DNA from: Pseudomonas sp. WJP1
Lineage (GTDB): Bacteria; Pseudomonadota; Gammaproteobacteria; Pseudomonadales; Pseudomonadaceae
Reading direction: 5' to 3'
DNA: 64,000 nucleotides
NCBI RefSeq assembly: GCF_028471945.1
Contig: NZ_CP110128.1
Coordinates: forward strand, 174,501-238,500
Shown here: positions 1 through 64,000 of the stretch, one piece after another
Layout of the letters: each line of letters starts with the position of its first letter
Numbering within the stretch: the stretch's first letter is position 1
The notes under the pieces: generated by a model
What the model was told of the DNA's origin: nothing
What the model saw: only the letters and a program-made list of their open reading frames with translations
Databases searched by the model: none
Position numbers and translations under genes: made by a program

Positions 1-242
1 ACGGTTTCGCATTTGGCGTGATGCTTGCGGTGGATGGCGGTCCACTCGCGGGTGTTCTGCGCCGTGGTCAACCACAGCCAGAAGCGGAAGAAATGTTTCA
101 GGCCAGCATTCAACTCAAGCGAGCGATGGGCTGAGTAACGATGCAGATAGACCGTGACGCCGATGATCGTGACGTGGGTCATCAGCAGGGTGACTGCCAC
201 CAGTGACCAGGGCGACAAGCCGAGAAAACCTTCGTACCACAT
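1..242 (-). CDS. desA: delta-9 fatty acid desaturase, 3' end outside window
   Basis: Only the first 80 codons are present; the gene runs off the left edge. The reading begins ATG TGG TAC GAA. It shows a hydrophobic segment (about residues 10-32) followed by the first two histidine boxes of membrane di-iron desaturases, HRYSAH and HRKHH. The family inserts a cis double bond in membrane acyl chains at the inner membrane. In P. aeruginosa desA (PA0286) sits divergently beside the GGDEF-EAL gene PA0285, the same arrangement as here, which supports the name. The third histidine box cannot be seen. Confidence 0.85.
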   Translation of the reverse strand, partial: MWYEGFLGLSPWSLVAVTLLMTHVTIIGVTVYLHRYSAHRSLELNAGLKHFFRFWLWLTTAQNTREWTAIHRKHHAKCET

Positions 243-377
243 AGGCTATAGGGCCCTCGAAAAAGAAAAAAACAGCCGTTGCATTATCACTAAGCGGACA
301 GATAAAACCAGTCGCCCTTTCAGATATGAGTGGCAGGATGTGTCTTTAAACTATAATCCCGGTTTTTTCGTAGGGAC

Positions 378-2309
378 ATGGACAGCCTTATGTCTGCCAG
401 CTATCGCGATGCCATGCGTGCAGCGCTGCTTTACCTGCTGATTTCCGTGGCTTGGATGCTGCTCAGTGGCTATTTATTGAGCAGTTTATTCGATAACTCG
501 GCCGAGCGCTTACGCTGGCAACTGATCAACGGTTATGCCTGGGTGGTGCTGAGCGCGGTCTTGATCTTCATTGCCCGTGCACGACTGTTGCGTTGCCTGG
601 GCGTCGGCGCGAAATTGCGTGAACGAAGCGAAGACCGCGAGCGTCTGCGCCAGGCCGCCGCCGTGTTCGATTGCACCCGTGAAGGGGTGCTGGTCACCGA
701 TCACCAAGGGCAGATCGTGCATGTGAACCGCGCCTTCATGGCTATCACCGGCTATCAGCGTGAAGAAGTGCTGGGGCGCCAGCCCAGTCTGTTCAAGTCG
801 GGGCATCATCCACCCGCGTTCTACCAGGCGATGTTCGCCACGCTCAACAGCGTCGGCGAGTGGAGCGGGGAAATCTGGAACCGCCGCAAAAGCGGCGAAA
901 TCTACCCGCAATGGCAAACCATCCGCATCATCCACGATGACCAGGGGCGTTGCAGTCAATTCGTGGCGGTGTTTTCCGACATCAGCGCAATCAAGGACTC
1001 GGAACATGAGTTGAGGCACCTGGCTCATCACGATCCGCTCACCGGCCTGCCCAATCGCCTGCTGTTCACCGATCGCGCCACGCAAGCCCTGGCATCGGCG
1101 CAGATCCACAAGCGTGGCTGTGCGTTGCTGATGATCGATCTGGATCACTTCGTGATGATCAACGACAGCCTCGGGCACTCAATGGGTGACCAATTGCTCA
1201 AGGCGGTGGCCGAACGCTTGCGTGCCATGTTCGACCCTGGGGTCACCCTGGCGCGCCTGGGGGGCGATGAGTTCGCCGTGCTGGCCGAAAGTTGTCCGCA
1301 ACTGATGCAGGCCGCGGCGCTCGCCCAGCGGATCATCGAGGGCCTCAAGGAGCCTTTCGACATTCACGGGCAGCGGCTGTTCATCAACGCCAGTATCGGT
1401 ATCAGCCAGTTTCCCAGCGATGCATTGAGTGCCGAGCAGTTGTTGCGCAACGCCGATTCGGCACTGTTCAAGGCCAAGAGCGCCGGGCGCAATGGCTATG
1501 CCCTGTACACCGAAGAGTTGACGGCCCATGCCCAGCAGGGGGTCGAGACCGCCTCTGAACTGCGCAGGGCGCTTGAGCAGGACGAGCTACGGGTGTTTTA
1601 CCAGCCGGTTCACGATCTCAAGACCCGTCGCCTGGTCGGCGTCGAGGCGCTGGTGCGTTGGGAGCATCCGCAGCGCGGCATGGTGTCGCCTGCGCAATTC
1701 ATTCCGGTCGCCGAGCGGACGGGACTGATCGCCCAGATTGACGCTTGGGTGATGCGCCAGGCCTGTGAGCAGATGTGCCTATGGCAGCAGGCGGGCGTGG
1801 CGTTGTCGTTTGTCGCGGTGAATGTGTCATCGCGTCTGTTCGCCGGCCGTGAGCTCTACCAACAGGTTGCGCAGGTGCTGCGCGAAACCGGCCTGGACCC
1901 GGCCTGCCTGGAGCTGGAAGTCACCGAGAGCGCGGTGATGGAAGATCCAGAGGTCGCGCTTGAGCAAATGCACCGGCTACGGGAGTTGGGGGTGCAACTG
2001 GCCATCGATGATTTCGGGACCGGTTATTCGTCGCTGTTGCGACTCAAGCGCCTGCCGGTACAGAAACTCAAGATCGACCAGGGTTTTGTCGCCGGGTTGC
2101 CGATGGACGAGGACGACGCGGCCATCGTGCGGGTCATCATTGCCCTGGCGCAGAGCATGGGCATGCAGGTGCAAGCCGAAGGCATCGAGCAGGTCGAGCA
2201 GGCGGCGTTCCTGCTCGAACACGGCAGCCATCTGGGGCAGGGTTACTGGTTTGGGCGGCCGGTGCCGGCTGGGCAATTGGATTGGTTGCGTGCTCCAGTG
2301 ATCGCCTGA
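378..2309 (+). CDS. membrane PAS-GGDEF-EAL c-di-GMP protein (PA0285/PipA-like)
   Basis: This 643-residue protein has two N-terminal membrane segments (about 17-38 and 50-66), a PAS domain (about 88-210), a GGDEF domain (about 215-378) and an EAL domain (about 388-637). The GGDEF signature is intact at residues 295-299 and EAL is intact at 423-425, followed by the conserved DFGTGYSSL. Both diguanylate cyclase and phosphodiesterase activity are therefore possible. The P. aeruginosa counterpart by position is PA0285, described as the phosphodiesterase PipA. A second in-frame ATG lies 15 bases downstream; neither start has a strong ribosome site. Whether PAS senses a sulfur-related signal is unknown. 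Confidence 0.9.
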   Translation: MDSLMSASYRDAMRAALLYLLISVAWMLLSGYLLSSLFDNSAERLRWQLINGYAWVVLSAVLIFIARARLLRCLGVGAKLRERSEDRERLRQAAAVFDCTREGVLVTDHQGQIVHVNRAFMAITGYQREEVLGRQPSLFKSGHHPPAFYQAMFATLNSVGEWSGEIWNRRKSGEIYPQWQTIRIIHDDQGRCSQFVAVFSDISAIKDSEHELRHLAHHDPLTGLPNRLLFTDRATQALASAQIHKRGCALLMIDLDHFVMINDSLGHSMGDQLLKAVAERLRAMFDPGVTLARLGGDEFAVLAESCPQLMQAAALAQRIIEGLKEPFDIHGQRLFINASIGISQFPSDALSAEQLLRNADSALFKAKSAGRNGYALYTEELTAHAQQGVETASELRRALEQDELRVFYQPVHDLKTRRLVGVEALVRWEHPQRGMVSPAQFIPVAERTGLIAQIDAWVMRQACEQMCLWQQAGVALSFVAVNVSSRLFAGRELYQQVAQVLRETGLDPACLELEVTESAVMEDPEVALEQMHRLRELGVQLAIDDFGTGYSSLLRLKRLPVQKLKIDQGFVAGLPMDEDDAAIVRVIIALAQSMGMQVQAEGIEQVEQAAFLLEHGSHLGQGYWFGRPVPAGQLDWLRAPVIA

Positions 2310-2359
2310 ACATCCGCAAACCCTTGTCCCATCAAATAATGTCTTCTGGTTATATAAAC

Positions 2360-2384
2360 ATTCTTAAATAGTCTTTTTAAGAAT
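2360..2384. promoter_or_regulatory. dyad upstream of oscA-sbp, candidate sulfur-starvation operator
   Basis: Two perfect 9-base arms, ATTCTTAAA and TTTAAGAAT, flank a 7-base spacer in an AT-rich stretch about 80 bases before oscA. Related ATTC/GAATAT motifs precede other sulfur genes in this window. A CysB-type site is the simplest reading, but that is inference. Confidence 0.45.
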
Positions 2385-2466
2385 ATCCGCGCCTCTCTAC
2401 TATTGGTCTCACGCCGCAAGCAGTGCCGCCACTGCCAGGCAACCTCTCAGTCGAAGGAGCAGCACC

Positions 2467-2649
2467 ATGAGCGCATCTCTACGTAGCGTTGACGGCCAGG
2501 ACGAAGCAACCATCCTGCGCGAAATCCAGAGCGCCTTGCGCGACCTGCGGTTTGGTGCGGTGGAAATCACCGTGCACAACGCCCAGGTGGTCCAGATCGA
2601 ACGCAAGGAAAAATTCCGCTTGCAGCAGCCGGGCAATAAACCGGGCTGA
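2467..2649 (+). CDS. oscA: sulfur-starvation response protein OscA
   Basis: This 60-residue protein belongs to the small YezD/DUF2292 family, with the pattern [22 protein letters not shown] near its middle. A GAAGGAG ribosome site precedes the ATG. OscA was named in Pseudomonas for its role in organosulfur use and chromate tolerance under sulfur limitation; its biochemistry is not known. It lies 143 bases upstream of sbp, as in other pseudomonads, and probably shares a sulfur-starvation promoter with the sulfate importer. Confidence 0.88.
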
Positions 2650-2660
2650 AGCGAAAAATC

Positions 2661-2723
2661 AAAAGATCTCAGCCTGCGCCAGCTTCTACAGGGGAGTGCA
2701 AGCTGACGAAGGCTGCGATCTTT
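2661..2723. repeat. REP-like inverted repeat between oscA and sbp
   Basis: The stretch has two imperfect inverted copies: AGATCTCAGCCTGCGCCAGCT on one side and AGCTGACGAAGGCTGCGATCT on the other, around a short loop. It belongs to the GATCGCAGCCT-type palindrome, a different family from the GTGGGAG-type REPs elsewhere in the window. It may modulate read-through from oscA into sbp. Confidence 0.6.
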
Positions 2724-2792
2724 GAACCGACACCGCGATTCCAGAAATCCATAAAAACTAGCCAGCACAATAGAATTCCAGGAGCTTTCACC

Positions 2793-3806
2793 ATGTCGTC
2801 GATTCGCCATTTCGCTTTGGCCGCCCTGGCCAGCGCCCTGTTTGCCAGTTCCGCCGTTGCCAAGGATTACGAGCTGCTCAACGTGTCGTACGATCCGACC
2901 CGTGAGCTGTACCAGGATTACAACGCTGAATTCGTCAATTTCTGGAAGAAAAGTAATCCAAGCGACAGCGTGAAAATCCAGCAGTCCCACGGTGGCTCGG
3001 GCAAACAGGGCCGGGCGGTGATCGACGGCCTGCGCGCCGATGTGGTGACCTTGGCCCTGGCCGGCGACATCGACGAAATCGCCAAGCTCGGCAAGACCCT
3101 GCCGGCCGACTGGCAGAAGCGCCTGCCGGAAGCTAGCACGCCATACACCTCGACCATCGTGTTCCTGGTGCGCAAGGGCAACCCTAAAGGCATCAAGGAC
3201 TGGGGCGACCTGGTCAAGAACGACGTATCGGTGATTACCCCGAACCCGAAAACCTCCGGCGGTGCGCGCTGGAACTTCCTCGCGGCCTGGGCCTATGGCC
3301 TGAAAGCCAACGGCGGTGACGAAGCCAAGGCCAAGGAATACGTGCAAACCCTATTCAAGCACGTGCCTGTCCTGGACACCGGTGCTCGTGGTTCGACCAT
3401 TACCTTCGTCAACAACGGTCAGGGTGACGTGTTGCTGGCTTGGGAAAACGAAGCGTTCCTGGCGCTGAAAGAAGATGGCGGCGCCGACAAGTTCGAGATC
3501 GTCGTGCCTTCGCTGTCGATCCTTGCCGAGCCTCCAGTGGCGGTGGTCGACAAGAACGCCGAGAAAAAGGGCAACGAGCAGATCGCCGAAGCCTACCTCA
3601 AGCACCTGTACAGCCCTGCCGGCCAGGAAATTGCCGCGAAAAACTTCTATCGTCCACGTGACAAGGATGTGGCTGCCAAATACGCCCAGCAGTTCCCGAA
3701 ACTGGACCTGGTCACCATCGACAAAGACTTCGGCGGCTGGAAAACCGCGCAGCCGAAATTCTTCAACGACGGCGGCGTATTCGACCAGATTTACCAGGCG
3801 CAGTAA
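2793..3806 (+). CDS. sbp: periplasmic sulfate-binding protein
   Basis: This 337-residue protein opens with a typical signal peptide ending ASSAVA-KD. It is a cluster F solute-binding protein with the sulfate/thiosulfate pattern: [13 protein letters not shown] near the mature N terminus and HGGSGKQ about residue 67. It captures sulfate in the periplasm and passes it to CysTWA, encoded immediately downstream. An AGGAGCTTTCACC ribosome site fixes the ATG. It is expected to be induced under sulfate limitation together with oscA. Confidence 0.95.
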
Positions 3807-3826
3807 TCTTAAATAGCCATCAAGGA

Positions 3827-3848
3827 GCCTCGGATCGCGATTCGAGGC
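3827..3848 (+). terminator. sbp-cysT intercistronic hairpin
   Basis: GCCTCGGAT and its complement ATTCGAGGC pair around a CGCG loop with one G-T pair, followed by only three T residues. It is probably an attenuator or an mRNA-stabilising stem that lets the periplasmic protein be made in excess over the membrane components, not a full stop. Confidence 0.55.
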
Positions 3849-3875
3849 TTTGTGCATTCTCAACCAAGGACTTTT

Positions 3876-4694
3876 ATGTCGCGTCGTATCTCCCCCGTCA
3901 TACCCGGCTTCGGGCTGACGCTGGGCTACACCTTGGTGTACCTCAGCCTGATTGTGCTCATACCACTGGCGGCGATGTTCGTGCATGCCGCTCAACTCAC
4001 CTGGGATCAGTTCTGGGCAATCATCTCGGCGCCACGGGTGCTGGCGGCGTTGAAGCTGAGCTTCGGCACCGCCCTGTACGCCGCGATCATCAACGGCATC
4101 ATCGGCACGCTGCTGGCCTGGGTGCTGGTGCGCTATACCTTCCCTGGGCGCAAGGTCATCGATGCAATGATCGACTTGCCCTTCGCATTGCCCACCGCCG
4201 TGGCCGGTATTGCGCTGACCGCGCTGTATACCCCCACCGGGTTGGTAGGGCAGTTTGCAGCGGATCTGGGTTTCAAGATCGCCTACACCCCCCTGGGCAT
4301 CACCCTCGCCCTCACTTTTGTGACACTTCCATTCGTAGTACGTACCGTACAGCCGGTACTGGCCGATATTCCCCGTGAAGTGGAAGAAGCGGCGGCGTGC
4401 CTGGGTGCCAAACCCTGGCAGGTTGCCCGGCATATCCTGTTGCCCGCACTGCTTCCGGCGTGGCTCACCGGTTTCGCCCTGGCCTTTGCCCGCGGTGTCG
4501 GCGAGTACGGTTCGGTGATTTTCATCGCCGGCAACATGCCGATGAAAACCGAGATCCTGCCGCTGCTGATCATGGTCAAGCTCGACCAATACGATTACAC
4601 CGGCGCTACCTCCATTGGTGTACTGATGCTGGTGGTTTCCTTCATTCTGTTGCTGCTGATCAACTTGCTGCAGCGGCGCATCGAAACCCCATAA
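3876..4694 (+). CDS. cysT: sulfate/thiosulfate ABC permease CysT
   Basis: The 272-residue integral membrane protein has about six membrane segments and a BPD_transp_1 domain with the EAA-loop pattern [17 protein letters not shown]. It forms the translocation pore with CysW. The ATG at this position follows an AAGGA site; an upstream in-frame GTG at 3852 would overlap the hairpin and is unlikely. cysW starts 13 bases after the stop. Confidence 0.94.
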
Positions 4695-4707
4695 GGAGGC
4701 GCGAACA

Positions 4708-5580
4708 ATGTCCCAATCGTCTATTGCTGCCGCCTCTTCGGCCAACGCTGCCCGCCGTGGCAGTGCAACCTCGCGGCGAATCCTGATCGGCCTTGGCTGG
4801 CTGATTTTTGCGCTGTTCCTGTTACTGCCGCTGTTCATCGTGGTGTCCCAGGGTTTGAAAAATGGCCTGGGTGCCTTCTTCACCGCGATCTTCGAACCCG
4901 ACGCACTGTCGGCGCTGAAACTCACGGTGATTGCCGTACTGATTTCGGTGCCGTTGAACCTGGTGTTCGGTGTCAGTGCCGCGTGGTGCGTGAGCAAGTA
5001 CTCGTTCCGCGGCAAAAGCATGCTGGTGACCCTGATCGACCTGCCATTCTCGGTATCGCCGGTTATCGCCGGTCTGGTCTATGTGCTGATGTTCGGCGCC
5101 CAGGGGCTGTTCGGCCCGTGGCTGCAGGATCACGACATCCAGATCGTCTTCGCCTTGCCGGGAATCGTGCTGGCGACGATTTTCGTCACCGTGCCGTTCG
5201 TGGCCCGTGAGCTGATTCCGCTGATGCAGGAGCAGGGCACTCAGGAGGAGGAGGCTGCGCGTTTGCTCGGGGCCAATGGCTGGCAGATGTTCTGGCACGT
5301 CACCGTGCCCAACATCAAATGGGGCCTGATCTACGGCGTGGTGCTCTGTACCGCGCGGGCCATGGGTGAATTCGGTGCGGTGTCGGTGGTTTCAGGGCAC
5401 ATTCGCGGGGTGACCAACACCTTGCCGCTGCACGTCGAGATCCTCTACAACGAATACAACCACGTGGCCGCGTTCGCCGTGGCGAGCCTGTTGCTGATCC
5501 TGGCGCTCTTCATCCTGCTGCTCAAGCAGTGGAGCGAAAACCGTATTAACCGCCTGCGCGCCAGCGCCGCGGAGGAATGA
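4708..5580 (+). CDS. cysW: sulfate/thiosulfate ABC permease CysW
   Basis: The 290-residue partner permease of CysT has about six membrane segments and the EAA loop [19 protein letters not shown] near residue 185. Its N terminus (about 25 residues) is rich in Ser, Ala and Arg and is cytoplasmic. A strong AAGGAGG site lies nine bases upstream of the ATG, and cysA begins four bases after the stop, so the genes are translationally linked. Confidence 0.94.
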
Positions 5581-5584
5581 TTTC

Positions 5585-6574
5585 ATGTCGATCGAAGTGC
5601 GTAATGTCAGCAAGAATTTCAATGCGTTCAAGGCGCTGAATGACATCAGCCTGGACATTCAGAGCGGTGAACTGGTGGCGCTGCTTGGCCCGTCCGGTTG
5701 CGGCAAGACCACGCTGCTGCGGATCATCGCCGGCCTGGAAACTCCGGACCAGGGCAACATCGTGTTCCACGGCGAAGACGTCTCCGGCCACGACGTGCGA
5801 GATCGCAACGTCGGTTTCGTGTTCCAGCACTACGCCTTGTTCCGCCACATGACGGTGTTCGACAACGTCGCGTTCGGCCTGCGGATGAAGCCGAAAAACC
5901 AACGCCCGAGCGAAAGCCAGATCGCAACCAAGGTGCATGAACTGCTGAACATGGTGCAGCTGGACTGGTTGTCTGATCGCTACCCGGAACAACTCTCCGG
6001 TGGCCAGCGTCAGCGTATCGCTCTGGCCCGCGCCTTGGCGGTGGAGCCTAAGGTGCTGCTGCTCGACGAACCCTTCGGCGCCCTCGACGCCAAGGTCCGT
6101 AAAGAGCTGCGTCGCTGGCTGGCGCGCCTGCATGAAGACATCAACCTGACTTCGGTGTTCGTGACCCACGACCAGGAAGAGGCGATGGAAGTCGCCGACC
6201 GTATCGTGGTGATGAACAAGGGCGTGATCGAGCAGATCGGCTCACCGGGCGACGTCTACGAAAATCCGGCCAGCGATTTCGTCTATCACTTCCTCGGCGA
6301 TTCGAACCGCCTGCATCTGGGCGAAGACAATCACGTGCTGTTCCGTCCGCACGAAGTGTCGCTGTCGCGGCATGAACTGGAAGATCACCATGCGGCCGAA
6401 GTGCGGGATATCCGTCCGCTGGGCGCGACCACTCGTGTGACGCTGAAGGTCGAAGGGCAGAGCGATCTGATCGAGGCCGAAGTGGTGAAGGATCACGACA
6501 GCCTGATCGGCCTGGCGAAGGGCGAGACGCTGTTCTTCAAACCGAAGGTCTGGCAGAAAGTCGCCAACATCTAA
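5585..6574 (+). CDS. cysA: sulfate/thiosulfate ABC ATPase CysA
   Basis: The 329-residue ATPase has Walker [10 protein letters not shown] (about residues 36-44), signature LSGGQRQR, Walker [13 protein letters not shown] and the switch histidine in VTHDQEEA. The C-terminal 90 residues form the TOBE-like regulatory domain typical of CysA and PotA types. It powers CysTW sulfate import. It is the last gene of the sbp-cysTWA unit and is followed by a REPIN. Confidence 0.95.
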
Positions 6575-6583
6575 CAGCAAGAG

Positions 6584-6679
6584 CATCGCGAGCAGGCTCA
6601 CTCCTACAGGGGATCGGTGTTGTACACATGTTATGTGACCGACCGAAAACCCCTGTGGGAGTGAGCCTGCTCGCGATGG
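6584..6679. repeat. REPIN (paired REP palindromes)
   Basis: Two inverted REP copies of the GAGCAGGCTCACTCCTACAG type face each other: CATCGCGAGCAGGCTCACTC at the left and GAGTGAGCCTGCTCGCGATG at the right, with about 40 bases between. It separates the convergent cysA and Mpo1-like genes and may end transcription in both directions. Confidence 0.9.
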
Positions 6680-6683
6680 CGTG

Positions 6684-7205
6684 TTATGCAGCAGCGCTAT
6701 TCGGATTGACCCGCACCCCCCCAGCACGCGCCTCGATCTGCCCTTTGAGCTCATGCCGCAACCCCAGCAAAAACGCCAACTCAGCCACCACAAACAACGG
6801 CCCGACAATCAACCCCATCACATCATCGACAAACGCCGGCTTGCGTCCCTCGTAGTGATGCCCGACAAACTGAATCGCCCAGCCGATCACAAACATCCCG
6901 ACGCCGCTCGCCAGCCAGACCAGCGTGCTTTGCTGCGCCAGTGCATGACCTACCCAAACGCACAGCCCCAGCAACACCGTCATCAACAGGCCGAGGCGCA
7001 ACTCCAGGCGCAGGTAGAACCACGCCGACGCCAACGACACCAGCACCGCCGGCGAAAGCCAGCCCCCGGCCCATTGCGGACGGGACAGCAATACCGCCAC
7101 CGCCACGACGATCAATGGAATGCCGACGAAGTGGCTGGCGATGTTGCGCGGATCACGGTGGTAAGCGGCGTATTGACTGAGATGGTCAACGAGGCTTTTT
7201 TTCAT
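6684..7205 (-). CDS. Mpo1/DUF962-like membrane protein
   Basis: This 173-residue protein has four hydrophobic segments and the family pattern LSQYAAYHRDPRN near the N terminus and IQFVGHHYEGRKPA near residue 115; the histidines are typical of the DUF962/YGL010w (Mpo1) family. In yeast Mpo1 is an Fe-dependent dioxygenase in long-chain 2-hydroxy fatty acid alpha-oxidation; the bacterial role is not settled. The ATG chosen follows ACAGGAGG; a longer reading to 7253 has no ribosome site and would overlap the divergent promoter region. Confidence 0.85.
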   Translation of the reverse strand: MKKSLVDHLSQYAAYHRDPRNIASHFVGIPLIVVAVAVLLSRPQWAGGWLSPAVLVSLASAWFYLRLELRLGLLMTVLLGLCVWVGHALAQQSTLVWLASGVGMFVIGWAIQFVGHHYEGRKPAFVDDVMGLIVGPLFVVAELAFLLGLRHELKGQIEARAGGVRVNPNSAAA

Positions 7206-7289
7206 TGTTATTCCTCCTGTAGGGTGACTGATCATGCCTTGGGGCCGTTTCACGCTCTGTCAGCCAGGCGACAATCTCTAGGAGTTTTC

Positions 7290-7976
7290 ATGGATATGCA
7301 GGTCTGGCGTGCGCGCCTGATGCGTGGTCAGTGGTTCAGCCATCTGCCTGTGTCCCTACAGGATAGTCTGCTCAATGCTGCGCGGGTGCGGCACCTGTCA
7401 GCGGGTCAGCTTTTGTTCCAGCGTGGCGATCCGCCGTGTGGGCTGTATGCGGTGCTTGAAGGCGCGGTACGCGTCGGCGCCGTGAACGAACAGGGCAAGG
7501 AGGCATTGCTGGGCCTGGTGGAACCGCCGCACTGGTTCGGCGAGATCTGCCTGTTCGACGGTCAGCCACGTACCCATGATGCGTTCGGCGTGGGGCAGAG
7601 CACGCTGCTGCACATCCCGCAAACCGTGCTGCTCAAGATGCTCGACGAACAGCCCGGGCATTGGCGGCAACTGGCATTGCTGATGAGCCAGAAACTGCGC
7701 ATGACCTTCATCAATCTCGAACAGCTGAGCCTGTTGCCAGCCCCAGCCCGTCTGGCCCATCGTTTGCTGATGATCGCCGAAGGCTACGGCCAGCTCGACG
7801 AACCGCGACGCGTCCTGCAACTGCCGCAAGAGCAGCTTGCCGCCATGTTGTCGCTGTCGCGCCAGACCACCAACCAGATCCTCAAGGATTTGCAGGGGCA
7901 GGGGATTTTGCGTCTCGGTTATGGCGAGATCGAAATCCTCGATGCGCCAAGGTTGCGCACGTTGGTTGTCGTTTAG
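7290..7976 (+). CDS. Crp/Fnr-family transcriptional regulator
   Basis: The 228-residue protein has an N-terminal cyclic-nucleotide-binding-like beta barrel (about residues 25-130, with GALRVG-like and WFGEICLFDG patterns) and a C-terminal winged helix containing LAAMLSLSRQTTNQILKDLQ. It lacks the clustered N-terminal cysteines of Fnr. The ligand is unknown. The start follows AGGAGTTTTC; the open frame continues upstream but overlaps the divergent Mpo1-like gene and is not coding. Confidence 0.88.
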   Translation: MDMQVWRARLMRGQWFSHLPVSLQDSLLNAARVRHLSAGQLLFQRGDPPCGLYAVLEGAVRVGAVNEQGKEALLGLVEPPHWFGEICLFDGQPRTHDAFGVGQSTLLHIPQTVLLKMLDEQPGHWRQLALLMSQKLRMTFINLEQLSLLPAPARLAHRLLMIAEGYGQLDEPRRVLQLPQEQLAAMLSLSRQTTNQILKDLQGQGILRLGYGEIEILDAPRLRTLVVV

Positions 7977-8033
7977 AGGTGGGCTTTACCCGCGAACGCG
8001 CCTAGCCTGTCAGAACGATAATCGAGGTGTGCC

Positions 8034-8399
8034 ATGCGTGTACTGCTGGTGGAAGATGAACCCGGACTCGCCAAACTTCTGGCCAACGGCTTGAGTGAGG
8101 CGAGCTTTGCGGTGGATGTGGCGGTCAACGGTATGGACGGCCGGCGCTTTATCGAGGATGGCGAGTATCAGCTGATCATCCTCGACGTCATGCTGCCGGG
8201 GCTCAATGGTTGGCAGTTGCTAAAACAGATCCGCAAGCTTGGTAAAACCCCTGTGCTGTTCCTCACCACCACGGACGGTATCGAGGATCGCCTGCGCAGG
8301 TTGGAGTTGCATGAGGATGATTACCTGCTCAAGCCGTTTGCCGTGAGTGAGCTGGTGGCGCGGGTGCGCAAGTTGTTGCGGCGGGATCGGGGGCGCTGA
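8034..8399 (+). CDS. receiver-only response regulator (OmpR type, no output domain)
   Basis: The 121-residue protein consists of a complete receiver domain: acidic pair at residues 8-9 (VEDEP), phospho-acceptor Asp in IILDVMLPG, TTT in place of the usual Thr region, and KPF at the end of beta 5. It stops at LLRRDRGR, exactly where an OmpR/CusR-type regulator would enter its winged-helix output domain. None of the three downstream frames carries that domain; a REPIN begins 25 bases on. It may be a genuine single-domain regulator or one that lost its 3' half. No kinase gene is adjacent. Confidence 0.8.
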   Translation: MRVLLVEDEPGLAKLLANGLSEASFAVDVAVNGMDGRRFIEDGEYQLIILDVMLPGLNGWQLLKQIRKLGKTPVLFLTTTDGIEDRLRRLELHEDDYLLKPFAVSELVARVRKLLRRDRGR

Positions 8400-8423
8400 G
8401 ATTCTCGGTGACTGCTCAGGCCT

Positions 8424-8515
8424 CATCGCTGGCAAGCCAGCTCCCACAAGTATTTCGGTTGGACTCGCAATTGTGATTCATACAGATCACTGTGGGAGCG
8501 GGCTTGCCCGCGATG
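8424..8515. repeat. hybrid REPIN
   Basis: The left REP is of the CATCGCTGGCAAGCCAGCTC type and the right one is of the GAGCGGGCTTGCCCGCGATG type, so the two halves belong to different subfamilies. It lies between the convergent receiver gene and the AraC-type gene. Confidence 0.85.
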
Positions 8516-8549
8516 GGGCCATTCCTGACAACCCCACTTCTCGGATCTG

Positions 8550-9554
8550 TCAGCGCAACCCATCCCGAAACTGCCCCGGCGTCATCCCCGTCCAGCGCTT
8601 GAACGCGCGGCTGAAGCTGCTGGTATCGGCAAACCCCAGCAAATAGCTGATCTCACTCAATGAGCATTGCGGATCGCGCAGGTGCAGCAACGCCAGGTTT
8701 TCGCGGCTTTCGTTGAGCAACGTATCGAAGCGACAACCCTCATCCGCCAGGTGTCGTTGCAGGCTGCGCAGGCTCAGGTGCAGGGCCTTGGCGATGTGTT
8801 CGGCGCTGGGTTCGCCTTCCGGCAATTGCTCTTCGATGGCGTCGCGGACCTTGCGCTCCCACGTCAGCGGTTTGAGTTGTGCCAAGGTGCGGTTGAGCAC
8901 GGTTTCGTTGTGTTCGGCCAGTTCCGGGTTGGCGTCGTCCAGGTGACTGTCGAAATCCGTCAGCGCGAACTCCAGCCGATCCTCCCCGGTGGCGAAATAC
9001 ACCGGTGAGCGAAATACCTTGTGCCATTGGTGCGGGTCCGCGGGCTCAGGGCGACGCAAGTACACCGCCAGCGGCGCATAGTCGCGGCCCAGGCGATTGC
9101 GGCAAGTTCGCACATAAATCGCCACGAAGGCGTCGATGGCTTCGAAGGCCGGGGCCGGATTGCCTGGCGGAATTCTCAGATGGAAACAGTAGCGGTCATC
9201 GCGGCGGGTCAGTTCCAGTTCCAGGGCGTCGCTAACCACCTGGTGATAGCGCACGATGCGCTCGAAGACTTCCCGCAGGCTGCCGCTGGCCACCAGCGCA
9301 TAACCGAGCGCGTGGAAGGTCGTGGGGCTGACAAAGCGCGAGACGCGCAGGCCAATCGCCGGGTCGCCGCTGACCTGCACCGCGATTTCCCACAGGCGCG
9401 TGGTGCCGGACAACGGATAACGGGCGTTCGGGTCGTCCATCAGTTGCGGGTCGAGCCCGGCCTGCTGGCACAGGGCGGTGCTGTCGAGGCCCAGGGCGTC
9501 GAGTTGTTTGCGCAGGGCGCGGGTCCAGCTGGCGAGGGAGGTCGGTTCAGTCAT
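8550..9554 (-). CDS. AraC-family transcriptional regulator
   Basis: The 334-residue protein has an N-terminal ligand domain of the Arabinose_bd (PF12625-like) type and a C-terminal AraC DNA-binding domain (about 235-334) with two helix-turn-helices, ending LGFADTSSFSRAFKRWTGMTPGQFR. It is divergent from the desaturase gene with 100 bases between starts, so it is a likely regulator of that gene. The inducer is unknown; relatives respond to amino acids or lipids. Confidence 0.88.
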   Translation of the reverse strand: MTEPTSLASWTRALRKQLDALGLDSTALCQQAGLDPQLMDDPNARYPLSGTTRLWEIAVQVSGDPAIGLRVSRFVSPTTFHALGYALVASGSLREVFERIVRYHQVVSDALELELTRRDDRYCFHLRIPPGNPAPAFEAIDAFVAIYVRTCRNRLGRDYAPLAVYLRRPEPADPHQWHKVFRSPVYFATGEDRLEFALTDFDSHLDDANPELAEHNETVLNRTLAQLKPLTWERKVRDAIEEQLPEGEPSAEHIAKALHLSLRSLQRHLADEGCRFDTLLNESRENLALLHLRDPQCSLSEISYLLGFADTSSFSRAFKRWTGMTPGQFRDGLR

Positions 9555-9654
9555 GCTGATTGGCGCTTCCAGTCAACAGGTTGGCGTTCTCGGCTACCGC
9601 TCCAGGCGAGTGAAGCGGGCAGGATGCGAACATCAATAACCAGAGGATGGAAGC

Positions 9655-10728
9655 ATGCAAGGTACTTCTGCAAGTCCCCAGCGACTGAATGCAGCTCAGC
9701 GATCAGCGCACATTCGCCAAGTGGTGTTGGCCAAAGGCGTCGAATTGCGTGAGCGCTACCCGATTCTCAAGCATCAGGACGCCTTGGGCGCTGGCATCCT
9801 GGCTTTTGCGCTTGCCGGCATGATTGGGTCTGCGGCGCTCTACATCGAGGGCTACATGGCCTGGTGGGTGTGCTTGCTGCTCAATGCTTTTTTCGCTTCC
9901 CTGACCCACGAACTCGAGCACGACCTGATTCACAGCATGTACTTTCGCAAGCAGCGGGTCCCGCACAACCTGATGATGGGCCTGGTCTGGCTGGCGCGTC
10001 CGAGCACGATCAATCCGTGGATTCGTCGTCACCTGCACCTCAACCACCACAAGGTATCCGGCTCAGAAACCGATATGGAAGAGCGTGCCATCACCAACGG
10101 CGAGCCTTGGGGTTTCGCGCGGTTGTTGATGATTGGCGACAACATCATGTCGTCGTTCATCCGCATGCTGCGGGCCAAGACCTGGGCGATGAAGTTCAGC
10201 ATCATCCAGCGCACCCTGAAGGTCTACGCACCGCTGGCGCTGATGCACTGGGGCGCGTGGTACGTGTTTCTCGGTTTCCACGCCGCGAACGGGATCGCGT
10301 ACCTGATGGGCACGCCGATCGAGTGGTCGGCGACCACGTTGTCGGTGATGAACGTGATCGATATCGCCGCGGTGGTGATCATCGGCCCGAATGTGCTGCG
10401 CACCTTTTGCCTGCACTTCATCAGTTCGAACATGCACTACTACGGCGACATCGAGCCAGGCAACGTGATGCAGCAGTGCCAGGTGCTGAATGCCTGGTGG
10501 CTGTGGCCGTTGCAGGCGTTCTGCTTCAACTTCGGCAGCAGCCACGGGATTCATCACTTTGTGGTGAAGGAGCCGTTCTACATTCGCCAGATGACCGTGC
10601 CGGTGGCGCATAAGGTGATGCGTGAGATGGGGGTGCGGTTCAATGATTTTGGGACGTTTGCGCGGGCGAACCGGTTTGTGCGTAATGAGGCAGTCCAGGG
10701 TGAAACGGTAGAGGGTGTGCGCGTCTGA
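9655..10728 (+). CDS. membrane fatty acid desaturase
   Basis: The 357-residue protein has several hydrophobic segments and three histidine boxes of membrane di-iron enzymes: HELEHDLIH, HLHLNHH and HGIHHF. This is the FA_desaturase family; the substrate (fatty acyl chain, alkane or other lipid) cannot be told from sequence. It is transcribed away from the AraC-type regulator gene and followed by a REPIN, so it is probably a single-gene unit under that regulator. The ATG follows GAGGATGGAAGC. Confidence 0.85.
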   Translation: MQGTSASPQRLNAAQRSAHIRQVVLAKGVELRERYPILKHQDALGAGILAFALAGMIGSAALYIEGYMAWWVCLLLNAFFASLTHELEHDLIHSMYFRKQRVPHNLMMGLVWLARPSTINPWIRRHLHLNHHKVSGSETDMEERAITNGEPWGFARLLMIGDNIMSSFIRMLRAKTWAMKFSIIQRTLKVYAPLALMHWGAWYVFLGFHAANGIAYLMGTPIEWSATTLSVMNVIDIAAVVIIGPNVLRTFCLHFISSNMHYYGDIEPGNVMQQCQVLNAWWLWPLQAFCFNFGSSHGIHHFVVKEPFYIRQMTVPVAHKVMREMGVRFNDFGTFARANRFVRNEAVQGETVEGVRV

Positions 10729-10734
10729 TGGCCT

Positions 10735-10829
10735 CATCGCGAGCAGGCTCGCTCCCACATGTGATCTCGGTTGTTCACAGATTATGTGTCCACTGAAGAT
10801 CCATTGTAGGAGTGAGCCTGCTCGCGATA
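10735..10829. repeat. REPIN
   Basis: CATCGCGAGCAGGCTCGCTC and GAGTGAGCCTGCTCGCGATA face each other, separated by about 50 bases, between the convergent desaturase and atsA genes. Confidence 0.9.
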
Positions 10830-10847
10830 GCTGTAGTTCAGTTCCTG

Positions 10848-12458
<1,611 letters not shown>

Positions 12459-12472
12459 CTAGAATCTCCTGT

Positions 12473-13288
12473 TCAGCAGGCAATGAAAGACAGCGGCAAA
12501 TCACGAACCTGCACCGGTACCGGTGGTTGGTAGTGGTCGTCGCTGGTGAGTTCGTGCAGCAGTTCTTCGCGCAGATGGTGGAAGTCGAAACTGCTGCGCA
12601 GACGCGGATGAGGCAGTGCTATGTCGACCACTTGCTTGATGCGTCCGGGACGCGGCTCCATCACCACCACGCGATCGGCGAGGAAGATCGCTTCCTCGAC
12701 ATCGTGGGTGACCAGGATCGTGGTGATTTTTGCCCGGGCGCGGATCGCCAGCAGTTCGTCCTGCATCTGTTGACGGGTCAGGGCATCGAGGGCGCCGAAG
12801 GGTTCGTCCAGCAGCAGGATCCGTGGGCTGGCCACCAGGCCGCGAGCGATCGCTACCCGTTGCGCCATACCGCCGGAGAGCTGGTGTGGGTAGGCGCGGC
12901 TGAAGTCGCGCAGGCCCACCAGGTCAATGAAATCACTGATGCGTTTTTGTTTTTCATCAGAGCTCAATGGTTCGTTGACCAGGCCCAGGCCGATGTTGTC
13001 CGCCACCGTCAGCCAGGGAAACAGACGGTGTTCCTGAAAGACGATGCCACGCTCGCCGCCGATGCCGGTGACGGCTTTGCCATCGACACTGATCTGCCCG
13101 CGAAACTGCGTATCGAGGCCTACCAGCAGCCGCAGCAAAGTGGATTTTCCACAGCCGCTGGAGCCGACGATGGCGACGAATTCACCTTCGGCGATGTCTA
13201 GGTTGAATTCGCGAATGGCCTCCAGTTCAAAACCGTCGACGTCGAAGGTTTTGCCCACGTGGTTGAAGCTGACAATGGGTGCGTTCAT
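12473..13288 (-). CDS. atsC: sulfate-ester ABC transporter ATPase AtsC
   Basis: The 271-residue ATPase of the SsuB/TauB/NrtD type has Walker [10 protein letters not shown], signature LSGGMAQRV, Walker [14 protein letters not shown] and THDVEEA. It energises AtsB. The ATG overlaps the atsB stop by four bases (ATGA), so the two are translationally coupled. The open frame continues far upstream through atsB but that extension is a shadow. It is predicted to be induced by sulfate starvation. Confidence 0.9.
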
Positions 13289-14883
13289 GCGTGTCTCCAG
13301 CGGGTGGCGCGCGTCTCGAGGCGTTGGCCAATGAGGTTGAGCAGGGCGCCGGTGAGGCCGACCAGCAACATGCCGGCCATGATCAGGTCCATGCGCAGCA
13401 GTTGTTGGGCGCCGATCATCTGGCTGCCGATACCGCCGTTGGACGGCATGAAGTATTCGGCGCCGATGGTGCCCAGCCAGGCGTAGATCAGGCTCAACCG
13501 AAGCCCGGCGAAAATCCCGGGTGCGGCCCCCGGCAGCACCAGTCGGCCGAGGCGTTGCCGCAGATTCAGGCGCAGCACTCGGGCGGCTTCGTTCAATTGC
13601 GGCGAGAGATTGGCGACGCTGCGTTGGGTGGCGATGAACAATGGGAAAAACGCGGCGAGGGCGACGAATACCCATTTGGCCAGCTCGCCCAGACCGAACC
13701 ATGCGGTGAGCAGCGGCACCCAGGCGAAAATCGCGATCTGACGCAGGGCGGCGAGGGTCGGGCCGAGTACTCGTTCGCTCGTGCGCGACAGCCCCAGCAA
13801 CAAGCCCAGGGCAAAGCCGAGACCGCCGCCGAGCAGCAGGCCGCCGAGGGTGCGACCCAGGCTCAGGGCCATGCCGCTGATCAGCGTGCCGTCGAGCAAA
13901 CCGCTCCAGGTGGTTTCCAGCACCGCCAGCGGGCTGACCAGGATGTTGGCGTCGACCCATTGCTGATTTGTCGCAAGTTGCCACACCAACAGCAATGCCA
14001 ATGGCAACAACCAGGGTTGCAGGCGCTGCCAGCCTTGATATTTCGGGCCACGGCGGATTTCGGCCGTGGCCGGATGCGGCCAGTGCACCAGTTTTTTGTC
14101 CAGCAGACCGATACCGCGATCCATGACCACGCCGATCAAGCCAATCACGACGATGCAGACGAACACGATGTCGAGCATGAACAGCTGTCGCGCCCAGACC
14201 ATCAGGAAACCGATGCCTTCGCTGGAGGCGAGCAGTTCGACGGCCAGCAGTGACGTCCAACCTGCGGCCAGTGCCAGGCGTACACCGGCCATGAAGGCAG
14301 GCAGTGCGGCGGGCAGCACCAGGCGGCGGATCAGCAAGCGTGGTGGCAGGCGCAGCACCGTAGCGGCTTCACGCAGCCTGGGTTGTGCATCACGCACACC
14401 AACCAGCGTGTGCAGGGTCACCGGCACCACGATGGCCTTGATCAGCACCACCAGTTTCAACACTTCGCCGATGCCGAAAAACACCATGAACAGTGGAATC
14501 CACGCCAGCGTCGGGACTTGCGCCAAGCCGGCGAATGTCGGGAATACCAGGCGTTCGAGCGTGCGGTTGAAGCCCAGCGCCGCGCCCAATACCGCGCCCG
14601 CGGTGATCCCGGCAAGCAGGCCCCAGAACAGGCGTTGCAGGCTGATCCACAAATGGCTCCACAGCTCGCCATGCGACAGCTCCACCGCGCTGTTCCAGAC
14701 CAGCGACGGCGCCGGCAGGATCTGTTCACTCATCCATTGATTGCGGCTGGCCAGCCACCACAGCGCAAACAGGCTGAGTGGCAGCAGCCAAGGCAAAAGC
14801 CGCTGGCTCAGGGTTGGCCAAAGCCGCCGACCATTGAGCGGTGGCGCAGCGAGCGGCAGGCTGAGCAGGGAAACACGGGCCAT
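13285..14883 (-). CDS. atsB: sulfate-ester ABC permease AtsB, two fused halves
   Basis: The 532-residue membrane protein contains two BPD_transp_1 permease domains in tandem (about residues 95-265 and 345-525), each with an EAA loop: LREAATVLRLPPRLLIRRLV and LNEAARVLRLNLRQRLGRLV. A single chain could thus form both halves of the pore. It sits divergently from atsR, with 314 bases between, and heads atsB-atsC-atsA. Confidence 0.9.
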   Translation of the reverse strand: MARVSLLSLPLAAPPLNGRRLWPTLSQRLLPWLLPLSLFALWWLASRNQWMSEQILPAPSLVWNSAVELSHGELWSHLWISLQRLFWGLLAGITAGAVLGAALGFNRTLERLVFPTFAGLAQVPTLAWIPLFMVFFGIGEVLKLVVLIKAIVVPVTLHTLVGVRDAQPRLREAATVLRLPPRLLIRRLVLPAALPAFMAGVRLALAAGWTSLLAVELLASSEGIGFLMVWARQLFMLDIVFVCIVVIGLIGVVMDRGIGLLDKKLVHWPHPATAEIRRGPKYQGWQRLQPWLLPLALLLVWQLATNQQWVDANILVSPLAVLETTWSGLLDGTLISGMALSLGRTLGGLLLGGGLGFALGLLLGLSRTSERVLGPTLAALRQIAIFAWVPLLTAWFGLGELAKWVFVALAAFFPLFIATQRSVANLSPQLNEAARVLRLNLRQRLGRLVLPGAAPGIFAGLRLSLIYAWLGTIGAEYFMPSNGGIGSQMIGAQQLLRMDLIMAGMLLVGLTGALLNLIGQRLETRATRWRHA

Positions 14884-15197
14884 GGGCGAGACCTCCGTTG
14901 TCGGGTTGCAATACGGCCTGCCTTTTGTGGGAGCGGGGTGTATGCAAAATAGTTCTATAAAAAATCAAATCAATACTATTGGGAGATAAGCCAGACCATT
15001 TAAGGCCTCCAGCCAAAACGCATCCAATGCATTCGAAGAATATTTTCGATGCTGGTTATGCATATCGCTCCGCGGGCCCCGTCGTTGCTTGCTTAGGCCT
15101 AAAAGATCTAAAAATGTGAATTTATAGTATTTAAGTGCTGGTCAAGATTGAGCCTACTTTCTGCTCCTCAACGCCGTCGTCACCAGGAGCCGTACCC
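14884..15197. promoter_or_regulatory. atsB / atsR divergent control region
   Basis: This 314-base gap is AT-rich. It includes ATTCGAAGAATAT at 15031-15043 and the palindrome TATGCATA at 15057-15064, both resembling motifs upstream of other sulfur genes here. CysB and an SftR-type LysR regulator are plausible binders by analogy with P. putida S-313. No extra gene is visible. Confidence 0.5.
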
Positions 15198-16211
15198 ATG
15201 AACATCCCCTTCAAACGTGTCATCAGCCTGTTCGCCGTACCGGCTCTGGCGGGCTTGCTGGCGTTCACCGCCCAAGCCGCCGAACTCAAGGAAATCCGCA
15301 TCGCCGTGCCCGACCTCAGCGCCGGCACGCAACACAGCGCAGGCGGCGTGGTGGACGTGTTGCGCGATCAGCAGATCTACGAAAAGGCCTTTGCCGACCA
15401 GGGCATCAAGATTCAGTGGAATTTCTTCAAAGGCGCAGGTCCCGTGATCAACGAAGCCTTTGCCAACGATCAGGTCGATCTGGCGTACCTCGGTGACCTG
15501 GCGGCGATCATCGGCAAGTCCAATGGCCTGGATACGCGGGTGCTGAGTGCCTCGGCGCGCGGGGTGAAGCATTACCTGGGCGTAGTGCCGGGCTCGGGGA
15601 TCAAGACCCTGCAGGATCTCAAGGGCAAACGCGTGGCGATCTTTCGTGGCACTGCCAGCCAGTTGTCGTTCGATGCAGCGCTGGCCAGCCAGGGTTTGAG
15701 CGAGAAGGACCTGAAGGTCATCAACCTGGATTTCAACGCTGCCGTGGCGGCGCTCGCCGCCAAGCAGATCGATGCGTCATGGGGCGGTTCCAATTTGACG
15801 GCGTTGCAAGCCAAGGGCCTGGCCGAGTTGCCGTTGAACACCAAGGACCTGGGGGGCGCGGGCAGTGTTCAGGCGGTATTGGTGGCCAATGGCAAGTTTG
15901 TCGACGAGCATCCGCAGGTGGTGGCGAAACTGCTCAAGGCCCAACAGCAGGCGGTGCAATGGCTGACCCAGGACAGCAACAAGCAAGCGTACATTCAGTT
16001 GGTGTCCGGGCTGGCGAGTTATCCGTCGGTGATTCTGACCGAGGATTTGAAGGATCAGAACCTGAGCGAGGTGTTCCCTTCGACCCTGGACCCGGTGTTC
16101 CTGGGTAAATTGCAGGATGCGGTGGACCTGGCTTCGCAGCAGAAGCTGATTCGCAAGTCGTTCAAGGTGAGCGATTGGGTGGTGCCGGAGTTGGCGGCGG
16201 CGAAGCTCTAA
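15198..16211 (+). CDS. atsR: sulfate-ester ABC substrate-binding protein AtsR
   Basis: This 337-residue periplasmic protein of the SsuA/TauA type has a signal peptide ending AFTAQA-AEL. The family pattern includes DLAYLGDLAAIIGKSNGL and LKGKRVAIFRGTASQ. It delivers sulfonates or sulfate esters to AtsBC, encoded divergently. In P. putida S-313, AtsR lies with AtsK, and here atsK follows after a LysR gene. The ATG follows AGGAGCCGTACCC. Confidence 0.9.
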   Translation: MNIPFKRVISLFAVPALAGLLAFTAQAAELKEIRIAVPDLSAGTQHSAGGVVDVLRDQQIYEKAFADQGIKIQWNFFKGAGPVINEAFANDQVDLAYLGDLAAIIGKSNGLDTRVLSASARGVKHYLGVVPGSGIKTLQDLKGKRVAIFRGTASQLSFDAALASQGLSEKDLKVINLDFNAAVAALAAKQIDASWGGSNLTALQAKGLAELPLNTKDLGGAGSVQAVLVANGKFVDEHPQVVAKLLKAQQQAVQWLTQDSNKQAYIQLVSGLASYPSVILTEDLKDQNLSEVFPSTLDPVFLGKLQDAVDLASQQKLIRKSFKVSDWVVPELAAAKL

Positions 16212-16228
16212 ATCTTTTGCGCTCTTGC

Positions 16229-16333
16229 GGGCCTCATCGCTGGCAAGCCAGCTCCCACAGGGATCTCCAGTGAACACGCATCTTGTGAGCACCAGAAAAA
16301 CCTGTGGGAGCTGGCTTGCCAGTGATGAGGCCC
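16229..16333. repeat. REPIN with extended arms
   Basis: GGGCCTCATCGCTGGCAAGC and GCTTGCCAGTGATGAGGCCC face each other, separated by about 60 bases. The right arm reaches the stop codon of the convergent LysR gene. Confidence 0.9.
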
Positions 16334-17253
16334 TAAACGGCTAGAGCGACTTCCTGCTTGTCCACCGCCACCAATATCTCGATCATCGCCCGCGCCGCTG
16401 GCGACAACCTGAACCCTGTGCGACTGACGATCCCGCAGCGGGCATTCATGCTCTCGATGTTCTGCGGCAGATTGCGCCAGTGCAGCAACACCAGCGAACC
16501 CTGGGCGATGTCTTCGACAAAGGCCTCTTGCGTCCCCACGCCAATCGCATTCGATTGCAGCACGATTTTCACCAGCGCCGGGAAATGCTCGGTCTCGATG
16601 GTCGGGGAAAAGTCCATGCGTCCACTGAGGTTCGCCAGCAGTTTGCGGATGCCCGGCGGAATCAGCGTGGTTGCCAGCGGGTAGTCGAACATGTCGTTGG
16701 TCGACAGGCTTTCCTTGGCCAGCAACGGATGCCCGGGACGGCAGAAAAACACCCCGCGCCTGGGGGTCAGGGCCTGGGTCTGGAAGTTCGGGTCGGCTTC
16801 GAAATGGCGGATGTCGGCGATGAAGAATTCGATCTCTTCGCGGCTCAGCGCGCGGCTGAGTTTTTCCCAGTTATCCACTTCGAAACAGGTGCGCACTTTC
16901 GGGTGCGCGTTGATGAATTGCGCGACCGCATCCGGCACCAGTTTCACCGCCGGGGCGGGCCCGCAACCGAAGCGCAGCTCACCGGCGTCGAGCTTGGTCA
17001 TCTGCGTCACTTCGGCGCTGAGCAGGGCCGCTCCTTGCACCAGGCTGCGCGCATGTTGCAACACCACCAGGCCTTCGGGGGTCGGGCGCAAATCCTTGTT
17101 GCCACGGTCTACCAGCACGCAGCCGAACTCTTGTTCAAGCCCTTGGATACTGCGGCTGAACGCCGGTTGAGTGATGCCCATGGCGTCCGCCGCACGGACG
17201 AAACTGCGGTGTTCGTTGAGGGCGATGAAGTAGCGCAACTGGCGAAGATCCAT
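16333..17253 (-). CDS. LysR-type regulator beside atsK (SftR candidate)
   Basis: The 306-residue protein has the N-terminal winged helix MDLRQLRYFIALNEHRSF with AADAMGITQPAFSRSIQGLE, then a LysR substrate domain. It is divergent from atsK. In P. putida S-313 the LysR regulator SftR controls atsK and the TonB receptor gene sftP in response to sulfate esters, so this is the best positional SftR candidate; the second LysR at 20276-21220 is a close relative and the assignment between them is open. An ATG 15 bases upstream is possible but lacks room for a ribosome site. Confidence 0.88.
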   Translation of the reverse strand: MDLRQLRYFIALNEHRSFVRAADAMGITQPAFSRSIQGLEQEFGCVLVDRGNKDLRPTPEGLVVLQHARSLVQGAALLSAEVTQMTKLDAGELRFGCGPAPAVKLVPDAVAQFINAHPKVRTCFEVDNWEKLSRALSREEIEFFIADIRHFEADPNFQTQALTPRRGVFFCRPGHPLLAKESLSTNDMFDYPLATTLIPPGIRKLLANLSGRMDFSPTIETEHFPALVKIVLQSNAIGVGTQEAFVEDIAQGSLVLLHWRNLPQNIESMNARCGIVSRTGFRLSPAARAMIEILVAVDKQEVALAV

Positions 17254-17330
17254 ATGCTTTCCCGGCATCCTAAAAATAGCTCGAAGGCATTTGCGACGAG
17301 GGTTGGTTGAGGTTTTAAATGCAAGCTCTT

Positions 17331-17356
17331 ATTCCGTCAACGAAGCATGCGAATAT
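17331..17356. promoter_or_regulatory. candidate sulfur-regulon motif upstream of atsK
   Basis: ATTCCGTCAACGAA followed by GCATGCGAATAT lies in the LysR/atsK divergent gap, 81 bases before atsK. It resembles 26121-26136 and 15031-15043. Function is inferred from position only. Confidence 0.4.
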
Positions 17357-17436
17357 CTATTAGACCTAAATTGAATATAGATAGAGCGTTGTTTCGCTGC
17401 CGCTCAACCGTCAGCAGTCCGATCGAGGGTCTACCC

Positions 17437-18357
17437 ATGAGCAATGCCGCTTTAGCTGTAAAACCCGCTGTCCACGCGCTTGAAATCCATCCAGTGGCCG
17501 GCCGGATCGGTGCCGAGATCCGTGGCGTGAAGCTCTCCGGTGAACTGGACGCCAACACCGTCGAGGCGATCCAGAAGGCGCTGGTGCAGTACAAGGTGAT
17601 CTTCTTCCGCGAGCAGGCCCACCTCGACGATCAAAGCCAGGAAGCCTTCGCCCATCTGCTTGGCGAACCCGTGGCACACCCGACCGTGCCGGTGCGTGAC
17701 GGCACTCGTTTCCTGCTCGAACTGGACGGTGCCCAAGGCCAACGCGCCAACTCCTGGCACACCGACGTGACCTTCGTCGACGCCTACCCGAAAGCCTCGA
17801 TCCTGCGCTCGGTGGTTGCGCCCGCCTTTGGTGGCGACACCCTGTGGGCCAACACCGCCACGGCCTACAACGAACTGGCGCCGGAGCTGCGCGAACTGGC
17901 GGATAAACTGGTGGCGGTGCACAGCAACGAGTACGACTACGCCGGCGCCAAGCCTGACGTGTCGGAAGAAAAGCTGGAGCGCTACCGCAAGATCTTCACC
18001 TCGACCATCTACGAGACCGAGCATCCGGTGGTGCGCGTACACCCCATCAGCGGCGAGAAAAGCTTGCTGCTGGGGCATTTCGTCAAGCGCATCAAGGGTT
18101 ACTCCCAGGGGGATTCGGCGCACCTGTTCAACCTGTTGCAGAGCCACGTCATCCGCCAGGAAAACATTGTGCGCTGGCGCTGGCAGGCCGGTGATGTGGC
18201 GATCTGGGACAACCGCTCCACCCAGCATTACGCGGTGGATGACTATGGCACCCAGGACCGCGTGGTACGGCGCGTGACGCTCAAGGGCGAGGTGCCGGTG
18301 GGTGTGGCGGGGCAGCGTAGTCAGACGGTGAAGGGGCCGGATATCGGCGGCGTCTGA
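17437..18357 (+). CDS. atsK: alpha-ketoglutarate-dependent alkylsulfatase AtsK
   Basis: This 306-residue non-heme iron dioxygenase cleaves alkyl sulfate esters oxidatively, giving an aldehyde, sulfate, succinate and CO2. All residues known from the P. putida S-313 enzyme fall at the same numbers: iron ligands H108, D110 and H264, and co-substrate residues T135, R275 and R279. There is no signal peptide, so it is cytoplasmic. It lies divergent from the LysR gene and is followed by a REPIN, so it is probably transcribed alone. An earlier in-frame start at 17347 lacks a ribosome site. Confidence 0.95.
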   Translation: MSNAALAVKPAVHALEIHPVAGRIGAEIRGVKLSGELDANTVEAIQKALVQYKVIFFREQAHLDDQSQEAFAHLLGEPVAHPTVPVRDGTRFLLELDGAQGQRANSWHTDVTFVDAYPKASILRSVVAPAFGGDTLWANTATAYNELAPELRELADKLVAVHSNEYDYAGAKPDVSEEKLERYRKIFTSTIYETEHPVVRVHPISGEKSLLLGHFVKRIKGYSQGDSAHLFNLLQSHVIRQENIVRWRWQAGDVAIWDNRSTQHYAVDDYGTQDRVVRRVTLKGEVPVGVAGQRSQTVKGPDIGGV

Positions 18358-18365
18358 TCGGACGT

Positions 18366-18458
18366 CATCGCTGGCAAGCCAGCTCCCACAGTGAATGGTG
18401 TTGACCACAACGGATGTGAACGACACGAGACCCTGTGGGAGCTGGCTTGCCAGCGATG
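18366..18458. repeat. REPIN
   Basis: CATCGCTGGCAAGCCAGCTC and GAGCTGGCTTGCCAGCGATG face each other with about 45 bases between. It separates the convergent atsK and sulfatase genes. Confidence 0.9.
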
Positions 18459-18463
18459 CTTTT

Positions 18464-20080
18464 TCACCAAACGCCGATTTGCACCATTTTCTCGGTTTCC
18501 GGCTCTCCGTAGCGAAACCGCTGCCCACGCAAATCAATCTCCTGATGGCTGATCGTGGTCCGTCGCTTCAACCCACGCACCCACTCAAACAAATACCCCG
18601 CATGCTCTTCTCGAACCGAGGCATACGCCGGGTCAGCACCCAGGTCTCGTAGCTCCTGCGGATCCTTCAACAAATCGAACAGTTGCGGTCGAAAGCCGTC
18701 ATACGCCAGGTATTTCCAGCGCTCGCTGCGCACCATGGTCATGCGGCAGCGGTCGATCGGTTGATGCAAGCGTTCCCGCGCAGGTGCCTGGAAGGCGTAG
18801 TCGTACTCGCTGATCGCGAAGCGGCGCCAGTCAGTTTTTACTCCGTGCAGCAGGGGAATCAGCGAGCGTCCTTCAAGTCGATGCTCGGCCCCCGGCAACC
18901 CCAGCGCCTCAAGGAAAGTCGGCAGCGCGTCGATGGTTTCCACCAGTCGCTCATCCACCGAACCGCGCGTTGCATCTGCCGCCGGACGCGGGTCGCGAAC
19001 GATCAGCGGAACCCCCACCGCCGGCTCCAGCAGGAACTCTTTTTCCCCCAGGTAGTGGTCACCAAGGAAGTCGCCATGGTCGCTGGTAAACACGATCAGG
19101 GTGTCATCCCAGCGACCGCTGCTCTGCAGGAAATCGAACAACCGCCCGAGCTGGTCATCGACCTGTTTGATCAGGCCCATGTACGTCGGGATCACGTTCA
19201 GGCGTACTTCATCCCGGGAAAAATTCAGGCTCTCCTCGTGCTGGCGGAACGCGTTGTACACGGGGTGATCGCTGGCCTCGCCCTCGGCTGCACGCACCGG
19301 CTCGATCACCTGTCCTGCGCCATACAACGCGTGATACGGCGTGGGGGCGATGTAGGGCCAATGGGGTTTGATGTACGACAGGTGCAGGCACCAGGGCTGC
19401 TCGCCCTGCTCGGCGATGAAGTCGAGGGCGCGGTCGGTGGTGTAGACGGTTTCCGAATGCTGCTCGGGAACCCGCGCCGGCAGATGGGCGTTGCGCATTT
19501 TCCAGCCGCTGAGGATTCCCCCCTGTGCGCCTTCGGCCGCGTTGGCCCAGTCGTGCCACGGGTTGCGCCCGGCATAACCGAGGTCGCGCAGGTAGTGGGT
19601 GTAGGGCGCGGATTCGCGTTTGTCATCGAACAGCGGGTCGTCGGGGAAGATGCCGTCATGGCGCAAGTACGGCTCGAATCCGACTTCGTTCAGGCTCTCG
19701 GCCCGTGAGCTGCCAGGGTCGATGGCCAGCCGCTGCAACGCATCGAGATTAGGCGTGGCGTGGGTCTTGCCCACCAGTGCGGTGCGAATACCGTGGGGGC
19801 GCAGGTAGTCACCGATAGTCAGTTCTTCCAGCGGCAAGGGCACGGCGTTCCAGGCGACTTGATGACTGCTGACATAACGCCCGGTATAGGCCGACATCCG
19901 CGATGGGCCGCAGATCGTGCCCTGGGTATAAGCACGACTGAAACGCACACCGGCGGCGGTCAGGCGATCGATGTTGGGGGTATGCAAGTGCGGGTGGCCG
20001 TAGCACGACAGGTAATCACGGCGCAGTTGGTCGCACATGATGTACAGCACGTTGCTCACGGGGTTTTGGGTGTTGGGCAT
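18464..20080 (-). CDS. formylglycine sulfatase / phosphonate monoester hydrolase-like enzyme
   Basis: This 538-residue alkaline-phosphatase-superfamily hydrolase has CGPSR with Cys at residue 57, the position to be oxidised to formylglycine. The first metal motif reads CDQLRRDY, with Asp-Gln instead of the Asp-Asp of arylsulfatases, and the later one is TSDHGDFLGDH. Both traits resemble phosphonate monoester hydrolases, which are promiscuous and also cut sulfate monoesters and diesters. No signal peptide is seen. Context among ats genes favours a sulfate ester as natural substrate, but a choline-sulfatase-like or phosphonate role cannot be excluded. The open frame continues 54 codons upstream through the REPIN; that part is not coding. 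Confidence 0.85.
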   Translation of the reverse strand: MPNTQNPVSNVLYIMCDQLRRDYLSCYGHPHLHTPNIDRLTAAGVRFSRAYTQGTICGPSRMSAYTGRYVSSHQVAWNAVPLPLEELTIGDYLRPHGIRTALVGKTHATPNLDALQRLAIDPGSSRAESLNEVGFEPYLRHDGIFPDDPLFDDKRESAPYTHYLRDLGYAGRNPWHDWANAAEGAQGGILSGWKMRNAHLPARVPEQHSETVYTTDRALDFIAEQGEQPWCLHLSYIKPHWPYIAPTPYHALYGAGQVIEPVRAAEGEASDHPVYNAFRQHEESLNFSRDEVRLNVIPTYMGLIKQVDDQLGRLFDFLQSSGRWDDTLIVFTSDHGDFLGDHYLGEKEFLLEPAVGVPLIVRDPRPAADATRGSVDERLVETIDALPTFLEALGLPGAEHRLEGRSLIPLLHGVKTDWRRFAISEYDYAFQAPARERLHQPIDRCRMTMVRSERWKYLAYDGFRPQLFDLLKDPQELRDLGADPAYASVREEHAGYLFEWVRGLKRRTTISHQEIDLRGQRFRYGEPETEKMVQIGVW

Positions 20081-20192
20081 GGGGTCACCGATCGAAAAGA
20101 CAGGCGAGGTTTTTCGCTGCTGGGGCGGGGTTGAGGCAAGTGCGTTTGGGGAATGGTTTTTATGCAGTGGGTGCATCGCTGTCTGGGCCGAC

Positions 20193-20269
20193 GCCATCGC
20201 GAGCAGGCTCACTCCTACAGGGTTTTGTGTACACCGATCCACTGTAGGAGCGAGCCTGCTCGCGATGGC
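20193..20269. repeat. REPIN
   Basis: GCCATCGCGAGCAGGCTCAC and GCGAGCCTGCTCGCGATGGC face each other between a LysR gene and the sulfatase gene, which point the same way (minus). It could insulate the two. Confidence 0.9.
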
Positions 20270-20275
20270 GACAGA

Positions 20276-21220
20276 TCAGACAGCGAGATTTTCCAGCGAA
20301 CACACCTCTTCATCCTGCCCATCAACCTCCTTGATCTGCGCAATCATCGCCTCGGCCAACGGCGACAGCCGATACCCCGCGCGACTGACGATCCCGTAGC
20401 GGGTGTAGAGCTCCTCCAGGTCATCGGCCAGGCCATCGATCTTCAAGCGCACCAACTCACCCTTGGCGTTATGCAGCGCATCTGAATACTCGCCGACGAT
20501 GCCAATCGCATCCGAGCGCAGCACCACACCGAGCAGGCTGTAGCTGTTTTCGCATTCCACATTGGGCGCGAAATCCGGCCGGCCGCTCAGGTCGACGATG
20601 ACTTTGCGCAGGTTCGGCGGGCGAATGGTGACGGCCATCGGATAGCTCATCAACTCGGCGGCGCTGACGCTTTCGCGAGCGGCCAGTGGATGCCCGGCGC
20701 GGCAGCAGAAGTGCCATTTGCGCGGGCGCAGGCGTTGGGTCAGGTAGTCCGGGTCGGCCTCGAACTGCCGGGTGTCGGCGACGAAAAATTCGAACTCTTC
20801 GCTCAGCAGGCGCTTGCTCAGGCTTTGCCAGTCATCCACTTGAAATTGCACCCGCGCCTTGGGGTAGCGACCAATAAAGCTGCCGATCGCCCGGGGGATC
20901 AAGCCCGCCGCTGGCGCCGGCCCGCAACCGAAGCGCAATTCACCGGCCTCCAGGCCGTTGAACTGGCTGATCTCGTTGGCCATCTGCTGCGCACCGCTGA
21001 CCAGCCGCCGCGCGTGTTCGAGCAACACCTGGCCCTGCTTGGTCGGCGCCAGGTCCTTGCGCCCGCGATCCACCAACTGACAGCCGACGCTGTGTTCCAG
21101 CGCCTGGATGCTGCGGCTGAACGCCGACTGCGACAGGTTCACGGCCAGGGCGCCCGCGACGAAGCTGCGCTGGTCGGCGAGGGCGATGAAGTGGCGAAGC
21201 TGGCGCAAGTCGATATGCAT
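20276..21220 (-). CDS. LysR-type regulator divergent from the TonB-dependent receptor
   Basis: The 314-residue protein begins MHIDLRQLRHFIALADQRSF and is clearly similar along its length to the LysR at 16333-17253 (shared patterns LRFGCGPAP, DTRQFEADP, YPMAVTIRPP versus YPLATTLIPP). It is divergent from the receptor gene, with 166 bases between, and upstream of the sulfatase gene on the same strand, so it may control both. It is an alternative candidate for the SftR function. Confidence 0.88.
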   Translation of the reverse strand: MHIDLRQLRHFIALADQRSFVAGALAVNLSQSAFSRSIQALEHSVGCQLVDRGRKDLAPTKQGQVLLEHARRLVSGAQQMANEISQFNGLEAGELRFGCGPAPAAGLIPRAIGSFIGRYPKARVQFQVDDWQSLSKRLLSEEFEFFVADTRQFEADPDYLTQRLRPRKWHFCCRAGHPLAARESVSAAELMSYPMAVTIRPPNLRKVIVDLSGRPDFAPNVECENSYSLLGVVLRSDAIGIVGEYSDALHNAKGELVRLKIDGLADDLEELYTRYGIVSRAGYRLSPLAEAMIAQIKEVDGQDEEVCSLENLAV

Positions 21221-21244
21221 TTTTCACATTAAAAATATCGGGGA

Positions 21245-21263
21245 AATGCATTGGATATGCATT
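21245..21263. promoter_or_regulatory. AATGCAT dyad, candidate LysR-type box
   Basis: AATGCAT and ATGCATT flank five bases just upstream of the LysR gene, in the LysR/receptor divergent gap. CCTTAAAGAATATGCA follows at 21328-21343 on the receptor side. The pair could serve autoregulation and receptor control; this is inference from symmetry and position. Confidence 0.45.
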
Positions 21264-21386
21264 AGGTCGACTCCTTATAAAGGCAATCTCTTATGCAGTA
21301 AATCTTTGTAAAAACATAAATAAATAACCTTAAAGAATATGCACTGCTGAAAAGTGGCTGTGTGTTTTTTGATCAGGAGCCGCTTG

Positions 21387-23759
21387 ATGAGTCCGTTGAA
21401 CCTTGCGTCACCCCTTACACCCCGACGGCTCAAACGCCTGCCCCTGGCCCTGCTGCTGGCGGGGAGCGCCAGTTGGACCCAAGGCTATGCGGCCGAGACC
21501 ACCACAGCCCAAGAGGCCCCGGCAAAAACCGCCGCGGGTCAGGCCAAGGCCGATGGCACTCAGCTGGAAACGGTGACCGTCACCACCCGCCGTCGCGAAG
21601 AAAGTTCACAGGATGTACCGACCCCGATGAGCGTGGTCAGTGGCCAGGTGCTGGAAACCCAGCGGGTCTATCGCATCCAGGATCTGCAGCAACTGGTGCC
21701 CAGCGTCAACGTCGCCTACATGCATGCGCGCCAGTCCAGCGTGTCGATCCGTGGCCTGGGCAACAACCCGGCCAGTGATGGCCTGGAAGGCAGCGTCGGG
21801 CTGTACCTCGACAACGTTTACCTCGGCCGGCCGGGCATGGCGGTGTTCGACCTGATGGACATCGAGCAACTCGAAGTGCTGCGCGGCCCGCAAGGCACGT
21901 TGTTCGGCAAGAACACCACGGCGGGCGTGATCAACATCAGCACGCGGGCGCCGACATTTACCCCGGAACGCAGCATCGAAACGTCGGTAGGCGAGGACGG
22001 TTACTTCCAGACCAAGGGCACCATTTCCGGCCCATTGAACGATGAACTCGCGGGACGTTTTTCCGCTTACCGCACCCGCAGCGATGGCGACATCAAGAAC
22101 GAATTCGACGGCCATGACTTGAACGGCGGCTCACGGGATGGCTTTCGTGGCCAGTTGCTGTTCAAGCCCAATGAAGCATTCAATCTGCGCTGGATCGGCG
22201 ACTATAACGAAGAGGATTCCAGCGCCGGCACCCGCGTGTTGTACAACACCGGGCCGACCATCAATGGCGTCAACCTCTACCAGGCCCGGGCCAATGCGGC
22301 AGGCGCCACGCTGGTCGATGGCACGCATCGCAAGGTCAACCTGAACAACGATCAACATGTCACCGTGCACCAGGGCGGCACGTCGGTCGAGGCAAACTGG
22401 ACGCTGCCGAGCGACTTCACCCTGACCTCCATCAGCGCCTACCGCTGGTGGAACTTCACTCCGCGCAACGATGACGGCCTGAACGTCTCCGCTTACAACA
22501 ACGCCGGCGTGTCAGTGGAGGATAAGCAGTATTCCCAGGAGTTTCGCCTGGCGTCACCCACCGGCGGTTTCTTCGATTACGTGCTCGGCGCCTATTACTT
22601 CGGCTCCGACCTGGACAACAAATCGTTCAGCTTTTACGGCCCACAAGCGGACATCTGGAATGGAACGCCCGCGGGCGCACTGGCCAATGTAACCAGCATC
22701 GGCAAAGGCCACATCGAAACCGACAGCTTCGCCCTGTTTGCCCAAGGCACCTGGCACCTCACCGAACGGTTGGACTTCACCGCCGGTGTGCGTGGCACTT
22801 ATGAAGAGAAAAGCGCCTGGGTCAACCGCAACGCGCCAGTGGGTGGTGCGGCGGTGGCCGGGGCGGCAGCGGCGGTAAGACAAGGTCGCGCCGGGGCTTA
22901 CGACTCCGGTGATTTGAATCAATACAGCTCCAGCCCTTCGGGTCTGCTGAACCTCAGCTATCACTTCACCGATAATGTGCTCGGCTACGCCACGCTGTCC
23001 CATGGCGAAAAATCCGGAGGGGTCAACCTGGCCGTCGGCACAGCCCCGGTCGCCGGCGCCGACTCGCTGCTGATCGGCACCGAACGCGCAAACAATGCTG
23101 AACTCGGTTTCAAAAGCACGCTCTGGGATCGTCGCCTTCAGCTTAACGCCAACGTGTTCTGGACCCAGGTCAACGGCTATCAAACCAATGCCTACGACGA
23201 CGTCAACCGCGTGCAATACCTGACCAACGCCGGTTCCGTACGCTCCCGTGGCGTGGAGTTCGACAGCACGCTGATCCCGTTGCGCGGCCTGACGCTGAAC
23301 ATCAACGGCTCCTACAACGACGTCAGCTACCTCTCCTACAAAGATGCGCCGTGCCCGCCGGAAGTCAGCCTGGCGCCAGGCGCTCCGGCCTCTTGCGATC
23401 TCAGCGGCCATCAGGTGGTCGGCGCCTCGAAATGGATCGGCAACGCCAACGGCGAATACAAATGGAACCTGAGCAACGGCTTCGAAGAGTACGTCACCGC
23501 CAGCTACGCGTTCCGCTCCAAAGCGGTGGGCACGGTGGAAGATTCCGATTTCGGCCAGATCCCCAGCTACGCCGTGGTCAACCTGTCCACCGGCCTGCGC
23601 GGCGACTTCAAGCAGGGGCAGTGGGACGTCTCGCTGTGGCTGAAAAACGCTTTCGACAAAACCTATTACACCACTCTGTGGACCGCTTCCAACGGCGGTT
23701 ACGAAGGCTTGCTCGGGACACCGCGAACCTTGGGTGTGACCGGTCGTTACGACTTCTGA
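21387..23759 (+). CDS. TonB-dependent outer-membrane receptor (SftP-like candidate)
   Basis: The 790-residue protein has a long signal peptide ending QGYAAET, a TonB-box-like LETVTVTTRRREES, a plug domain (with VEVLRGPQGTLFGKN-like signature) and a 22-strand barrel ending in the aromatic residue of RYDF. It imports a bulky ligand across the outer membrane using proton-motive force. Position between sulfatase genes and tonB-exbBD suggests a sulfate ester ligand; P. putida SftP is a comparable receptor. The ATG follows CAGGAGCCGCTTG. Siderophore use is possible but no iron-related gene is nearby. Confidence 0.9.
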   Translation: MSPLNLASPLTPRRLKRLPLALLLAGSASWTQGYAAETTTAQEAPAKTAAGQAKADGTQLETVTVTTRRREESSQDVPTPMSVVSGQVLETQRVYRIQDLQQLVPSVNVAYMHARQSSVSIRGLGNNPASDGLEGSVGLYLDNVYLGRPGMAVFDLMDIEQLEVLRGPQGTLFGKNTTAGVINISTRAPTFTPERSIETSVGEDGYFQTKGTISGPLNDELAGRFSAYRTRSDGDIKNEFDGHDLNGGSRDGFRGQLLFKPNEAFNLRWIGDYNEEDSSAGTRVLYNTGPTINGVNLYQARANAAGATLVDGTHRKVNLNNDQHVTVHQGGTSVEANWTLPSDFTLTSISAYRWWNFTPRNDDGLNVSAYNNAGVSVEDKQYSQEFRLASPTGGFFDYVLGAYYFGSDLDNKSFSFYGPQADIWNGTPAGALANVTSIGKGHIETDSFALFAQGTWHLTERLDFTAGVRGTYEEKSAWVNRNAPVGGAAVAGAAAAVRQGRAGAYDSGDLNQYSSSPSGLLNLSYHFTDNVLGYATLSHGEKSGGVNLAVGTAPVAGADSLLIGTERANNAELGFKSTLWDRRLQLNANVFWTQVNGYQTNAYDDVNRVQYLTNAGSVRSRGVEFDSTLIPLRGLTLNINGSYNDVSYLSYKDAPCPPEVSLAPGAPASCDLSGHQVVGASKWIGNANGEYKWNLSNGFEEYVTASYAFRSKAVGTVEDSDFGQIPSYAVVNLSTGLRGDFKQGQWDVSLWLKNAFDKTYYTTLWTASNGGYEGLLGTPRTLGVTGRYDF

Positions 23760-23806
23760 TGAATGCGGGTCTGCAGCGAAAACCATGCCCTGGGGGAATA
23801 TTTTCA

Positions 23807-23829
23807 ATGCTTCAAAAGCATGTGTTTTT
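23807..23829 (+). terminator. weak terminator after the receptor gene
   Basis: ATGCTT and AAGCAT form a 6-base stem with a 3-base loop, followed by GTGTTTTTC. The stem is short and AT-rich, so read-through into tonB is possible. Confidence 0.4.
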
Positions 23830-24032
23830 CGCTCCCTCGCCGCAACCCTTATGGAACAGGGTCTGCAGCGAACCAGGTATTTTTCATATTCGTTTTAGGT
23901 CTAGTTTTAACGTTAAAGATTACTTTCAGAGATAAGCGTCTAACCCAATGATTAACCCCTCGATATGTCGTACGGGGGATGTCGGGTTCGGCGTATCGGG
24001 TAATTCGCAAAGAGACCGCAGGGAGTAAAGCA

Positions 24033-24848
24033 ATGGGCAATGTCCAGACCGCCGCCGGCGCACACGAGGTGCTTTGGCGCCAGGCGCCAGGTGGCGAGTT
24101 GGTCGACCTCGGGAGGGTGCACCGCGTGCCCTTGGGCCAGCTGCGTTTGCAGCGTGCGCCCAAGGGCATCCTGAGCCGACGCGAAGCGATACTGCTCGGT
24201 GTGCTGGCGTTGCTGGTGCACGGTGCGGTGATCTACTGGCTCAATCAACAGCCGACCAAAGAATTGCCAATCGTGCCGCCGGAAATTCCGCCGATGACCA
24301 TCGAGTTTTCGCGTCCGGCGCCGCCAGTGGTCGAACCGCCGCCACCTCCACCGCCGCCACCACCACCTGTGGTCGAGCCACCGCCGCCCGTGGTGGACGA
24401 ATTGGCGGCCAAGCCGGCGCCGCCAAAACCGATTCCCAAACCAAAGCCGATCATTAAACCGGTGCCAAAACCTGCGCCAAAAGCAGCCCCGCAACCGCCC
24501 GCGCCGCCACAACCGGCTGCTCCGGTCGCGGCCCCGGTGCCACCTGCACCGCCCGCGCCGGCACCCGTGACACCCGCCTCGGCCAGCGCCGGGTATTTGA
24601 AAAACCCGGCGCCGGAGTACCCGTCGCTAGCCCAGCGTCGCGGTTGGGAAGGCACGGTGTTGTTACGTGTACATGTTCTCGCTAACGGCAAGCCCGGGGA
24701 GATCCAGATTCAGAAAAGCAGCGGTCGCGAGGCCCTTGATGAGGCGGCCCTGAGCGCCGTGAAACGCTGGAGTTTCGTGCCTGCCAAGCAGGGTGATGTG
24801 GCCCAGGACGGCTGGGTCAGCGTGCCCATCGATTTCAAGATTCATTAA
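24033..24848 (+). CDS. TonB energy transducer, dedicated copy
   Basis: This 271-residue protein has an unusually long cytoplasmic N terminus of about 45 residues, one membrane anchor (about 48-67), a long Pro-rich periplasmic rod with PPPPPPPPPPP and Pro-Lys repeats, and a C-terminal TonB domain starting YPSLAQRRGWEGTV. It couples ExbBD to outer-membrane receptors. The receptor lies upstream and exbB follows 44 bases downstream. The GGGAG site favours this ATG over the in-frame ATG at 23979. Confidence 0.92.
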   Translation: MGNVQTAAGAHEVLWRQAPGGELVDLGRVHRVPLGQLRLQRAPKGILSRREAILLGVLALLVHGAVIYWLNQQPTKELPIVPPEIPPMTIEFSRPAPPVVEPPPPPPPPPPPVVEPPPPVVDELAAKPAPPKPIPKPKPIIKPVPKPAPKAAPQPPAPPQPAAPVAAPVPPAPPAPAPVTPASASAGYLKNPAPEYPSLAQRRGWEGTVLLRVHVLANGKPGEIQIQKSSGREALDEAALSAVKRWSFVPAKQGDVAQDGWVSVPIDFKIH

Positions 24849-24892
24849 ACCGACACTTATTTAGCGCGAAACGTTTACACGAGGAATTCACC

Positions 24893-25618
24893 ATGACGTT
24901 ATTGGCATCTCCACTCCAATCCATCGAAAGCGCGGTGATCTGGCTGCTGGTGGTTTTTTCCGTTGCCACCTGGGGCCTGGCGTTGCTCAAGGGCGTGCAG
25001 TTCGGTCGCCTGAAAGCCCAGGACCGAAAATTTCATCAGCGCTTCTGGGCCGTGTCGAGCCTGGATTCGGCGGCAGAGTTGGCCGAGACCCAACCGGGCG
25101 CCGCGGCGCGGGTAGCACAGGCTGGTTATGCGGCCATTCAGGTCGGCGAGGCGCCACAGGCGGCGGATTTGAGCCAGGCGATCAATCATCAGGATCGTCT
25201 CGAGCGGGCCCTGCGTCAGCAGATCGTGCGTGAACGCCGGTCGCTGGAAACCGGGCTGGCGGTGGTTGCGAGTATCGGTAGCACGTCGCCGTTCATTGGT
25301 TTGTTCGGCACGGTGTGGGGAATCATGGAGGCGTTGAAGGGCATCAGCGCAGCGGGCTCGGCGAGCCTGGAAACCGTCGCCGGCCCCATCGGTGCAGCGC
25401 TGGTTGCCACCGGTGTGGGGATCGCCGTCGCGGTGCCAGCGGTGCTGGTTTACAACTACTTTTTGCGTCGTTTGAAGCTGACGGCGGCGGACCTGGACGA
25501 CTTCGCCCACGACTTCTACAGCCTGGCGCAGAAGAGTGCGTTCCGCGTGTTGATCCACCCAACCGCGCACAAAGTTGCGGCTTCGGGTAGCGCACAAAAA
25601 GTGAAGGAGGCGTCCTGA
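24893..25618 (+). CDS. ExbB-type proton channel subunit
   Basis: The 241-residue MotA/TolQ/ExbB protein has three membrane segments (about 12-32, 115-140, 160-185) with the family pattern SIGSTSPFIGLFGTVWGIM. It forms the pentameric proton channel that energises TonB. The ATG follows GAGGAATTCACC; exbD starts one base after its stop. Confidence 0.93.
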   Translation: MTLLASPLQSIESAVIWLLVVFSVATWGLALLKGVQFGRLKAQDRKFHQRFWAVSSLDSAAELAETQPGAAARVAQAGYAAIQVGEAPQAADLSQAINHQDRLERALRQQIVRERRSLETGLAVVASIGSTSPFIGLFGTVWGIMEALKGISAAGSASLETVAGPIGAALVATGVGIAVAVPAVLVYNYFLRRLKLTAADLDDFAHDFYSLAQKSAFRVLIHPTAHKVAASGSAQKVKEAS

Positions 25619-25619
25619 T

Positions 25620-26021
25620 ATGGCCTTCTCCACGCAAGACAGCGATGAGGTGCTAAGCGAGATCAACGTGACACCGCTGGTGGACGTGATGCTGGTGCTG
25701 CTGGTGGTGTTCATCGTCACCGCGCCGCTGCTGACTAACGCGATCCCGATCAACCTGCCCAAGACCGAAGCCGTGGCGCCGGTGGAGCAGAAAGACCCGC
25801 TGGTGGTGAGTATCGACGGGGCGGGCAAGCTGTTTATCAACAAGGATGAAATTCAGCCGGATTTGCTGGAGTTCAAGCTCCAGGCGGCCAAGGCCAAGGA
25901 CCCCGAAGTGCGGGTGCAATTGCAGGCCGATGACGGGGTGAATTACGGCGAAGTGGCACGGGCCATGGCGTCGATCGAGCGGGCAGGGATTACCAAGTTG
26001 TCGGTGATCACCGCGCGCTGA
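25620..26021 (+). CDS. ExbD-type proton channel subunit
   Basis: The 133-residue protein has one membrane segment (about 18-38) with the essential aspartate in VTPLVDVMLVLLVVF, then a periplasmic domain. It joins ExbB in the proton channel driving TonB. It ends the tonB-exbB-exbD unit, which has a strong terminator after it. Confidence 0.93.
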   Translation: MAFSTQDSDEVLSEINVTPLVDVMLVLLVVFIVTAPLLTNAIPINLPKTEAVAPVEQKDPLVVSIDGAGKLFINKDEIQPDLLEFKLQAAKAKDPEVRVQLQADDGVNYGEVARAMASIERAGITKLSVITAR

Positions 26022-26039
26022 CAGCGTTTCAAGTTTTCT

Positions 26040-26075
26040 GGGGCCGTTTCCTTGGCAGGGTGCGGCCCCTTTTTT
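26040..26075 (+). terminator. rho-independent terminator after exbD
   Basis: GGGGCCG and CGGCCCC pair around a 17-base loop and are followed by six T residues. Confidence 0.85.
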
Positions 26076-26120
26076 ATTTCAAATCTTATATTCGATACAG
26101 GTCTTAATAAATAGCTTCTT

Positions 26121-26136
26121 ATTCCTTAACGAATAT
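26121..26136. promoter_or_regulatory. candidate sulfur-regulon motif
   Basis: ATTCCTTAACGAATAT lies 56 bases before the hydrolase start. It is the cleanest copy of a motif seen upstream of several sulfur units in this window. Confidence 0.45.
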
Positions 26137-26191
26137 AAATCCCATCCCTATACTCGACCAGGAACAGACACGCAGCAGGAGAGCTTCCCCC

Positions 26192-26773
26192 ATGCGCAAC
26201 GAATCAATTCGCTACCTGATTGTGCCGGGCTGGCAAGGATCGCCAGAAGATCATTGGCAAAGCCATTGGCAAAACAGTTTGCCGAACAGCGCACGGGTGG
26301 AGCAGGCGGACTGGCTGACACCGCGTCGTGAAGACTGGGTGGCGGCGCTGGCCGAGGCGATTGCGGCCGACAGTACCCCCGTCATCCTGATCGCCCACAG
26401 CCTTGGCTGCATCACCGTCGCGCATTGGGCGGCTACCGCGCCTGTGCAGTTTCTGCGTCAGGTGCGTGGCGCCTTGCTGGTCGCGCCGGCGGACGTCGAG
26501 CGCCCGGCTTGCGCGCCAGCCCTGCGCAATTTCGCACCGATTCCAACCGACCTGTTGCCGTTTCCCAGCCAGATCGTCAGCTCCGACAACGACAGCGCGG
26601 TCAGCGCGCCGCGGGCTCTGGAGCTGGCGCGTAACTGGGGCGCGGAAGCGGGGATCCTGGCGGGTGCCGGGCACATCAACGTGAAGTCGGGTCATCAGCG
26701 TTGGGAGCAGGGCTTTGCCTATCTCTATCGTCTGCAAAACCGTATGGAACACCACGCCCTGCGCCGCGCCTGA
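26192..26773 (+). CDS. RBBP9/YdeN-type alpha/beta hydrolase
   Basis: The 193-residue protein begins with the family pattern YLIVPGWQGSPEDHWQ. The nucleophile serine is in AHSLG (about residue 71) and the distal histidine in GAGHIN (about 162). The substrate is unknown. It follows the exbD terminator and starts a new unit with the sigma-54 activator 56 bases downstream, and a sulfur-type motif precedes it, so hydrolysis of an organosulfur ester or a detoxifying role is conceivable. Inference only. Confidence 0.85.
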   Translation: MRNESIRYLIVPGWQGSPEDHWQSHWQNSLPNSARVEQADWLTPRREDWVAALAEAIAADSTPVILIAHSLGCITVAHWAATAPVQFLRQVRGALLVAPADVERPACAPALRNFAPIPTDLLPFPSQIVSSDNDSAVSAPRALELARNWGAEAGILAGAGHINVKSGHQRWEQGFAYLYRLQNRMEHHALRRA

Positions 26774-26829
26774 ACCTTTTGTTTTTTTCAACGCCCCCGT
26801 CCTTTGGCGGTTTTGGGCGGGAGTCTGCC

Positions 26830-27753
26830 ATGAGCTTTGAAACCTTCGGTCAGCCGCTGCTGACCTTTCCAGACGCTGAAAAAAGTCCCCTGAGCATCCG
26901 CGCCAAGGCGCTGGTATTCGTCGACCCGCGTTCGCGGCAATTGCGCCAGGAGCTGGAACAGCTGGCGCCGCGCTCGATCTCGGTGCTGATCCGTGGCGAA
27001 ACCGGCAGTGGCAAGGAGCTGCTGGCCCGGCACATCCATCGCGCCAGTGATCGCGGCGGCTTGTTCGTCTCGGTCAATTGCGGGGCGATCAGCCCCACCT
27101 ACGCCGACGCCGAATTGTTCGGCTATGCCGCCGGTAGCTACAGCGGTTCTGCCAGCAGTCGCGCCGGTTGGTTCGGTTCGGCCAATGGCGGCACGCTGTA
27201 TCTGGATGAAATCGGCGATCTGCCGCTGCCGATCCAGATCAAATTGCTCGCTGCCCTGGAAAACCACGAAGTGACCCGCGTCGGTGCGCATCAACCGAGC
27301 CCGGTGGACGTGCGTCTGGTTGCCGCCACCAGCATCGATCTGGCCCAGGCAGTCGCCGCCGGGAAATTCCACGAGCGGCTCTACCATTACCTCAGCGAAG
27401 GCCAACTCGAACTGCCGGCACTGCGCGAGCGGGTCGGTGACATCCTGTCGCTGGCCGAATACTTCCTCGGCATCTACAGCCAGCGGCTGGACCTGCCAGT
27501 GCCACTGATCAGCGAGGCCGCGCAAGCGGTGCTGGAGCGACACAGCTGGCCGGGCAATACCCGGGAGCTGGAAAACGTCATTCACTTTGCGCTGCTGGTG
27601 AGTACCGGTGACGAGATTTTGCCGGAGCATTTGAATTTGCCTGATGAAGGCCTGAAGCAGATCGAACAGCAGCTCAAGCAAATACTCGGCAACGCTTCCG
27701 ACAGCGAAAAAGGCGCCTTGAAACAAATACTTAAGGACGCCGACCTCCTGTAG
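26830..27753 (+). CDS. sigma-54 AAA+ activator without visible DNA-binding domain (SfnR-related)
   Basis: The 307-residue protein is essentially one AAA+ domain: Walker A GETGSGKE, Walker B GGTLYLDEIGD, and SWPGNTRELENVI near the end. The sigma-54 contact loop, normally GAFTGA, reads GSYSGS. There is no N-terminal sensor domain, and the chain ends about 40 residues after the AAA+ domain with no Fis-type helix-turn-helix. The TAG stop lies inside a REP element. Pseudomonas SfnR activates sulfone and organosulfur genes with sigma-54; this protein is related but may depend on a partner or be truncated. Confidence 0.82.
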   Translation: MSFETFGQPLLTFPDAEKSPLSIRAKALVFVDPRSRQLRQELEQLAPRSISVLIRGETGSGKELLARHIHRASDRGGLFVSVNCGAISPTYADAELFGYAAGSYSGSASSRAGWFGSANGGTLYLDEIGDLPLPIQIKLLAALENHEVTRVGAHQPSPVDVRLVAATSIDLAQAVAAGKFHERLYHYLSEGQLELPALRERVGDILSLAEYFLGIYSQRLDLPVPLISEAAQAVLERHSWPGNTRELENVIHFALLVSTGDEILPEHLNLPDEGLKQIEQQLKQILGNASDSEKGALKQILKDADLL

Positions 27754-27849
27754 GAGCGAGCCTGCTCGCGAAAAATTCGAAGGCGCCGCTGGGCATCTGG
27801 TTCGACGCGTCATCGTTCACGACCATCGCGAGCAGGCTCGCTCCCACAG
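27750..27849. repeat. REPIN overlapping the activator stop codon
   Basis: GTAGGAGCGAGCCTGCTCGC at the left and GCGAGCAGGCTCGCTCCCAC at the right are inverted copies about 50 bases apart. The TAG of the upstream gene (27751-27753) is the second to fourth base of the left REP. Confidence 0.9.
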
Positions 27850-28024
27850 GGAACATGCGGGCTAGAGCTGTATGAATAAAATGGAATATGAAAGTGAATA
27901 AAAGATATTGTTCGGGAATAAAAAATCCCGGTATTGTCCGCGTCACGCCAGAGATAGCACTTCACTGGCACTTAAATATCTAGCCGTCGCCACAAGCGAC
28001 CGTGATTTTCGATAAGGACACTGC

Positions 28025-28807
28025 ATGAAAAAGGTTCTGTTGTTCACCGCACTGGCGGCTGCCCTGACTGCGGGCCTGGCCCAGGCTGGCGAGAAACTGG
28101 TGGTAGCGGCAACCCCGATTCCACACGCCGAGATTCTTGAGCTGATCAAGCCAACCCTCGCCAAAGAAGGCGTGGACCTGGAAATCAAAGTCTTCACCGA
28201 CTACGTTCAGCCGAACGTACAGGTCGACCAGAAGCGTCTGGACGCCAACTACTTCCAGACCCTGCCGTACCTGAAAAGCTTCAACGAAGGCAAAGGCACT
28301 CACCTGGAAACCGTGGTCGGCGTTCATGTTGAACCGTTCGGCGGCTACTCGAAGAAAGTCAAAACCCTGGCCGAGCTCAAAGACGGCGCGACCATTGCCA
28401 TCCCTAACGAAGGCAGCAACAGCGGCCGTGCCCTGATCCTGCTGCAGAAGGCTGGCCTGATCGAGTTGAAAGACCCGAAAAACGCCCTGGCCACGCCGAA
28501 AGACATCGCCAAGAACCCGCACAACTTCAAGTTCAAGGAGCTTGAGTCCGCCATGCTGCCGCGTGTGCTGGACCAGGTTGACCTGGACATGATCAACACC
28601 AACTACGCGCTGGAAGCGGGCCTGAACCCGGCTAAAGACGCACTGGTGATCGAAGGTGCCGATTCGCCTTACGTGAACTTCCTGGTGGCTCGTCCAGACA
28701 ACAAGGACAGCGTCGCCATCCAGAAACTGGCCAAGGCCCTGACCAGCCCGGAAGTGAAAGCATTCATCGAGAAGAAGTACAGCGGCGCGGTTCTGCCAGC
28801 GTTCTGA
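28025..28807 (+). CDS. MetQ/NlpA-family substrate-binding protein, stand-alone
   Basis: The 260-residue protein has a signal peptide ending AGLAQA-GEK, with no lipobox cysteine, and the NlpA/MetQ pattern VDQKRLDANYFQTLPYL and IPNEGSNSGRALILLQ. It probably binds methionine or a related sulfur amino acid in the periplasm. No ATPase or permease is adjacent, so it would have to share MetNI (37011-38766) or another transporter. A terminator follows directly. Confidence 0.9.
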   Translation: MKKVLLFTALAAALTAGLAQAGEKLVVAATPIPHAEILELIKPTLAKEGVDLEIKVFTDYVQPNVQVDQKRLDANYFQTLPYLKSFNEGKGTHLETVVGVHVEPFGGYSKKVKTLAELKDGATIAIPNEGSNSGRALILLQKAGLIELKDPKNALATPKDIAKNPHNFKFKELESAMLPRVLDQVDLDMINTNYALEAGLNPAKDALVIEGADSPYVNFLVARPDNKDSVAIQKLAKALTSPEVKAFIEKKYSGAVLPAF

Positions 28808-28838
28808 TTCGCGAGGTAAACCCCTTCAAGGTTTCGAG

Positions 28839-28872
28839 CGCCGACGGCTAGTAATAGCGTCGGCGTTTTTTT
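28839..28872 (+). terminator. rho-independent terminator
   Basis: CGCCGACG and CGTCGGCG pair around an 11-base loop and are followed by seven T residues. Confidence 0.9.
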
Positions 28873-28979
28873 ATTGGACCCGTTCAATAAATCGTTTTTC
28901 CTCCAAAACTAGCAGTTCTGCTAGGTGCCTTGATCCTTCTGACGGTGCAAGCTGAATGCCTCCAACGGAGGTGGTCATA

Positions 28980-30101
28980 ATGCGGACAACGCAATTGTGT
29001 CGCTATCGATATGACGCTCTGGATCAACTGATCGGGTGTGAGCCTTTCGGGCAAGAAAAGCTGCAACGATTCTACTGCCGCGAGCATCTGATGACCGAGC
29101 TGCAGGGGCAGGCCAGCCAGAGTGTGTTCCAGCACGACAAGCAATTGTTGGCGCTGCAATCACGCCAGGGGGATGAGCTCAGACGCCAGTTGCTGGCCAC
29201 TGATCAGCAGCGTTCTGTGTTGCAGCTTGTCGATTCCGGTGGAGCGGTGCATCAGGTTTATGCTCCCTATGGCCACCGACATGCCGATACCGGCCTTGGC
29301 AGTTTGCTGGGTTACAACGGCGAGGCGCTCGATCCGGTCACCGGGCATTACTTGTTGGGTAATGGCCATCGGGCGTTCAATCCAGTGTTGATGCGATTCA
29401 ACAGCCCGGACCGCTTGAGTCCGTTTGGTCGGGGTGGGTTGAATCCCTATGCGTATTGTCTGGGGGATCCGGTGAACTTCAGGGATCCGACTGGGCAATT
29501 TGCCGCAATTGCCAGAATCCTCACCAGTATTGGCGGTCTTTTCAACTCGGTTATCTCGCTGAGGCCGGGCATTTCTTTTCAGGTAGCGTTGGATGCGCTA
29601 GCAAACGGCGCGGTGTTTCGATTGCCCCTGAGGCATTCCGTGGGTGCTGTGTCTGCCGTTACTGCTGGAATTACGGGTGTTGTCAGCGCTGCGGTTGGGG
29701 TGGCAAGCACGGTGATTGCTGCCGTCAATCCTGCCTCTTCTCTACTTGCTCCAGCGGCCAACGCTACGCTGGGGTTGGCGGGTAGTTCCGCAGCAGGGAG
29801 ATTGGGATCCTGGTGGGCGGCACGTAATCCTTCGGTACTTGAAGATTTGAAAAAGCTGGCGGATGGATCACCTGTTGCAGTAAGTCCGGTGACATCAGCG
29901 GCCTCTCGGAGAAGCTCATTCAGCGCCATTGAGATGGACTCATTCACGCCTTCAGCGCCTCCCCCCGACACGCCTCAACCTTCGGCCCCACCCCGGACAC
30001 CTGGGCACACAAGTATTGAAATGTTCAGCTTCAATCAGTCTACGAGACCGAATAACGCCTCAGCGAGCGGTACTGAAATTCGTCGTCGCTTTAGCCGATA
30101 G
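28980..30101 (+). CDS. orphan RHS repeat-associated core protein
   Basis: The 373-residue protein carries an RHS core (about residues 95-165) with LGYNGEALDPVTGHYLLGNG, RFNSPDRLSPFG and NPYAYCLGDPVNFRDPTG, the conserved end of RHS/YD proteins before the variable toxin tip. The rest of the RHS shell is absent. After the core come a hydrophobic Ala/Val-rich stretch (about 215-280) and a Pro/Ser-rich tail. Such short RHS proteins are common in Pseudomonas; a toxin role is not shown. No immunity gene is apparent. GGAGG eight bases before this ATG favours it over the ATG at 28956. Base composition is lower in GC than neighbours. Confidence 0.8.
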   Translation: MRTTQLCRYRYDALDQLIGCEPFGQEKLQRFYCREHLMTELQGQASQSVFQHDKQLLALQSRQGDELRRQLLATDQQRSVLQLVDSGGAVHQVYAPYGHRHADTGLGSLLGYNGEALDPVTGHYLLGNGHRAFNPVLMRFNSPDRLSPFGRGGLNPYAYCLGDPVNFRDPTGQFAAIARILTSIGGLFNSVISLRPGISFQVALDALANGAVFRLPLRHSVGAVSAVTAGITGVVSAAVGVASTVIAAVNPASSLLAPAANATLGLAGSSAAGRLGSWWAARNPSVLEDLKKLADGSPVAVSPVTSAASRRSSFSAIEMDSFTPSAPPPDTPQPSAPPRTPGHTSIEMFSFNQSTRPNNASASGTEIRRRFSR

Positions 30102-30204
30102 GGAAAAGACGTGATCACTTTTTTTGATCTGCATGGGGTGCACCCTTGTAACCCTGTTCTAAGCTGACAGGCGTATTACGCCCGTTGAACGCAAAGGAGT
30201 CTGC

Positions 30205-31308
30205 ATGGCTGGTCCCGGATTGAAATTAGCGCTTGGCTTGAGCCTCTTGGCTTTGCTGAGTGCTTGCGACAAAGAGAAGTCGGTCGAGAAGGACCGGCCC
30301 CGGGTTTTTGTGCAAGAGGTCAAGCTGGCCGACTACGCCGTCAACATCACGTTGACCGGTGACGTCCAGGCCCGGGTGCAGACCGAGCTGTCATTCCGCG
30401 TCGGGGGCAAGATCATCCAGCGTATGGTGGATGTCGGTGACCGGGTTTCGGCCAAGCAGGTGCTCGCCAGGCTCGATCCCAAGGATCTTCAGACCAACGT
30501 GGATTCGGCCCAGGCCCAGGTCGTCGCCGAGCAGGCCAAGGTCACTCAGAACGCCGCGTCCTTTGTGCGCCAGCAAAAGCTGTTGCCCAAGGGCTATACC
30601 AGCCAAAGTGAATACGACTCCGCCCAGGCTGCCTTGCGCAGCTCCCAAAGTTCCCTGGCGGCAGCCCAGGCGGAACTGGCCAACGCCCGTGAGCAATTGA
30701 GCTACACCGCCTTGATCGCTGATGCGCCGGGCGTGATCACGGCGCGCCAGGCCGAGGTCGGCCAGGTGGTGCAGGCCACGGTACCGATTTTCAGCCTGGC
30801 CCGGGACGGGGATCGGGATGCGGTATTCAACGTCTTTGAATCGCTGCTGGCGGAGCCACCGTCGGATAGGTCCGTGGTGGTCAGCCTGCTGGATAATCCG
30901 CAGATCAAGACCACCGGGACCGTGCGGGAAGTCACCCCGGCCGTCTCCGAGCAAACGGGTACGGTGCAAGTCAAAGTCACCCTCGGCGCCTTGCCGCCAG
31001 GGATGCAGTTGGGTTCGGTGGTGAGTGCCACCGCCAATACCCGGGGCAAATCCGCCGTCGAGCTACCGTGGTCGGCGCTGACCAAAAACATCAGCGAGCC
31101 GGCGGTGTGGCTGGTGGATGGCGAGGGCAGGGCGCAATTGCACAACGTCAAGGTTGGCCGCTACTTGACCGGTAAAGTCATCATCAGCGCCGGGCTGACC
31201 GGCGGTGAAAAAGTCGTCATCGCCGGCGGCCAGCTGCTGCACCCCGGTGTGACGGTGGAAATCGCCGAAAACACCTACAAGGACTTGTCCGTGGGGGTTG
31301 CGCCATGA
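30205..31308 (+). CDS. triA: RND efflux periplasmic adaptor TriA
   Basis: The 367-residue membrane-fusion lipoprotein has lipobox LLSAC with Cys at residue 21, then barrel-sandwich, alpha-hairpin and beta-barrel domains (ISFRVGGKI-like start, LARLDPKDLQ, coiled coil about 95-165). With triB and triC it matches P. aeruginosa TriABC (PA0156-PA0158), an RND pump that needs two different adaptors and uses OpmH as outer-membrane partner. AAAGGAG precedes the ATG. The palindrome GGGTGCACCC at 30136-30145 could be an operator. Confidence 0.88.
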   Translation: MAGPGLKLALGLSLLALLSACDKEKSVEKDRPRVFVQEVKLADYAVNITLTGDVQARVQTELSFRVGGKIIQRMVDVGDRVSAKQVLARLDPKDLQTNVDSAQAQVVAEQAKVTQNAASFVRQQKLLPKGYTSQSEYDSAQAALRSSQSSLAAAQAELANAREQLSYTALIADAPGVITARQAEVGQVVQATVPIFSLARDGDRDAVFNVFESLLAEPPSDRSVVVSLLDNPQIKTTGTVREVTPAVSEQTGTVQVKVTLGALPPGMQLGSVVSATANTRGKSAVELPWSALTKNISEPAVWLVDGEGRAQLHNVKVGRYLTGKVIISAGLTGGEKVVIAGGQLLHPGVTVEIAENTYKDLSVGVAP

Positions 31309-32372
31309 AGCGTCTGTTACTGGTGTTCGCCGGTGTGATGCTACTGGCCTGCTCGAAAGAAGAGCCCGCCCCGGAAATGGTGCGTCCGGTGCTGTCGATC
31401 ATGGTGAAGGCCCTGGATGAGGAAAATCTCGGGCGTTTCGCCGGCAGCATCCAGGCCCGTTATGAAAGCAATATCGGCTTCCGTGTGCCGGGGCGCATTG
31501 CCAGTCGCAGCGTCGATGTCGGTGCAGAAGTCGACAAAGGAGCCTTGCTCGCCACGCTCGATCCCACCGACCAGCAGAACCAGTTGCGTTCGGCCGAGGG
31601 CAACCTGGCGAGTGTCCAGGCTCAACTCATCAACGCCCAGGCCAACGCCCGGCGGCAGCAGCAATTGTTCGATCGCGGGGTGGGCTCACAGGCGCAGCTC
31701 GACAGTGCAATCACCGACCTGAAAACCACCCAGGCCTCGCTCGACCAGGCCAAGGCCGCGGTCAGCCAGGCCAGGGATCAGCTCAACTATGTCGAATTGC
31801 GTGCCGACCATAAGGCAGTGGTCACGGCGTGGAGTGCCGAAGCCGGGCAGGTCGTCACCGCGGGCCAGCAGGTGGTCACCCTCGCGCAACCGGACATCAA
31901 GGAGGCGGTGATCGATCTTCCTGACACCCTGGTCGACCAGTTGCCCGCCGACGTGGTGTTTCAAGTCGCCGCGCAACTGACCCCGAGTATTGCCACCACG
32001 GCTATTGTGCGTGAAATCGAACCCCAGGCGGAAAGTGCGACCCGCACCCGGCGCGCACGTCTGACGCTGGCTGAGACACCACCCGCGTTTCGCCTCGGGA
32101 CGGCGATCAGCGTGACCTTGAAAAGCGCGGTCAAGCCGCGCATCGAGCTGCCCCTGAGTGCATTGCAGGAGGTCGACGGCAAAAACCGCGTCTGGGTCAT
32201 CGATGCGCAGACGCAAACGGTATCCCCGCGAGATGTCAGCATCATCAGCCGTACGGACAGCACCGTGGTGTTGGCTGACAATATCAAGGCCGGCGACCGA
32301 GTCGTCAGTGCTGGAGTGAACAGCCTCAAGCCGGGGCAAAAAGTGAAAGTCGACGAGGGCAGCCCACAATGA
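31305..32372 (+). CDS. triB: RND efflux periplasmic adaptor TriB
   Basis: The 355-residue second adaptor has lipobox MLLAC with Cys at residue 16 and the same domain order as TriA (IGFRVPGRIASRSVDVG, then a coiled coil about 90-155). It overlaps the triA stop by four bases and triC by four bases, so all three are coupled. Two unlike adaptors for one RND pump are characteristic of TriABC. Confidence 0.88.
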   Translation: MKRLLLVFAGVMLLACSKEEPAPEMVRPVLSIMVKALDEENLGRFAGSIQARYESNIGFRVPGRIASRSVDVGAEVDKGALLATLDPTDQQNQLRSAEGNLASVQAQLINAQANARRQQQLFDRGVGSQAQLDSAITDLKTTQASLDQAKAAVSQARDQLNYVELRADHKAVVTAWSAEAGQVVTAGQQVVTLAQPDIKEAVIDLPDTLVDQLPADVVFQVAAQLTPSIATTAIVREIEPQAESATRTRRARLTLAETPPAFRLGTAISVTLKSAVKPRIELPLSALQEVDGKNRVWVIDAQTQTVSPRDVSIISRTDSTVVLADNIKAGDRVVSAGVNSLKPGQKVKVDEGSPQ

Positions 32373-35300
32373 AAGGGAGTTTCAACTTATCCGAATGGGC
32401 CCTCAAGCATCAGTCGTTCGTCTGGTATTTGATGTTTGTCTCGTTGTTGATGGGCGTGTTCTCGTACCTGAACCTGGGTCGCGAGGAAGACCCGTCGTTC
32501 ACCATCAAGACCATGGTCATCCAGACCCGCTGGCCGGGCGCGACCCAGGAGGAAACCCTCAAGCAGATCACTGACCGTATCGAGAAAAAACTCGAAGAGC
32601 TCGATTCCCTCGACTACGTGAAAAGCTACACCCGCCCCGGTGAATCCACGGTCTACGTGTACTTGCGCGACACCACCAAGGCCAAGGACATTCCGGAAAT
32701 CTGGTACCAGGTGCGCAAGAAGATCGGCGACATTCGCTACTCGTTTCCCCAGGGTATTCAGGGCCCGTCGTTCAACGACGAGTTCGGTGACGTTTTCGGT
32801 TCGATCTACGCCTTTACCGCGGACGGCCTGTCGTTGCGACAGTTGCGCGACTACGTCGAGCAGGCGCGCGCCGATATCCGGGGTGTGCCGGGGCTGGGCA
32901 AGATCGAGATGGTCGGCCAGCAGGACGAAGTGCTCTACCTGAATTTCTCGACTCGCAAACTGGCGGCGCTGGGCATCGACCAACAGCAAGTCGTACAAAG
33001 CCTGCAGACCCAGAACGCCGTGACCCCGGCCGGGGTGATCGAAGCCGGTCCCGAGCGGATCTCCGTGCGCACCTCCGGGCAGTTCATTTCCGAGCAGGAC
33101 CTGGCCAACGTCAATTTGCGACTCAATGATCGCTTCTATCGCCTGGCCGACATTGCCGACATCCGCCGGGGTTACGTCGACCCGTCGACCCCGGAGTTTC
33201 GCTTCAATGGCCAGCAAGCCATTGGCCTGGCCATTGCCATGCAGACGGGCGGCAACATCCAGGACTTCGGCAAGGCCCTGCACCAACGCATGAGCGAATT
33301 GACGGCTGATTTGCCGGTAGGCGTCGGCGTGCACAACGTGTCCGATCAGTCTGTCGTGGTGGAAGCGGCCGTTGGCGGGTTCACCAGTGCGTTGTTCGAA
33401 GCCGTGGTGATCGTGTTGGTGGTCAGCTTCATCAGCCTCGGCGTGCGCGCGGGTCTGGTGGTGGCGTGCTCGATCCCGCTGGTGCTGGCGATGGTGTTTG
33501 TGTTCATGGAATACAGTGGCATCACCATGCAACGGATTTCCCTCGGCGCACTGATCATCGCCCTGGGCCTGCTGGTGGATGACGCGATGATCACCGTCGA
33601 GATGATGGTCTCGCGCCTGGAACTGGGCGAAACCAAGGACCAGGCCGCGACCTTCGCCTACACCTCGACCGCCTTCCCGATGCTCACCGGTACACTGGTG
33701 ACGGTGGCGGGTTTCGTACCCATTGGCCTCAATGGCAGCTCGGCCGGTGAATACACCTTCACCCTGTTTGCGGTGATTGCCGTGGCCATGATGGTCTCGT
33801 GGGTTGTCGCGGTGTTGTTCGCCCCGGTGATCGGCGTGCACATCCTGAGCACCAATGTGAAGCCGCACTCGGCAGAGCCTGGGCGCCTCGGGCGGGCCTT
33901 CAATGGCGGCCTGCTGTGGAGCATGCGCAACCGTTGGTGGGCGATCGGCATTACGATGCTGCTGTTCGGGTTATCGGTGGTTGGCATGCGCTTTGTGCAG
34001 AACCAGTTCTTCCCGGCCTCGGATCGCCCGGAAATCCTCGTGGATCTGAACCTGCCGCAAAACGCCTCCATCGATGAAACCCGCAAAGCCGTGGACAAGC
34101 TCGAAGCGACGCTCAAGGGCGACCCGGATATCGTGCGCTGGAGTACCTACATCGGCCAGGGCGCGATTCGTTTCTACCTGCCCCTCGACCAGCAACTGCA
34201 GAACCCTTACTACGCACAGCTGGTGATTGTGAGTAAAGACTTCGAGACGCGCGCAGCCCTCAGCGATCGCCTGCGCGAACGCCTGCGCAAAGACTTCGTC
34301 GGCATCGGCAGTTTCGTCCAGGCGCTGGAAATGGGCCCACCCGTGGGGCGGCCGATCCAGTACCGCGTCAGCGGCCCGGACATCGACCAGGTGCGCAAGC
34401 ACGCCATCGATCTGGCCAGCCAACTGGACAAGAACCCACACATCGGCGAAATCATTTTTGACTGGAACGAGCCAGGCAAGGTGCTGCGCGTCGACATCGC
34501 TCAGGACAAGGCGCGCCAGCTCGGCTTGTCGTCCGAAGACGTGGCCAACCTGATGAACAGCATCGTCAGCGGCTCGACGGTGACCCAGGTCGATGACGAC
34601 ATTTACCTGATCAACGTGGTCGGCCGCGCCGTGGACGCCGAACGGGGTACACCGGATACCCTGCAGAACCTGCAGATCCTCTCTCCGGGCGGCACCTCGA
34701 TCCCACTGCTGGCGTTTGCCTCCGTGCGCTACGAACTCGAGCAACCACTGGTGTGGCGTCGCGACCGCAAGCCGACGATCACCATCAAGACGGCGGTAGT
34801 CGGAGATATCCAGCCAACCGACCTGGTGACACAGCTCAAGCCGGACATCGTAAAGTTCGCCGCCACATTGCCCGCCGGTTACAAGGTCGCCACGGGCGGT
34901 ACGGTGGAGGAAAGCGCCAAGGCCCAAGGACCGATCAACAAGGTCGTGCCGTTGATGGTGTTCCTGATGGCCACCTTCCTGATGATTCAGTTGCACAGCG
35001 TGCAGAAGATGTTCCTGGTGGCCAGCGTCGCGCCGCTGGGCTTGATTGGCGTGGTGCTGGCCCTGGTGCCGACCGGAACGCCGATGGGTTTCGTGGCGAT
35101 CCTCGGCATCCTGGCGCTGATCGGCATCATCATCCGCAACTCGGTGATCCTGGTGACCCAGATCGACGCATTCATAGCCGAAGGTTCTTCACCCTGGGAT
35201 GCCGTGGTGGAAGCCACCGAACATCGTCGGCGACCGATCCTGCTGACCGCCGCGGCGGCGAGCCTGGGTATGATCCCGATTGCCCGGGAGGTGTTCTGGG

Positions 35301-35422
35301 GGCCGATGGCCTACGCGATGATCGGCGGGATCATCGTGGCTACCTTGCTGACACTGCTGTTTTTGCCGGCGTTGTATGTGGCCTGGTACAGGATTCGCGA
35401 GCCGAAGAAAGACGGGCGGTAA
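32369..35422 (+). CDS. triC: RND efflux transporter TriC
   Basis: The 1017-residue inner-membrane transporter has 12 predicted membrane segments and two large periplasmic loops. The proton-relay aspartate pair is in LGLLVDDAMITVEMM (about residue 404). It resembles AcrB-type pumps of the TriC/MexK-like branch; TriABC exports triclosan and detergents in P. aeruginosa. No outer-membrane channel gene is linked, consistent with use of OpmH. Confidence 0.9.
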   Translation: MKGSFNLSEWALKHQSFVWYLMFVSLLMGVFSYLNLGREEDPSFTIKTMVIQTRWPGATQEETLKQITDRIEKKLEELDSLDYVKSYTRPGESTVYVYLRDTTKAKDIPEIWYQVRKKIGDIRYSFPQGIQGPSFNDEFGDVFGSIYAFTADGLSLRQLRDYVEQARADIRGVPGLGKIEMVGQQDEVLYLNFSTRKLAALGIDQQQVVQSLQTQNAVTPAGVIEAGPERISVRTSGQFISEQDLANVNLRLNDRFYRLADIADIRRGYVDPSTPEFRFNGQQAIGLAIAMQTGGNIQDFGKALHQRMSELTADLPVGVGVHNVSDQSVVVEAAVGGFTSALFEAVVIVLVVSFISLGVRAGLVVACSIPLVLAMVFVFMEYSGITMQRISLGALIIALGLLVDDAMITVEMMVSRLELGETKDQAATFAYTSTAFPMLTGTLVTVAGFVPIGLNGSSAGEYTFTLFAVIAVAMMVSWVVAVLFAPVIGVHILSTNVKPHSAEPGRLGRAFNGGLLWSMRNRWWAIGITMLLFGLSVVGMRFVQNQFFPASDRPEILVDLNLPQNASIDETRKAVDKLEATLKGDPDIVRWSTYIGQGAIRFYLPLDQQLQNPYYAQLVIVSKDFETRAALSDRLRERLRKDFVGIGSFVQALEMGPPVGRPIQYRVSGPDIDQVRKHAIDLASQLDKNPHIGEIIFDWNEPGKVLRVDIAQDKARQLGLSSEDVANLMNSIVSGSTVTQVDDDIYLINVVGRAVDAERGTPDTLQNLQILSPGGTSIPLLAFASVRYELEQPLVWRRDRKPTITIKTAVVGDIQPTDLVTQLKPDIVKFAATLPAGYKVATGGTVEESAKAQGPINKVVPLMVFLMATFLMIQLHSVQKMFLVASVAPLGLIGVVLALVPTGTPMGFVAILGILALIGIIIRNSVILVTQIDAFIAEGSSPWDAVVEATEHRRRPILLTAAAASLGMIPIAREVFWGPMAYAMIGGIIVATLLTLLFLPALYVAWYRIREPKKDGR

Positions 35423-35439
35423 GGCGAGCGCTGCGCGCT

Positions 35440-35521
35440 CATCGCCAGCAGGATGGCTCCCACAGTTGACCGCGTTGGTACACACAACTCGATCCATGTG
35501 GGAGCCAGGCTGCTGGCGATG
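35440..35521. repeat. REPIN
   Basis: CATCGCCAGCAGGATGGCTC and GAGCCAGGCTGCTGGCGATG form an imperfect inverted pair between convergent triC and methyltransferase genes. Confidence 0.85.
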
Positions 35522-35552
35522 GCGTCAGTTAGCACAGTACAAATTCAAGGCT

Positions 35553-36179
35553 TTATACCTTACGCCAAACACTCGCCAACCAAGGCTGCTGCTCGCGCGG
35601 CAGCCCCGCCGGCCGGTAGTAATGCTCCAGCTCCACAAACCCCGCCTCAGTCAGCAACTGCTGCCACGTGTGAAGATCGTGATACGCCCCATACCGCGGC
35701 CCGTTCCAGCCTTCCTGGTTCTCGCCCCGGGGATTGGAACTGAACAACACACCACCGGGCTTCAACGCCGCGCGCAGCTCCTTCAAGACCCGGGGCAACT
35801 CCTGGCGCGGGACGTGAAACAACACCGCATTGGCAAAAATCCCGTCGAAGCGCTCGTTGGGCAAGTCCAGCTTCAGGAAGTCCTGCTGCCAGACCTCGCA
35901 ACCACTGTCCTCCCGGGCCATCTGCGCAAACTTCTGCGAACCATCGAGGCCGACCGCCGTGTGGCCCATGCGCGTAAAGGTCTGCAGGTCACGACCGGGA
36001 CCACAGCCAAAATCGAGAATGTCGAACGGCGGCTCGCCTTGAATGTGGCGCAACAGGGCGTCGATATTCTGGCTGACATCGTGATCGCGGGTGCCTTCGC
36101 GGAAACCTTCGGCCACCGAGTCGTAATGCCCCAGAGTAGTGGAAGTGATCTGCTCGAGGTCGGCGGGAGTCTGTTTCAT
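35553..36179 (-). CDS. class I SAM-dependent methyltransferase
   Basis: The 208-residue protein has motif I ILDFGCGPGRDLQTF (about residues 52-66), then motif II ANAVLFHVPRQELP and a post motif PGGVLFSSNPRGENQEGWNG. The N-terminal TLGHYDSVAEGFREGTRDHDVSQN is typical of small Pseudomonas methyltransferases of this type. The substrate is unknown. It is flanked by REPINs on both sides and appears to be transcribed alone. Confidence 0.87.
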   Translation of the reverse strand: MKQTPADLEQITSTTLGHYDSVAEGFREGTRDHDVSQNIDALLRHIQGEPPFDILDFGCGPGRDLQTFTRMGHTAVGLDGSQKFAQMAREDSGCEVWQQDFLKLDLPNERFDGIFANAVLFHVPRQELPRVLKELRAALKPGGVLFSSNPRGENQEGWNGPRYGAYHDLHTWQQLLTEAGFVELEHYYRPAGLPREQQPWLASVWRKV

Positions 36180-36248
36180 GGTCGGCTGCGCGTCTGATGT
36201 GAGTCCGCCAAATATACGCCATCAAGCCAGCCCTGGGGCTGCTGCGCA

Positions 36249-36316
36249 GCCTTCGCGGGCAAGCCTCGCTCCTACAGATCACGTTAATCCTGTAGGAGCG
36301 AGGCTTGCCCGCGAAG
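36249..36316. repeat. REPIN
   Basis: CCTTCGCGGGCAAGCCTCGC and GCGAGGCTTGCCCGCGAAGG face each other around a 28-base spacer. This is the GGCTTGCCCGCGAAG subfamily. Confidence 0.9.
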
Positions 36317-36330
36317 GCGATTTCACTGAC

Positions 36331-36672
36331 TCAACCCTTTTTCATCCCTAGGCATTCAATCGAGTGATCCACCATCGCCTTGGCAATCTCCAGCAAATGC
36401 CAAACCGAGAACACCATTGCACGGTCGGCGCCCTTGAGATGGTCGCCACATTGATACGCCGTGACCGAGGCGCAGCGCAGCAGATCGGCGATGTAGAGTT
36501 GGGTGTCTTCGAAGCTCACGTCTTTGCTGACGTTGTAGAACCGCAGTTCGTCGGGCGGGGAGGGTTGATCGCCGGTGAGGTAGAAATCAATGGCGCGGTA
36601 GAGCGCTGATCGATCCCTGAGTGGGTCTTCGGTGGAGGTTTCGGGGGGTGGATCGGGCACAGGTTTTTTCAT
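36331..36672 (-). CDS. DUF3077 family protein
   Basis: The 113-residue protein contains the DUF3077 domain found widely in Pseudomonas (FYNVSKDVSFEDTQLYIADLLRCASVTAYQ through HLLEIAKAMVDHS), with no assigned function. The ATG follows CGGAGTTTTACC. The frame stays open for 68 more codons upstream, translating VRRAPSGAPVPGV, but that part coincides with a strongly structured leader and has no good start, so I leave it out of the gene. Confidence 0.82.
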   Translation of the reverse strand: MKKPVPDPPPETSTEDPLRDRSALYRAIDFYLTGDQPSPPDELRFYNVSKDVSFEDTQLYIADLLRCASVTAYQCGDHLKGADRAMVFSVWHLLEIAKAMVDHSIECLGMKKG

Positions 36673-37010
36673 TGGTAAAACTCCGATGTAATTGGAGCCA
36701 ACCGATGTCGCGACTAAACGAAAAGGGGTGGCGGCTGCACGCAGGTTAGTCGACCGGACACCGGGAACCGGCGCACCCGAAGGTGCCCTGCGCACAGCCA
36801 CCATAAACCACAGGCAACAAAACACCTGATGTTGGGTGACGCTATGCGCCCGGTCCGGGCGACTAAACCCGATCACTGATGAGCAGTGACGGACCGAGAC
36901 TAACCACGGAGTTTGGCAGGCGCAAGCGAGCGGAATAATCTAGGAAACGTCCTGCAAAGGAAAGGGATTGAGCCTTCAGAATTGCCGATTTTCTTGTACG
37001 AAATATCGCC
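36673..37010 (-). promoter_or_regulatory. structured leader of the DUF3077 gene
   Basis: This 338-base gap is full of short stems: GCACC-CGAA-GGTGC at 36773-36786, CCGG-GAA-CCGG at 36761-36771, CGCCCGG-T-CCGGGCG at 36847-36861 and CACTG/CAGTG at 36874-36888. The hexamer GACTAA occurs at 36712, 36861 and 36898, and its complement at 36746. The translated pattern RRAPSGAPVPG recalls the Ash/Icd-like phage regions where C4 antisense RNA lies, so a regulatory RNA is possible. The remaining part near metI shows nothing clear. Confidence 0.5.
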
Positions 37011-37655
37011 CTAGCGTTTGTTCAAGCCCCTCGCCAACCGATCCCCACCCAATTGAATCACCGCCACCAACGCCACCAGCAACACAATCACCGTCAGCAT
37101 GATCTGGCTATCAAAGCGCTGATACCCATACCGATAGGCAATGTCCCCCAATCCACCCGCACCAATCGCCCCGGCCATGGCCGATGAGTTGATCATCGTC
37201 ACCAGCGTGATCGTGAATCCCCCGACAATCCCCGGCAGCGCTTCAGGCAACAATACATGCCAGACGATATGTCCGCGCCGGCAGCCCATGGCCTGCGCCG
37301 CTTCAATCAAACCGTGATCCACCTCACGCAAGCTGACTTCGGCAATGCGCGCAAAGAACGGTGTAGCAGCAATGGTCAACGGCACCACGGCCGCCCACAC
37401 GCCGTACGTGGTACCGACGATCAACCGGGTGAACGGAATCAACGCCACCATCAGGATCAGGAACGGAATCGAGCGAAACAGGTTCACGAAGGCCCCCAAC
37501 GCACGGTTCAGCGCCGGGGCTTCGTAGATTCCACCCTTGGAGCTGGTGACCAGGATCACCGCCAGCGGAATGCCCGCCAGCAGTGCGATCAACGACGACA
37601 CACCGACCATCAGAAAGGTGTCGATGAAGCCTTGCAGCAAGCGATCAAACCACAT
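37011..37655 (-). CDS. metI: methionine ABC permease MetI
   Basis: The 214-residue membrane protein has five predicted membrane segments and the EAA-loop pattern [25 protein letters not shown] near residue 125. It forms the pore of the D/L-methionine importer with MetN and MetQ. It overlaps the end of metN by 11 bases, so translation is coupled. Confidence 0.93.
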
Positions 37656-38766
37656 AACCCAACACCTCTACCTGTTGCGCCCAGTGGCCCGCGCGTTGAC
37701 GCAATTCTTCGACGCCCAGGGATGAGCCCGTCACGGCCAGTAGCAGTTGCCCAAGGGCGTGCCCTTGAATCCGTTCCACGCCGCCCTGCAACAAGCGCAC
37801 GCGGCCACCGAGTGCACTGAAAAGCGCGGCAAGGTCTGGTTCGGCGTGGGCCGTTCCGGTGAACTGCAGGCGCAGTACTACCGCGTCTTCCGTGGATTGC
37901 GGTTGTGGATGCAAGCGGCTTTGCAGTTCTGGCGGCAGGGCGTGTTGCAGTGGCGCTAGCAAGGTCTTGCTGACCTCATGCTGCGGGTTGCCGAAGACTT
38001 CCCAGACGGGCCCCTGCTCAACGATTCGTCCATGTTCAAGGACCACGACGCGATCACAGATCTCGCGGATCACCGCCATTTCATGGGTGATCAGGATGAT
38101 CGTCAGGCCCAGGCGCTGATTGATCTCGCGCAGCAGGCCGAGAATCGATTGCGTGGTCTCCGGGTCCAGTGCCGAAGTGGCTTCGTCGCACAGCAAAATC
38201 GCCGGGTCGTGAACCAGCGCGCGGGCGATGCCGACGCGCTGTTTCTGCCCGCCCGACAGTTGCGCCGGGTAAGCCTTGTGCTTGGCTTGCAGGCCAACCA
38301 GTTCCAGCAGTTCACGAACCTTCTGCTCGCGCTTTTCCTTGGGCACACCGGCGACTTTCAGCGGCAACTCGACGTTCTGCCAAACCGTCTTGGCGGACAT
38401 CAAATTGAAGTGCTGGAAGATCATGCCGATGCGCCGACGCAACGCCACCAGACGGTCTTCATCGAACTCGCCGATGTCCACTTGATCGATCAGCACTCGA
38501 CCCGAGGTCGGTTGTTCGAGGCGGTTGATGGTGCGGATCAGCGACGACTTGCCGGCGCCGCTGCGGCCGATGATGCCGAACACTTCACCGCGCTGGATCG
38601 CCAGGTCGATGCCTTGCAGCGCCGCCACCGGCCCTTGCTTGCCATCGTAGGTTTTGCCCAGGCCGATGAAGCGCACGTGAGCACGGTTCAGGTCCGGATG
38701 CAGTTCGGTCTGTTCGGCTTTCTGAGGCTCTGGAATATCCAGTCGCCGTTGGATCGCGGCCGTCAT
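37645..38766 (-). CDS. metN: methionine ABC ATPase MetN
   Basis: The 373-residue ATPase has Walker [10 protein letters not shown], signature LSGGQKQRV, Walker [14 protein letters not shown] and THEMAVI. The C-terminal NIL domain (about 290-370) binds methionine in known MetN proteins and inhibits transport when methionine is plentiful. The first 25 residues are a short extension. The ATG lies two bases after the metQ stop. Confidence 0.93.
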
Positions 38767-38768
38767 GC

Positions 38769-39578
38769 TCAGCTCTCCCAACCGGCTTGGTACAGCTTGC
38801 CGTGGGCTTTATCCAGAGCGGCGCGAACGGCCGGCGAGTGCTGGTAGATGTCGACGAACTTGATCAGGCGCGGGTCGGTTTTGCTTTTCGGCTGGATCAC
38901 GAACTGGATCACGTATTCCTTGTGGTCGAGGCCGTCGAACAGCAGCGCAGAGCCGGCGTCGAAGGTTTTCGCCAGGCGGATGTAAGCGGGGTAGCCCTGG
39001 ACGAGGTCGGCGTCGTCATAGGCACGTACCAGTTGCACGGCTTCGACCTGGAGGATTTTGATTTTCTTCGGGTTGGCGATGATGTCTTCTTCGGTGGCTT
39101 TGTAGCCGACGCCTGGTTTGAGGGTGATCAAGCCGGCCTTGGCCAATAGCTGCAAGCCACGACCGCTGTTGATCGGATCGTTGGCGATGGCCACGCTGGC
39201 GCCTTGGGGCAGCTCGTCGAAGCTTTTGTATTTCTTCGAGTAGAGACCGACGTTGTTGATGATCCCCGGTGCGAAGGGCACCAGGTCAAACCCGGAGGCA
39301 TTCTTGGCGTTTTCCAGGAACGGGATGTGCTGGAAGTAGTTCACGTCGATATCGCCAGCAGCGAGGCTGACGTTGGGCGCAATCCAGTCGGTGAATTCCA
39401 CCAGTTCAACTTTCAGGCCTTGTTTGCCTGCCTCTTCTACGGCCGCTTCCAGAGGAATGGCGAAGGCGGCGGTGGTGCCGATTTTCAGGGGCGCATCGGC
39501 GGCGAATACCGCAGAGCTGAACAGGCCGAGGGCCAGGGCCAGTGCTTTGACTGGGTGGGTCAGGAGTTTCTTGGTCAT
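38769..39578 (-). CDS. metQ: methionine-binding protein MetQ
   Basis: The 269-residue periplasmic protein has a signal peptide ending [10 protein letters not shown] without a lipobox cysteine. The NlpA pattern includes [15 protein letters not shown] and [18 protein letters not shown]. It heads metQ-metN-metI. Situated beside monooxygenase genes that desulfurise organosulfur compounds, the system may import methionine-related or other sulfur compounds in addition to methionine. Confidence 0.92.
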
Positions 39579-39627
39579 GTTGGTTTTTCCAGTCAGTGCA
39601 TCAAATGTGTGTTGTTTGTTCGGGCCT

Positions 39628-39649
39628 CATCGCTGGCTTGCCAGCGATG
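39628..39649. repeat. compact REP palindrome
   Basis: CATCGCTGGC and GCCAGCGATG are separated by only two bases, giving a near-perfect 22-base palindrome where other REPINs have 40-60 bases between halves. CTTTTAG follows. It lies between the monooxygenase stop and metQ start and probably ends transcription of the sfnB-monooxygenase unit. Confidence 0.8.
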
Positions 39650-39652
39650 CTT

Positions 39653-41011
39653 TTAGCGTCTGAACGCCGACCCCGTATGTTGCACAGGCAAATGCGCCCC
39701 TTCATGAAACAGTTTTTCGCGCAACGAGCCATTGTCGTAAGCGGTCTTGTACGACCCACGCCGCTGTAACTCCGGAATCACCAGTTCGATGAAATCCACA
39801 TAGCTTTCCGGCGTAACGATGCGCGTCAGGTTGAAGCCGTCCAGGCCGGTTTCGGCGATCCACGATTCCAACTCGTCGGCCACCTGCCCAGGCGAACCGA
39901 CCACGGTGATGTAGCGGCCACCGAGGGCGTGTTGCTCCAGCAATTTGCGACGGGTCCAGTCGTTGTTCTGCAGGTTTTTGGTCGCCGACTGGATCGCGTT
40001 GCTCTTGACGTACTGGATCGGTTCGTCGATGGCGTACTCGGAGAAGTCGATGCCGGTAGACGCCGAAAAATGCGCCACGCCGGCCTCGGCGCTGGCGTAG
40101 CTCAGGTATTCGGCGTGCTTGGCCCAAGCGAGTTCTTCAGTGGCGCCGACGATCACGTTCAACCCCATGAACACCTTGATGTCCTCAGGATTGCGCCCAG
40201 CCTCGACGGCGCTGGCGCGGACCTTGTCCACCTGAACCTTGGTCGACGGCTTGTTCGAACCGCTGATGAACACGCACTCGGCGTGGCGCCCGGCGAACAG
40301 CAAACCGCGATCGGAACTGCCCGCCTGGAACAGCACCGGCGTGCGCTGCGGCGAGGGTTCGCACAGGTGGTAACCCTCGACCTGATAGAACTCGCCCTTG
40401 TGCTCGACCTTGTGCACTTTTTCCGGCGCAGCGTAGATGCGCTGCTGCGGATCGTTGAGTACCGCGCCATTTTCCCAACTGCCTTCCCAGAGTTTGTAGA
40501 GCACCTCCAGGTATTCATCGGCCTGGTCGTAGCGGCGGTCATGCTCGACTTGTTCGCTCAGGCCCATGGCCTTGGCGGCGCTGTCGAGGTAGCCGGTGAC
40601 AATGTTCCAGCCCACGCGACCGCGACTCAGGTGATCCAGCGTCGACATGCGCCGGGCGAACAGGTACGGCGGCTCGTATGTGAGGTTGGCGGTGAGGCCG
40701 AAGCCCAGGTTTTTCGTCACCGCAGCCATCGCCGAAACCAGCAGCAACGGGTCGTTGACCGGCAACTGGATCGACTCTTTGAGCGGCACGTCCACCGAGT
40801 TCTGGTACACGTCATAGACACCGACGATGTCGGCGATGAACAAGCCGTCGAACAGCCCGCGCTCCAGCAACTGTGCCAGTTCGGTCCAGTATTCGATCGT
40901 CTTGTACTGGGTCGAGGTGTCCCGTGGATGCGTCCACAAGCCATGGTTGATGTGCCCGATGCAGTTCATGTTGAACGCGTTGAGCAGGATCTTCTTTTTC
41001 GCGTCGGCCAT
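39653..41011 (-). CDS. NtaA/SnaA/DszA-type flavin monooxygenase
   Basis: The 452-residue LLM-class protein has the NtaA-family pattern GLWTHPRDTSTQYKTIEYW at the N terminus, SRGRVGWNIVTGYLDSAAKAMG near residue 130 and LFQAGSSDRGLLFAGRHAECVF near 228. Members use reduced FMN from a separate reductase to oxidise nitrilotriacetate, sulfones or alkylated sulfur compounds. Linked SfnB-type and MetNIQ genes indicate an organosulfur substrate. Its ATG shares one base with the stop of the preceding gene. Confidence 0.88.
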   Translation of the reverse strand: MADAKKKILLNAFNMNCIGHINHGLWTHPRDTSTQYKTIEYWTELAQLLERGLFDGLFIADIVGVYDVYQNSVDVPLKESIQLPVNDPLLLVSAMAAVTKNLGFGLTANLTYEPPYLFARRMSTLDHLSRGRVGWNIVTGYLDSAAKAMGLSEQVEHDRRYDQADEYLEVLYKLWEGSWENGAVLNDPQQRIYAAPEKVHKVEHKGEFYQVEGYHLCEPSPQRTPVLFQAGSSDRGLLFAGRHAECVFISGSNKPSTKVQVDKVRASAVEAGRNPEDIKVFMGLNVIVGATEELAWAKHAEYLSYASAEAGVAHFSASTGIDFSEYAIDEPIQYVKSNAIQSATKNLQNNDWTRRKLLEQHALGGRYITVVGSPGQVADELESWIAETGLDGFNLTRIVTPESYVDFIELVIPELQRRGSYKTAYDNGSLREKLFHEGAHLPVQHTGSAFRR

Positions 41012-42204
41012 CAGATGGTCCCCCGCAGTGGCGGGTTTTCATCGTTGAGGTAGTAGTTGCCGACCGCGTGATATTTCCAGCGAACCGGGTCGTGCAGGGT
41101 ATGCACCCGGGCGTTGCGCCAATGGCGATCCAGGCCGTGCTCGATCAGGGTGGCCTGGCTGCCGGCCAATTCGAACAAGGTGGTGCCGGCGGCGAGGGAG
41201 ATTTCGGTGCTGATGGCGCGGGCTTCGGCGACGGCGATCGACGCGGCGGCAACGCTCTCGGCGCTGGTGTCGGCCTGGGCCCGGTCGAGGAATTCACCGG
41301 CACGTTCGAGCAGGGCTTCGGCAGCGTGCAGACGAATGCTCAAGTGGCCAAAACTCTTGAGAGTCAGTGGGTCGTCGGTGGCTTTTTCATGGGTGGCGTC
41401 GATCCACGGCCGGGTTTTGCTGCGCACGAAATGCAGCGCATCCTCATAGGCCGCGCGAGCGATGCCGGTGTCGATGGCGGCATGGAGAATCTGCGCCAGC
41501 GGGCCGACCGGGGTCGGACGCTCGAAGGCTGTCTGAAACGGGATCACGTCGTCGGCGGCCACAAAGACATCTTCGAACACCACCGAACCGCTGCCGGTGG
41601 TGCGCTGGCCGAAGCCGCTCCAGTCGTCGATCACCGTCAGGCCCTTGCTGTCGCGCGGGACGAAGGCCAGTTGCTGCACACCGTTTTCATCGATCACCGA
41701 CGTCGGAATGCGCTGGGCGTAAATCGCGCCGGTGGCGTAGAACTTGCGGCCGTTGATGCGATAACCGTTGCCATCGCTTGTCAGGCTGGTGACGCGATCA
41801 TGGGCGGTTTTGGTCCCGAGTTCTGCCAGCGCATTACCGAAGCGCTGGCCAGCCAGTACTTCGGCGTACAGGCGTTTTTTCTGCGCTTCGCTGCCGTTCA
41901 CGCGCAGCACTTCCAGCGCGTAGAAATGGTTCTGCGGGATTTGCCCGAGGGAGCCATCCGCCTGGGCGATCAGTGCGATGACCTTGGCCAGGGTGACGTT
42001 GGAAACACCCGCGCCGCCGTATTCCTTGGGCACGCTGATGCCCCACAGGCCCGAGCGGGAAAACACTTCCAGCTCCGGGTGCGGCAAACGGCGTTCACGG
42101 TCGCGCAGGGCGCTGTCGCGTTTGAAATCTTCGGCCAGGTCGCTGGCGACGATCAGGGCTTGCTCATCGCTGGTAATGACCGCGACGTGTTGAGAAAGGG
42201 TCAT
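41011..42204 (-). CDS. SfnB-family sulfur acquisition oxidoreductase (copy 1)
   Basis: The 397-residue protein has the acyl-CoA dehydrogenase fold of the DszC/SfnB group: GISVPKEYGGAGVSNVTLA near residue 55, DDWSGFGQRTTGSGSVVFEDVFV near 190 and RNARVHTLHDPVRWKYHAVGNYYL at the end. These are flavin-dependent monooxygenases thought to act on organosulfur compounds. It sits between a second SfnB-type gene and the NtaA-type gene, 23 bases after the former. The ATG follows GGAGAAACAC. Confidence 0.88.
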   Translation of the reverse strand: MTLSQHVAVITSDEQALIVASDLAEDFKRDSALRDRERRLPHPELEVFSRSGLWGISVPKEYGGAGVSNVTLAKVIALIAQADGSLGQIPQNHFYALEVLRVNGSEAQKKRLYAEVLAGQRFGNALAELGTKTAHDRVTSLTSDGNGYRINGRKFYATGAIYAQRIPTSVIDENGVQQLAFVPRDSKGLTVIDDWSGFGQRTTGSGSVVFEDVFVAADDVIPFQTAFERPTPVGPLAQILHAAIDTGIARAAYEDALHFVRSKTRPWIDATHEKATDDPLTLKSFGHLSIRLHAAEALLERAGEFLDRAQADTSAESVAAASIAVAEARAISTEISLAAGTTLFELAGSQATLIEHGLDRHWRNARVHTLHDPVRWKYHAVGNYYLNDENPPLRGTI

Positions 42205-42227
42205 GTGTTTCTCCAGATGTCTGGTCG

Positions 42228-43469
42228 TTAAATCCAGGAATGACGAGCCGGCAAAGTGCCGTTCAGGTGATAGGCGCCAACCGCGTGATACTTCCAGCGC
42301 ACCGGGTCGTGCAGGGTGTGCACCCGGGCGTTGCGCCAGTGGCGGTCGAGGTTGAATTCGGCAAGGGTGGCGCGACTGCCGGCCAGCTCGAACAGCTTTT
42401 CGCTGGCCAGCAACGAGATTTCGGTGGTCAACACTTTTGCTTCGGCGACGGCAATCGAAGCGCGGGCGGCGGACTCGGCGGTGAGCGGCGCGGCGCTCAC
42501 CTGGTCGAGCACCTGCCCGGCCTTGCGCAGCAACGCTTCGGCAGCGTGCAATTCGATTTTCAGCTTGCCGATATCGGCGATCACGTACAGGTCATCGCTG
42601 GCCCGTTCAACGTTGGCGTCGACCCATGGCCGTGCGCGGGTTTTCACGAACTCGATGGCGTCATCAAGGGCGCCCCGGGCGATGCCGGCATCGATGGCGG
42701 CCTGGATAAGCTGCGAAACCGCACCTTGAGTATTGGGCGTGTCGTTGATCTTCCAGTTATCCACCACCAGCTCGGCGTCGACCCGCACGTTGTTGAGCAA
42801 GATGGTGCCGCTGGCGGTGGTGCGCTGGCCGAAACCGGACCAGTCATCGACGATGCGCAGCCCCGGCGTACCGCGACGAACGAAGGCCAGCACTTGCTTG
42901 CCGTCGTCATTGAGCGCCTTGACCGCCACCCAGTGCGCGAACAGCGCGCCGGTGGAGTAAAACTTCTGCCCGTTGAGGACAAAACCGTCGCCGTCGGCGG
43001 TGATACGCGCCTTGAGTTCCAGGGTGTTTTTAGCGCCGCGTTCCGGCCCGGCGTTGCCGATTCGCCAGCCTTCCAGAACGCTCTTGAACAGCTGTTTTTT
43101 CTGCGCCTCGGTGGCACTGCCGAGCACCAGGTTGAGGATGCCGAACTGGTTCTGTGGAATCTGCCCCAGGGCCGGGTCCGCCGCGGAAATGATCGCGAAA
43201 ACCTCGGCCAGGGTGACGAATGAAACCTGTGGGCCACCGTACTCGCGGGGAATGGCGATGCTGCCCAGACCACTTCGGGTGAATTGTTCGATTTCCGACC
43301 ACGGCAGCTTGCGCTGCCGGTCGCGCCTGGCTGCTTGCAGGCGCGCGACTTGCGCCAGTTCAAAGGCGGCCTTGATGGCTTGGGCGTCGTTGCGCAGCAC
43401 TTGCGCGGGCAACAACAATGGGGCGATGTCCAGGTCACTCTGGACGATTGCATCAGCCAGACTGGACAT
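42228..43469 (-). CDS. SfnB-family sulfur acquisition oxidoreductase (copy 2)
   Basis: The 413-residue protein is a clear paralogue of the neighbouring SfnB: SIAIPREYGGPQVSFVTLAEV, VDDWSGFGQRTTASGTILLNNVRV and RNARVHTLHDPVRWKYHAVGAYHL occur in the same order. It heads the three-gene unit on the minus strand. The ATG follows AAGGAG with eight bases between; an upstream GTG at 43478 is less well placed. Two non-identical copies suggest a heteromer or two substrates. Confidence 0.88.
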   Translation of the reverse strand: MSSLADAIVQSDLDIAPLLLPAQVLRNDAQAIKAAFELAQVARLQAARRDRQRKLPWSEIEQFTRSGLGSIAIPREYGGPQVSFVTLAEVFAIISAADPALGQIPQNQFGILNLVLGSATEAQKKQLFKSVLEGWRIGNAGPERGAKNTLELKARITADGDGFVLNGQKFYSTGALFAHWVAVKALNDDGKQVLAFVRRGTPGLRIVDDWSGFGQRTTASGTILLNNVRVDAELVVDNWKINDTPNTQGAVSQLIQAAIDAGIARGALDDAIEFVKTRARPWVDANVERASDDLYVIADIGKLKIELHAAEALLRKAGQVLDQVSAAPLTAESAARASIAVAEAKVLTTEISLLASEKLFELAGSRATLAEFNLDRHWRNARVHTLHDPVRWKYHAVGAYHLNGTLPARHSWI

Positions 43470-43628
43470 CAGTGCCACTCCTTGGCTACACGCAATGCCC
43501 TGGCGATCTGCACTGGGGTGATTGTGTTCCGGACCATACCTACCTCACATCTCATGAAAACGCCGCGGGGTGCGGCGAACGAAAACAAGAATGTCCGGTG
43601 GTCCGGTTCATATACCCTAAACGTGTAT

Positions 43629-43658
43629 AAATATTTTTAGAACTAACTTTTAGGAATA
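43629..43658. promoter_or_regulatory. candidate sulfur-regulon motif upstream of the sfnB unit
   Basis: Read on the minus strand it gives ATATTCCTAAAAG, then TTAGTTCTAAAAATATT, about 160 bases before the first sfnB-type gene. It overlaps the stop codon of the upstream hypothetical gene. Confidence 0.35.
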
Positions 43659-44377
43659 TGCATAGAAGGTCGATTGGCACAGCCAATCTTCAACGTCCGT
43701 GCTGGCGCCCAGCGCGAATTGTTGCCTACGCGATCGAGGATGCAGTAAGTCACCTCCAGTCGCAGGTCTTCGCCGGCTTCAAGAATGATCGCCGGTGGCA
43801 CCCAGACCTGAACCGGCTGCCCCACATCACTTTCCTTGAGTGGGGGCAGGTCCATGCGGGCATCGCCCCAACGCAGGGTGATTTCGTCATCGGCGGCCAT
43901 GTTCAGGTACGGCTCAATGGTCACCGGAACGCCGCGCTTGATCTGGTTGGGGTTCACCCCTTGGCGGCGAATCGTTCCGGGAATGATTACCGGGGCCAGG
44001 CTCTGGTTTTCGTCACCACTGAACTCAGACACCTGGCCACCGGGACAATCGAGTTTGGACTGCACGCGCCTGGCGGGCGATACGATCGGTGCTTGCCCTA
44101 TCTGCATGATTCGATAGTGGACGCGTGAAGAGCCACTGGCGATAAAACTCTCGGGTACCCGAAGCTGGACGGGTTGGCCAATCTCATGGTCCATCAGGAC
44201 CCTGGAGGCGACGTAGCAGTTGTCCCAGAACAGTTCGATCAGGTCGCCTTCGTCCATCGAGGGGTAGGGCGGCACCTCGATCAGCAAGTGCGTCGCCGAG
44301 GAGAGGTTGATTCCGGCCTTGTGCGATTGCGCCAGCGTCGGGGCGGCAAGTCCGGTTTTATTTGAGGTGCTTGTCAT
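43643..44377 (-). CDS. hypothetical protein of two related beta modules
   Basis: I do not recognise a named family in this 244-residue protein. It contains two similar halves: one (about residues 30-110) with GDLIELFWDN, IGQPVQLRVPESFI and SPARRVQ, the other (about 150-238) with DDEITLRWGD, VGQPVQVWVPPAII and APARTLKIG. The pattern suggests tandem Ig-like or carbohydrate-binding-like beta sandwiches. There is no signal peptide. The ATG follows AAGGAGACTTCC. It is separated from the sfnB genes by a likely promoter, so functional linkage to sulfur use is not implied. Confidence 0.7.
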   Translation of the reverse strand: MTSTSNKTGLAAPTLAQSHKAGINLSSATHLLIEVPPYPSMDEGDLIELFWDNCYVASRVLMDHEIGQPVQLRVPESFIASGSSRVHYRIMQIGQAPIVSPARRVQSKLDCPGGQVSEFSGDENQSLAPVIIPGTIRRQGVNPNQIKRGVPVTIEPYLNMAADDEITLRWGDARMDLPPLKESDVGQPVQVWVPPAIILEAGEDLRLEVTYCILDRVGNNSRWAPARTLKIGCANRPSMHIPKS

Positions 44378-44834
44378 GGAAGTCTCCTTGATGTTTTGCA
44401 ATGAAGTCCGTTTCGAAAAATAAAACGTGAGTTCGAACAGCAAAACCGTTCATTACTTTGATTTTAAATAATGATTGAGCGTGATGGGTGCCGCTGGAAG
44501 GAGACTAGATAAGAGTGAGTCGAAGTAAGTGTCAATAGAGAGAGTTGGTTAAGTTGGAAGTTAGGTGTTATTCAGAATAATCCTACGCATTGAAGTTAAT
44601 AAACTGTCCCCGTGCGTCGAATCTACCTGCTCGGAGCGCCATTTTTTGAGGGTTTGGCGCAGTTTGGTAGCGACTGATGTTCAGTCGGTAAAACTGTTGC
44701 GCAATACATATATGTATCGAGGGTGCTGACAGAGTGTGCTTGTCATACACGTATATTTAATTATGTAAGAGTAGGTGGTTTTACGCGAAGTGTGTCACTT
44801 CCATCCATGGAAGTTGACAGGTGTTACAAGAGGT
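44378..44834. promoter_or_regulatory. AT-rich gap with two palindromes, no gene seen
   Basis: This 457-base gap is much lower in GC than its surroundings. It contains the perfect palindrome ATACATATATGTAT at 44704-44717 and ACTTCCAT-CC-ATGGAAGT at 44798-44815. It serves at least as the promoter region of the two-module hypothetical gene and the 3' side of tcyN. No reading frame with a ribosome site stands out. Confidence 0.4.
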
Positions 44835-45590
44835 TTAGTTGTGTGCGTTGTTCAGGAACTTGCTGAGGAACTGTTTCGTGCGATCTTCCTTGGGGTTGGC
44901 AAATAATGCCTTTGCTTCGCCTTGTTCGACGATCACACCCTTGTCGAAAAACACCACGCGATTGGCCACGTCACGGGCGAAAGCCATTTCGTGGGTGACG
45001 ATGACCATGGTGCGGTTCTCGTCGGCCAGGCCGCGGATGGTCGCCAGCACTTCACCCACCAGCTCCGGGTCGAGCGCCGAGGTGGGTTCGTCGAACAGAA
45101 TCACTTCCGGTTCCATCGCCAGCGCCCGGGCAATCGCCACACGCTGTTGCTGCCCCCCCGAAAGGCGGCGCGGGTAAGCGTCCTCCTTGCCTGCCAGGCC
45201 AACCTTGGCCAACAGTTTTTTACCCAGGGCAACGGCGTCGGCGTGCGCGATCTTCTTGACGATGATCGGGCCTTCGATAACGTTTTCCAGGGCGGTGCGG
45301 TGGGGGAACAGGTTGAAGTTCTGGAACACGAAGCCCACGTGCTGGCGCAAACGGCGCACCAGGCTCTGTTGCTGGTTCAACGGGCGGCTGGTATCGACTT
45401 CGATGTCGCCGACCTTGATCCGGCCGCTGGTGGGTTCTTCAAGGAAGTTCAGGCAACGCAGGAAGGTGGTCTTGCCCGAGCCGCTAGGCCCGATGATCGC
45501 CACCACCTCACCTTCCTTCACTTGCAGATCGATGCCGTTGAGCACGACTTGACCCTTGAACTGCTTTGTCAGTTTTTCCACGACAATCAT
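44835..45590 (-). CDS. tcyN: cystine ABC transporter ATPase TcyN
   Basis: The 251-residue polar amino-acid ATPase has Walker A GPSGSGKTT, signature LSGGQQQRV, Walker B VILFDEPTSALDP and THEMAFARDVA. It is the YecC-type energiser of cystine uptake. It is the last gene of tcyJ-tcyL-tcyN, four bases after tcyL. Confidence 0.9.
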   Translation of the reverse strand: MIVVEKLTKQFKGQVVLNGIDLQVKEGEVVAIIGPSGSGKTTFLRCLNFLEEPTSGRIKVGDIEVDTSRPLNQQQSLVRRLRQHVGFVFQNFNLFPHRTALENVIEGPIIVKKIAHADAVALGKKLLAKVGLAGKEDAYPRRLSGGQQQRVAIARALAMEPEVILFDEPTSALDPELVGEVLATIRGLADENRTMVIVTHEMAFARDVANRVVFFDKGVIVEQGEAKALFANPKEDRTKQFLSKFLNNAHN

Positions 45591-45594
45591 GGGG

Positions 45595-46260
45595 TCAGGA
45601 CTCCTGGTCGTGCCGGTTCACCCGTGCTTCCAGCTGGTTCTGCAGGTGCGACAGCACCGTGGCCAGGACCCAGTAGATCAGCGCGGCGGCAAGGTACATG
45701 GTGAACACTTCGAAGGTGCGGGCGGTAATCAGTTGCGCCTGGCGGAACAGCTCCGGCACCTGGATGGTAGCGGCCAGCGCGGTGTCCTTGACCAGCGAGA
45801 TGAAGCTGTTGCCCAGTGGCGGCAATGCCGTACGCATCGCCTGCGGCAGGATGGCCCGGCGCAGGGTTTGCGCACGGGTCATGCCGATACTGGCAGCGGC
45901 TTCCCACTGACCGCGTTCGATGGAGCTGATCGCGGAGCGCAGGATTTCGCAGGCATAGGCCGCCATGTTCAGCGAGAAGCCGATCAGGGCCGCCGGCAGT
46001 GGATCGAGTTCCATGCCCAATTGCGGCAAGCCGTAATAGATCACGAACAGTTGCACCAGCAACGGCGTGCCGCGAAAGAACGACACGTAGATGCGGGCGA
46101 TCCAGCTCACCAGCTTGAAGCGTGAAAGGCGCATCAGTGCCAGGCCGAAGCCCATCACCAGGCCGAAGAACATCCCGCCCAGGCTCAAGATGACCGTGTA
46201 GTACGCCCCCTTGAGCAGAAAGGGCAGGGAGTCCAGTGCGAGTTGAAAAGCTTCTTCCAT
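45595..46260 (-). CDS. tcyL: cystine ABC permease TcyL
   Basis: The 221-residue HisMQ-type permease (YecS-like) has four to five membrane segments and the loop QWEAAASIGMTRAQTLRRAILPQA near residue 130. It forms the pore for cystine with TcyN. Its ATG shares one base with the tcyJ stop (TAATG). Confidence 0.9.
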   Translation of the reverse strand: MEEAFQLALDSLPFLLKGAYYTVILSLGGMFFGLVMGFGLALMRLSRFKLVSWIARIYVSFFRGTPLLVQLFVIYYGLPQLGMELDPLPAALIGFSLNMAAYACEILRSAISSIERGQWEAAASIGMTRAQTLRRAILPQAMRTALPPLGNSFISLVKDTALAATIQVPELFRQAQLITARTFEVFTMYLAAALIYWVLATVLSHLQNQLEARVNRHDQES

Positions 46261-47060
46261 TATTGGGTGACGTCAGCGCTGAAGTATTTTTCCGAAAGCT
46301 TTTTCAGCGTGCCGTCGGCGCGCAGCTTGTCGATGGCCTTGTTTACGGCTGCCAGCAGTTCAGGCTCGCCTTTGCGCAGGGCAATACCGGCTTCCTGACG
46401 GGAGAACGCATCGCCGGCAGCGGTGGTGTCCTTGGCTTTCTTGGCGTATTCCAGCGCGGCCAGGCGGTCGATCAGGATGGCGTCGATACGGCCGACACGC
46501 AGGTCCTGGAACTTGGTCGGATCATCTTCGTAGGTGCGCACGTCAGCGGTCGGCACATTGGCTTTGACCCACTGCTCGTAGTTGGTGCCCAGGCCCACGC
46601 CGACTTTCTTGCCACCCAGGTCGGCAGCGGACTTGATGTTCAGTTCGGCGGCTTTCTTGGTCAGTACCAGCGCCTGAATCCCGGAAACGGTGTAGGGCTC
46701 GGAGAAGTCATACTTCTTCTTGCGCTCGTCGGAGATGGTCACCTGGTTGACCACGGCGTCCAGACGCTTGGATTCCAGTGCCGCGAGGATACCGTCCCAT
46801 TTGGTCGGTTGCAGTTTGACCTTCACGCCCAGCTCTTTGGCCAGGGCTTCGGAGAATTCGACTTCGAAGCCGGTCAGCTTGCCGTCAGCGTCGACGAAAC
46901 TGAACGGTGGGTAGGTGCCTTCCAGGCCGACGTTGATCACGCCTTTGTCCTTGATTTGTTGCAGTTGCTCACCGGCCACTGCCTGGCCGATCAGGCCGGC
47001 ACTGAGTGCCAGGCCCAGCGAACCCACCAGCAGATTTCGACGTAGTGCGGAAAAATTCAT
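46260..47060 (-). CDS. tcyJ: cystine-binding protein TcyJ (FliY-like)
   Basis: The 266-residue class 3 solute-binding protein has a signal peptide ending GQAVAG-EQ and the family patterns GTYPPFSFVDADGKLTGFEVEFSEALAKEL and KKVGVGLGTNYEQW. It captures cystine in the periplasm. Linked D-cysteine desulfhydrase and serine acetyltransferase genes support a cyst(e)ine role. ATTCTTTTAGTGAATAT at 47236-47252 lies about 175 bases upstream and resembles the sulfur motif seen elsewhere. Confidence 0.9.
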   Translation of the reverse strand: MNFSALRRNLLVGSLGLALSAGLIGQAVAGEQLQQIKDKGVINVGLEGTYPPFSFVDADGKLTGFEVEFSEALAKELGVKVKLQPTKWDGILAALESKRLDAVVNQVTISDERKKKYDFSEPYTVSGIQALVLTKKAAELNIKSAADLGGKKVGVGLGTNYEQWVKANVPTADVRTYEDDPTKFQDLRVGRIDAILIDRLAALEYAKKAKDTTAAGDAFSRQEAGIALRKGEPELLAAVNKAIDKLRADGTLKKLSEKYFSADVTQ

Positions 47061-47274
47061 GACAAGCCCCTGTGTTTTCTTATGGAAGACGCTTAAGGAA
47101 AGTTGGCAAATTCGGGATTTGGACGACTGCGGTATCCTGCCCTAAAGCAGCATATGCGTCTCGCTGCAAATTCGCCTGCGGCGAGACTATATGATGGCGC
47201 TTTTAGATTAGAAAATAATAAATTCTATTTTTGTTATTCTTTTAGTGAATATACGATTTTCTAACCTTTGCGCC

Positions 47275-48267
47275 TTACAAAAAGCTCGTGTAGGCAAACA
47301 ACGCCGGGGCGCCACCGGTGTGCAGGAAGATGATCGGCCCTTTATCGAAGCGCTGACGCCCGATCCCGTCCAGCAACCCCGCCATGGCCTTGCCAGTGTA
47401 GACCGGGTCCAGCAGCAGGCCTTCCTGACCTGCCACCAATTTGACTGCCGCCAGCGTCCCGGCATTGGGCTCGCCATAGCGCGGCGCGAAATACTCGTCC
47501 CACAACTCGACCTTGAAACTCGCCGGCAATGGCACCCCCAACAACTCGGCGGTACGCTCGGCCAGGCCCTGTACTTTTGGCCGCTGATCTTCATCGCTGC
47601 GCGAAACCGTGACGCCGATGACTGGCAAATCCGGCAATGCTTCGCTCAAGGCCAACGCCAGGCCGCTGTGTGTCCCGGCGCTGCCCGAGGCCAGGACGAC
47701 GGCGGCGAAATTCAGCCCGGTGTCCTTGATCTGCTCGGCCAGTTCCAGCCCGGCTCGCACATACCCCAGGGCGCCCAAGGCATTCGAGCCACCGATCGGC
47801 ACCAGATACGGCTTCTTGCCGTTGCTGCGCAGACGGGCGGCCAGGGCTTGCAGTTGCTCGTCGGCGTTATCCAGGTTTTCTACCAGCTCGACCTTGGCAT
47901 CGAACAGGTCCAGCAACAGCCGATTGCCGTTACCGACATAGTTGGCGTCGTCGGTGCCCAGCGGGTTTTCCAGCAGGGCCACGCAGCCAAGACCCAGCTT
48001 GGCCGCAATGGCGGCGGTCTGGCGCACATGGTTGGACTGCAGCGCACCCGCCGTGATCAATGTGTCGGCGCCCTGGGCCAGGGCATCGGCGGCCAGGTAT
48101 TCAAGTTTGCGCAGCTTGTTGCCACCCATGGCCAGTGGGGTCAGGTCATCGCGTTTGACGTAGACGTCGCGCCCCAGCCAGGCCGACAGGCGTTCGAGTT
48201 TTTCCAGGGCTGTGGGCTGACCGAGCAGGTCGAGACGATTGAAGCGGGCAAGCTGTTGTTTGATCAT
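47275..48267 (-). CDS. dcyD: D-cysteine desulfhydrase
   Basis: The 330-residue PLP enzyme of the DcyD/ACC-deaminase fold has the lysine in [11 protein letters not shown] at residue 51 and [15 protein letters not shown] near residue 78. It breaks D-cysteine to pyruvate, ammonia and sulfide, both detoxifying D-cysteine and giving usable sulfur. It lies upstream of the tcy genes on the same strand, and divergent from the serine acetyltransferase gene. Confidence 0.92.
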
Positions 48268-48343
48268 GGTTCCGTACTGACGGTGAAAGGTCTCTGGACT
48301 ATAGGCACGCCACTTTGTATGGGCAACCGCCAATCGCTTATAG

Positions 48344-48371
48344 CCGATTGTGCTTACGACAGCACAATTGG
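48344..48371. promoter_or_regulatory. dyad in the dcyD/epsC divergent gap
   Basis: ATTGTGCT and AGCACAAT are perfect 8-base arms around TACGAC, and outer CC/GG pairs extend the dyad to 28 bases with one mismatch. It lies 77 bases from dcyD and 87 from epsC, well placed to act on both. Confidence 0.5.
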
Positions 48372-48457
48372 TTCTTAATTTGGCTGGCGGGCGTTGCCGT
48401 AAAGTAATCGCCGTCAGTGCGGCCCGACAGTCCGGCCGCCCGTGAGGAGTTTTTACC

Positions 48458-49384
48458 GTGAGTGAGCGTTCCAGCCATTGGCAATTGCAAACCATCGTCA
48501 GCCAACTGCGCACGGCGCGTGAGCAGTGGCGTGCACAAAACGGCCGCGCCAGCGGTGAGCAGGGTGGTCGCGAGTTACCGTCACGGGCGGCCATGGCGGA
48601 CATTCTCGAAGCGCTCTGCGGTGCGCTGTTCCCGATGCGCCTGGGGCCGGTGGACTTGCGCGAAGAGAGTGAAGACTTCTACGTTGGTCACACCCTCGAT
48701 GTGGCGTTGAATGCATTGCTGGCTCAGGCGCGACTTGAGTTGCGCTACGCCGCCCGCCACAGCGCCCAGGCAGACACTGAGGTAGAGGCCAAGACCATCC
48801 AGATCATCCAGGACTTCGCCCTCGCGTTGCCGGCGCTGCGCAGCCTGTTGGACACCGACGTTCTGGCGGCCTATCACGGCGACCCGGCCGCACGTAGTGT
48901 CGATGAAGTGTTGTTGTGCTATCCCGGCATTCTGGCGGTGATTCACCATCGCCTCGCTCACCATTTATACCGCGCCGGATTGCCGTTGCTGGCCCGGATC
49001 AGCGCGGAAATCGCCCATTCGGCCACGGGCATCGACATTCACCCGGGCGCGCAGATCGGCCGCAGTTTCTTCATCGACCACGGGACCGGTGTGGTGATCG
49101 GCGAGACCGCGATCATCGGCGAGCGAGTGCGGATTTATCAGGCGGTGACCCTGGGTGCCAAGCGCTTTCCAGCGGACGAAGACGGCCAGTTGCAGAAGGG
49201 CCAACCGCGGCATCCGATCGTCGAGGATGACGTGGTGATTTACGCGGGCGCGACCATTCTGGGGCGGATCACCATCGGCAAGGGCTCGACCGTTGGCGGT
49301 AATGTCTGGCTGACCCGCAGCGTACCGGCGGGCAGTAATCTGACCCAGGCGAATTTGCAGCTGGATGATGGGGCGCAGAAGTAG
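48458..49384 (+). CDS. epsC: serine O-acetyltransferase EpsC
   Basis: The 308-residue enzyme acetylates serine with acetyl-CoA to O-acetylserine, the carbon acceptor for sulfide in cysteine synthesis. It has the long alpha-helical N-terminal domain (about 1-175) and C-terminal left-handed beta-helix of hexapeptide repeats ([42 protein letters not shown]). This long EpsC/SrpH-type form is distinct from housekeeping CysE and often sits with cysteine transport genes. Confidence 0.92.
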
Positions 49385-49413
49385 GTTGCTGAATCTTCAC
49401 TGACGGCTCCGGC

Positions 49414-49501
49414 CTCTTCGCGGGCAAGCCTCGCTCCTACAGAGCTGCGTCGTTCGCATGTTCGACGCAAACCTGTAGGAGCGAGGCTTGCCCGCGAAGA
49501 G
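49414..49501. repeat. REPIN
   Basis: CTCTTCGCGGGCAAGCCTCG and CGAGGCTTGCCCGCGAAGAG face each other, about 45 bases apart, after epsC. The rest of the gap to betT (49385-49722) holds the operator described next and no gene. Confidence 0.9.
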
Positions 49502-49602
49502 CTTCACGACAATCCCCCAGTTCCCGCGTCCTACCCATCTTTGAGCTAGCGTAAATCCACAACCGCCGAGCCCTGCGATTAGTCCTTAGCACCCTATTCA
49601 TG

Positions 49603-49630
49603 TTTAACTTGAACGTTCATTCAAGTTAAA
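49603..49630. promoter_or_regulatory. 28-base dyad, candidate BetI operator
   Basis: TTTAACTTGAA and TTCAAGTTAAA are perfect 11-base arms around CGTTCA, 92 bases before betT. An inner TGAACGTTCA palindrome overlaps it. TetR-family BetI binds similar TTGAACG-type dyads upstream of choline genes, so choline-responsive control is likely. Confidence 0.65.
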
Positions 49631-49722
49631 CCGGTGGTTCGCTGCCCGCTCACAACAGGAGGCTTGCCTTTGCTGAGTCCGATTTCTACAGCCACGTTCG
49701 ACCCCTTCGAGGTGCACCTTCA

Positions 49723-51717
49723 ATGAGTGCATCGTCCATTCCCCCAAGCGGCCTGATCCGCATGAATCCGCCGGTGTTCTACTTCGCGGCGACCTTCATT
49801 CTGTTGTTCGGTGTCGTGGTCATGGCCATGCCCGAACAGGCCGGTGCCTGGTTGCTGGCGGCGCAAAACTGGGCAGCCAATACGGTTGGCTGGTACTACA
49901 TGCTGGCGATGACCCTGTATCTGGTCTTCGTGGTGGTCACCGCGTTATCGGGCTACGGCAAGATCAAACTCGGTGCCGACCACGACGAGCCCGAATTCAG
50001 TTATCTGTCCTGGGCCGGCATGCTGTTCGCCGCCGGGATCAGCATTACGCTGTTTTTCTTCTGCGTGTCCGAGCCCCTGACCCACATGCTGCAACCACCT
50101 CAGGGCGAGGCGGGTACGGCGGATGCGGCGCGCCAAGCGATGCAGATTCTGTTTCTGCACTGGGGCCTGCATGGCTGGGGCGTGTTCGCCTTTGTCGGCA
50201 TGGCGCTGGCCTACTTCGCCTACCGGCATAACCTGCCGCTGGCCTTGCGCTCGGCGCTGTACCCGCTGATCGGCAAACGCATCAACGGCCCCATTGGCTA
50301 CGCGGTGGACGGCTTCGGCATCATCGCCACGGTCTTCGGTCTCGGCGCGGACATGGGCTTTGGCGTGTTGCACCTCAACTCGGGTCTGGATTACCTGTTC
50401 GGCATCGCTCACACCCAGTGGATCCAGGTCGGGCTGATCACGCTGATGATGGGCGCGGCCATCATTGTGGCGGTGTCGGGTGTCGACAAGGGCGTGCGGG
50501 TGATGTCCGACATCAACATGCTGCTAGCCTGCGCGCTGTTGCTGTTCGTGTTGTTCGCCGGGCCCACCCAGCATCTGCTCAATACCTTGATCCAGAACGT
50601 TGGCGACTACCTTGGCGCCTTGCCGATGAAGAGTTTTGACCTCTACGCCTACGACAAGCCCAGCGACTGGCTGGGTGGCTGGACGGTGTTCTACTGGGCC
50701 TGGTGGATCGCCTGGTCGCCGTTCGTGGGCCTGTTCATTGCGCGGATTTCCCGTGGCCGGACCATTCGCGAATTCGTCTTCGGCGTGCTGCTGATTCCGC
50801 TGGGTTTCACCCTGGCGTGGATGTCGATCTTCGGCAACAGCGCCATCGACCAGATGCTCAACCACGGCATGTCGGCGCTGGGCCTATCGGCCATCGAGAA
50901 TCCGTCGATGACTCTCTACCTGCTGCTGGAAACCTACCCCTGGAGCAAAACCGTGATCGCGGTCACGGTGTTCATCAGCTTCGTGTTCTTCGTCACCTCC
51001 GCCGATTCCGGCACCGTGGTGCTGTCGACGTTGTCCGCCAAGGGTGGCAACCCCGATGAAGACGGACCGAAATGGCTGCGGGTGTTCTGGGGCGCGATGA
51101 CCGCGCTGGTGACCAGTGCGTTGCTGTTTTCCGGCAGCATCGATGCGTTGAAGTCAGCCGTGGTCCTGACGTCGCTGCCGTTCTCGCTGATTTTGCTGTT
51201 GATGATGTGGGGGCTGCATAAAGCGTTTTATCTGGAATCGCAGAAGCAGATTGCGCAGATGCATTCCCTGGCGCCAGTGTCCGGCTCGCGGCGCGGTGGT
51301 TGGCGTCAGCGCTTGAGCCAGGCGGTGCATTTTCCGTCGCGGGACGAGGTCTATCGCTTCCTCGACTCGACGGTGCGCCCGGCCATCGAAGAGGTGTCGG
51401 CGGTGTTCATCGAAAAGGGCCTGAGCGTCGTGACTCACCCGGAGCCGGTCAATGACAGCGTCAGCCTGGAAATCGGTCACGGAGATGAACACCCATTCAT
51501 CTATCAGGTACAAATGCGCGGTTACTTTACGCCGTCGTTTGCCCGGGGTGGCATGGGCGCCAAGGAGCTGAATAATCGTCGTTATTACCGGGCCGAAGTG
51601 CATTTGAGCGAGGGCAGTCAGAACTACGATCTGGTGGGATACACCAAGGAGCAGATCATCAACGACATCCTCGATCAGTACGAACGGCACATGCAGTTCC
51701 TGCACCTGGTGCGTTGA
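49723..51717 (+). CDS. betT: BCCT-family choline transporter BetT
   Basis: The 664-residue protein has 12 membrane segments and BCCT hallmarks: GADHDEPEFSYLSWAGMLFAAG, FLHWGLHGWGVF, WTVFYWAWWIAWSPFVGLFIARISRGRTIREF and TSADSGTVVLSTLSAKGG. It takes up choline using an ion gradient. The C-terminal cytoplasmic tail of about 170 residues is the long form linked to osmotic regulation in BetT. No betIBA gene is linked here. Confidence 0.93.
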   Translation: MSASSIPPSGLIRMNPPVFYFAATFILLFGVVVMAMPEQAGAWLLAAQNWAANTVGWYYMLAMTLYLVFVVVTALSGYGKIKLGADHDEPEFSYLSWAGMLFAAGISITLFFFCVSEPLTHMLQPPQGEAGTADAARQAMQILFLHWGLHGWGVFAFVGMALAYFAYRHNLPLALRSALYPLIGKRINGPIGYAVDGFGIIATVFGLGADMGFGVLHLNSGLDYLFGIAHTQWIQVGLITLMMGAAIIVAVSGVDKGVRVMSDINMLLACALLLFVLFAGPTQHLLNTLIQNVGDYLGALPMKSFDLYAYDKPSDWLGGWTVFYWAWWIAWSPFVGLFIARISRGRTIREFVFGVLLIPLGFTLAWMSIFGNSAIDQMLNHGMSALGLSAIENPSMTLYLLLETYPWSKTVIAVTVFISFVFFVTSADSGTVVLSTLSAKGGNPDEDGPKWLRVFWGAMTALVTSALLFSGSIDALKSAVVLTSLPFSLILLLMMWGLHKAFYLESQKQIAQMHSLAPVSGSRRGGWRQRLSQAVHFPSRDEVYRFLDSTVRPAIEEVSAVFIEKGLSVVTHPEPVNDSVSLEIGHGDEHPFIYQVQMRGYFTPSFARGGMGAKELNNRRYYRAEVHLSEGSQNYDLVGYTKEQIINDILDQYERHMQFLHLVR

Positions 51718-51725
51718 GCGGGTCT

Positions 51726-51986
51726 TCAGGTCTCGGTGGTCAACACCATGAACAGCACAAGCGCCGCCACCGGGATACCGAACACGGCGCTGCCGACCAT
51801 CACCTCCGTACCCAGTGGCTGGCGGGCATGCACGATGCCCACCGCGCCATTGATCAACGTCAGGGCCAGCCACAGCACGATGAAGCTGTAGGCGAGGACC
51901 TGGCGGGGAAAGCCGATTTTTTCGCCGATGTACAGCATCATGGCGAGCAGGATCAGGCCGAACGTGATGATGATGGTGGTGTGCAT
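51726..51986 (-). CDS. small membrane protein, hypothetical
   Basis: The 86-residue protein has three predicted membrane segments (about 4-20, 30-50, 64-82) and no motif I recognise. A clear GGGAGG ribosome site precedes the ATG. It is convergent with betT, nine bases apart. Function unknown. Confidence 0.7.
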   Translation of the reverse strand: MHTTIIITFGLILLAMMLYIGEKIGFPRQVLAYSFIVLWLALTLINGAVGIVHARQPLGTEVMVGSAVFGIPVAALVLFMVLTTET

Positions 51987-52032
51987 GATGTTTGCCTCCC
52001 TTCAGGTGTGTGCTGCCATACACCGAGCATAG

Positions 52033-52773
52033 TTAAACCAGCCCGCCATTCACCCGCAGAATCTGCCCATTGACCCACGCCGACTCCGGCCCAACCAAAA
52101 ACGACACGACACGGGCAATATCCTCTGGTTGCCCGAGACGCTCAAGCGGCGCCATTTTGGCGAAGTTCTGGATCTGCTCTTCGCTCTTGCCGTGCAGGAA
52201 CAGGTCAGTCGCCACCGGCCCCGGCGCCACGGCATTGACCGTGATGTTGCGCCCGCGCATTTCCTTGGCAAACACCTGGGTCAACGATTCCACCGCGGCC
52301 TTGCTGGCAATGTACACGGCGTAGCCCGGCAGGTTCAGGCCGACAGTACTGCTAGAGAAGTTGATGATCCGGCCGCCACTATTCAAGCGTGTGGCGGCTT
52401 CGCGCAGGGTGTTGAAGGTGCCGCGCGCATGGATGTTGAAGTTCTGTTCGAACAATTCGTCGCTGTGTTGCGCCAGCGGCATGACCTTGAGAATGCCGGC
52501 GTTGTTCACCAGCACGTCGACCTTGCCCAACTGGGTCTCGGTCTCATCGAACATCCGGCGCACGTCGTCGGCACTGGCCACGTCCGCCTTGATCGCTATG
52601 GCTTGATGGCCAGCCTGACGCAACTCCACGACCAGTTTCGAAGCTTCGCTGGCGCTGTTGGCATAGTTGATCGCGACGGCGAAACCTTCGCTGGTCAGTT
52701 GCCTGGCAATGACTGCGCCGATGCCGCGGGAGGCGCCGGTTACGAGGGCAACCCTGGAGGTTTGAGTAGTCAT
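52033..52773 (-). CDS. short-chain dehydrogenase/reductase
   Basis: The 246-residue classical SDR has the nucleotide motif TGASRGIG (about residues 12-19), NNAG near residue 88 and the catalytic YIASK (Tyr about 152). It resembles 3-oxoacyl-ACP reductase-like enzymes; the substrate is unknown. Divergent from a LysR gene with 114 bases between starts, so it is the likely target of that regulator. Confidence 0.87.
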   Translation of the reverse strand: MTTQTSRVALVTGASRGIGAVIARQLTSEGFAVAINYANSASEASKLVVELRQAGHQAIAIKADVASADDVRRMFDETETQLGKVDVLVNNAGILKVMPLAQHSDELFEQNFNIHARGTFNTLREAATRLNSGGRIINFSSSTVGLNLPGYAVYIASKAAVESLTQVFAKEMRGRNITVNAVAPGPVATDLFLHGKSEEQIQNFAKMAPLERLGQPEDIARVVSFLVGPESAWVNGQILRVNGGLV

Positions 52774-52887
52774 GGCGATGTTCCTGTTGATGGGGTGTGG
52801 GGCCAATTTCACATGTTTACCCAGGCCGATAAATGCAGCAGAGTTGCCTTGACTGTTCAATATTCGCCAACAATCAAGGAGCCCGCC

Positions 52888-53778
52888 GTGGATCAGGTCA
52901 AAGCGATGAAAGTGTTCGTCCGGATCTATGAGCGCAGCAGCTTTACCCAGGCGGCGGACGACTTGAACCTGCCGCGCGCGACGCTGACCCACACCCTGAA
53001 CCAGTTCGAAGCCTGGCTCGGCACACGCTTGCTCGAGCGCAGCACGCGCAAGGTGCGTCCCACGCTGGACGGCGAGGCGTACTACCTGCGTTGCGTGCAA
53101 TTGCTGGCGGAGCTGGAAGAGGCCGAACTGGCGTTTCGCGGCGTGGCGCCGAAAGGGCGGCTGCGGGTCGACTTGCACGGAACCCTGGCCAGACATTTCG
53201 TGATCCCGGCCTTGCCGCAATTCATGGCGCGCTACCCGGACATCGAGCTGTCCATCAGCGAGGCCGACCGCCATGTTGACCTCATTACCGAAGGCGTCGA
53301 TTGCGTGCTACGCGCTGGCGCTCTTGGCGATTCCACGCTGATCGGCAAGCGTGTAGCGAACCTGCGCCAGATCACCTGCGCCAGCCCCGCTTATCTGCGT
53401 AAACACGGCGAACCGAAAAGCCTCGACGACCTGAAAAATCACCGCGCGGTGAACTACGTCTCGCGCACGACGGCCAAGTTGTTTCCGTTCGAATTCATGG
53501 TCGATGGCGAGCTCAAGGAAGTGGCCATCGATGGTGCCGTTTCGGTGTTTGGCGCGGAGATCTATTCAGCCTCGGCGATTGCCGGATTGGGTCTGATCCA
53601 GTGCCCGCATTACCGGATGGAAACGCAGATCGCCCAAGGGCTGATAAAGGAAGTCCTTATCGAAACACCGCCGCCACCCATGCCGGTTTCAGTGCTTTAT
53701 CCACACAACCGACACATGTCGCCACGGGTTCGGGTGTTTGTGGATTGGTTGGGGGAGGTGTTTGCGGGGGCTGGATGA
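52888..53778 (+). CDS. LysR-type regulator
   Basis: The 296-residue protein begins with GTG after AAGGAGCCCGCC and reads VDQVKAMKVFVRIYERSSFTQAADDL, the typical start of the LysR subgroup divergent from SDR or NAD(P)H genes. The substrate domain contains SEADRHVDLITEGVDCVLRAG. It probably controls the divergent SDR gene. The open frame continues far upstream but is antisense to the SDR and not coding. Confidence 0.87.
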   Translation: MDQVKAMKVFVRIYERSSFTQAADDLNLPRATLTHTLNQFEAWLGTRLLERSTRKVRPTLDGEAYYLRCVQLLAELEEAELAFRGVAPKGRLRVDLHGTLARHFVIPALPQFMARYPDIELSISEADRHVDLITEGVDCVLRAGALGDSTLIGKRVANLRQITCASPAYLRKHGEPKSLDDLKNHRAVNYVSRTTAKLFPFEFMVDGELKEVAIDGAVSVFGAEIYSASAIAGLGLIQCPHYRMETQIAQGLIKEVLIETPPPPMPVSVLYPHNRHMSPRVRVFVDWLGEVFAGAG

Positions 53779-53797
53779 AGATCAAGAGATCGCAGCC
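53776..53797. repeat. REP fragment
   Basis: AGATCAAGAGATCGCAGCCTG is a half copy of the GATCGCAGCCT-type palindrome found at 2661-2723, located in the 25-base gap between convergent genes. Confidence 0.4.
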
Positions 53798-53803
53798 TGT
53801 CGC

Positions 53804-54844
53804 TCAAGCACTCTCGCGCTCGATCACCCGACACTCCAGCAGATTCAAGCGCTTGACCTGATCCTCCACCGGCAGAACCCCCAGGCTCTCCAGCACCCGG
53901 GTTGCCGCGAGTAAACCGATTTCCAGCGCCGGTGGCTTGATGGTGCTCAAGCTTGGCAGGAGCATTTCGGCGAAGGGGTAATCTCCGAAGCCGAGTACCG
54001 CGCAGTCCTGGGGAATGTTCAGGCCGGCCCGTTGCCCGGCCAGCAAGCCACCGGCGGCGAGGTTGTCGTTGGCGAAAATGATGGCGTCGGGTCGTGGTGA
54101 GGCGTTCATCAAAGCCTGCATGGCTTGCTTGCCGGCTTCGAACGGGGCGCGATCGGCATCCGGGGCAAACACCCAGGGCTCAAGCCCAAACTCACGCACG
54201 GTGGCCGCGTAGCCGTCACGCCGCTCCAGCGCACTGAAGTCTCCCGGTGCGCTGTTCTGTACGAATGCAATGCGCCGATAACCCTTGCCATGCAGGTAGC
54301 GCGCGGCTGTCACGCCCACCTCGAAATGCGAAAAGCCGATTTGCAGCGGCTCGCGCTCGGGTCGGTAGTCCCAGGTTTCGATTACTGGAATATCCGCTTC
54401 GGCGATCAGCTTTTCGGTGCCGGCACTATGGAAGTGGCTGGTCAGCACCAACGCTGCCGGCGACCAGCCGAGAAACGCCCGCACCGCGCTTTCTTCCTGT
54501 GTGGCGTCGAAGTAACTCGATGCCAATAACAGCTGGTAACCGTGGCGGCTGAGGGTGTCGCTGAAGCCCTGGATGGTATTGGCGAAGATCGGCCCGGAGA
54601 TGTTCGGGATCACCATGCCGACGATCTTGCCGCGGGCCGACGCCAGCCCCCCGGCCACCAGGTTGGGTACGTAACCCAGCGCCGCGACCACGGCGGCGAT
54701 ACGCTCGCGGCGTTCCGGTGACACCTGGTCTGGCTGATTGAAGTAGCGCGACACTGTGATCGCCGAAACACCCGCCTGCCGAGCCACGGTGTTCAGGGTG
54801 ACGCGTCCGGCGCCACGGCGTTTGCGGGGCTTGTCTTCACTCAA
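53804..54844 (-). CDS. LacI-family transcriptional regulator
   Basis: The 346-residue protein has the LacI helix-turn-helix VTLNTVARQAGVSAITVSRYFNQPD (about residues 15-40) and a periplasmic-binding-like effector domain with GMVIPNISGPIF and IIFANDNLAAGGLL. It starts with TTG after GAGGGATCGCCCG. LacI proteins usually sense sugars or related molecules, which is notable beside organosulfur genes. The perfect palindrome at 54932-54945 is its likely operator, lying between it and the divergent receptor. Confidence 0.88.
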   Translation of the reverse strand: MSEDKPRKRRGAGRVTLNTVARQAGVSAITVSRYFNQPDQVSPERRERIAAVVAALGYVPNLVAGGLASARGKIVGMVIPNISGPIFANTIQGFSDTLSRHGYQLLLASSYFDATQEESAVRAFLGWSPAALVLTSHFHSAGTEKLIAEADIPVIETWDYRPEREPLQIGFSHFEVGVTAARYLHGKGYRRIAFVQNSAPGDFSALERRDGYAATVREFGLEPWVFAPDADRAPFEAGKQAMQALMNASPRPDAIIFANDNLAAGGLLAGQRAGLNIPQDCAVLGFGDYPFAEMLLPSLSTIKPPALEIGLLAATRVLESLGVLPVEDQVKRLNLLECRVIERESA

Positions 54845-54931
54845 CGGGCGATCCCTCTTAAAAACAAAAAGGCATATAAAAGTAATTTTTCAGTATTGGA
54901 CGCTCTATGTGGGGGTTGCCAATACTGATGA

Positions 54932-54945
54932 TGTTAGCGCTAACA
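54932..54945. promoter_or_regulatory. LacI-type operator palindrome
   Basis: TGTTAGCGCTAACA is a perfect 14-base palindrome with the central CG/GC step typical of LacI/GalR operators. TTGCCA at 54916-54921 is a possible -35 box that would place the operator over the -10 region. It supports a receptor start downstream of it. Confidence 0.75.
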
Positions 54946-55050
54946 AAGCGTTCTGTCTGCTACTCGCTCGAGCGAATGCCCAAGACAACTTCACTCGCAC
55001 TGTCGTCGCAGAACGGCAGCGGTTCAGGGCAATTTTCGAGCGGGCAGACC

Positions 55051-57297
55051 ATGCACTTCACCTTTGGGGAATCACAAAAACTGGCGCAATCGATTCGCGC
55101 CGCCACACCACGTCGCACGTACCTTGGCTGGCTGTTCGCCGGATTGGCGGCGTTGCCCGTGCCGGGCGCTTTCGCCGCCGACAACGCCGATCAGGCGCCT
55201 ACCCTCGAGTCCGTGACGGTCACCGCCACTCGCCGCGAAGAGTCGCTGCAGAAAATCCCGGTAGCGGTCTCCGTGCTCGATGGCGAACAACTGGAGCGCG
55301 ACAATCGCACCAGCGTGTCTAGCATCGTCCAGCAAGTGCCATCGCTGAACTTCCGTACCGGCGCGTCGAACAAGGACACTTCGCTGTTCGTTCGCGGCGT
55401 CGGGACCATTTCCACCTCGCCGGGCGTCGAGCCGACCGTGGCCACGGTGATCGACGGCGTGGTCTATGCCCGTCCGGGCCAGTCGACCCTGGACCTGCTG
55501 GATCTGGAGCGCGTCGAAGTGCTGCGTGGGCCGCAGGGCACTCTGTTCGGCAAGAACGCCTCGGCCGGCGTGCTCAACATCACCAGTCGCGCCCCGACCG
55601 CCGAAACCCAAGGCTACATCGATCAGTCGTACTACAGCGGCAACGAAAGCCGCACTCGCTTCGGCCTCGGCGGCAGTCTGATTCCGGGCACGCTCATAGG
55701 CTCGATCACCACGCTGTTCGGCACCTACGACGGCAACGTCGATAACCGGTACAACGGCCAGGAGGTCAACGGTTACAACCACAAGGGTGCGCGCGGCAAA
55801 CTGCAATTCACCCCGAATGACGACCTCACCTTTACGCTGATTGCCGACTACATGCAGTCCCACGACGATGCGCCCAATGGCGTGGTCAGCAAATCCCTGA
55901 CGCCTGCGTTCGCCAATGCCTTGAGCCCGGTGCGGGCGTCCAGTGACAACCGCGACATCAACACCCAAACCCGCACCCACGTCGAGGACATCAACAAAGG
56001 CCTGTCTGGCCAACTCGACTGGCAACTGGGCGATTACACCCTGACCTCGATCACCGCCTGGCGTGGTTGGGACAACACCCAGTATCAGGATGGCGACCGC
56101 TTGAGCACGGTGACCGCGGCGTTCCCAGGCACCGCCGACAAGGGCGACCTGGCCTTCGACCAATACTCGCAAGAGCTGCGCCTGGCTTCACCAACAGGCG
56201 AATTCCTCGAATACGTCGGTGGTCTGTTCTACATGCACGGCAAGGACGACGAGACCTATCAACGCACCTTGACCACGCCTACCAGCGTCAACCGTGGCGT
56301 CGCCGATTACAGCACCAACAGCGACAGCTACGCGGCGTTCGGTGAAAGCACCCTCAACTTCACTTCGGATTTTCGCGGCATCGCCGGCCTGCGCTACACC
56401 CACGATGATCTGGAATACGATCACCGCCGGGTATCGACTTCGGCCACCGCCGTCAGCGGCATTCAGCCTGGCACCAGCAGCTCCGGATCGGTGGATGAGG
56501 ACGGCTGGTCCGGACGTCTTGGCGTGCAGTACGACTTGAGTGATGCCGTCACCACGTACCTGACCTACTCGCGTGGCTACAAAGGCCCGGCCTACAACGT
56601 GTTCTTCAACATGCAGCCACGGGACACCGAGGCGCTCAAGCCGGAAACCTCCAACACCTGGGAAGTCGGTATCAAGGCCACGAGCTGGAACAATCGCCTG
56701 ACCACCAACGTCGCGGTGTTCCACAGCGATTACGACAACTACCAGGCGAACTTCTTCGATACCGTGGCGGGACAAGTGGTGACCCGCCTGATCAACGCCG
56801 GCAGTGTCAGCACCGAAGGTGTCGAACTCGATTACGCCTTGCAGGCCACCCAACAACTGAGGTTCTCCGGCGCCCTGGCCTACACCCGCGCACGCATCGA
56901 CGAATTCGCCTGCCCGGCAGGTGCGGCGGCGTCGTGCAACGTCAACGGCAAGCCATTGCCGTTCAGCCCGGACTGGAAAAGCTACGTGCGTGCCGACTAC
57001 AGCATCCCCTTGGATAACGGCCTGGATATCGAACTGGGCACCGACTTCAGCTGGCAGAGCGAAGTGCAGTACGACATCAGCCAGAACGTCGACACCAAGC
57101 AAGGCGCCTACGGCATCTGGAACGCCAGCGTCGCCCTGGCCGACTACAACAATGGCTGGCGCGTGGCCCTGCTGGGCAAGAACCTCGCGGACAAGTCCTA
57201 CTCACCGCTGCTGGCCAGTGGCGGCAACTACATCTACCGCGCCGTTCCAAGGGACGACGAGCGCTACTTCGGCGTACAACTGCGCAAGGATTTCTGA
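55051..57297 (+). CDS. TonB-dependent outer-membrane receptor under LacI control
   Basis: The 748-residue receptor has a long signal region ending PGAFAAD, the TonB box ESVTVTATRREES, plug motif VEVLRGPQGTLFGKN and a barrel ending in Phe (LRKDF). Three ATGs are possible (54907, 54976, 55051). The first lies upstream of the LacI operator and is unlikely; I prefer the last because it leaves a signal peptide of about 45 residues, but 54976 remains open. A flavin monooxygenase starts three bases after its stop, so they form an operon. The ligand is likely an organosulfur compound. Confidence 0.87.
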   Translation: MHFTFGESQKLAQSIRAATPRRTYLGWLFAGLAALPVPGAFAADNADQAPTLESVTVTATRREESLQKIPVAVSVLDGEQLERDNRTSVSSIVQQVPSLNFRTGASNKDTSLFVRGVGTISTSPGVEPTVATVIDGVVYARPGQSTLDLLDLERVEVLRGPQGTLFGKNASAGVLNITSRAPTAETQGYIDQSYYSGNESRTRFGLGGSLIPGTLIGSITTLFGTYDGNVDNRYNGQEVNGYNHKGARGKLQFTPNDDLTFTLIADYMQSHDDAPNGVVSKSLTPAFANALSPVRASSDNRDINTQTRTHVEDINKGLSGQLDWQLGDYTLTSITAWRGWDNTQYQDGDRLSTVTAAFPGTADKGDLAFDQYSQELRLASPTGEFLEYVGGLFYMHGKDDETYQRTLTTPTSVNRGVADYSTNSDSYAAFGESTLNFTSDFRGIAGLRYTHDDLEYDHRRVSTSATAVSGIQPGTSSSGSVDEDGWSGRLGVQYDLSDAVTTYLTYSRGYKGPAYNVFFNMQPRDTEALKPETSNTWEVGIKATSWNNRLTTNVAVFHSDYDNYQANFFDTVAGQVVTRLINAGSVSTEGVELDYALQATQQLRFSGALAYTRARIDEFACPAGAAASCNVNGKPLPFSPDWKSYVRADYSIPLDNGLDIELGTDFSWQSEVQYDISQNVDTKQGAYGIWNASVALADYNNGWRVALLGKNLADKSYSPLLASGGNYIYRAVPRDDERYFGVQLRKDF

Positions 57298-57299
57298 CC

Positions 57300-58643
57300 A
57301 TGACCCGACAGCTCAAGCTTGGCGCTTTCCTGATGGCGACAGGGCACCACGTCGCCGCCTGGCGCCATCCACACGTGCCGGCCGATGCCGGCCTGGACTT
57401 CGCCCACTACAAGCGTCTGGCGCAGATCGCCGAAGCGGCCAAATTCGATGCTTTGTTCATCGCCGACAGCGTGGCGGCAGCGACTGGGGCCATCGCCAGT
57501 CGCATGGCCCGTTCCGACCATTTTGAACCGCTGACGCTGCTCTCGGCGTTGAGCGTGGTGACCGAGCATATCGGGCTGATTGCCACGGCCACCACCAGCT
57601 ACAACGAGCCGTACCATGTCGCGCGCAAGTTCGCTTCCCTGGATCATCTCTCAGGAGGGCGCGCGGGGTGGAATCTGGTGACGTCCGACAATGCCGCCGA
57701 AGCGCTGAACTTTGGCCGCACCGAGCATCTTGGGCATGCCGAGCGCTACAGCCGGGCGCGAGAGTTTCATCAGGTGGTCACCGGGCTTTGGGACAGTTGG
57801 GAAGACGACGCCTTTATCCGCGACAAGGCCAGTGGAACCTACTACCACCCGGAAAAAGTCCACACGCTGGATCATCTCGGCGAACACTTCCGGGTCAAAG
57901 GCCCGCTGAACGTAGCGCGTTCGCCTCAGGGGCAACCGGTGATCGTACAGGCCGGTTCTTCCGAGGCCGGTCGTGAGCTGGCGGCGCAAACGGCCGAGGT
58001 GGTGTTTACCGCGCAGACGTCGCTGACCAGTGCCCAGGCGTTTTATCGCGACCTGAAAGGGCGTTTGAGTCGATACGGTCGCAGCGACGACTCGCTGAAG
58101 ATCATGCCCGGTGTTTTCGTGGTCGTCGGGCAAACTGAAAGCGAAGCCCGGGAAAAAAATGAAACGTTTCAGCAATTAGTCGAACCCGAGGTTGGCGTGG
58201 CCTTGCTTGGGCGTATGCTGGGCAACTTCGATTTGTCGAAGTACCCGCTGGACGGGCCGTTGCCCGACTTGCCGCTGACTGAAAGCGGTCAGCAAAGCCG
58301 ACAAAAATTGCTGACGGAGCTGGCCGGCCAGGAGCACCTCAGCCTCGCCGAACTGGGTCGCAGGATTGCTGGCGGTCGCGGGCATTACAGCCTGGTGGGA
58401 ACGCCGGCGCAGATTGCCGATCGCTTGCAGGAGTGGTTCGAACAGGGCGCGGCGGATGGCTTCAATGTGCTGGTGCCGCACTTGCCCGACGGTCTGGAGG
58501 ATTTTGCCCGCGGCGTTGTACCGGAGCTGCAACGGCGCGGATTGTTCAGAACCGAATACGAAGGTCGCACGCTGCGTCAGAACCTTGGACTGGCGAGGCC
58601 TTCCAACAGATTTGCGACAAAACCGGTTGAAGATTTCAGATAA
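57300..58643 (+). CDS. NtaA/SnaA/DszA-type flavin monooxygenase
   Basis: The 447-residue LLM-class enzyme begins with LKLGAFLMATGHHVAAWRHP and has SGGRAGWNLVTSDNAAEALNFG and VIVQAGSSEAGRELAAQTAEVVF. It is expected to use reduced flavin from a separate reductase for oxidative C-S or C-N cleavage. It is co-transcribed after the receptor and before an aldo/keto reductase, 20 bases away; reduction of the aldehyde it would release is a reasonable coupling. It is only distantly similar to the 39653-41011 enzyme. Confidence 0.88.
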   Translation: MTRQLKLGAFLMATGHHVAAWRHPHVPADAGLDFAHYKRLAQIAEAAKFDALFIADSVAAATGAIASRMARSDHFEPLTLLSALSVVTEHIGLIATATTSYNEPYHVARKFASLDHLSGGRAGWNLVTSDNAAEALNFGRTEHLGHAERYSRAREFHQVVTGLWDSWEDDAFIRDKASGTYYHPEKVHTLDHLGEHFRVKGPLNVARSPQGQPVIVQAGSSEAGRELAAQTAEVVFTAQTSLTSAQAFYRDLKGRLSRYGRSDDSLKIMPGVFVVVGQTESEAREKNETFQQLVEPEVGVALLGRMLGNFDLSKYPLDGPLPDLPLTESGQQSRQKLLTELAGQEHLSLAELGRRIAGGRGHYSLVGTPAQIADRLQEWFEQGAADGFNVLVPHLPDGLEDFARGVVPELQRRGLFRTEYEGRTLRQNLGLARPSNRFATKPVEDFR

Positions 58644-58663
58644 AACAGACAAGAGAGGATTCG

Positions 58664-59701
58664 ATGACTTACACCGCTGCCGAAAACCGCTACGACTCCA
58701 TCCCTTACCGCCGCGTGGGCCGCAGCGGGTTGGTGCTGCCGGCGCTGTCCCTGGGCCTGTGGCACAACTTCGGCGACAGCACGCCGATCGACACCCAGCG
58801 TGCGCTGTTGCGCACGGCGTTCGACCTGGGCATCAACCATTTCGACCTGGCCAACAACTACGGCCCGCCGTATGGCAGTGCTGAAACCAACTTCGGGCGT
58901 TTGCTGCGTGAGGACTTCAAGCAGTACCGCGACGAGTTGATCATTTCCAGCAAGGCTGGTTGGGACATGTGGCCCGGCCCTTACGGTCAGGGCGGCGGTT
59001 CGCGCAAGTACGTGCTCGCCAGCCTTGACCAGAGCCTGCAGCGCCTGGGCCTCGATTATGTGGACATCTTCTATTCCCATCGTTTCGACCCGGACACGCC
59101 GCTGGAAGAAACCGCCAGTGCCCTGGCTACCGCCGTACAGCAGGGTAAGGCGTTGTACATCGGTATCTCGTCTTATTCAGGGGTGAAAACCCGCGAAATA
59201 GCGGCGTTGCTCAAAGAGTGGAAAGTCCCGTTGTTGATTCACCAACCGGCCTACAACCTGCTCAATCGCTGGGTGGAAAAGGACCTGCTGGACACCACCG
59301 ACGAACTCGGCACCGGCGTGATTGCCTTCACGCCGCTGGCTCAGGGGCTGCTGACAGACAAGTACCTCAACGGCGTGCCGGCGGATGCGCGAGTCAACCG
59401 TCCGGGCGGTGGTTCGTTGCAGGCCGCGCATTTGTCCGAGAGCAACATTGCCCAGGTGCGCGCGCTCAATGAGATCGCCAAGCGTCGCGGTCAGAGCCTG
59501 GCACAACTGGCGCTGGCCTGGACCCTGCGCGATCCTCGGGTGACCTCTGCGCTGATCGGCGCGAGCCGGCCGGAGCAGATTATCGAGAACGTGGGGGCGT
59601 TGAAGAATTTGAGCTTTAGCGCAGAAGAGTTGGCGGAGATTGACCGGTTTGCCCAGGAGGGGGGGATCAATCTTTGGGAGAAGCCTTCGACGGCTGAGTA
59701 A
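58664..59701 (+). CDS. aldo/keto reductase, YghZ/AKR14-like
   Basis: The 345-residue NADPH-dependent reductase has the catalytic tetrad in FDLANNYGPP (Asp, Tyr), SSKAGWDMWPG (Lys) and DIFYSHRFD (His), plus GASRPEQI for the cofactor. E. coli YghZ reduces L-glyceraldehyde 3-phosphate and methylglyoxal. In this operon it may reduce an aldehyde made by the upstream monooxygenase. A terminator follows. Confidence 0.9.
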   Translation: MTYTAAENRYDSIPYRRVGRSGLVLPALSLGLWHNFGDSTPIDTQRALLRTAFDLGINHFDLANNYGPPYGSAETNFGRLLREDFKQYRDELIISSKAGWDMWPGPYGQGGGSRKYVLASLDQSLQRLGLDYVDIFYSHRFDPDTPLEETASALATAVQQGKALYIGISSYSGVKTREIAALLKEWKVPLLIHQPAYNLLNRWVEKDLLDTTDELGTGVIAFTPLAQGLLTDKYLNGVPADARVNRPGGGSLQAAHLSESNIAQVRALNEIAKRRGQSLAQLALAWTLRDPRVTSALIGASRPEQIIENVGALKNLSFSAEELAEIDRFAQEGGINLWEKPSTAE

Positions 59702-59722
59702 ATTCGTTCTTGGTCAAGAACG

Positions 59723-59758
59723 ATCAAGCATCCCCTCGAGGAAGAGGGGATTCTTGAT
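59723..59758. terminator. strong bidirectional hairpin
   Basis: ATCAAG and ATCCCCTC pair with GAGGGGAT and CTTGAT around GAGGAA, giving 14 base pairs and one mismatch. T-rich sequence follows on the plus strand. It separates the AKR gene from the convergent XRE-peptidase insert. Confidence 0.85.
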
Positions 59759-59782
59759 TTACTTTAAAGGGCGACGCGGTAG

Positions 59783-60985
59783 TTATTTTTTGCTTGGGAA
59801 GCCAAGTATCTCTGCTGTTTCGTTGAAAAATGTATCCCTCGCAGATCTCTTTCTGAACTGCATGTCGATCACCTGCGATTGATCTGGGAGGGTAAAGTAA
59901 CCCTTATCCAAGCTACACAGGCTTTCAAGAATGGGTAGAGGCAGCCCCAATAGCTGTCTCACTTGAGATCGGGAAAGTACCTTATTATCCACGAGCATTT
60001 TCACGCCTTGAGCAATTAACAGCGGCCTTTCAAAATCATAATCGCCATCCATTGGTTCGCCCTTGACCCAACCTCTTGCTGACCTGGCTTTCCACAATCT
60101 CGTTGTCGTGGTGTCGTTGATTATCTCTAGGTCAAGACATCTGCGAACCATCGCTGCCACAGACACCTTCCAGCGTGGCTTCAGAGCTAGCAAGGTATCC
60201 AGCGTAGGCCAGCGAATCTCCCTCAGGAAACTCTCTGCTGGCATTAGGAATGCGCTTGCAAATCGATGTGCCTGTGATTCAAGCAGAGCGTAATTCGATT
60301 CGTACTGTTCCTTGGAAACATGCCGGTGGAGAACGATATGCCCAAGCTCATGGGCCGCATCGAATCGATTTCGAATGCCATTTGCCTTGTCTGCTACAAG
60401 GAGTACATAAGGTCGTTGATCCAGCTCATACCAATTTGATACACCATCCATTTTCAGGTGGCCTAGCGTGGTTCGAGCGCAGACGATCCCCGCATTCTCC
60501 AGAACATGAACGACATTGGGTATGGGAGCGATTCCCAGGCCCCAAGCTTGACGACATTCACTAGCCATTCGTTCGATTTCTTCGTCGGAAATCAGCAGGC
60601 AATTGCTTTCTTCCAGATGAGGAACATTAACGGCGACGAATTCAAGGCTTTCTTGAAGCTTGTATGAGATGTCCTGAAGCCACTCCAAGCGTACCTCCGC
60701 TATTTCTCTCGCATTAGCGGTGGCACTCACTTGTGAGCGGAAGAAAAACGGTGTGTTCTCATTGGTTACGATTTGCTCCTCCAGGAGCCAGTTTTCACTG
60801 ACGCCAAAGACCTCGCATAACCGCTGAAAAGCATCGGCTTCAGGAACCTGAAGCCCGTTCTCCCATTTAGAAATATTTCCAGAGGCGCGTCCCACCATTT
60901 CGGCCAAGGCGGTCTGGGTGATACCACACGTGAGCCGCAACTGTTTGAGACGCTCGGACTGAAAGCCCGCGACTCCAGTTCTCAT
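59783..60985 (-). CDS. XRE regulator fused to ImmA/IrrE metallopeptidase
   Basis: The 400-residue protein has an N-terminal Cro/C1 helix-turn-helix (about residues 10-65; LRLTCGITQTALAEMVGRASGNISKWENG) and an M78 peptidase domain with the zinc motif HELGH in DAAHELGHIVLHRH (about residue 217). ImmA cleaves a repressor in ICEBs1, and fused forms occur with toxin-antitoxin or phage-defence systems. GC and codon use are clearly lower than the flanking sulfur genes. It is preceded by a frameshifted gene three bases upstream, so they form a unit. Confidence 0.85.
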   Translation of the reverse strand: MRTGVAGFQSERLKQLRLTCGITQTALAEMVGRASGNISKWENGLQVPEADAFQRLCEVFGVSENWLLEEQIVTNENTPFFFRSQVSATANAREIAEVRLEWLQDISYKLQESLEFVAVNVPHLEESNCLLISDEEIERMASECRQAWGLGIAPIPNVVHVLENAGIVCARTTLGHLKMDGVSNWYELDQRPYVLLVADKANGIRNRFDAAHELGHIVLHRHVSKEQYESNYALLESQAHRFASAFLMPAESFLREIRWPTLDTLLALKPRWKVSVAAMVRRCLDLEIINDTTTTRLWKARSARGWVKGEPMDGDYDFERPLLIAQGVKMLVDNKVLSRSQVRQLLGLPLPILESLCSLDKGYFTLPDQSQVIDMQFRKRSARDTFFNETAEILGFPSKK

Positions 60986-60988
60986 GCT

Positions 60989-61665
60989 TCACCTCTTGGA
61001 ATTTTGCTCATCATCAGTTAGGTCTTCGATTTCTTCAGCGCGGCGCATCTTATCTCGCAATTTCACCAATTCAATCGGTTTCTGATCAATTGCCTGGTTA
61101 TCAGAGTAGCCCTGAAGAAGCTCTTCGAACGTGCAGTTCATATGGAAGCCTTTACCGTTGAAATAAGGTATGGCCATCACGATCGCCAAAGGCTCTGATT
61201 GATCCGCGGTACGTGGAGGTGGAGCATGGACTACGACAAGCGCATGGATCAATTGTTCGGAAACGGTGTGGGACAGTCCATCGATCCAATCCATCTGAAT
61301 TGAAGCTAACGATTCGTTCAGCGCTTTCAGTTCATTGCGGTGTTTCGCAGCGCGAACTTCTTTTTGCCAAGGCAAAACAACAGACGTAATGCGCAGCTTT
61401 CCCAACTCCAATAGCACGTAATTGTGCCCTTTGGGGTCGGTTGATTTTACGAGCGGATTCCAGCGCTTCATGCCTGCCAAGGCATCCTGAGCAAGTGAGT
61501 GGCGTAAGTGCCCTCGTAGATCTTCATGAGGGGTATGAATCAGGAGGTCCTCTACGACTTTCGTAGCTTTTTGAAAGGTTTGAGGAATCAGGACGCCCAG
61601 TTCTCAAAAAACTCTCGATCGACTTGCGCACGAATGAAACCTTGAATCTCTTCCTTTGTGACCAT
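60989..61665 (-). pseudogene. partner of the XRE-peptidase, frameshifted near its start
   Basis: The upstream part reads ATG GTC ACA AAG GAA GAG for 25 codons (MVTKEEIQGFIRAQVDREFF and ENWAS) and stops at 61588-61590. The remaining 195 or so codons lie in another frame that joins immediately (LIPQTFQKATKVVEDLL onward to NSKR). One extra base in the CC run at 61591-61592 would fuse them into a single protein of about 225 residues. The family is unknown to me; the C terminus is charged. A mutation, a sequencing error, or programmed frameshifting could explain it. A start at an internal TTG (61480) would give 163 residues. Confidence 0.6.
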
Positions 61666-61730
61666 GCGTTCCACCACTCACTATTCGGTAAGCGGATTTT
61701 TACTTCATTTTTATTCGTTATGGAAGGCAT

Positions 61731-61752
61731 AACCTGTTTTTTTGTACAGGTT
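61731..61752. promoter_or_regulatory. dyad upstream of the XRE-peptidase unit
   Basis: AACCTGT and ACAGGTT are perfect arms around eight bases, mostly T, 66 bases before the first ATG. It could be the XRE protein's own operator. Confidence 0.4.
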
Positions 61753-61798
61753 GCCAGACGAGTGGTGGGGTAAATCAAACTTACTTCGATGTTAGGGG

Positions 61799-62641
61799 TC
61801 ATCGAAAAAACGGCACATCCCCCAACACCGTCGCCCGCTGCATCACCCGCCGCGCTGGCCGGTAATCATCGACCGCATAATGCTGGGTCACGCGGTTGTC
61901 CCAGAACGCTATGTCGTCTTTCTGCCAGCGCCAGCGAATGGTGAATTCCGGGCGGGTCGTATGGGCGAACAGGAACTTCAGGATCGCCTCGCTCTCGGTT
62001 TCCGACAACTCGTTGATCTTCGAGGTGAAGCCCTCGTTGACGAACAGTGAGCGACGTCCGCTCACTGGATGTGTGCGGATCACCGGGTGTGACAGCGGCG
62101 GATTCTTGCGCCGAGTCTCTTCCCACTGGGTCAATGCTTCAGGCGTGTTGCCATAGCGCTCCAGCGGGAACGAGCGAGTGAAGTCGTGGGTGGCGGTCAG
62201 CCCTTCGAGCAGGCTTTTCAAGGGTGCCGACAAGGCTTCATAGGCGGCGATGCCACTGGCCCACAGGGTATCGCCGCCAAACTCCGGCAGCAGCTTGGCA
62301 CTGAGCACCGCGCCCATGGCCGGGGTTGGCAGGAAGGTCACGTCGGTGTGCCAGATCGCGTTGTCACGCACGTCGGTGACGGCGGTGTCGAGGATCAGCA
62401 CCTCTGGCTGTTCCGGTACGTTCGGGTAGATCGGGTGGATGTGCAGGTCGCCGAAATTGGCGGCGAATCGCGCCTGCTGCTGCGGGGTGATCGGCTGGTC
62501 ACGGAAGAACAGCACCTGGTGCTTGAGCAGCGCCTGCTCGATGGCGTCGCGTTGTTCCAGGTTCAGCGGCTGGCTGACGTCGACGCCGCTGATTTGTGCG
62601 CCGAGGGCGGAGCTTAGGGGGACGATGGTCAGGTGGCTCAT
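61799..62641 (-). CDS. tauD: TauD-type alpha-ketoglutarate dioxygenase
   Basis: The 280-residue non-heme iron enzyme has ligands in IWHTDVTF (H98, D100) and TQHYAVDDY (His), and co-substrate arginine in RPARRVMQR. TauD oxidises taurine to sulfite and aminoacetaldehyde. It follows tauC by 57 bases on the same strand. Substrate could be taurine or another sulfonate. ATG is preferred over an upstream TTG. Confidence 0.87.
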
Positions 62642-62698
62642 GGTGGTTCTCTTCAATCCGGGGGCGCCGAAATGTCGGCGTAGTCAGTGCTGAATGTG

Positions 62699-63532
62699 TC
62701 AGTGAGCCTGGCCGTGCCATGGCACCAGTTTGCGTTGCAGGGCACGCAGGCCCATCTCCATGGCGAAGGCAATCAGCGCGATCACCAGAATCCCCAGCAC
62801 CACCACATCGGTGACCAGGAACTGCGCAGCCGACTGCACCATGAAACCCAGGCCGCTGGTGGCGGCAATCAATTCGGCGGCCACCAGCGTCGACCAACCC
62901 ACGCCCAGGCCAATGCGCACGCCAGTCAAGATGTCCGGCAAGGCGCTCGGCAGAATCACATGGCGGATCAGTTGTGCGCGGGTCGCGCCCAGTGACTGCG
63001 CGGCGCGCAATTTGGCCGGGTCGACGGTTCGCACACCAGTGGCGGTGGCGATGGCTATCGGGGCGAAAATGGCCAGGTAGATCAACAGCACTTTCGACAA
63101 CTCGCCGATACCGCACCAGATCACGATCAGCGGCAGGTAAGCCAGCGGTGGAATAGGGCGGTAGAACTCGATCAACGGATCCAGCACGCCTCGGGCAATA
63201 CGGTTGGCACCGATGGCAATGCCAACCGGCACGGCGGTCAGCACCGCAAAGCCGAGCCCCAAGCCAATGCGGCTGAGGCTCGCGCCCAAGTGCTGCCACA
63301 AGGTCGAATCCATGTAGCCGCTGGTGACCAACAGCCAGCCTTTTTGCAGCACGGCGGACGGTGGCGGCAGGAACAGAGGTTCGATCAAGCCAGTCGCCGT
63401 GACGGCCCACCAAATGACAACGAGCGCGACCAGCGTCAGCACACTGATCCAGCGGGTGCTCAAACTGCGGCGCAGTGGAATGACCGTAGTGCCTGGTTTG
63501 ACCGCCGCGGCGGGAATTTCGTAGCTGCTCAT
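62699..63532 (-). CDS. tauC: taurine-type ABC permease TauC
   Basis: The 277-residue protein has six membrane segments and the EAA-like loop [25 protein letters not shown] near residue 180. It forms the pore with TauB and TauA. It overlaps tauB by four bases. tauA would lie beyond the window. Confidence 0.9.
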
Positions 63533-64000
63533 GCGTGCTCCTGCCGCTGGGCGGCGCTGCGTTGGGAGAACACTTTGGCGAGCACGTGTTCGCGGGTTTC
63601 GATAAAGCGCGGATCGGACTTGATTGACCGTGCCGATTCACCGGCGGCGTAACGCTGACCGAAATCCAGGTGCAGGCGCTCGACGATCTGCCCGGGATTG
63701 GGTGCCAGCAGAATCAGATCCGTGGCGAGAAACACCGCTTCTTCAATGTCGTGGGTAATCAGGAAGACTGGTTTGGCGGTACGCCGCCAGACTTGCAGCA
63801 GCAACTCTTGCATCTGTTCGCGGGTGAAGGCGTCGAGGGCACCGAAGGGTTCGTCCATCAGCAATACACGCGGATCGGCAGCGAGCGCGCGGGCCAGGCC
63901 GACCCGCTGTTTCTGGCCGCCCGAGAGTTGCCAGATCCGGCGGCTTTCAAAACCGGCAAGGTCCACCAGTGCAAGCATTTCCCTTGCGCGGATTTCGCGT
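63529..64000 (-). CDS. tauB: taurine-type ABC ATPase TauB, 5' end outside window
   Basis: The last 157 codons or so are present. The chain enters the window at [17 protein letters not shown] and has signature LSGGQKQRV, Walker [15 protein letters not shown] and [11 protein letters not shown]; Walker A lies beyond the edge. It couples ATP hydrolysis to taurine import with TauC. Confidence 0.9.

Follow-up and report, generated by a model that had tools for sequence, protein, structure and literature searches.

A LacI-linked receptor, flavin monooxygenase and aldo/keto reductase locus of Pseudomonas as a candidate sulfonate-scavenging operon related to Xanthomonas ssu

The window, by which we mean the whole 64-kb stretch of Pseudomonas sp. 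WJP1 DNA that was analyzed, carries the four genes named in a preliminary description of this DNA, a LacI regulator, a receptor, a monooxygenase and an aldo/keto reductase, in the order described there, as judged by open reading frame (ORF) coordinates and domain families. The genes and their neighbors are as follows:

53804-54844, minus strand: LacI-family regulator ORF with a LacI HTH and a periplasmic-binding-like domain (PF00356 and PF13377)
54907-57297, plus strand: TonB-dependent outer-membrane receptor ORF (PF07715 and PF00593), with a probable true start at 55051
57300-58643, plus strand: FMNH2-dependent LLM monooxygenase of the NtaA/DmoA family TIGR03860 (PF00296)
58664-59701, plus strand: aldo/keto reductase (AKR) of the AKR14 (YghZ) group (PF00248, NF007388)
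61799-62656, minus strand: taurine dioxygenase TauD of the neighboring convergent tau cluster (NF007104, 497.2 bits, cut-off 313)
62699-63532, minus strand: neighboring taurine permease TauC (NF007545, 380 bits, cut-off 342)

The receptor stop codon and the LLM start are separated by 2 bases (57298-57299), and 20 bases lie between the LLM and AKR genes. For the LacI regulator, the nearest NCBIfam model was Pseudomonas GntR (267.4 bits, under the cut-off of 400), and the PDB matches of the receptor were mostly siderophore, haem and colicin receptors. The operon sits within a sulfur island, and past TauC, beyond the window, come ORFs for an ABC ATPase and for a binding protein. Within the 64-kb window the operon has no SsuA, SsuC or SsuB. 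SsuE and SsuD are both encoded in the genome, and the nearest relative of the operon-type binding protein (45% identical) adjoins SsuD.

A search for the four-gene order across Pseudomonas bore the arrangement out. The LacI-receptor-LLM order was present in all 54 of the loci read and, being so consistently kept, is not due to chance; the AKR followed downstream in 41 of the 54, and an SsuA-type sulfonate-binding protein was present in 40. We scored five SsuA-type proteins from the operons of relatives with NF008588, a model for sulfonate SsuA (cut-off 299), and found that four exceeded the cut-off (516.5, 507.5, 488.0 and 334.7 bits), the fifth, from Solimonas, falling under it at 79.3 bits. 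On a tree, the receptor-linked LLMs formed a single group (support 98/97).

The gap between the divergent LacI and receptor genes, together with the start of the receptor ORF, contains several conserved elements:

54870-54897, plus strand: conserved AT-rich box directly upstream of the candidate -35 element, with aligned copies in relatives
54896-54926, plus strand: candidate promoter TTGGAC (54896-54901) / AATACT (54921-54926) with a 19-base spacer, read from the sequence
54932-54945, no strand assigned: perfect palindrome TGTTAGCGCTAACA, the probable LacI operator and the sole exact match in the genome
54964-54975, no strand assigned: second conserved palindrome TCGCTCGAGCGA, within the receptor leader

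The palindrome core GTTAGCGCTAAC, counted over a fixed span at the LacI/receptor gap, was present there in 52 of the 54 loci and nowhere else in those loci, and the remaining two carried copies with a single mismatch. Because TGTTAGCGCTAACA has one exact occurrence in a 7-Mb genome and its core lies between LacI and the receptor so regularly, it is probably a dedicated operator, the predicted site of LacI binding. The ATG of the receptor ORF (54907) is upstream of this palindrome, and the true start is therefore probably 55051, where a sequence resembling a signal peptide (judged by eye) begins. Starts at 54907 or 54931 are also disfavored because the leader is conserved as DNA yet its reading frame is different in locus L014.

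Copies of the candidate promoter align in relatives, and the core of the AT-rich box together with the promoter was found in 40 of 57 aligned copies. The best other match to the box in 239.7 kb of the strain's own sequence was at window position 15104, a short distance upstream of an SsuA-like gene, with a score that none of 300 column permutations reached. Across the whole genome the core had no second match at one mismatch or fewer, and at two mismatches it had four, fewer than a control pattern. The box may be the site of a CysB-like activator, and the operon is probably activated by sulfur starvation.

The flavin enzyme belongs to the NtaA/DmoA family (TIGR03860, 601.8 bits against a cut-off of 279.7) and falls far short of the SsuD/MsuD model (TIGR03565, 66.9 bits against 518.2). 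The sulfonate site of MsuD includes W195 and R225 (PMC8234197), and R296 belongs to a sulfonate-binding loop (RGGA). In an HMM alignment to the SsuD of the same genome, A238 and G271 of the LLM stand at W195 and R225, an equivalence drawn from motif and numbering rather than superposition, in an alignment that ended ahead of the R296 loop. Because of these two replacements, no SsuD-type sulfonate binding is visible in the LLM. A nearly invariant R360-G361-H362 in the LLM is a candidate stand-in for the R296 loop. Fold comparison placed it nearest to CmoJ (YtnJ), a Burkholderia NTA-type enzyme and the sulfone monooxygenase BdsA; CmoJ and BdsA/DszA have its LLM family and fold in common, at about 39-43% identity in that comparison. 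CmoJ acts on S-alkyl compounds.

These likenesses raise the alternative that the LLM, like CmoJ or BdsA/DszA, acts on a thioether, sulfoxide or sulfone and that the sulfonate transporters serve an accompanying or downstream sulfonate. The absence of the SsuD-type Trp and Arg and the presence of SfnB genes beside several distant relatives fit such a substrate, but the receptor clade is accompanied by SsuA, SsuC and SsuB in Xanthomonas and by SsuA-type proteins in 40 of the 54 Pseudomonas loci, and we consider this alternative unlikely. The same transport genes and the sulfur-island location count against an EDTA- or NTA-like route in which a metal chelate would enter through the receptor and have a C-N bond cut by the LLM; despite the family name NtaA/DmoA, the structural relative EmoA and the siderophore receptors among the receptor matches, we regard such a route as very improbable. 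In Gordonia, NTA-type enzymes have been put forward as desulfonases from expression evidence (PMC7661421, PMC11022551).

The AKR scored 548.8 bits on the model for L-glyceraldehyde 3-phosphate reductase, YghZ (NF007388, cut-off 448), and its next match in the same genome is merely 36% identical. Against the solved X. citri AKR 9nz6 it scored 631 bits, versus about 47 bits against 7bby/7bbz, which we take to be the SmoB entries. Among 297 genomes the AKR was found in 203, a close-type LLM in 95 and both together in 94 (Fisher p 1.5e-18, with relatedness among genomes uncorrected). The AKR was thus present without a close-type LLM in 109 genomes, and we rejected the idea that it is a dedicated partner of the LLM.

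These results bear on the preliminary description's tentative proposal, a sulfoquinovose-type pathway for a sugar-like substrate. The sulfo-ASMO systems (SmoC/SquD with SmoB/SquF) have in common with the locus the logic of a flavin monooxygenase and an aldo/keto reductase (PMC9594981, PMC12890257), but both enzymes of the window come from other subfamilies. As that description had said, the monooxygenase is in a different subfamily from SmoC (7oh2, 38.9 bits and Foldseek rank 45). Moreover, no PF01055 match, and hence no GH31 enzyme, was found in the genome, although the same search was positive in 6 of 14 genomes used as a control; sulfoquinovosidases are usually of the GH31 type. We therefore rejected the sulfoquinovose route as the main reading on the family scores of the two enzymes, the absence of GH31 and the occurrence of the AKR without the LLM, and found a sugar-like substrate unsupported on the same grounds. 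The LacI-type regulator, the receptor, the monooxygenase-AKR pair and the plant-associated hosts among the relatives would all suit a sulfo-ASMO analogue for a sulfo-sugar, but the sulfonates in print for X. citri are non-sugars (PMC3839906), and we judge such an analogue improbable.

A closer counterpart is the ssu operon of Xanthomonas citri (ssu2, ssuDEACB; Xac3200, Xac3199, Xac3198 and on; PMC3839906, PMC4501297). In the Xanthomonas loci that we read, the receptor, LLM and AKR are consecutive, as in the window. LLM-AKR-SsuA-SsuC-SsuB was present in all 19 Xanthomonas loci read, headed by the receptor in 18, the other (L233) ending at a contig end just before the LLM. Identity to the window proteins was 74-76% for the LLM and 81-83% for the AKR (19 of 19 loci) and 59-62% for the receptor (18 loci). 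The Xanthomonas AKRs are 92-97% identical to 9nz6, and the SsuA proteins, which are related to those of the Pseudomonas operons, share 94-98% identity with the solved X. citri structure 3e4r in the part that was matched. The window copy, in contrast, lacks SsuA, SsuC and SsuB, and neither a LacI match nor GTTAGCGCTAAC was found in the Xanthomonas stretches read.

Mutation of ssuA abolishes growth of X. citri when HEPES, MOPS or MES is the sole sulfur source (PMC3839906). Because the Xanthomonas operon has SsuA-SsuC-SsuB and X. citri needs SsuA on sulfonates, gene context supports a sulfonate as the substrate. The phenotype is no proof that the LLM desulfonates, since X. citri also has a second, SsuD-type operon (PMC4501297). 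Together with the SsuA-type proteins in the operons of relatives and the sulfur island, it upholds the earlier view of the genes as one unit, here a conserved one with a sulfonate role. The suggestion of an undescribed analogue held only in part: the X. citri monooxygenase-oxidoreductase-SsuACB operon is in print, with the oxidoreductase given a flavin-reductase role (PMC4501297, PMC3839906), but the word “TonB” does not occur in the main texts of these two papers, and a literature search at the level of titles and the starts of abstracts met no LacI- or receptor-linked version of the gene set.

We therefore favor, as somewhat more probable than not, a Pseudomonas version of Xanthomonas ssu, namely a sulfur-scavenging operon under LacI repression that imports and oxidatively desulfonates a bulky sulfonate; import is likely because the receptor, LLM and AKR match part of the Xanthomonas sulfonate-uptake cluster. 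In such an operon, the receptor would take the sulfonate across the outer membrane, and the inner-membrane step would presumably fall to an SsuABC or TauABC transporter whose genes lie elsewhere in the genome. When sulfate is scarce, the flavin enzyme, with reduced FMN presumably supplied by the SsuE encoded elsewhere, would split the C-S bond to give sulfite and an aldehyde, which the AKR would reduce to the alcohol. LacI would sit on the palindrome until freed by the substrate or product, and a sulfur starvation activator, probably CysB, may act at the AT-rich box. The scavenging logic is that of E. coli ssuEADCB and P. fluorescens MsuD, with relatedness among the SsuA proteins (2x26), but the window has an LLM of another family, without W195/R225 equivalents, and an extra receptor, LacI and AKR.

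Less probably, the receptor-linked NtaA/DmoA-type clade could be a further family of flavin enzymes, the second, that truly cleave sulfonates, binding them without the Trp/Arg site of SsuD. In Pseudomonas its substrate could then be a polyhydroxylated plant sulfonate, such as dihydroxypropanesulfonate or a glycoside of sulfoquinovose, that the TonB receptor imports and LacI senses. Desulfonation of dihydroxypropanesulfonate would give glyceraldehyde, which could pass to an AKR resembling L-glyceraldehyde-3-phosphate reductase. Most of the sulfur available in aerobic soils is in organosulfur compounds (PMC3839906), and the locus bears on which sulfonates plant-associated bacteria really use, the real plant sulfonates being unknown according to the X. 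citri authors (PMC5623697). To an operon until now read as an ABC transporter plus a two-component enzyme, it adds a predicted importer in the outer membrane, a dedicated repressor whose putative operator palindrome is mapped and a correctly typed reductase, and its LacI offers a direct way to get at the natural substrate.

The AKR also occurs away from the operon, in 13 genomes, and we read 10 of these places. A BCCT transporter and a gene called CysE by eye lay upstream in all 10, at distances reaching about 4 kb, and a convergent tauD was located within 3 kb in 9.

The four genes of the operon, listed by position in the window, lie where the preliminary description had placed them according to ORF coordinates, and profile searches agreed with its family assignments for all four proteins.
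53804-54844, minus strand, LacI-type regulator
54907-57297, plus strand, TonB-dependent receptor
57300-58643, plus strand, LLM, a flavin monooxygenase of the NtaA/DmoA type
58664-59701, plus strand, AKR, an aldo/keto reductase

The LLM passed TIGR03860 (601.8 bits against a cut-off of 279.7) and the AKR passed NF007388, the model for the L-glyceraldehyde 3-phosphate reductase YghZ (548.8 bits, cut-off 448); the nearest model for the LacI protein was Pseudomonas GntR, at 267.4 bits, under the cut-off of 400. We concluded that the operon is real and conserved, with a predicted function in sulfonate scavenging, probably under LacI repression.

Searching 297 Pseudomonas genomes with the LLM gave matches at E <= 1e-150 in 102, and tallying these by hand placed a close-type LLM (identity of at least 72%) in 95, the other 7 having only paralogues of 56-60% identity. 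We examined 54 of the 95 close-type loci, in stretches of up to 20 kb, and found the order LacI-receptor-LLM in every one, whereas six paralogue loci included for contrast had neither a LacI nor a receptor above 45% identity, nor the palindrome described below. The AKR lay within 3.5 kb downstream in 41 of the 54, starting at most 171 bases from the end of the LLM match in 30 and ~1.1-1.4 kb further on in 11, and an SsuA-type binding protein lay within 4.5 kb in 40 of the 54. In a scan of named genomes that retained the best 80 of at least 596 relatives, 20 of those 80 loci exceeded 50% identity for the LacI as well as for the receptor. All 13 receptor-linked LLMs in a tree of 47 rows, from Pseudomonas, a bin named Paucimonas, Xanthomonas, Solimonas and Duganella, fell on one side of a branch with support 98/97. 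The receptor of one locus (L152) is split across two reading frames and the LLM of another (L172) is interrupted by an internal stop, reflecting either sequencing error or decay. At 4 of the 54 Pseudomonas loci the operon also includes a PETase/PAF-acetylhydrolase-like hydrolase; the family test covered two in-operon copies.
L018:11324-12664, PETase/PAF-acetylhydrolase-like hydrolase, Pseudomonas
L064:11269-12501, PETase/PAF-acetylhydrolase-like hydrolase, Duganella

The presence of this hydrolase within some operons hints at an ester-linked substrate.

The gap between LacI and receptor in the window contains the palindrome TGTTAGCGCTAACA, its sole exact match in the 7.0-Mb genome, with one other site at two mismatches. 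The palindrome core GTTAGCGCTAAC occurs in this gap, and nowhere else, in 52 of the 54 loci (two copies in 9), the remaining 2 having a one-mismatch version there, and in the window a candidate -10 immediately precedes it. In the alignment, an AT-rich box lies 5' of the candidate -35; box and promoter core occur together in 40 of 57 aligned copies, several P. putida-type copies being aligned on their other palindrome and not displaying the box. When a matrix from 25 distinct copies was scanned over 239.7 kb of the strain's own sequence, the best other match (26.5 bits) fell at 15104, directly upstream of an SsuA-like gene at 15135 (TIGR01728, 147.6 bits, below the cut-off of 163.5), and none of 300 column permutations equalled that score (top, 26.2). 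We infer that CysB would bind the box. The box core had no second genome match at up to one mismatch and four at two mismatches, fewer than a control pattern, and this scarcity is evidence against a wide regulon. Across Pseudomonas, the leader of the receptor also retains a second palindrome, TCGCTCGAGCGA (54964-54975); since L014 has it in another reading frame, what is conserved is the DNA or RNA. The corresponding Duganella and Solimonas gaps carry other near-palindromes downstream of LacI, GGGTACCGGTACCA and TGGTAGCGCTAGCA, perhaps operators altered along with their LacI.

The SsuA model NF008588 was passed by the in-operon binding proteins of L018, L012 and L023 and by the one adjoining the Duganella LacI; the Solimonas binding protein failed it. 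Divergent from the Solimonas LacI (L030) lie a TauD relative, an SsuA relative, receptor, LLM, an AKR-like stretch with a stop codon inside its matched range, permease-like stretches and an ATPase. Close AKR relatives were present in 23 of 35 Xanthomonas genomes, and all 19 of these 23 loci that we examined (L027 among them) had the order LLM-AKR-SsuA-SsuC-SsuB, with the receptor also present in 18 (L233 ends at a contig edge). Their SsuA is 94-98% identical to the X. citri protein 3e4r. Excerpts of PMC3839906 describe X. citri SsuA as stabilised by MOPS, MES, CHES and HEPES, not by taurine, and an ssuA mutant as failing to grow with HEPES, MOPS or MES as sole sulfur source. PMC4501297 names Xac3200 as nitriloacetate monooxygenase; the oxidoreductase Xac3199 is labelled "SsuE2" there and is said to share no identity with SsuE. 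In the PDB, the window AKR matches best an entry with the title "Oxidoreductase isolated from Xanthomonas citri pv. citri A306" (9nz6), which is 92-97% identical to the AKRs of the 19 loci. This makes the aldo/keto reductase, and not a flavin reductase, the most likely identity of "SsuE2"; judging by gene order and identity, 9nz6 would be Xac3199 itself and Xac3200 this LLM. We read the window operon as a variant form of the ssu operon of Xanthomonas. The Xanthomonas operon has SsuA-SsuC-SsuB after the AKR, whereas SsuA is absent from the window operon; the Pseudomonas operon has LacI and the palindrome, whereas neither was found beside the operon in the Xanthomonas stretches examined, the top LacI match in the L027 genome being only 34% identical and on a different contig.

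Both differences count against a simple reading, as does the SsuD-type operon also reported in X. citri (PMC4501297, excerpts). So does the occurrence of the AKR apart from the LLM: of the 203 Pseudomonas genomes (of 297) with the AKR, 109 are without a close-type LLM. The 13 genomes whose operon is without an AKR all have one elsewhere, 89-96% identical. Away from the operon, the AKR had a BCCT transporter and CysE (named by eye) on its upstream side in all 10 places examined, and in 9 of them a tauD gene ran convergently no more than 3 kb away. In the window lineage, the LacI-receptor-LLM block thus sits between the BCCT transporter and the AKR. The AKR structure model (mean pLDDT, 72.9), weaker than that of the LLM (AlphaFold; mean pLDDT, 91.3), was consulted for entry titles only. 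A further point against the simple reading is that the sulfonate site of MsuD has a Trp and an Arg that are missing from the LLM. The structures nearest the LLM model were CmoJ, a Burkholderia NTA-type enzyme and BdsA. MsuD ranked far below these three, as did SmoC (7oh2), the monooxygenase of the sulfoquinovose route to which the preliminary description had likened the operon in suggesting a possible sugar-like sulfonate substrate; for a sugar there are just two hints, the LacI family and the receptor.

The window forms a sulfur island, with positions 2793-49384 encoding a sulfate-binding protein, sulfatase-like proteins, an SsuA-like protein, a TauD-like dioxygenase, SfnB, D-cysteine desulfhydrase and a CysE-like protein (named by eye). 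Also encoded there, at 21354-23759, is another TonB receptor, 32% identical to that of the operon. Between the AKR and tauD, positions 59783-61480 are occupied by an ORF of 163 aa and an XRE/ImmA-IrrE gene, with a GC of 0.49 versus 0.62 in the surroundings; close relatives (L010 and L180, for example) have tauD ~250 bases or less beyond the AKR.
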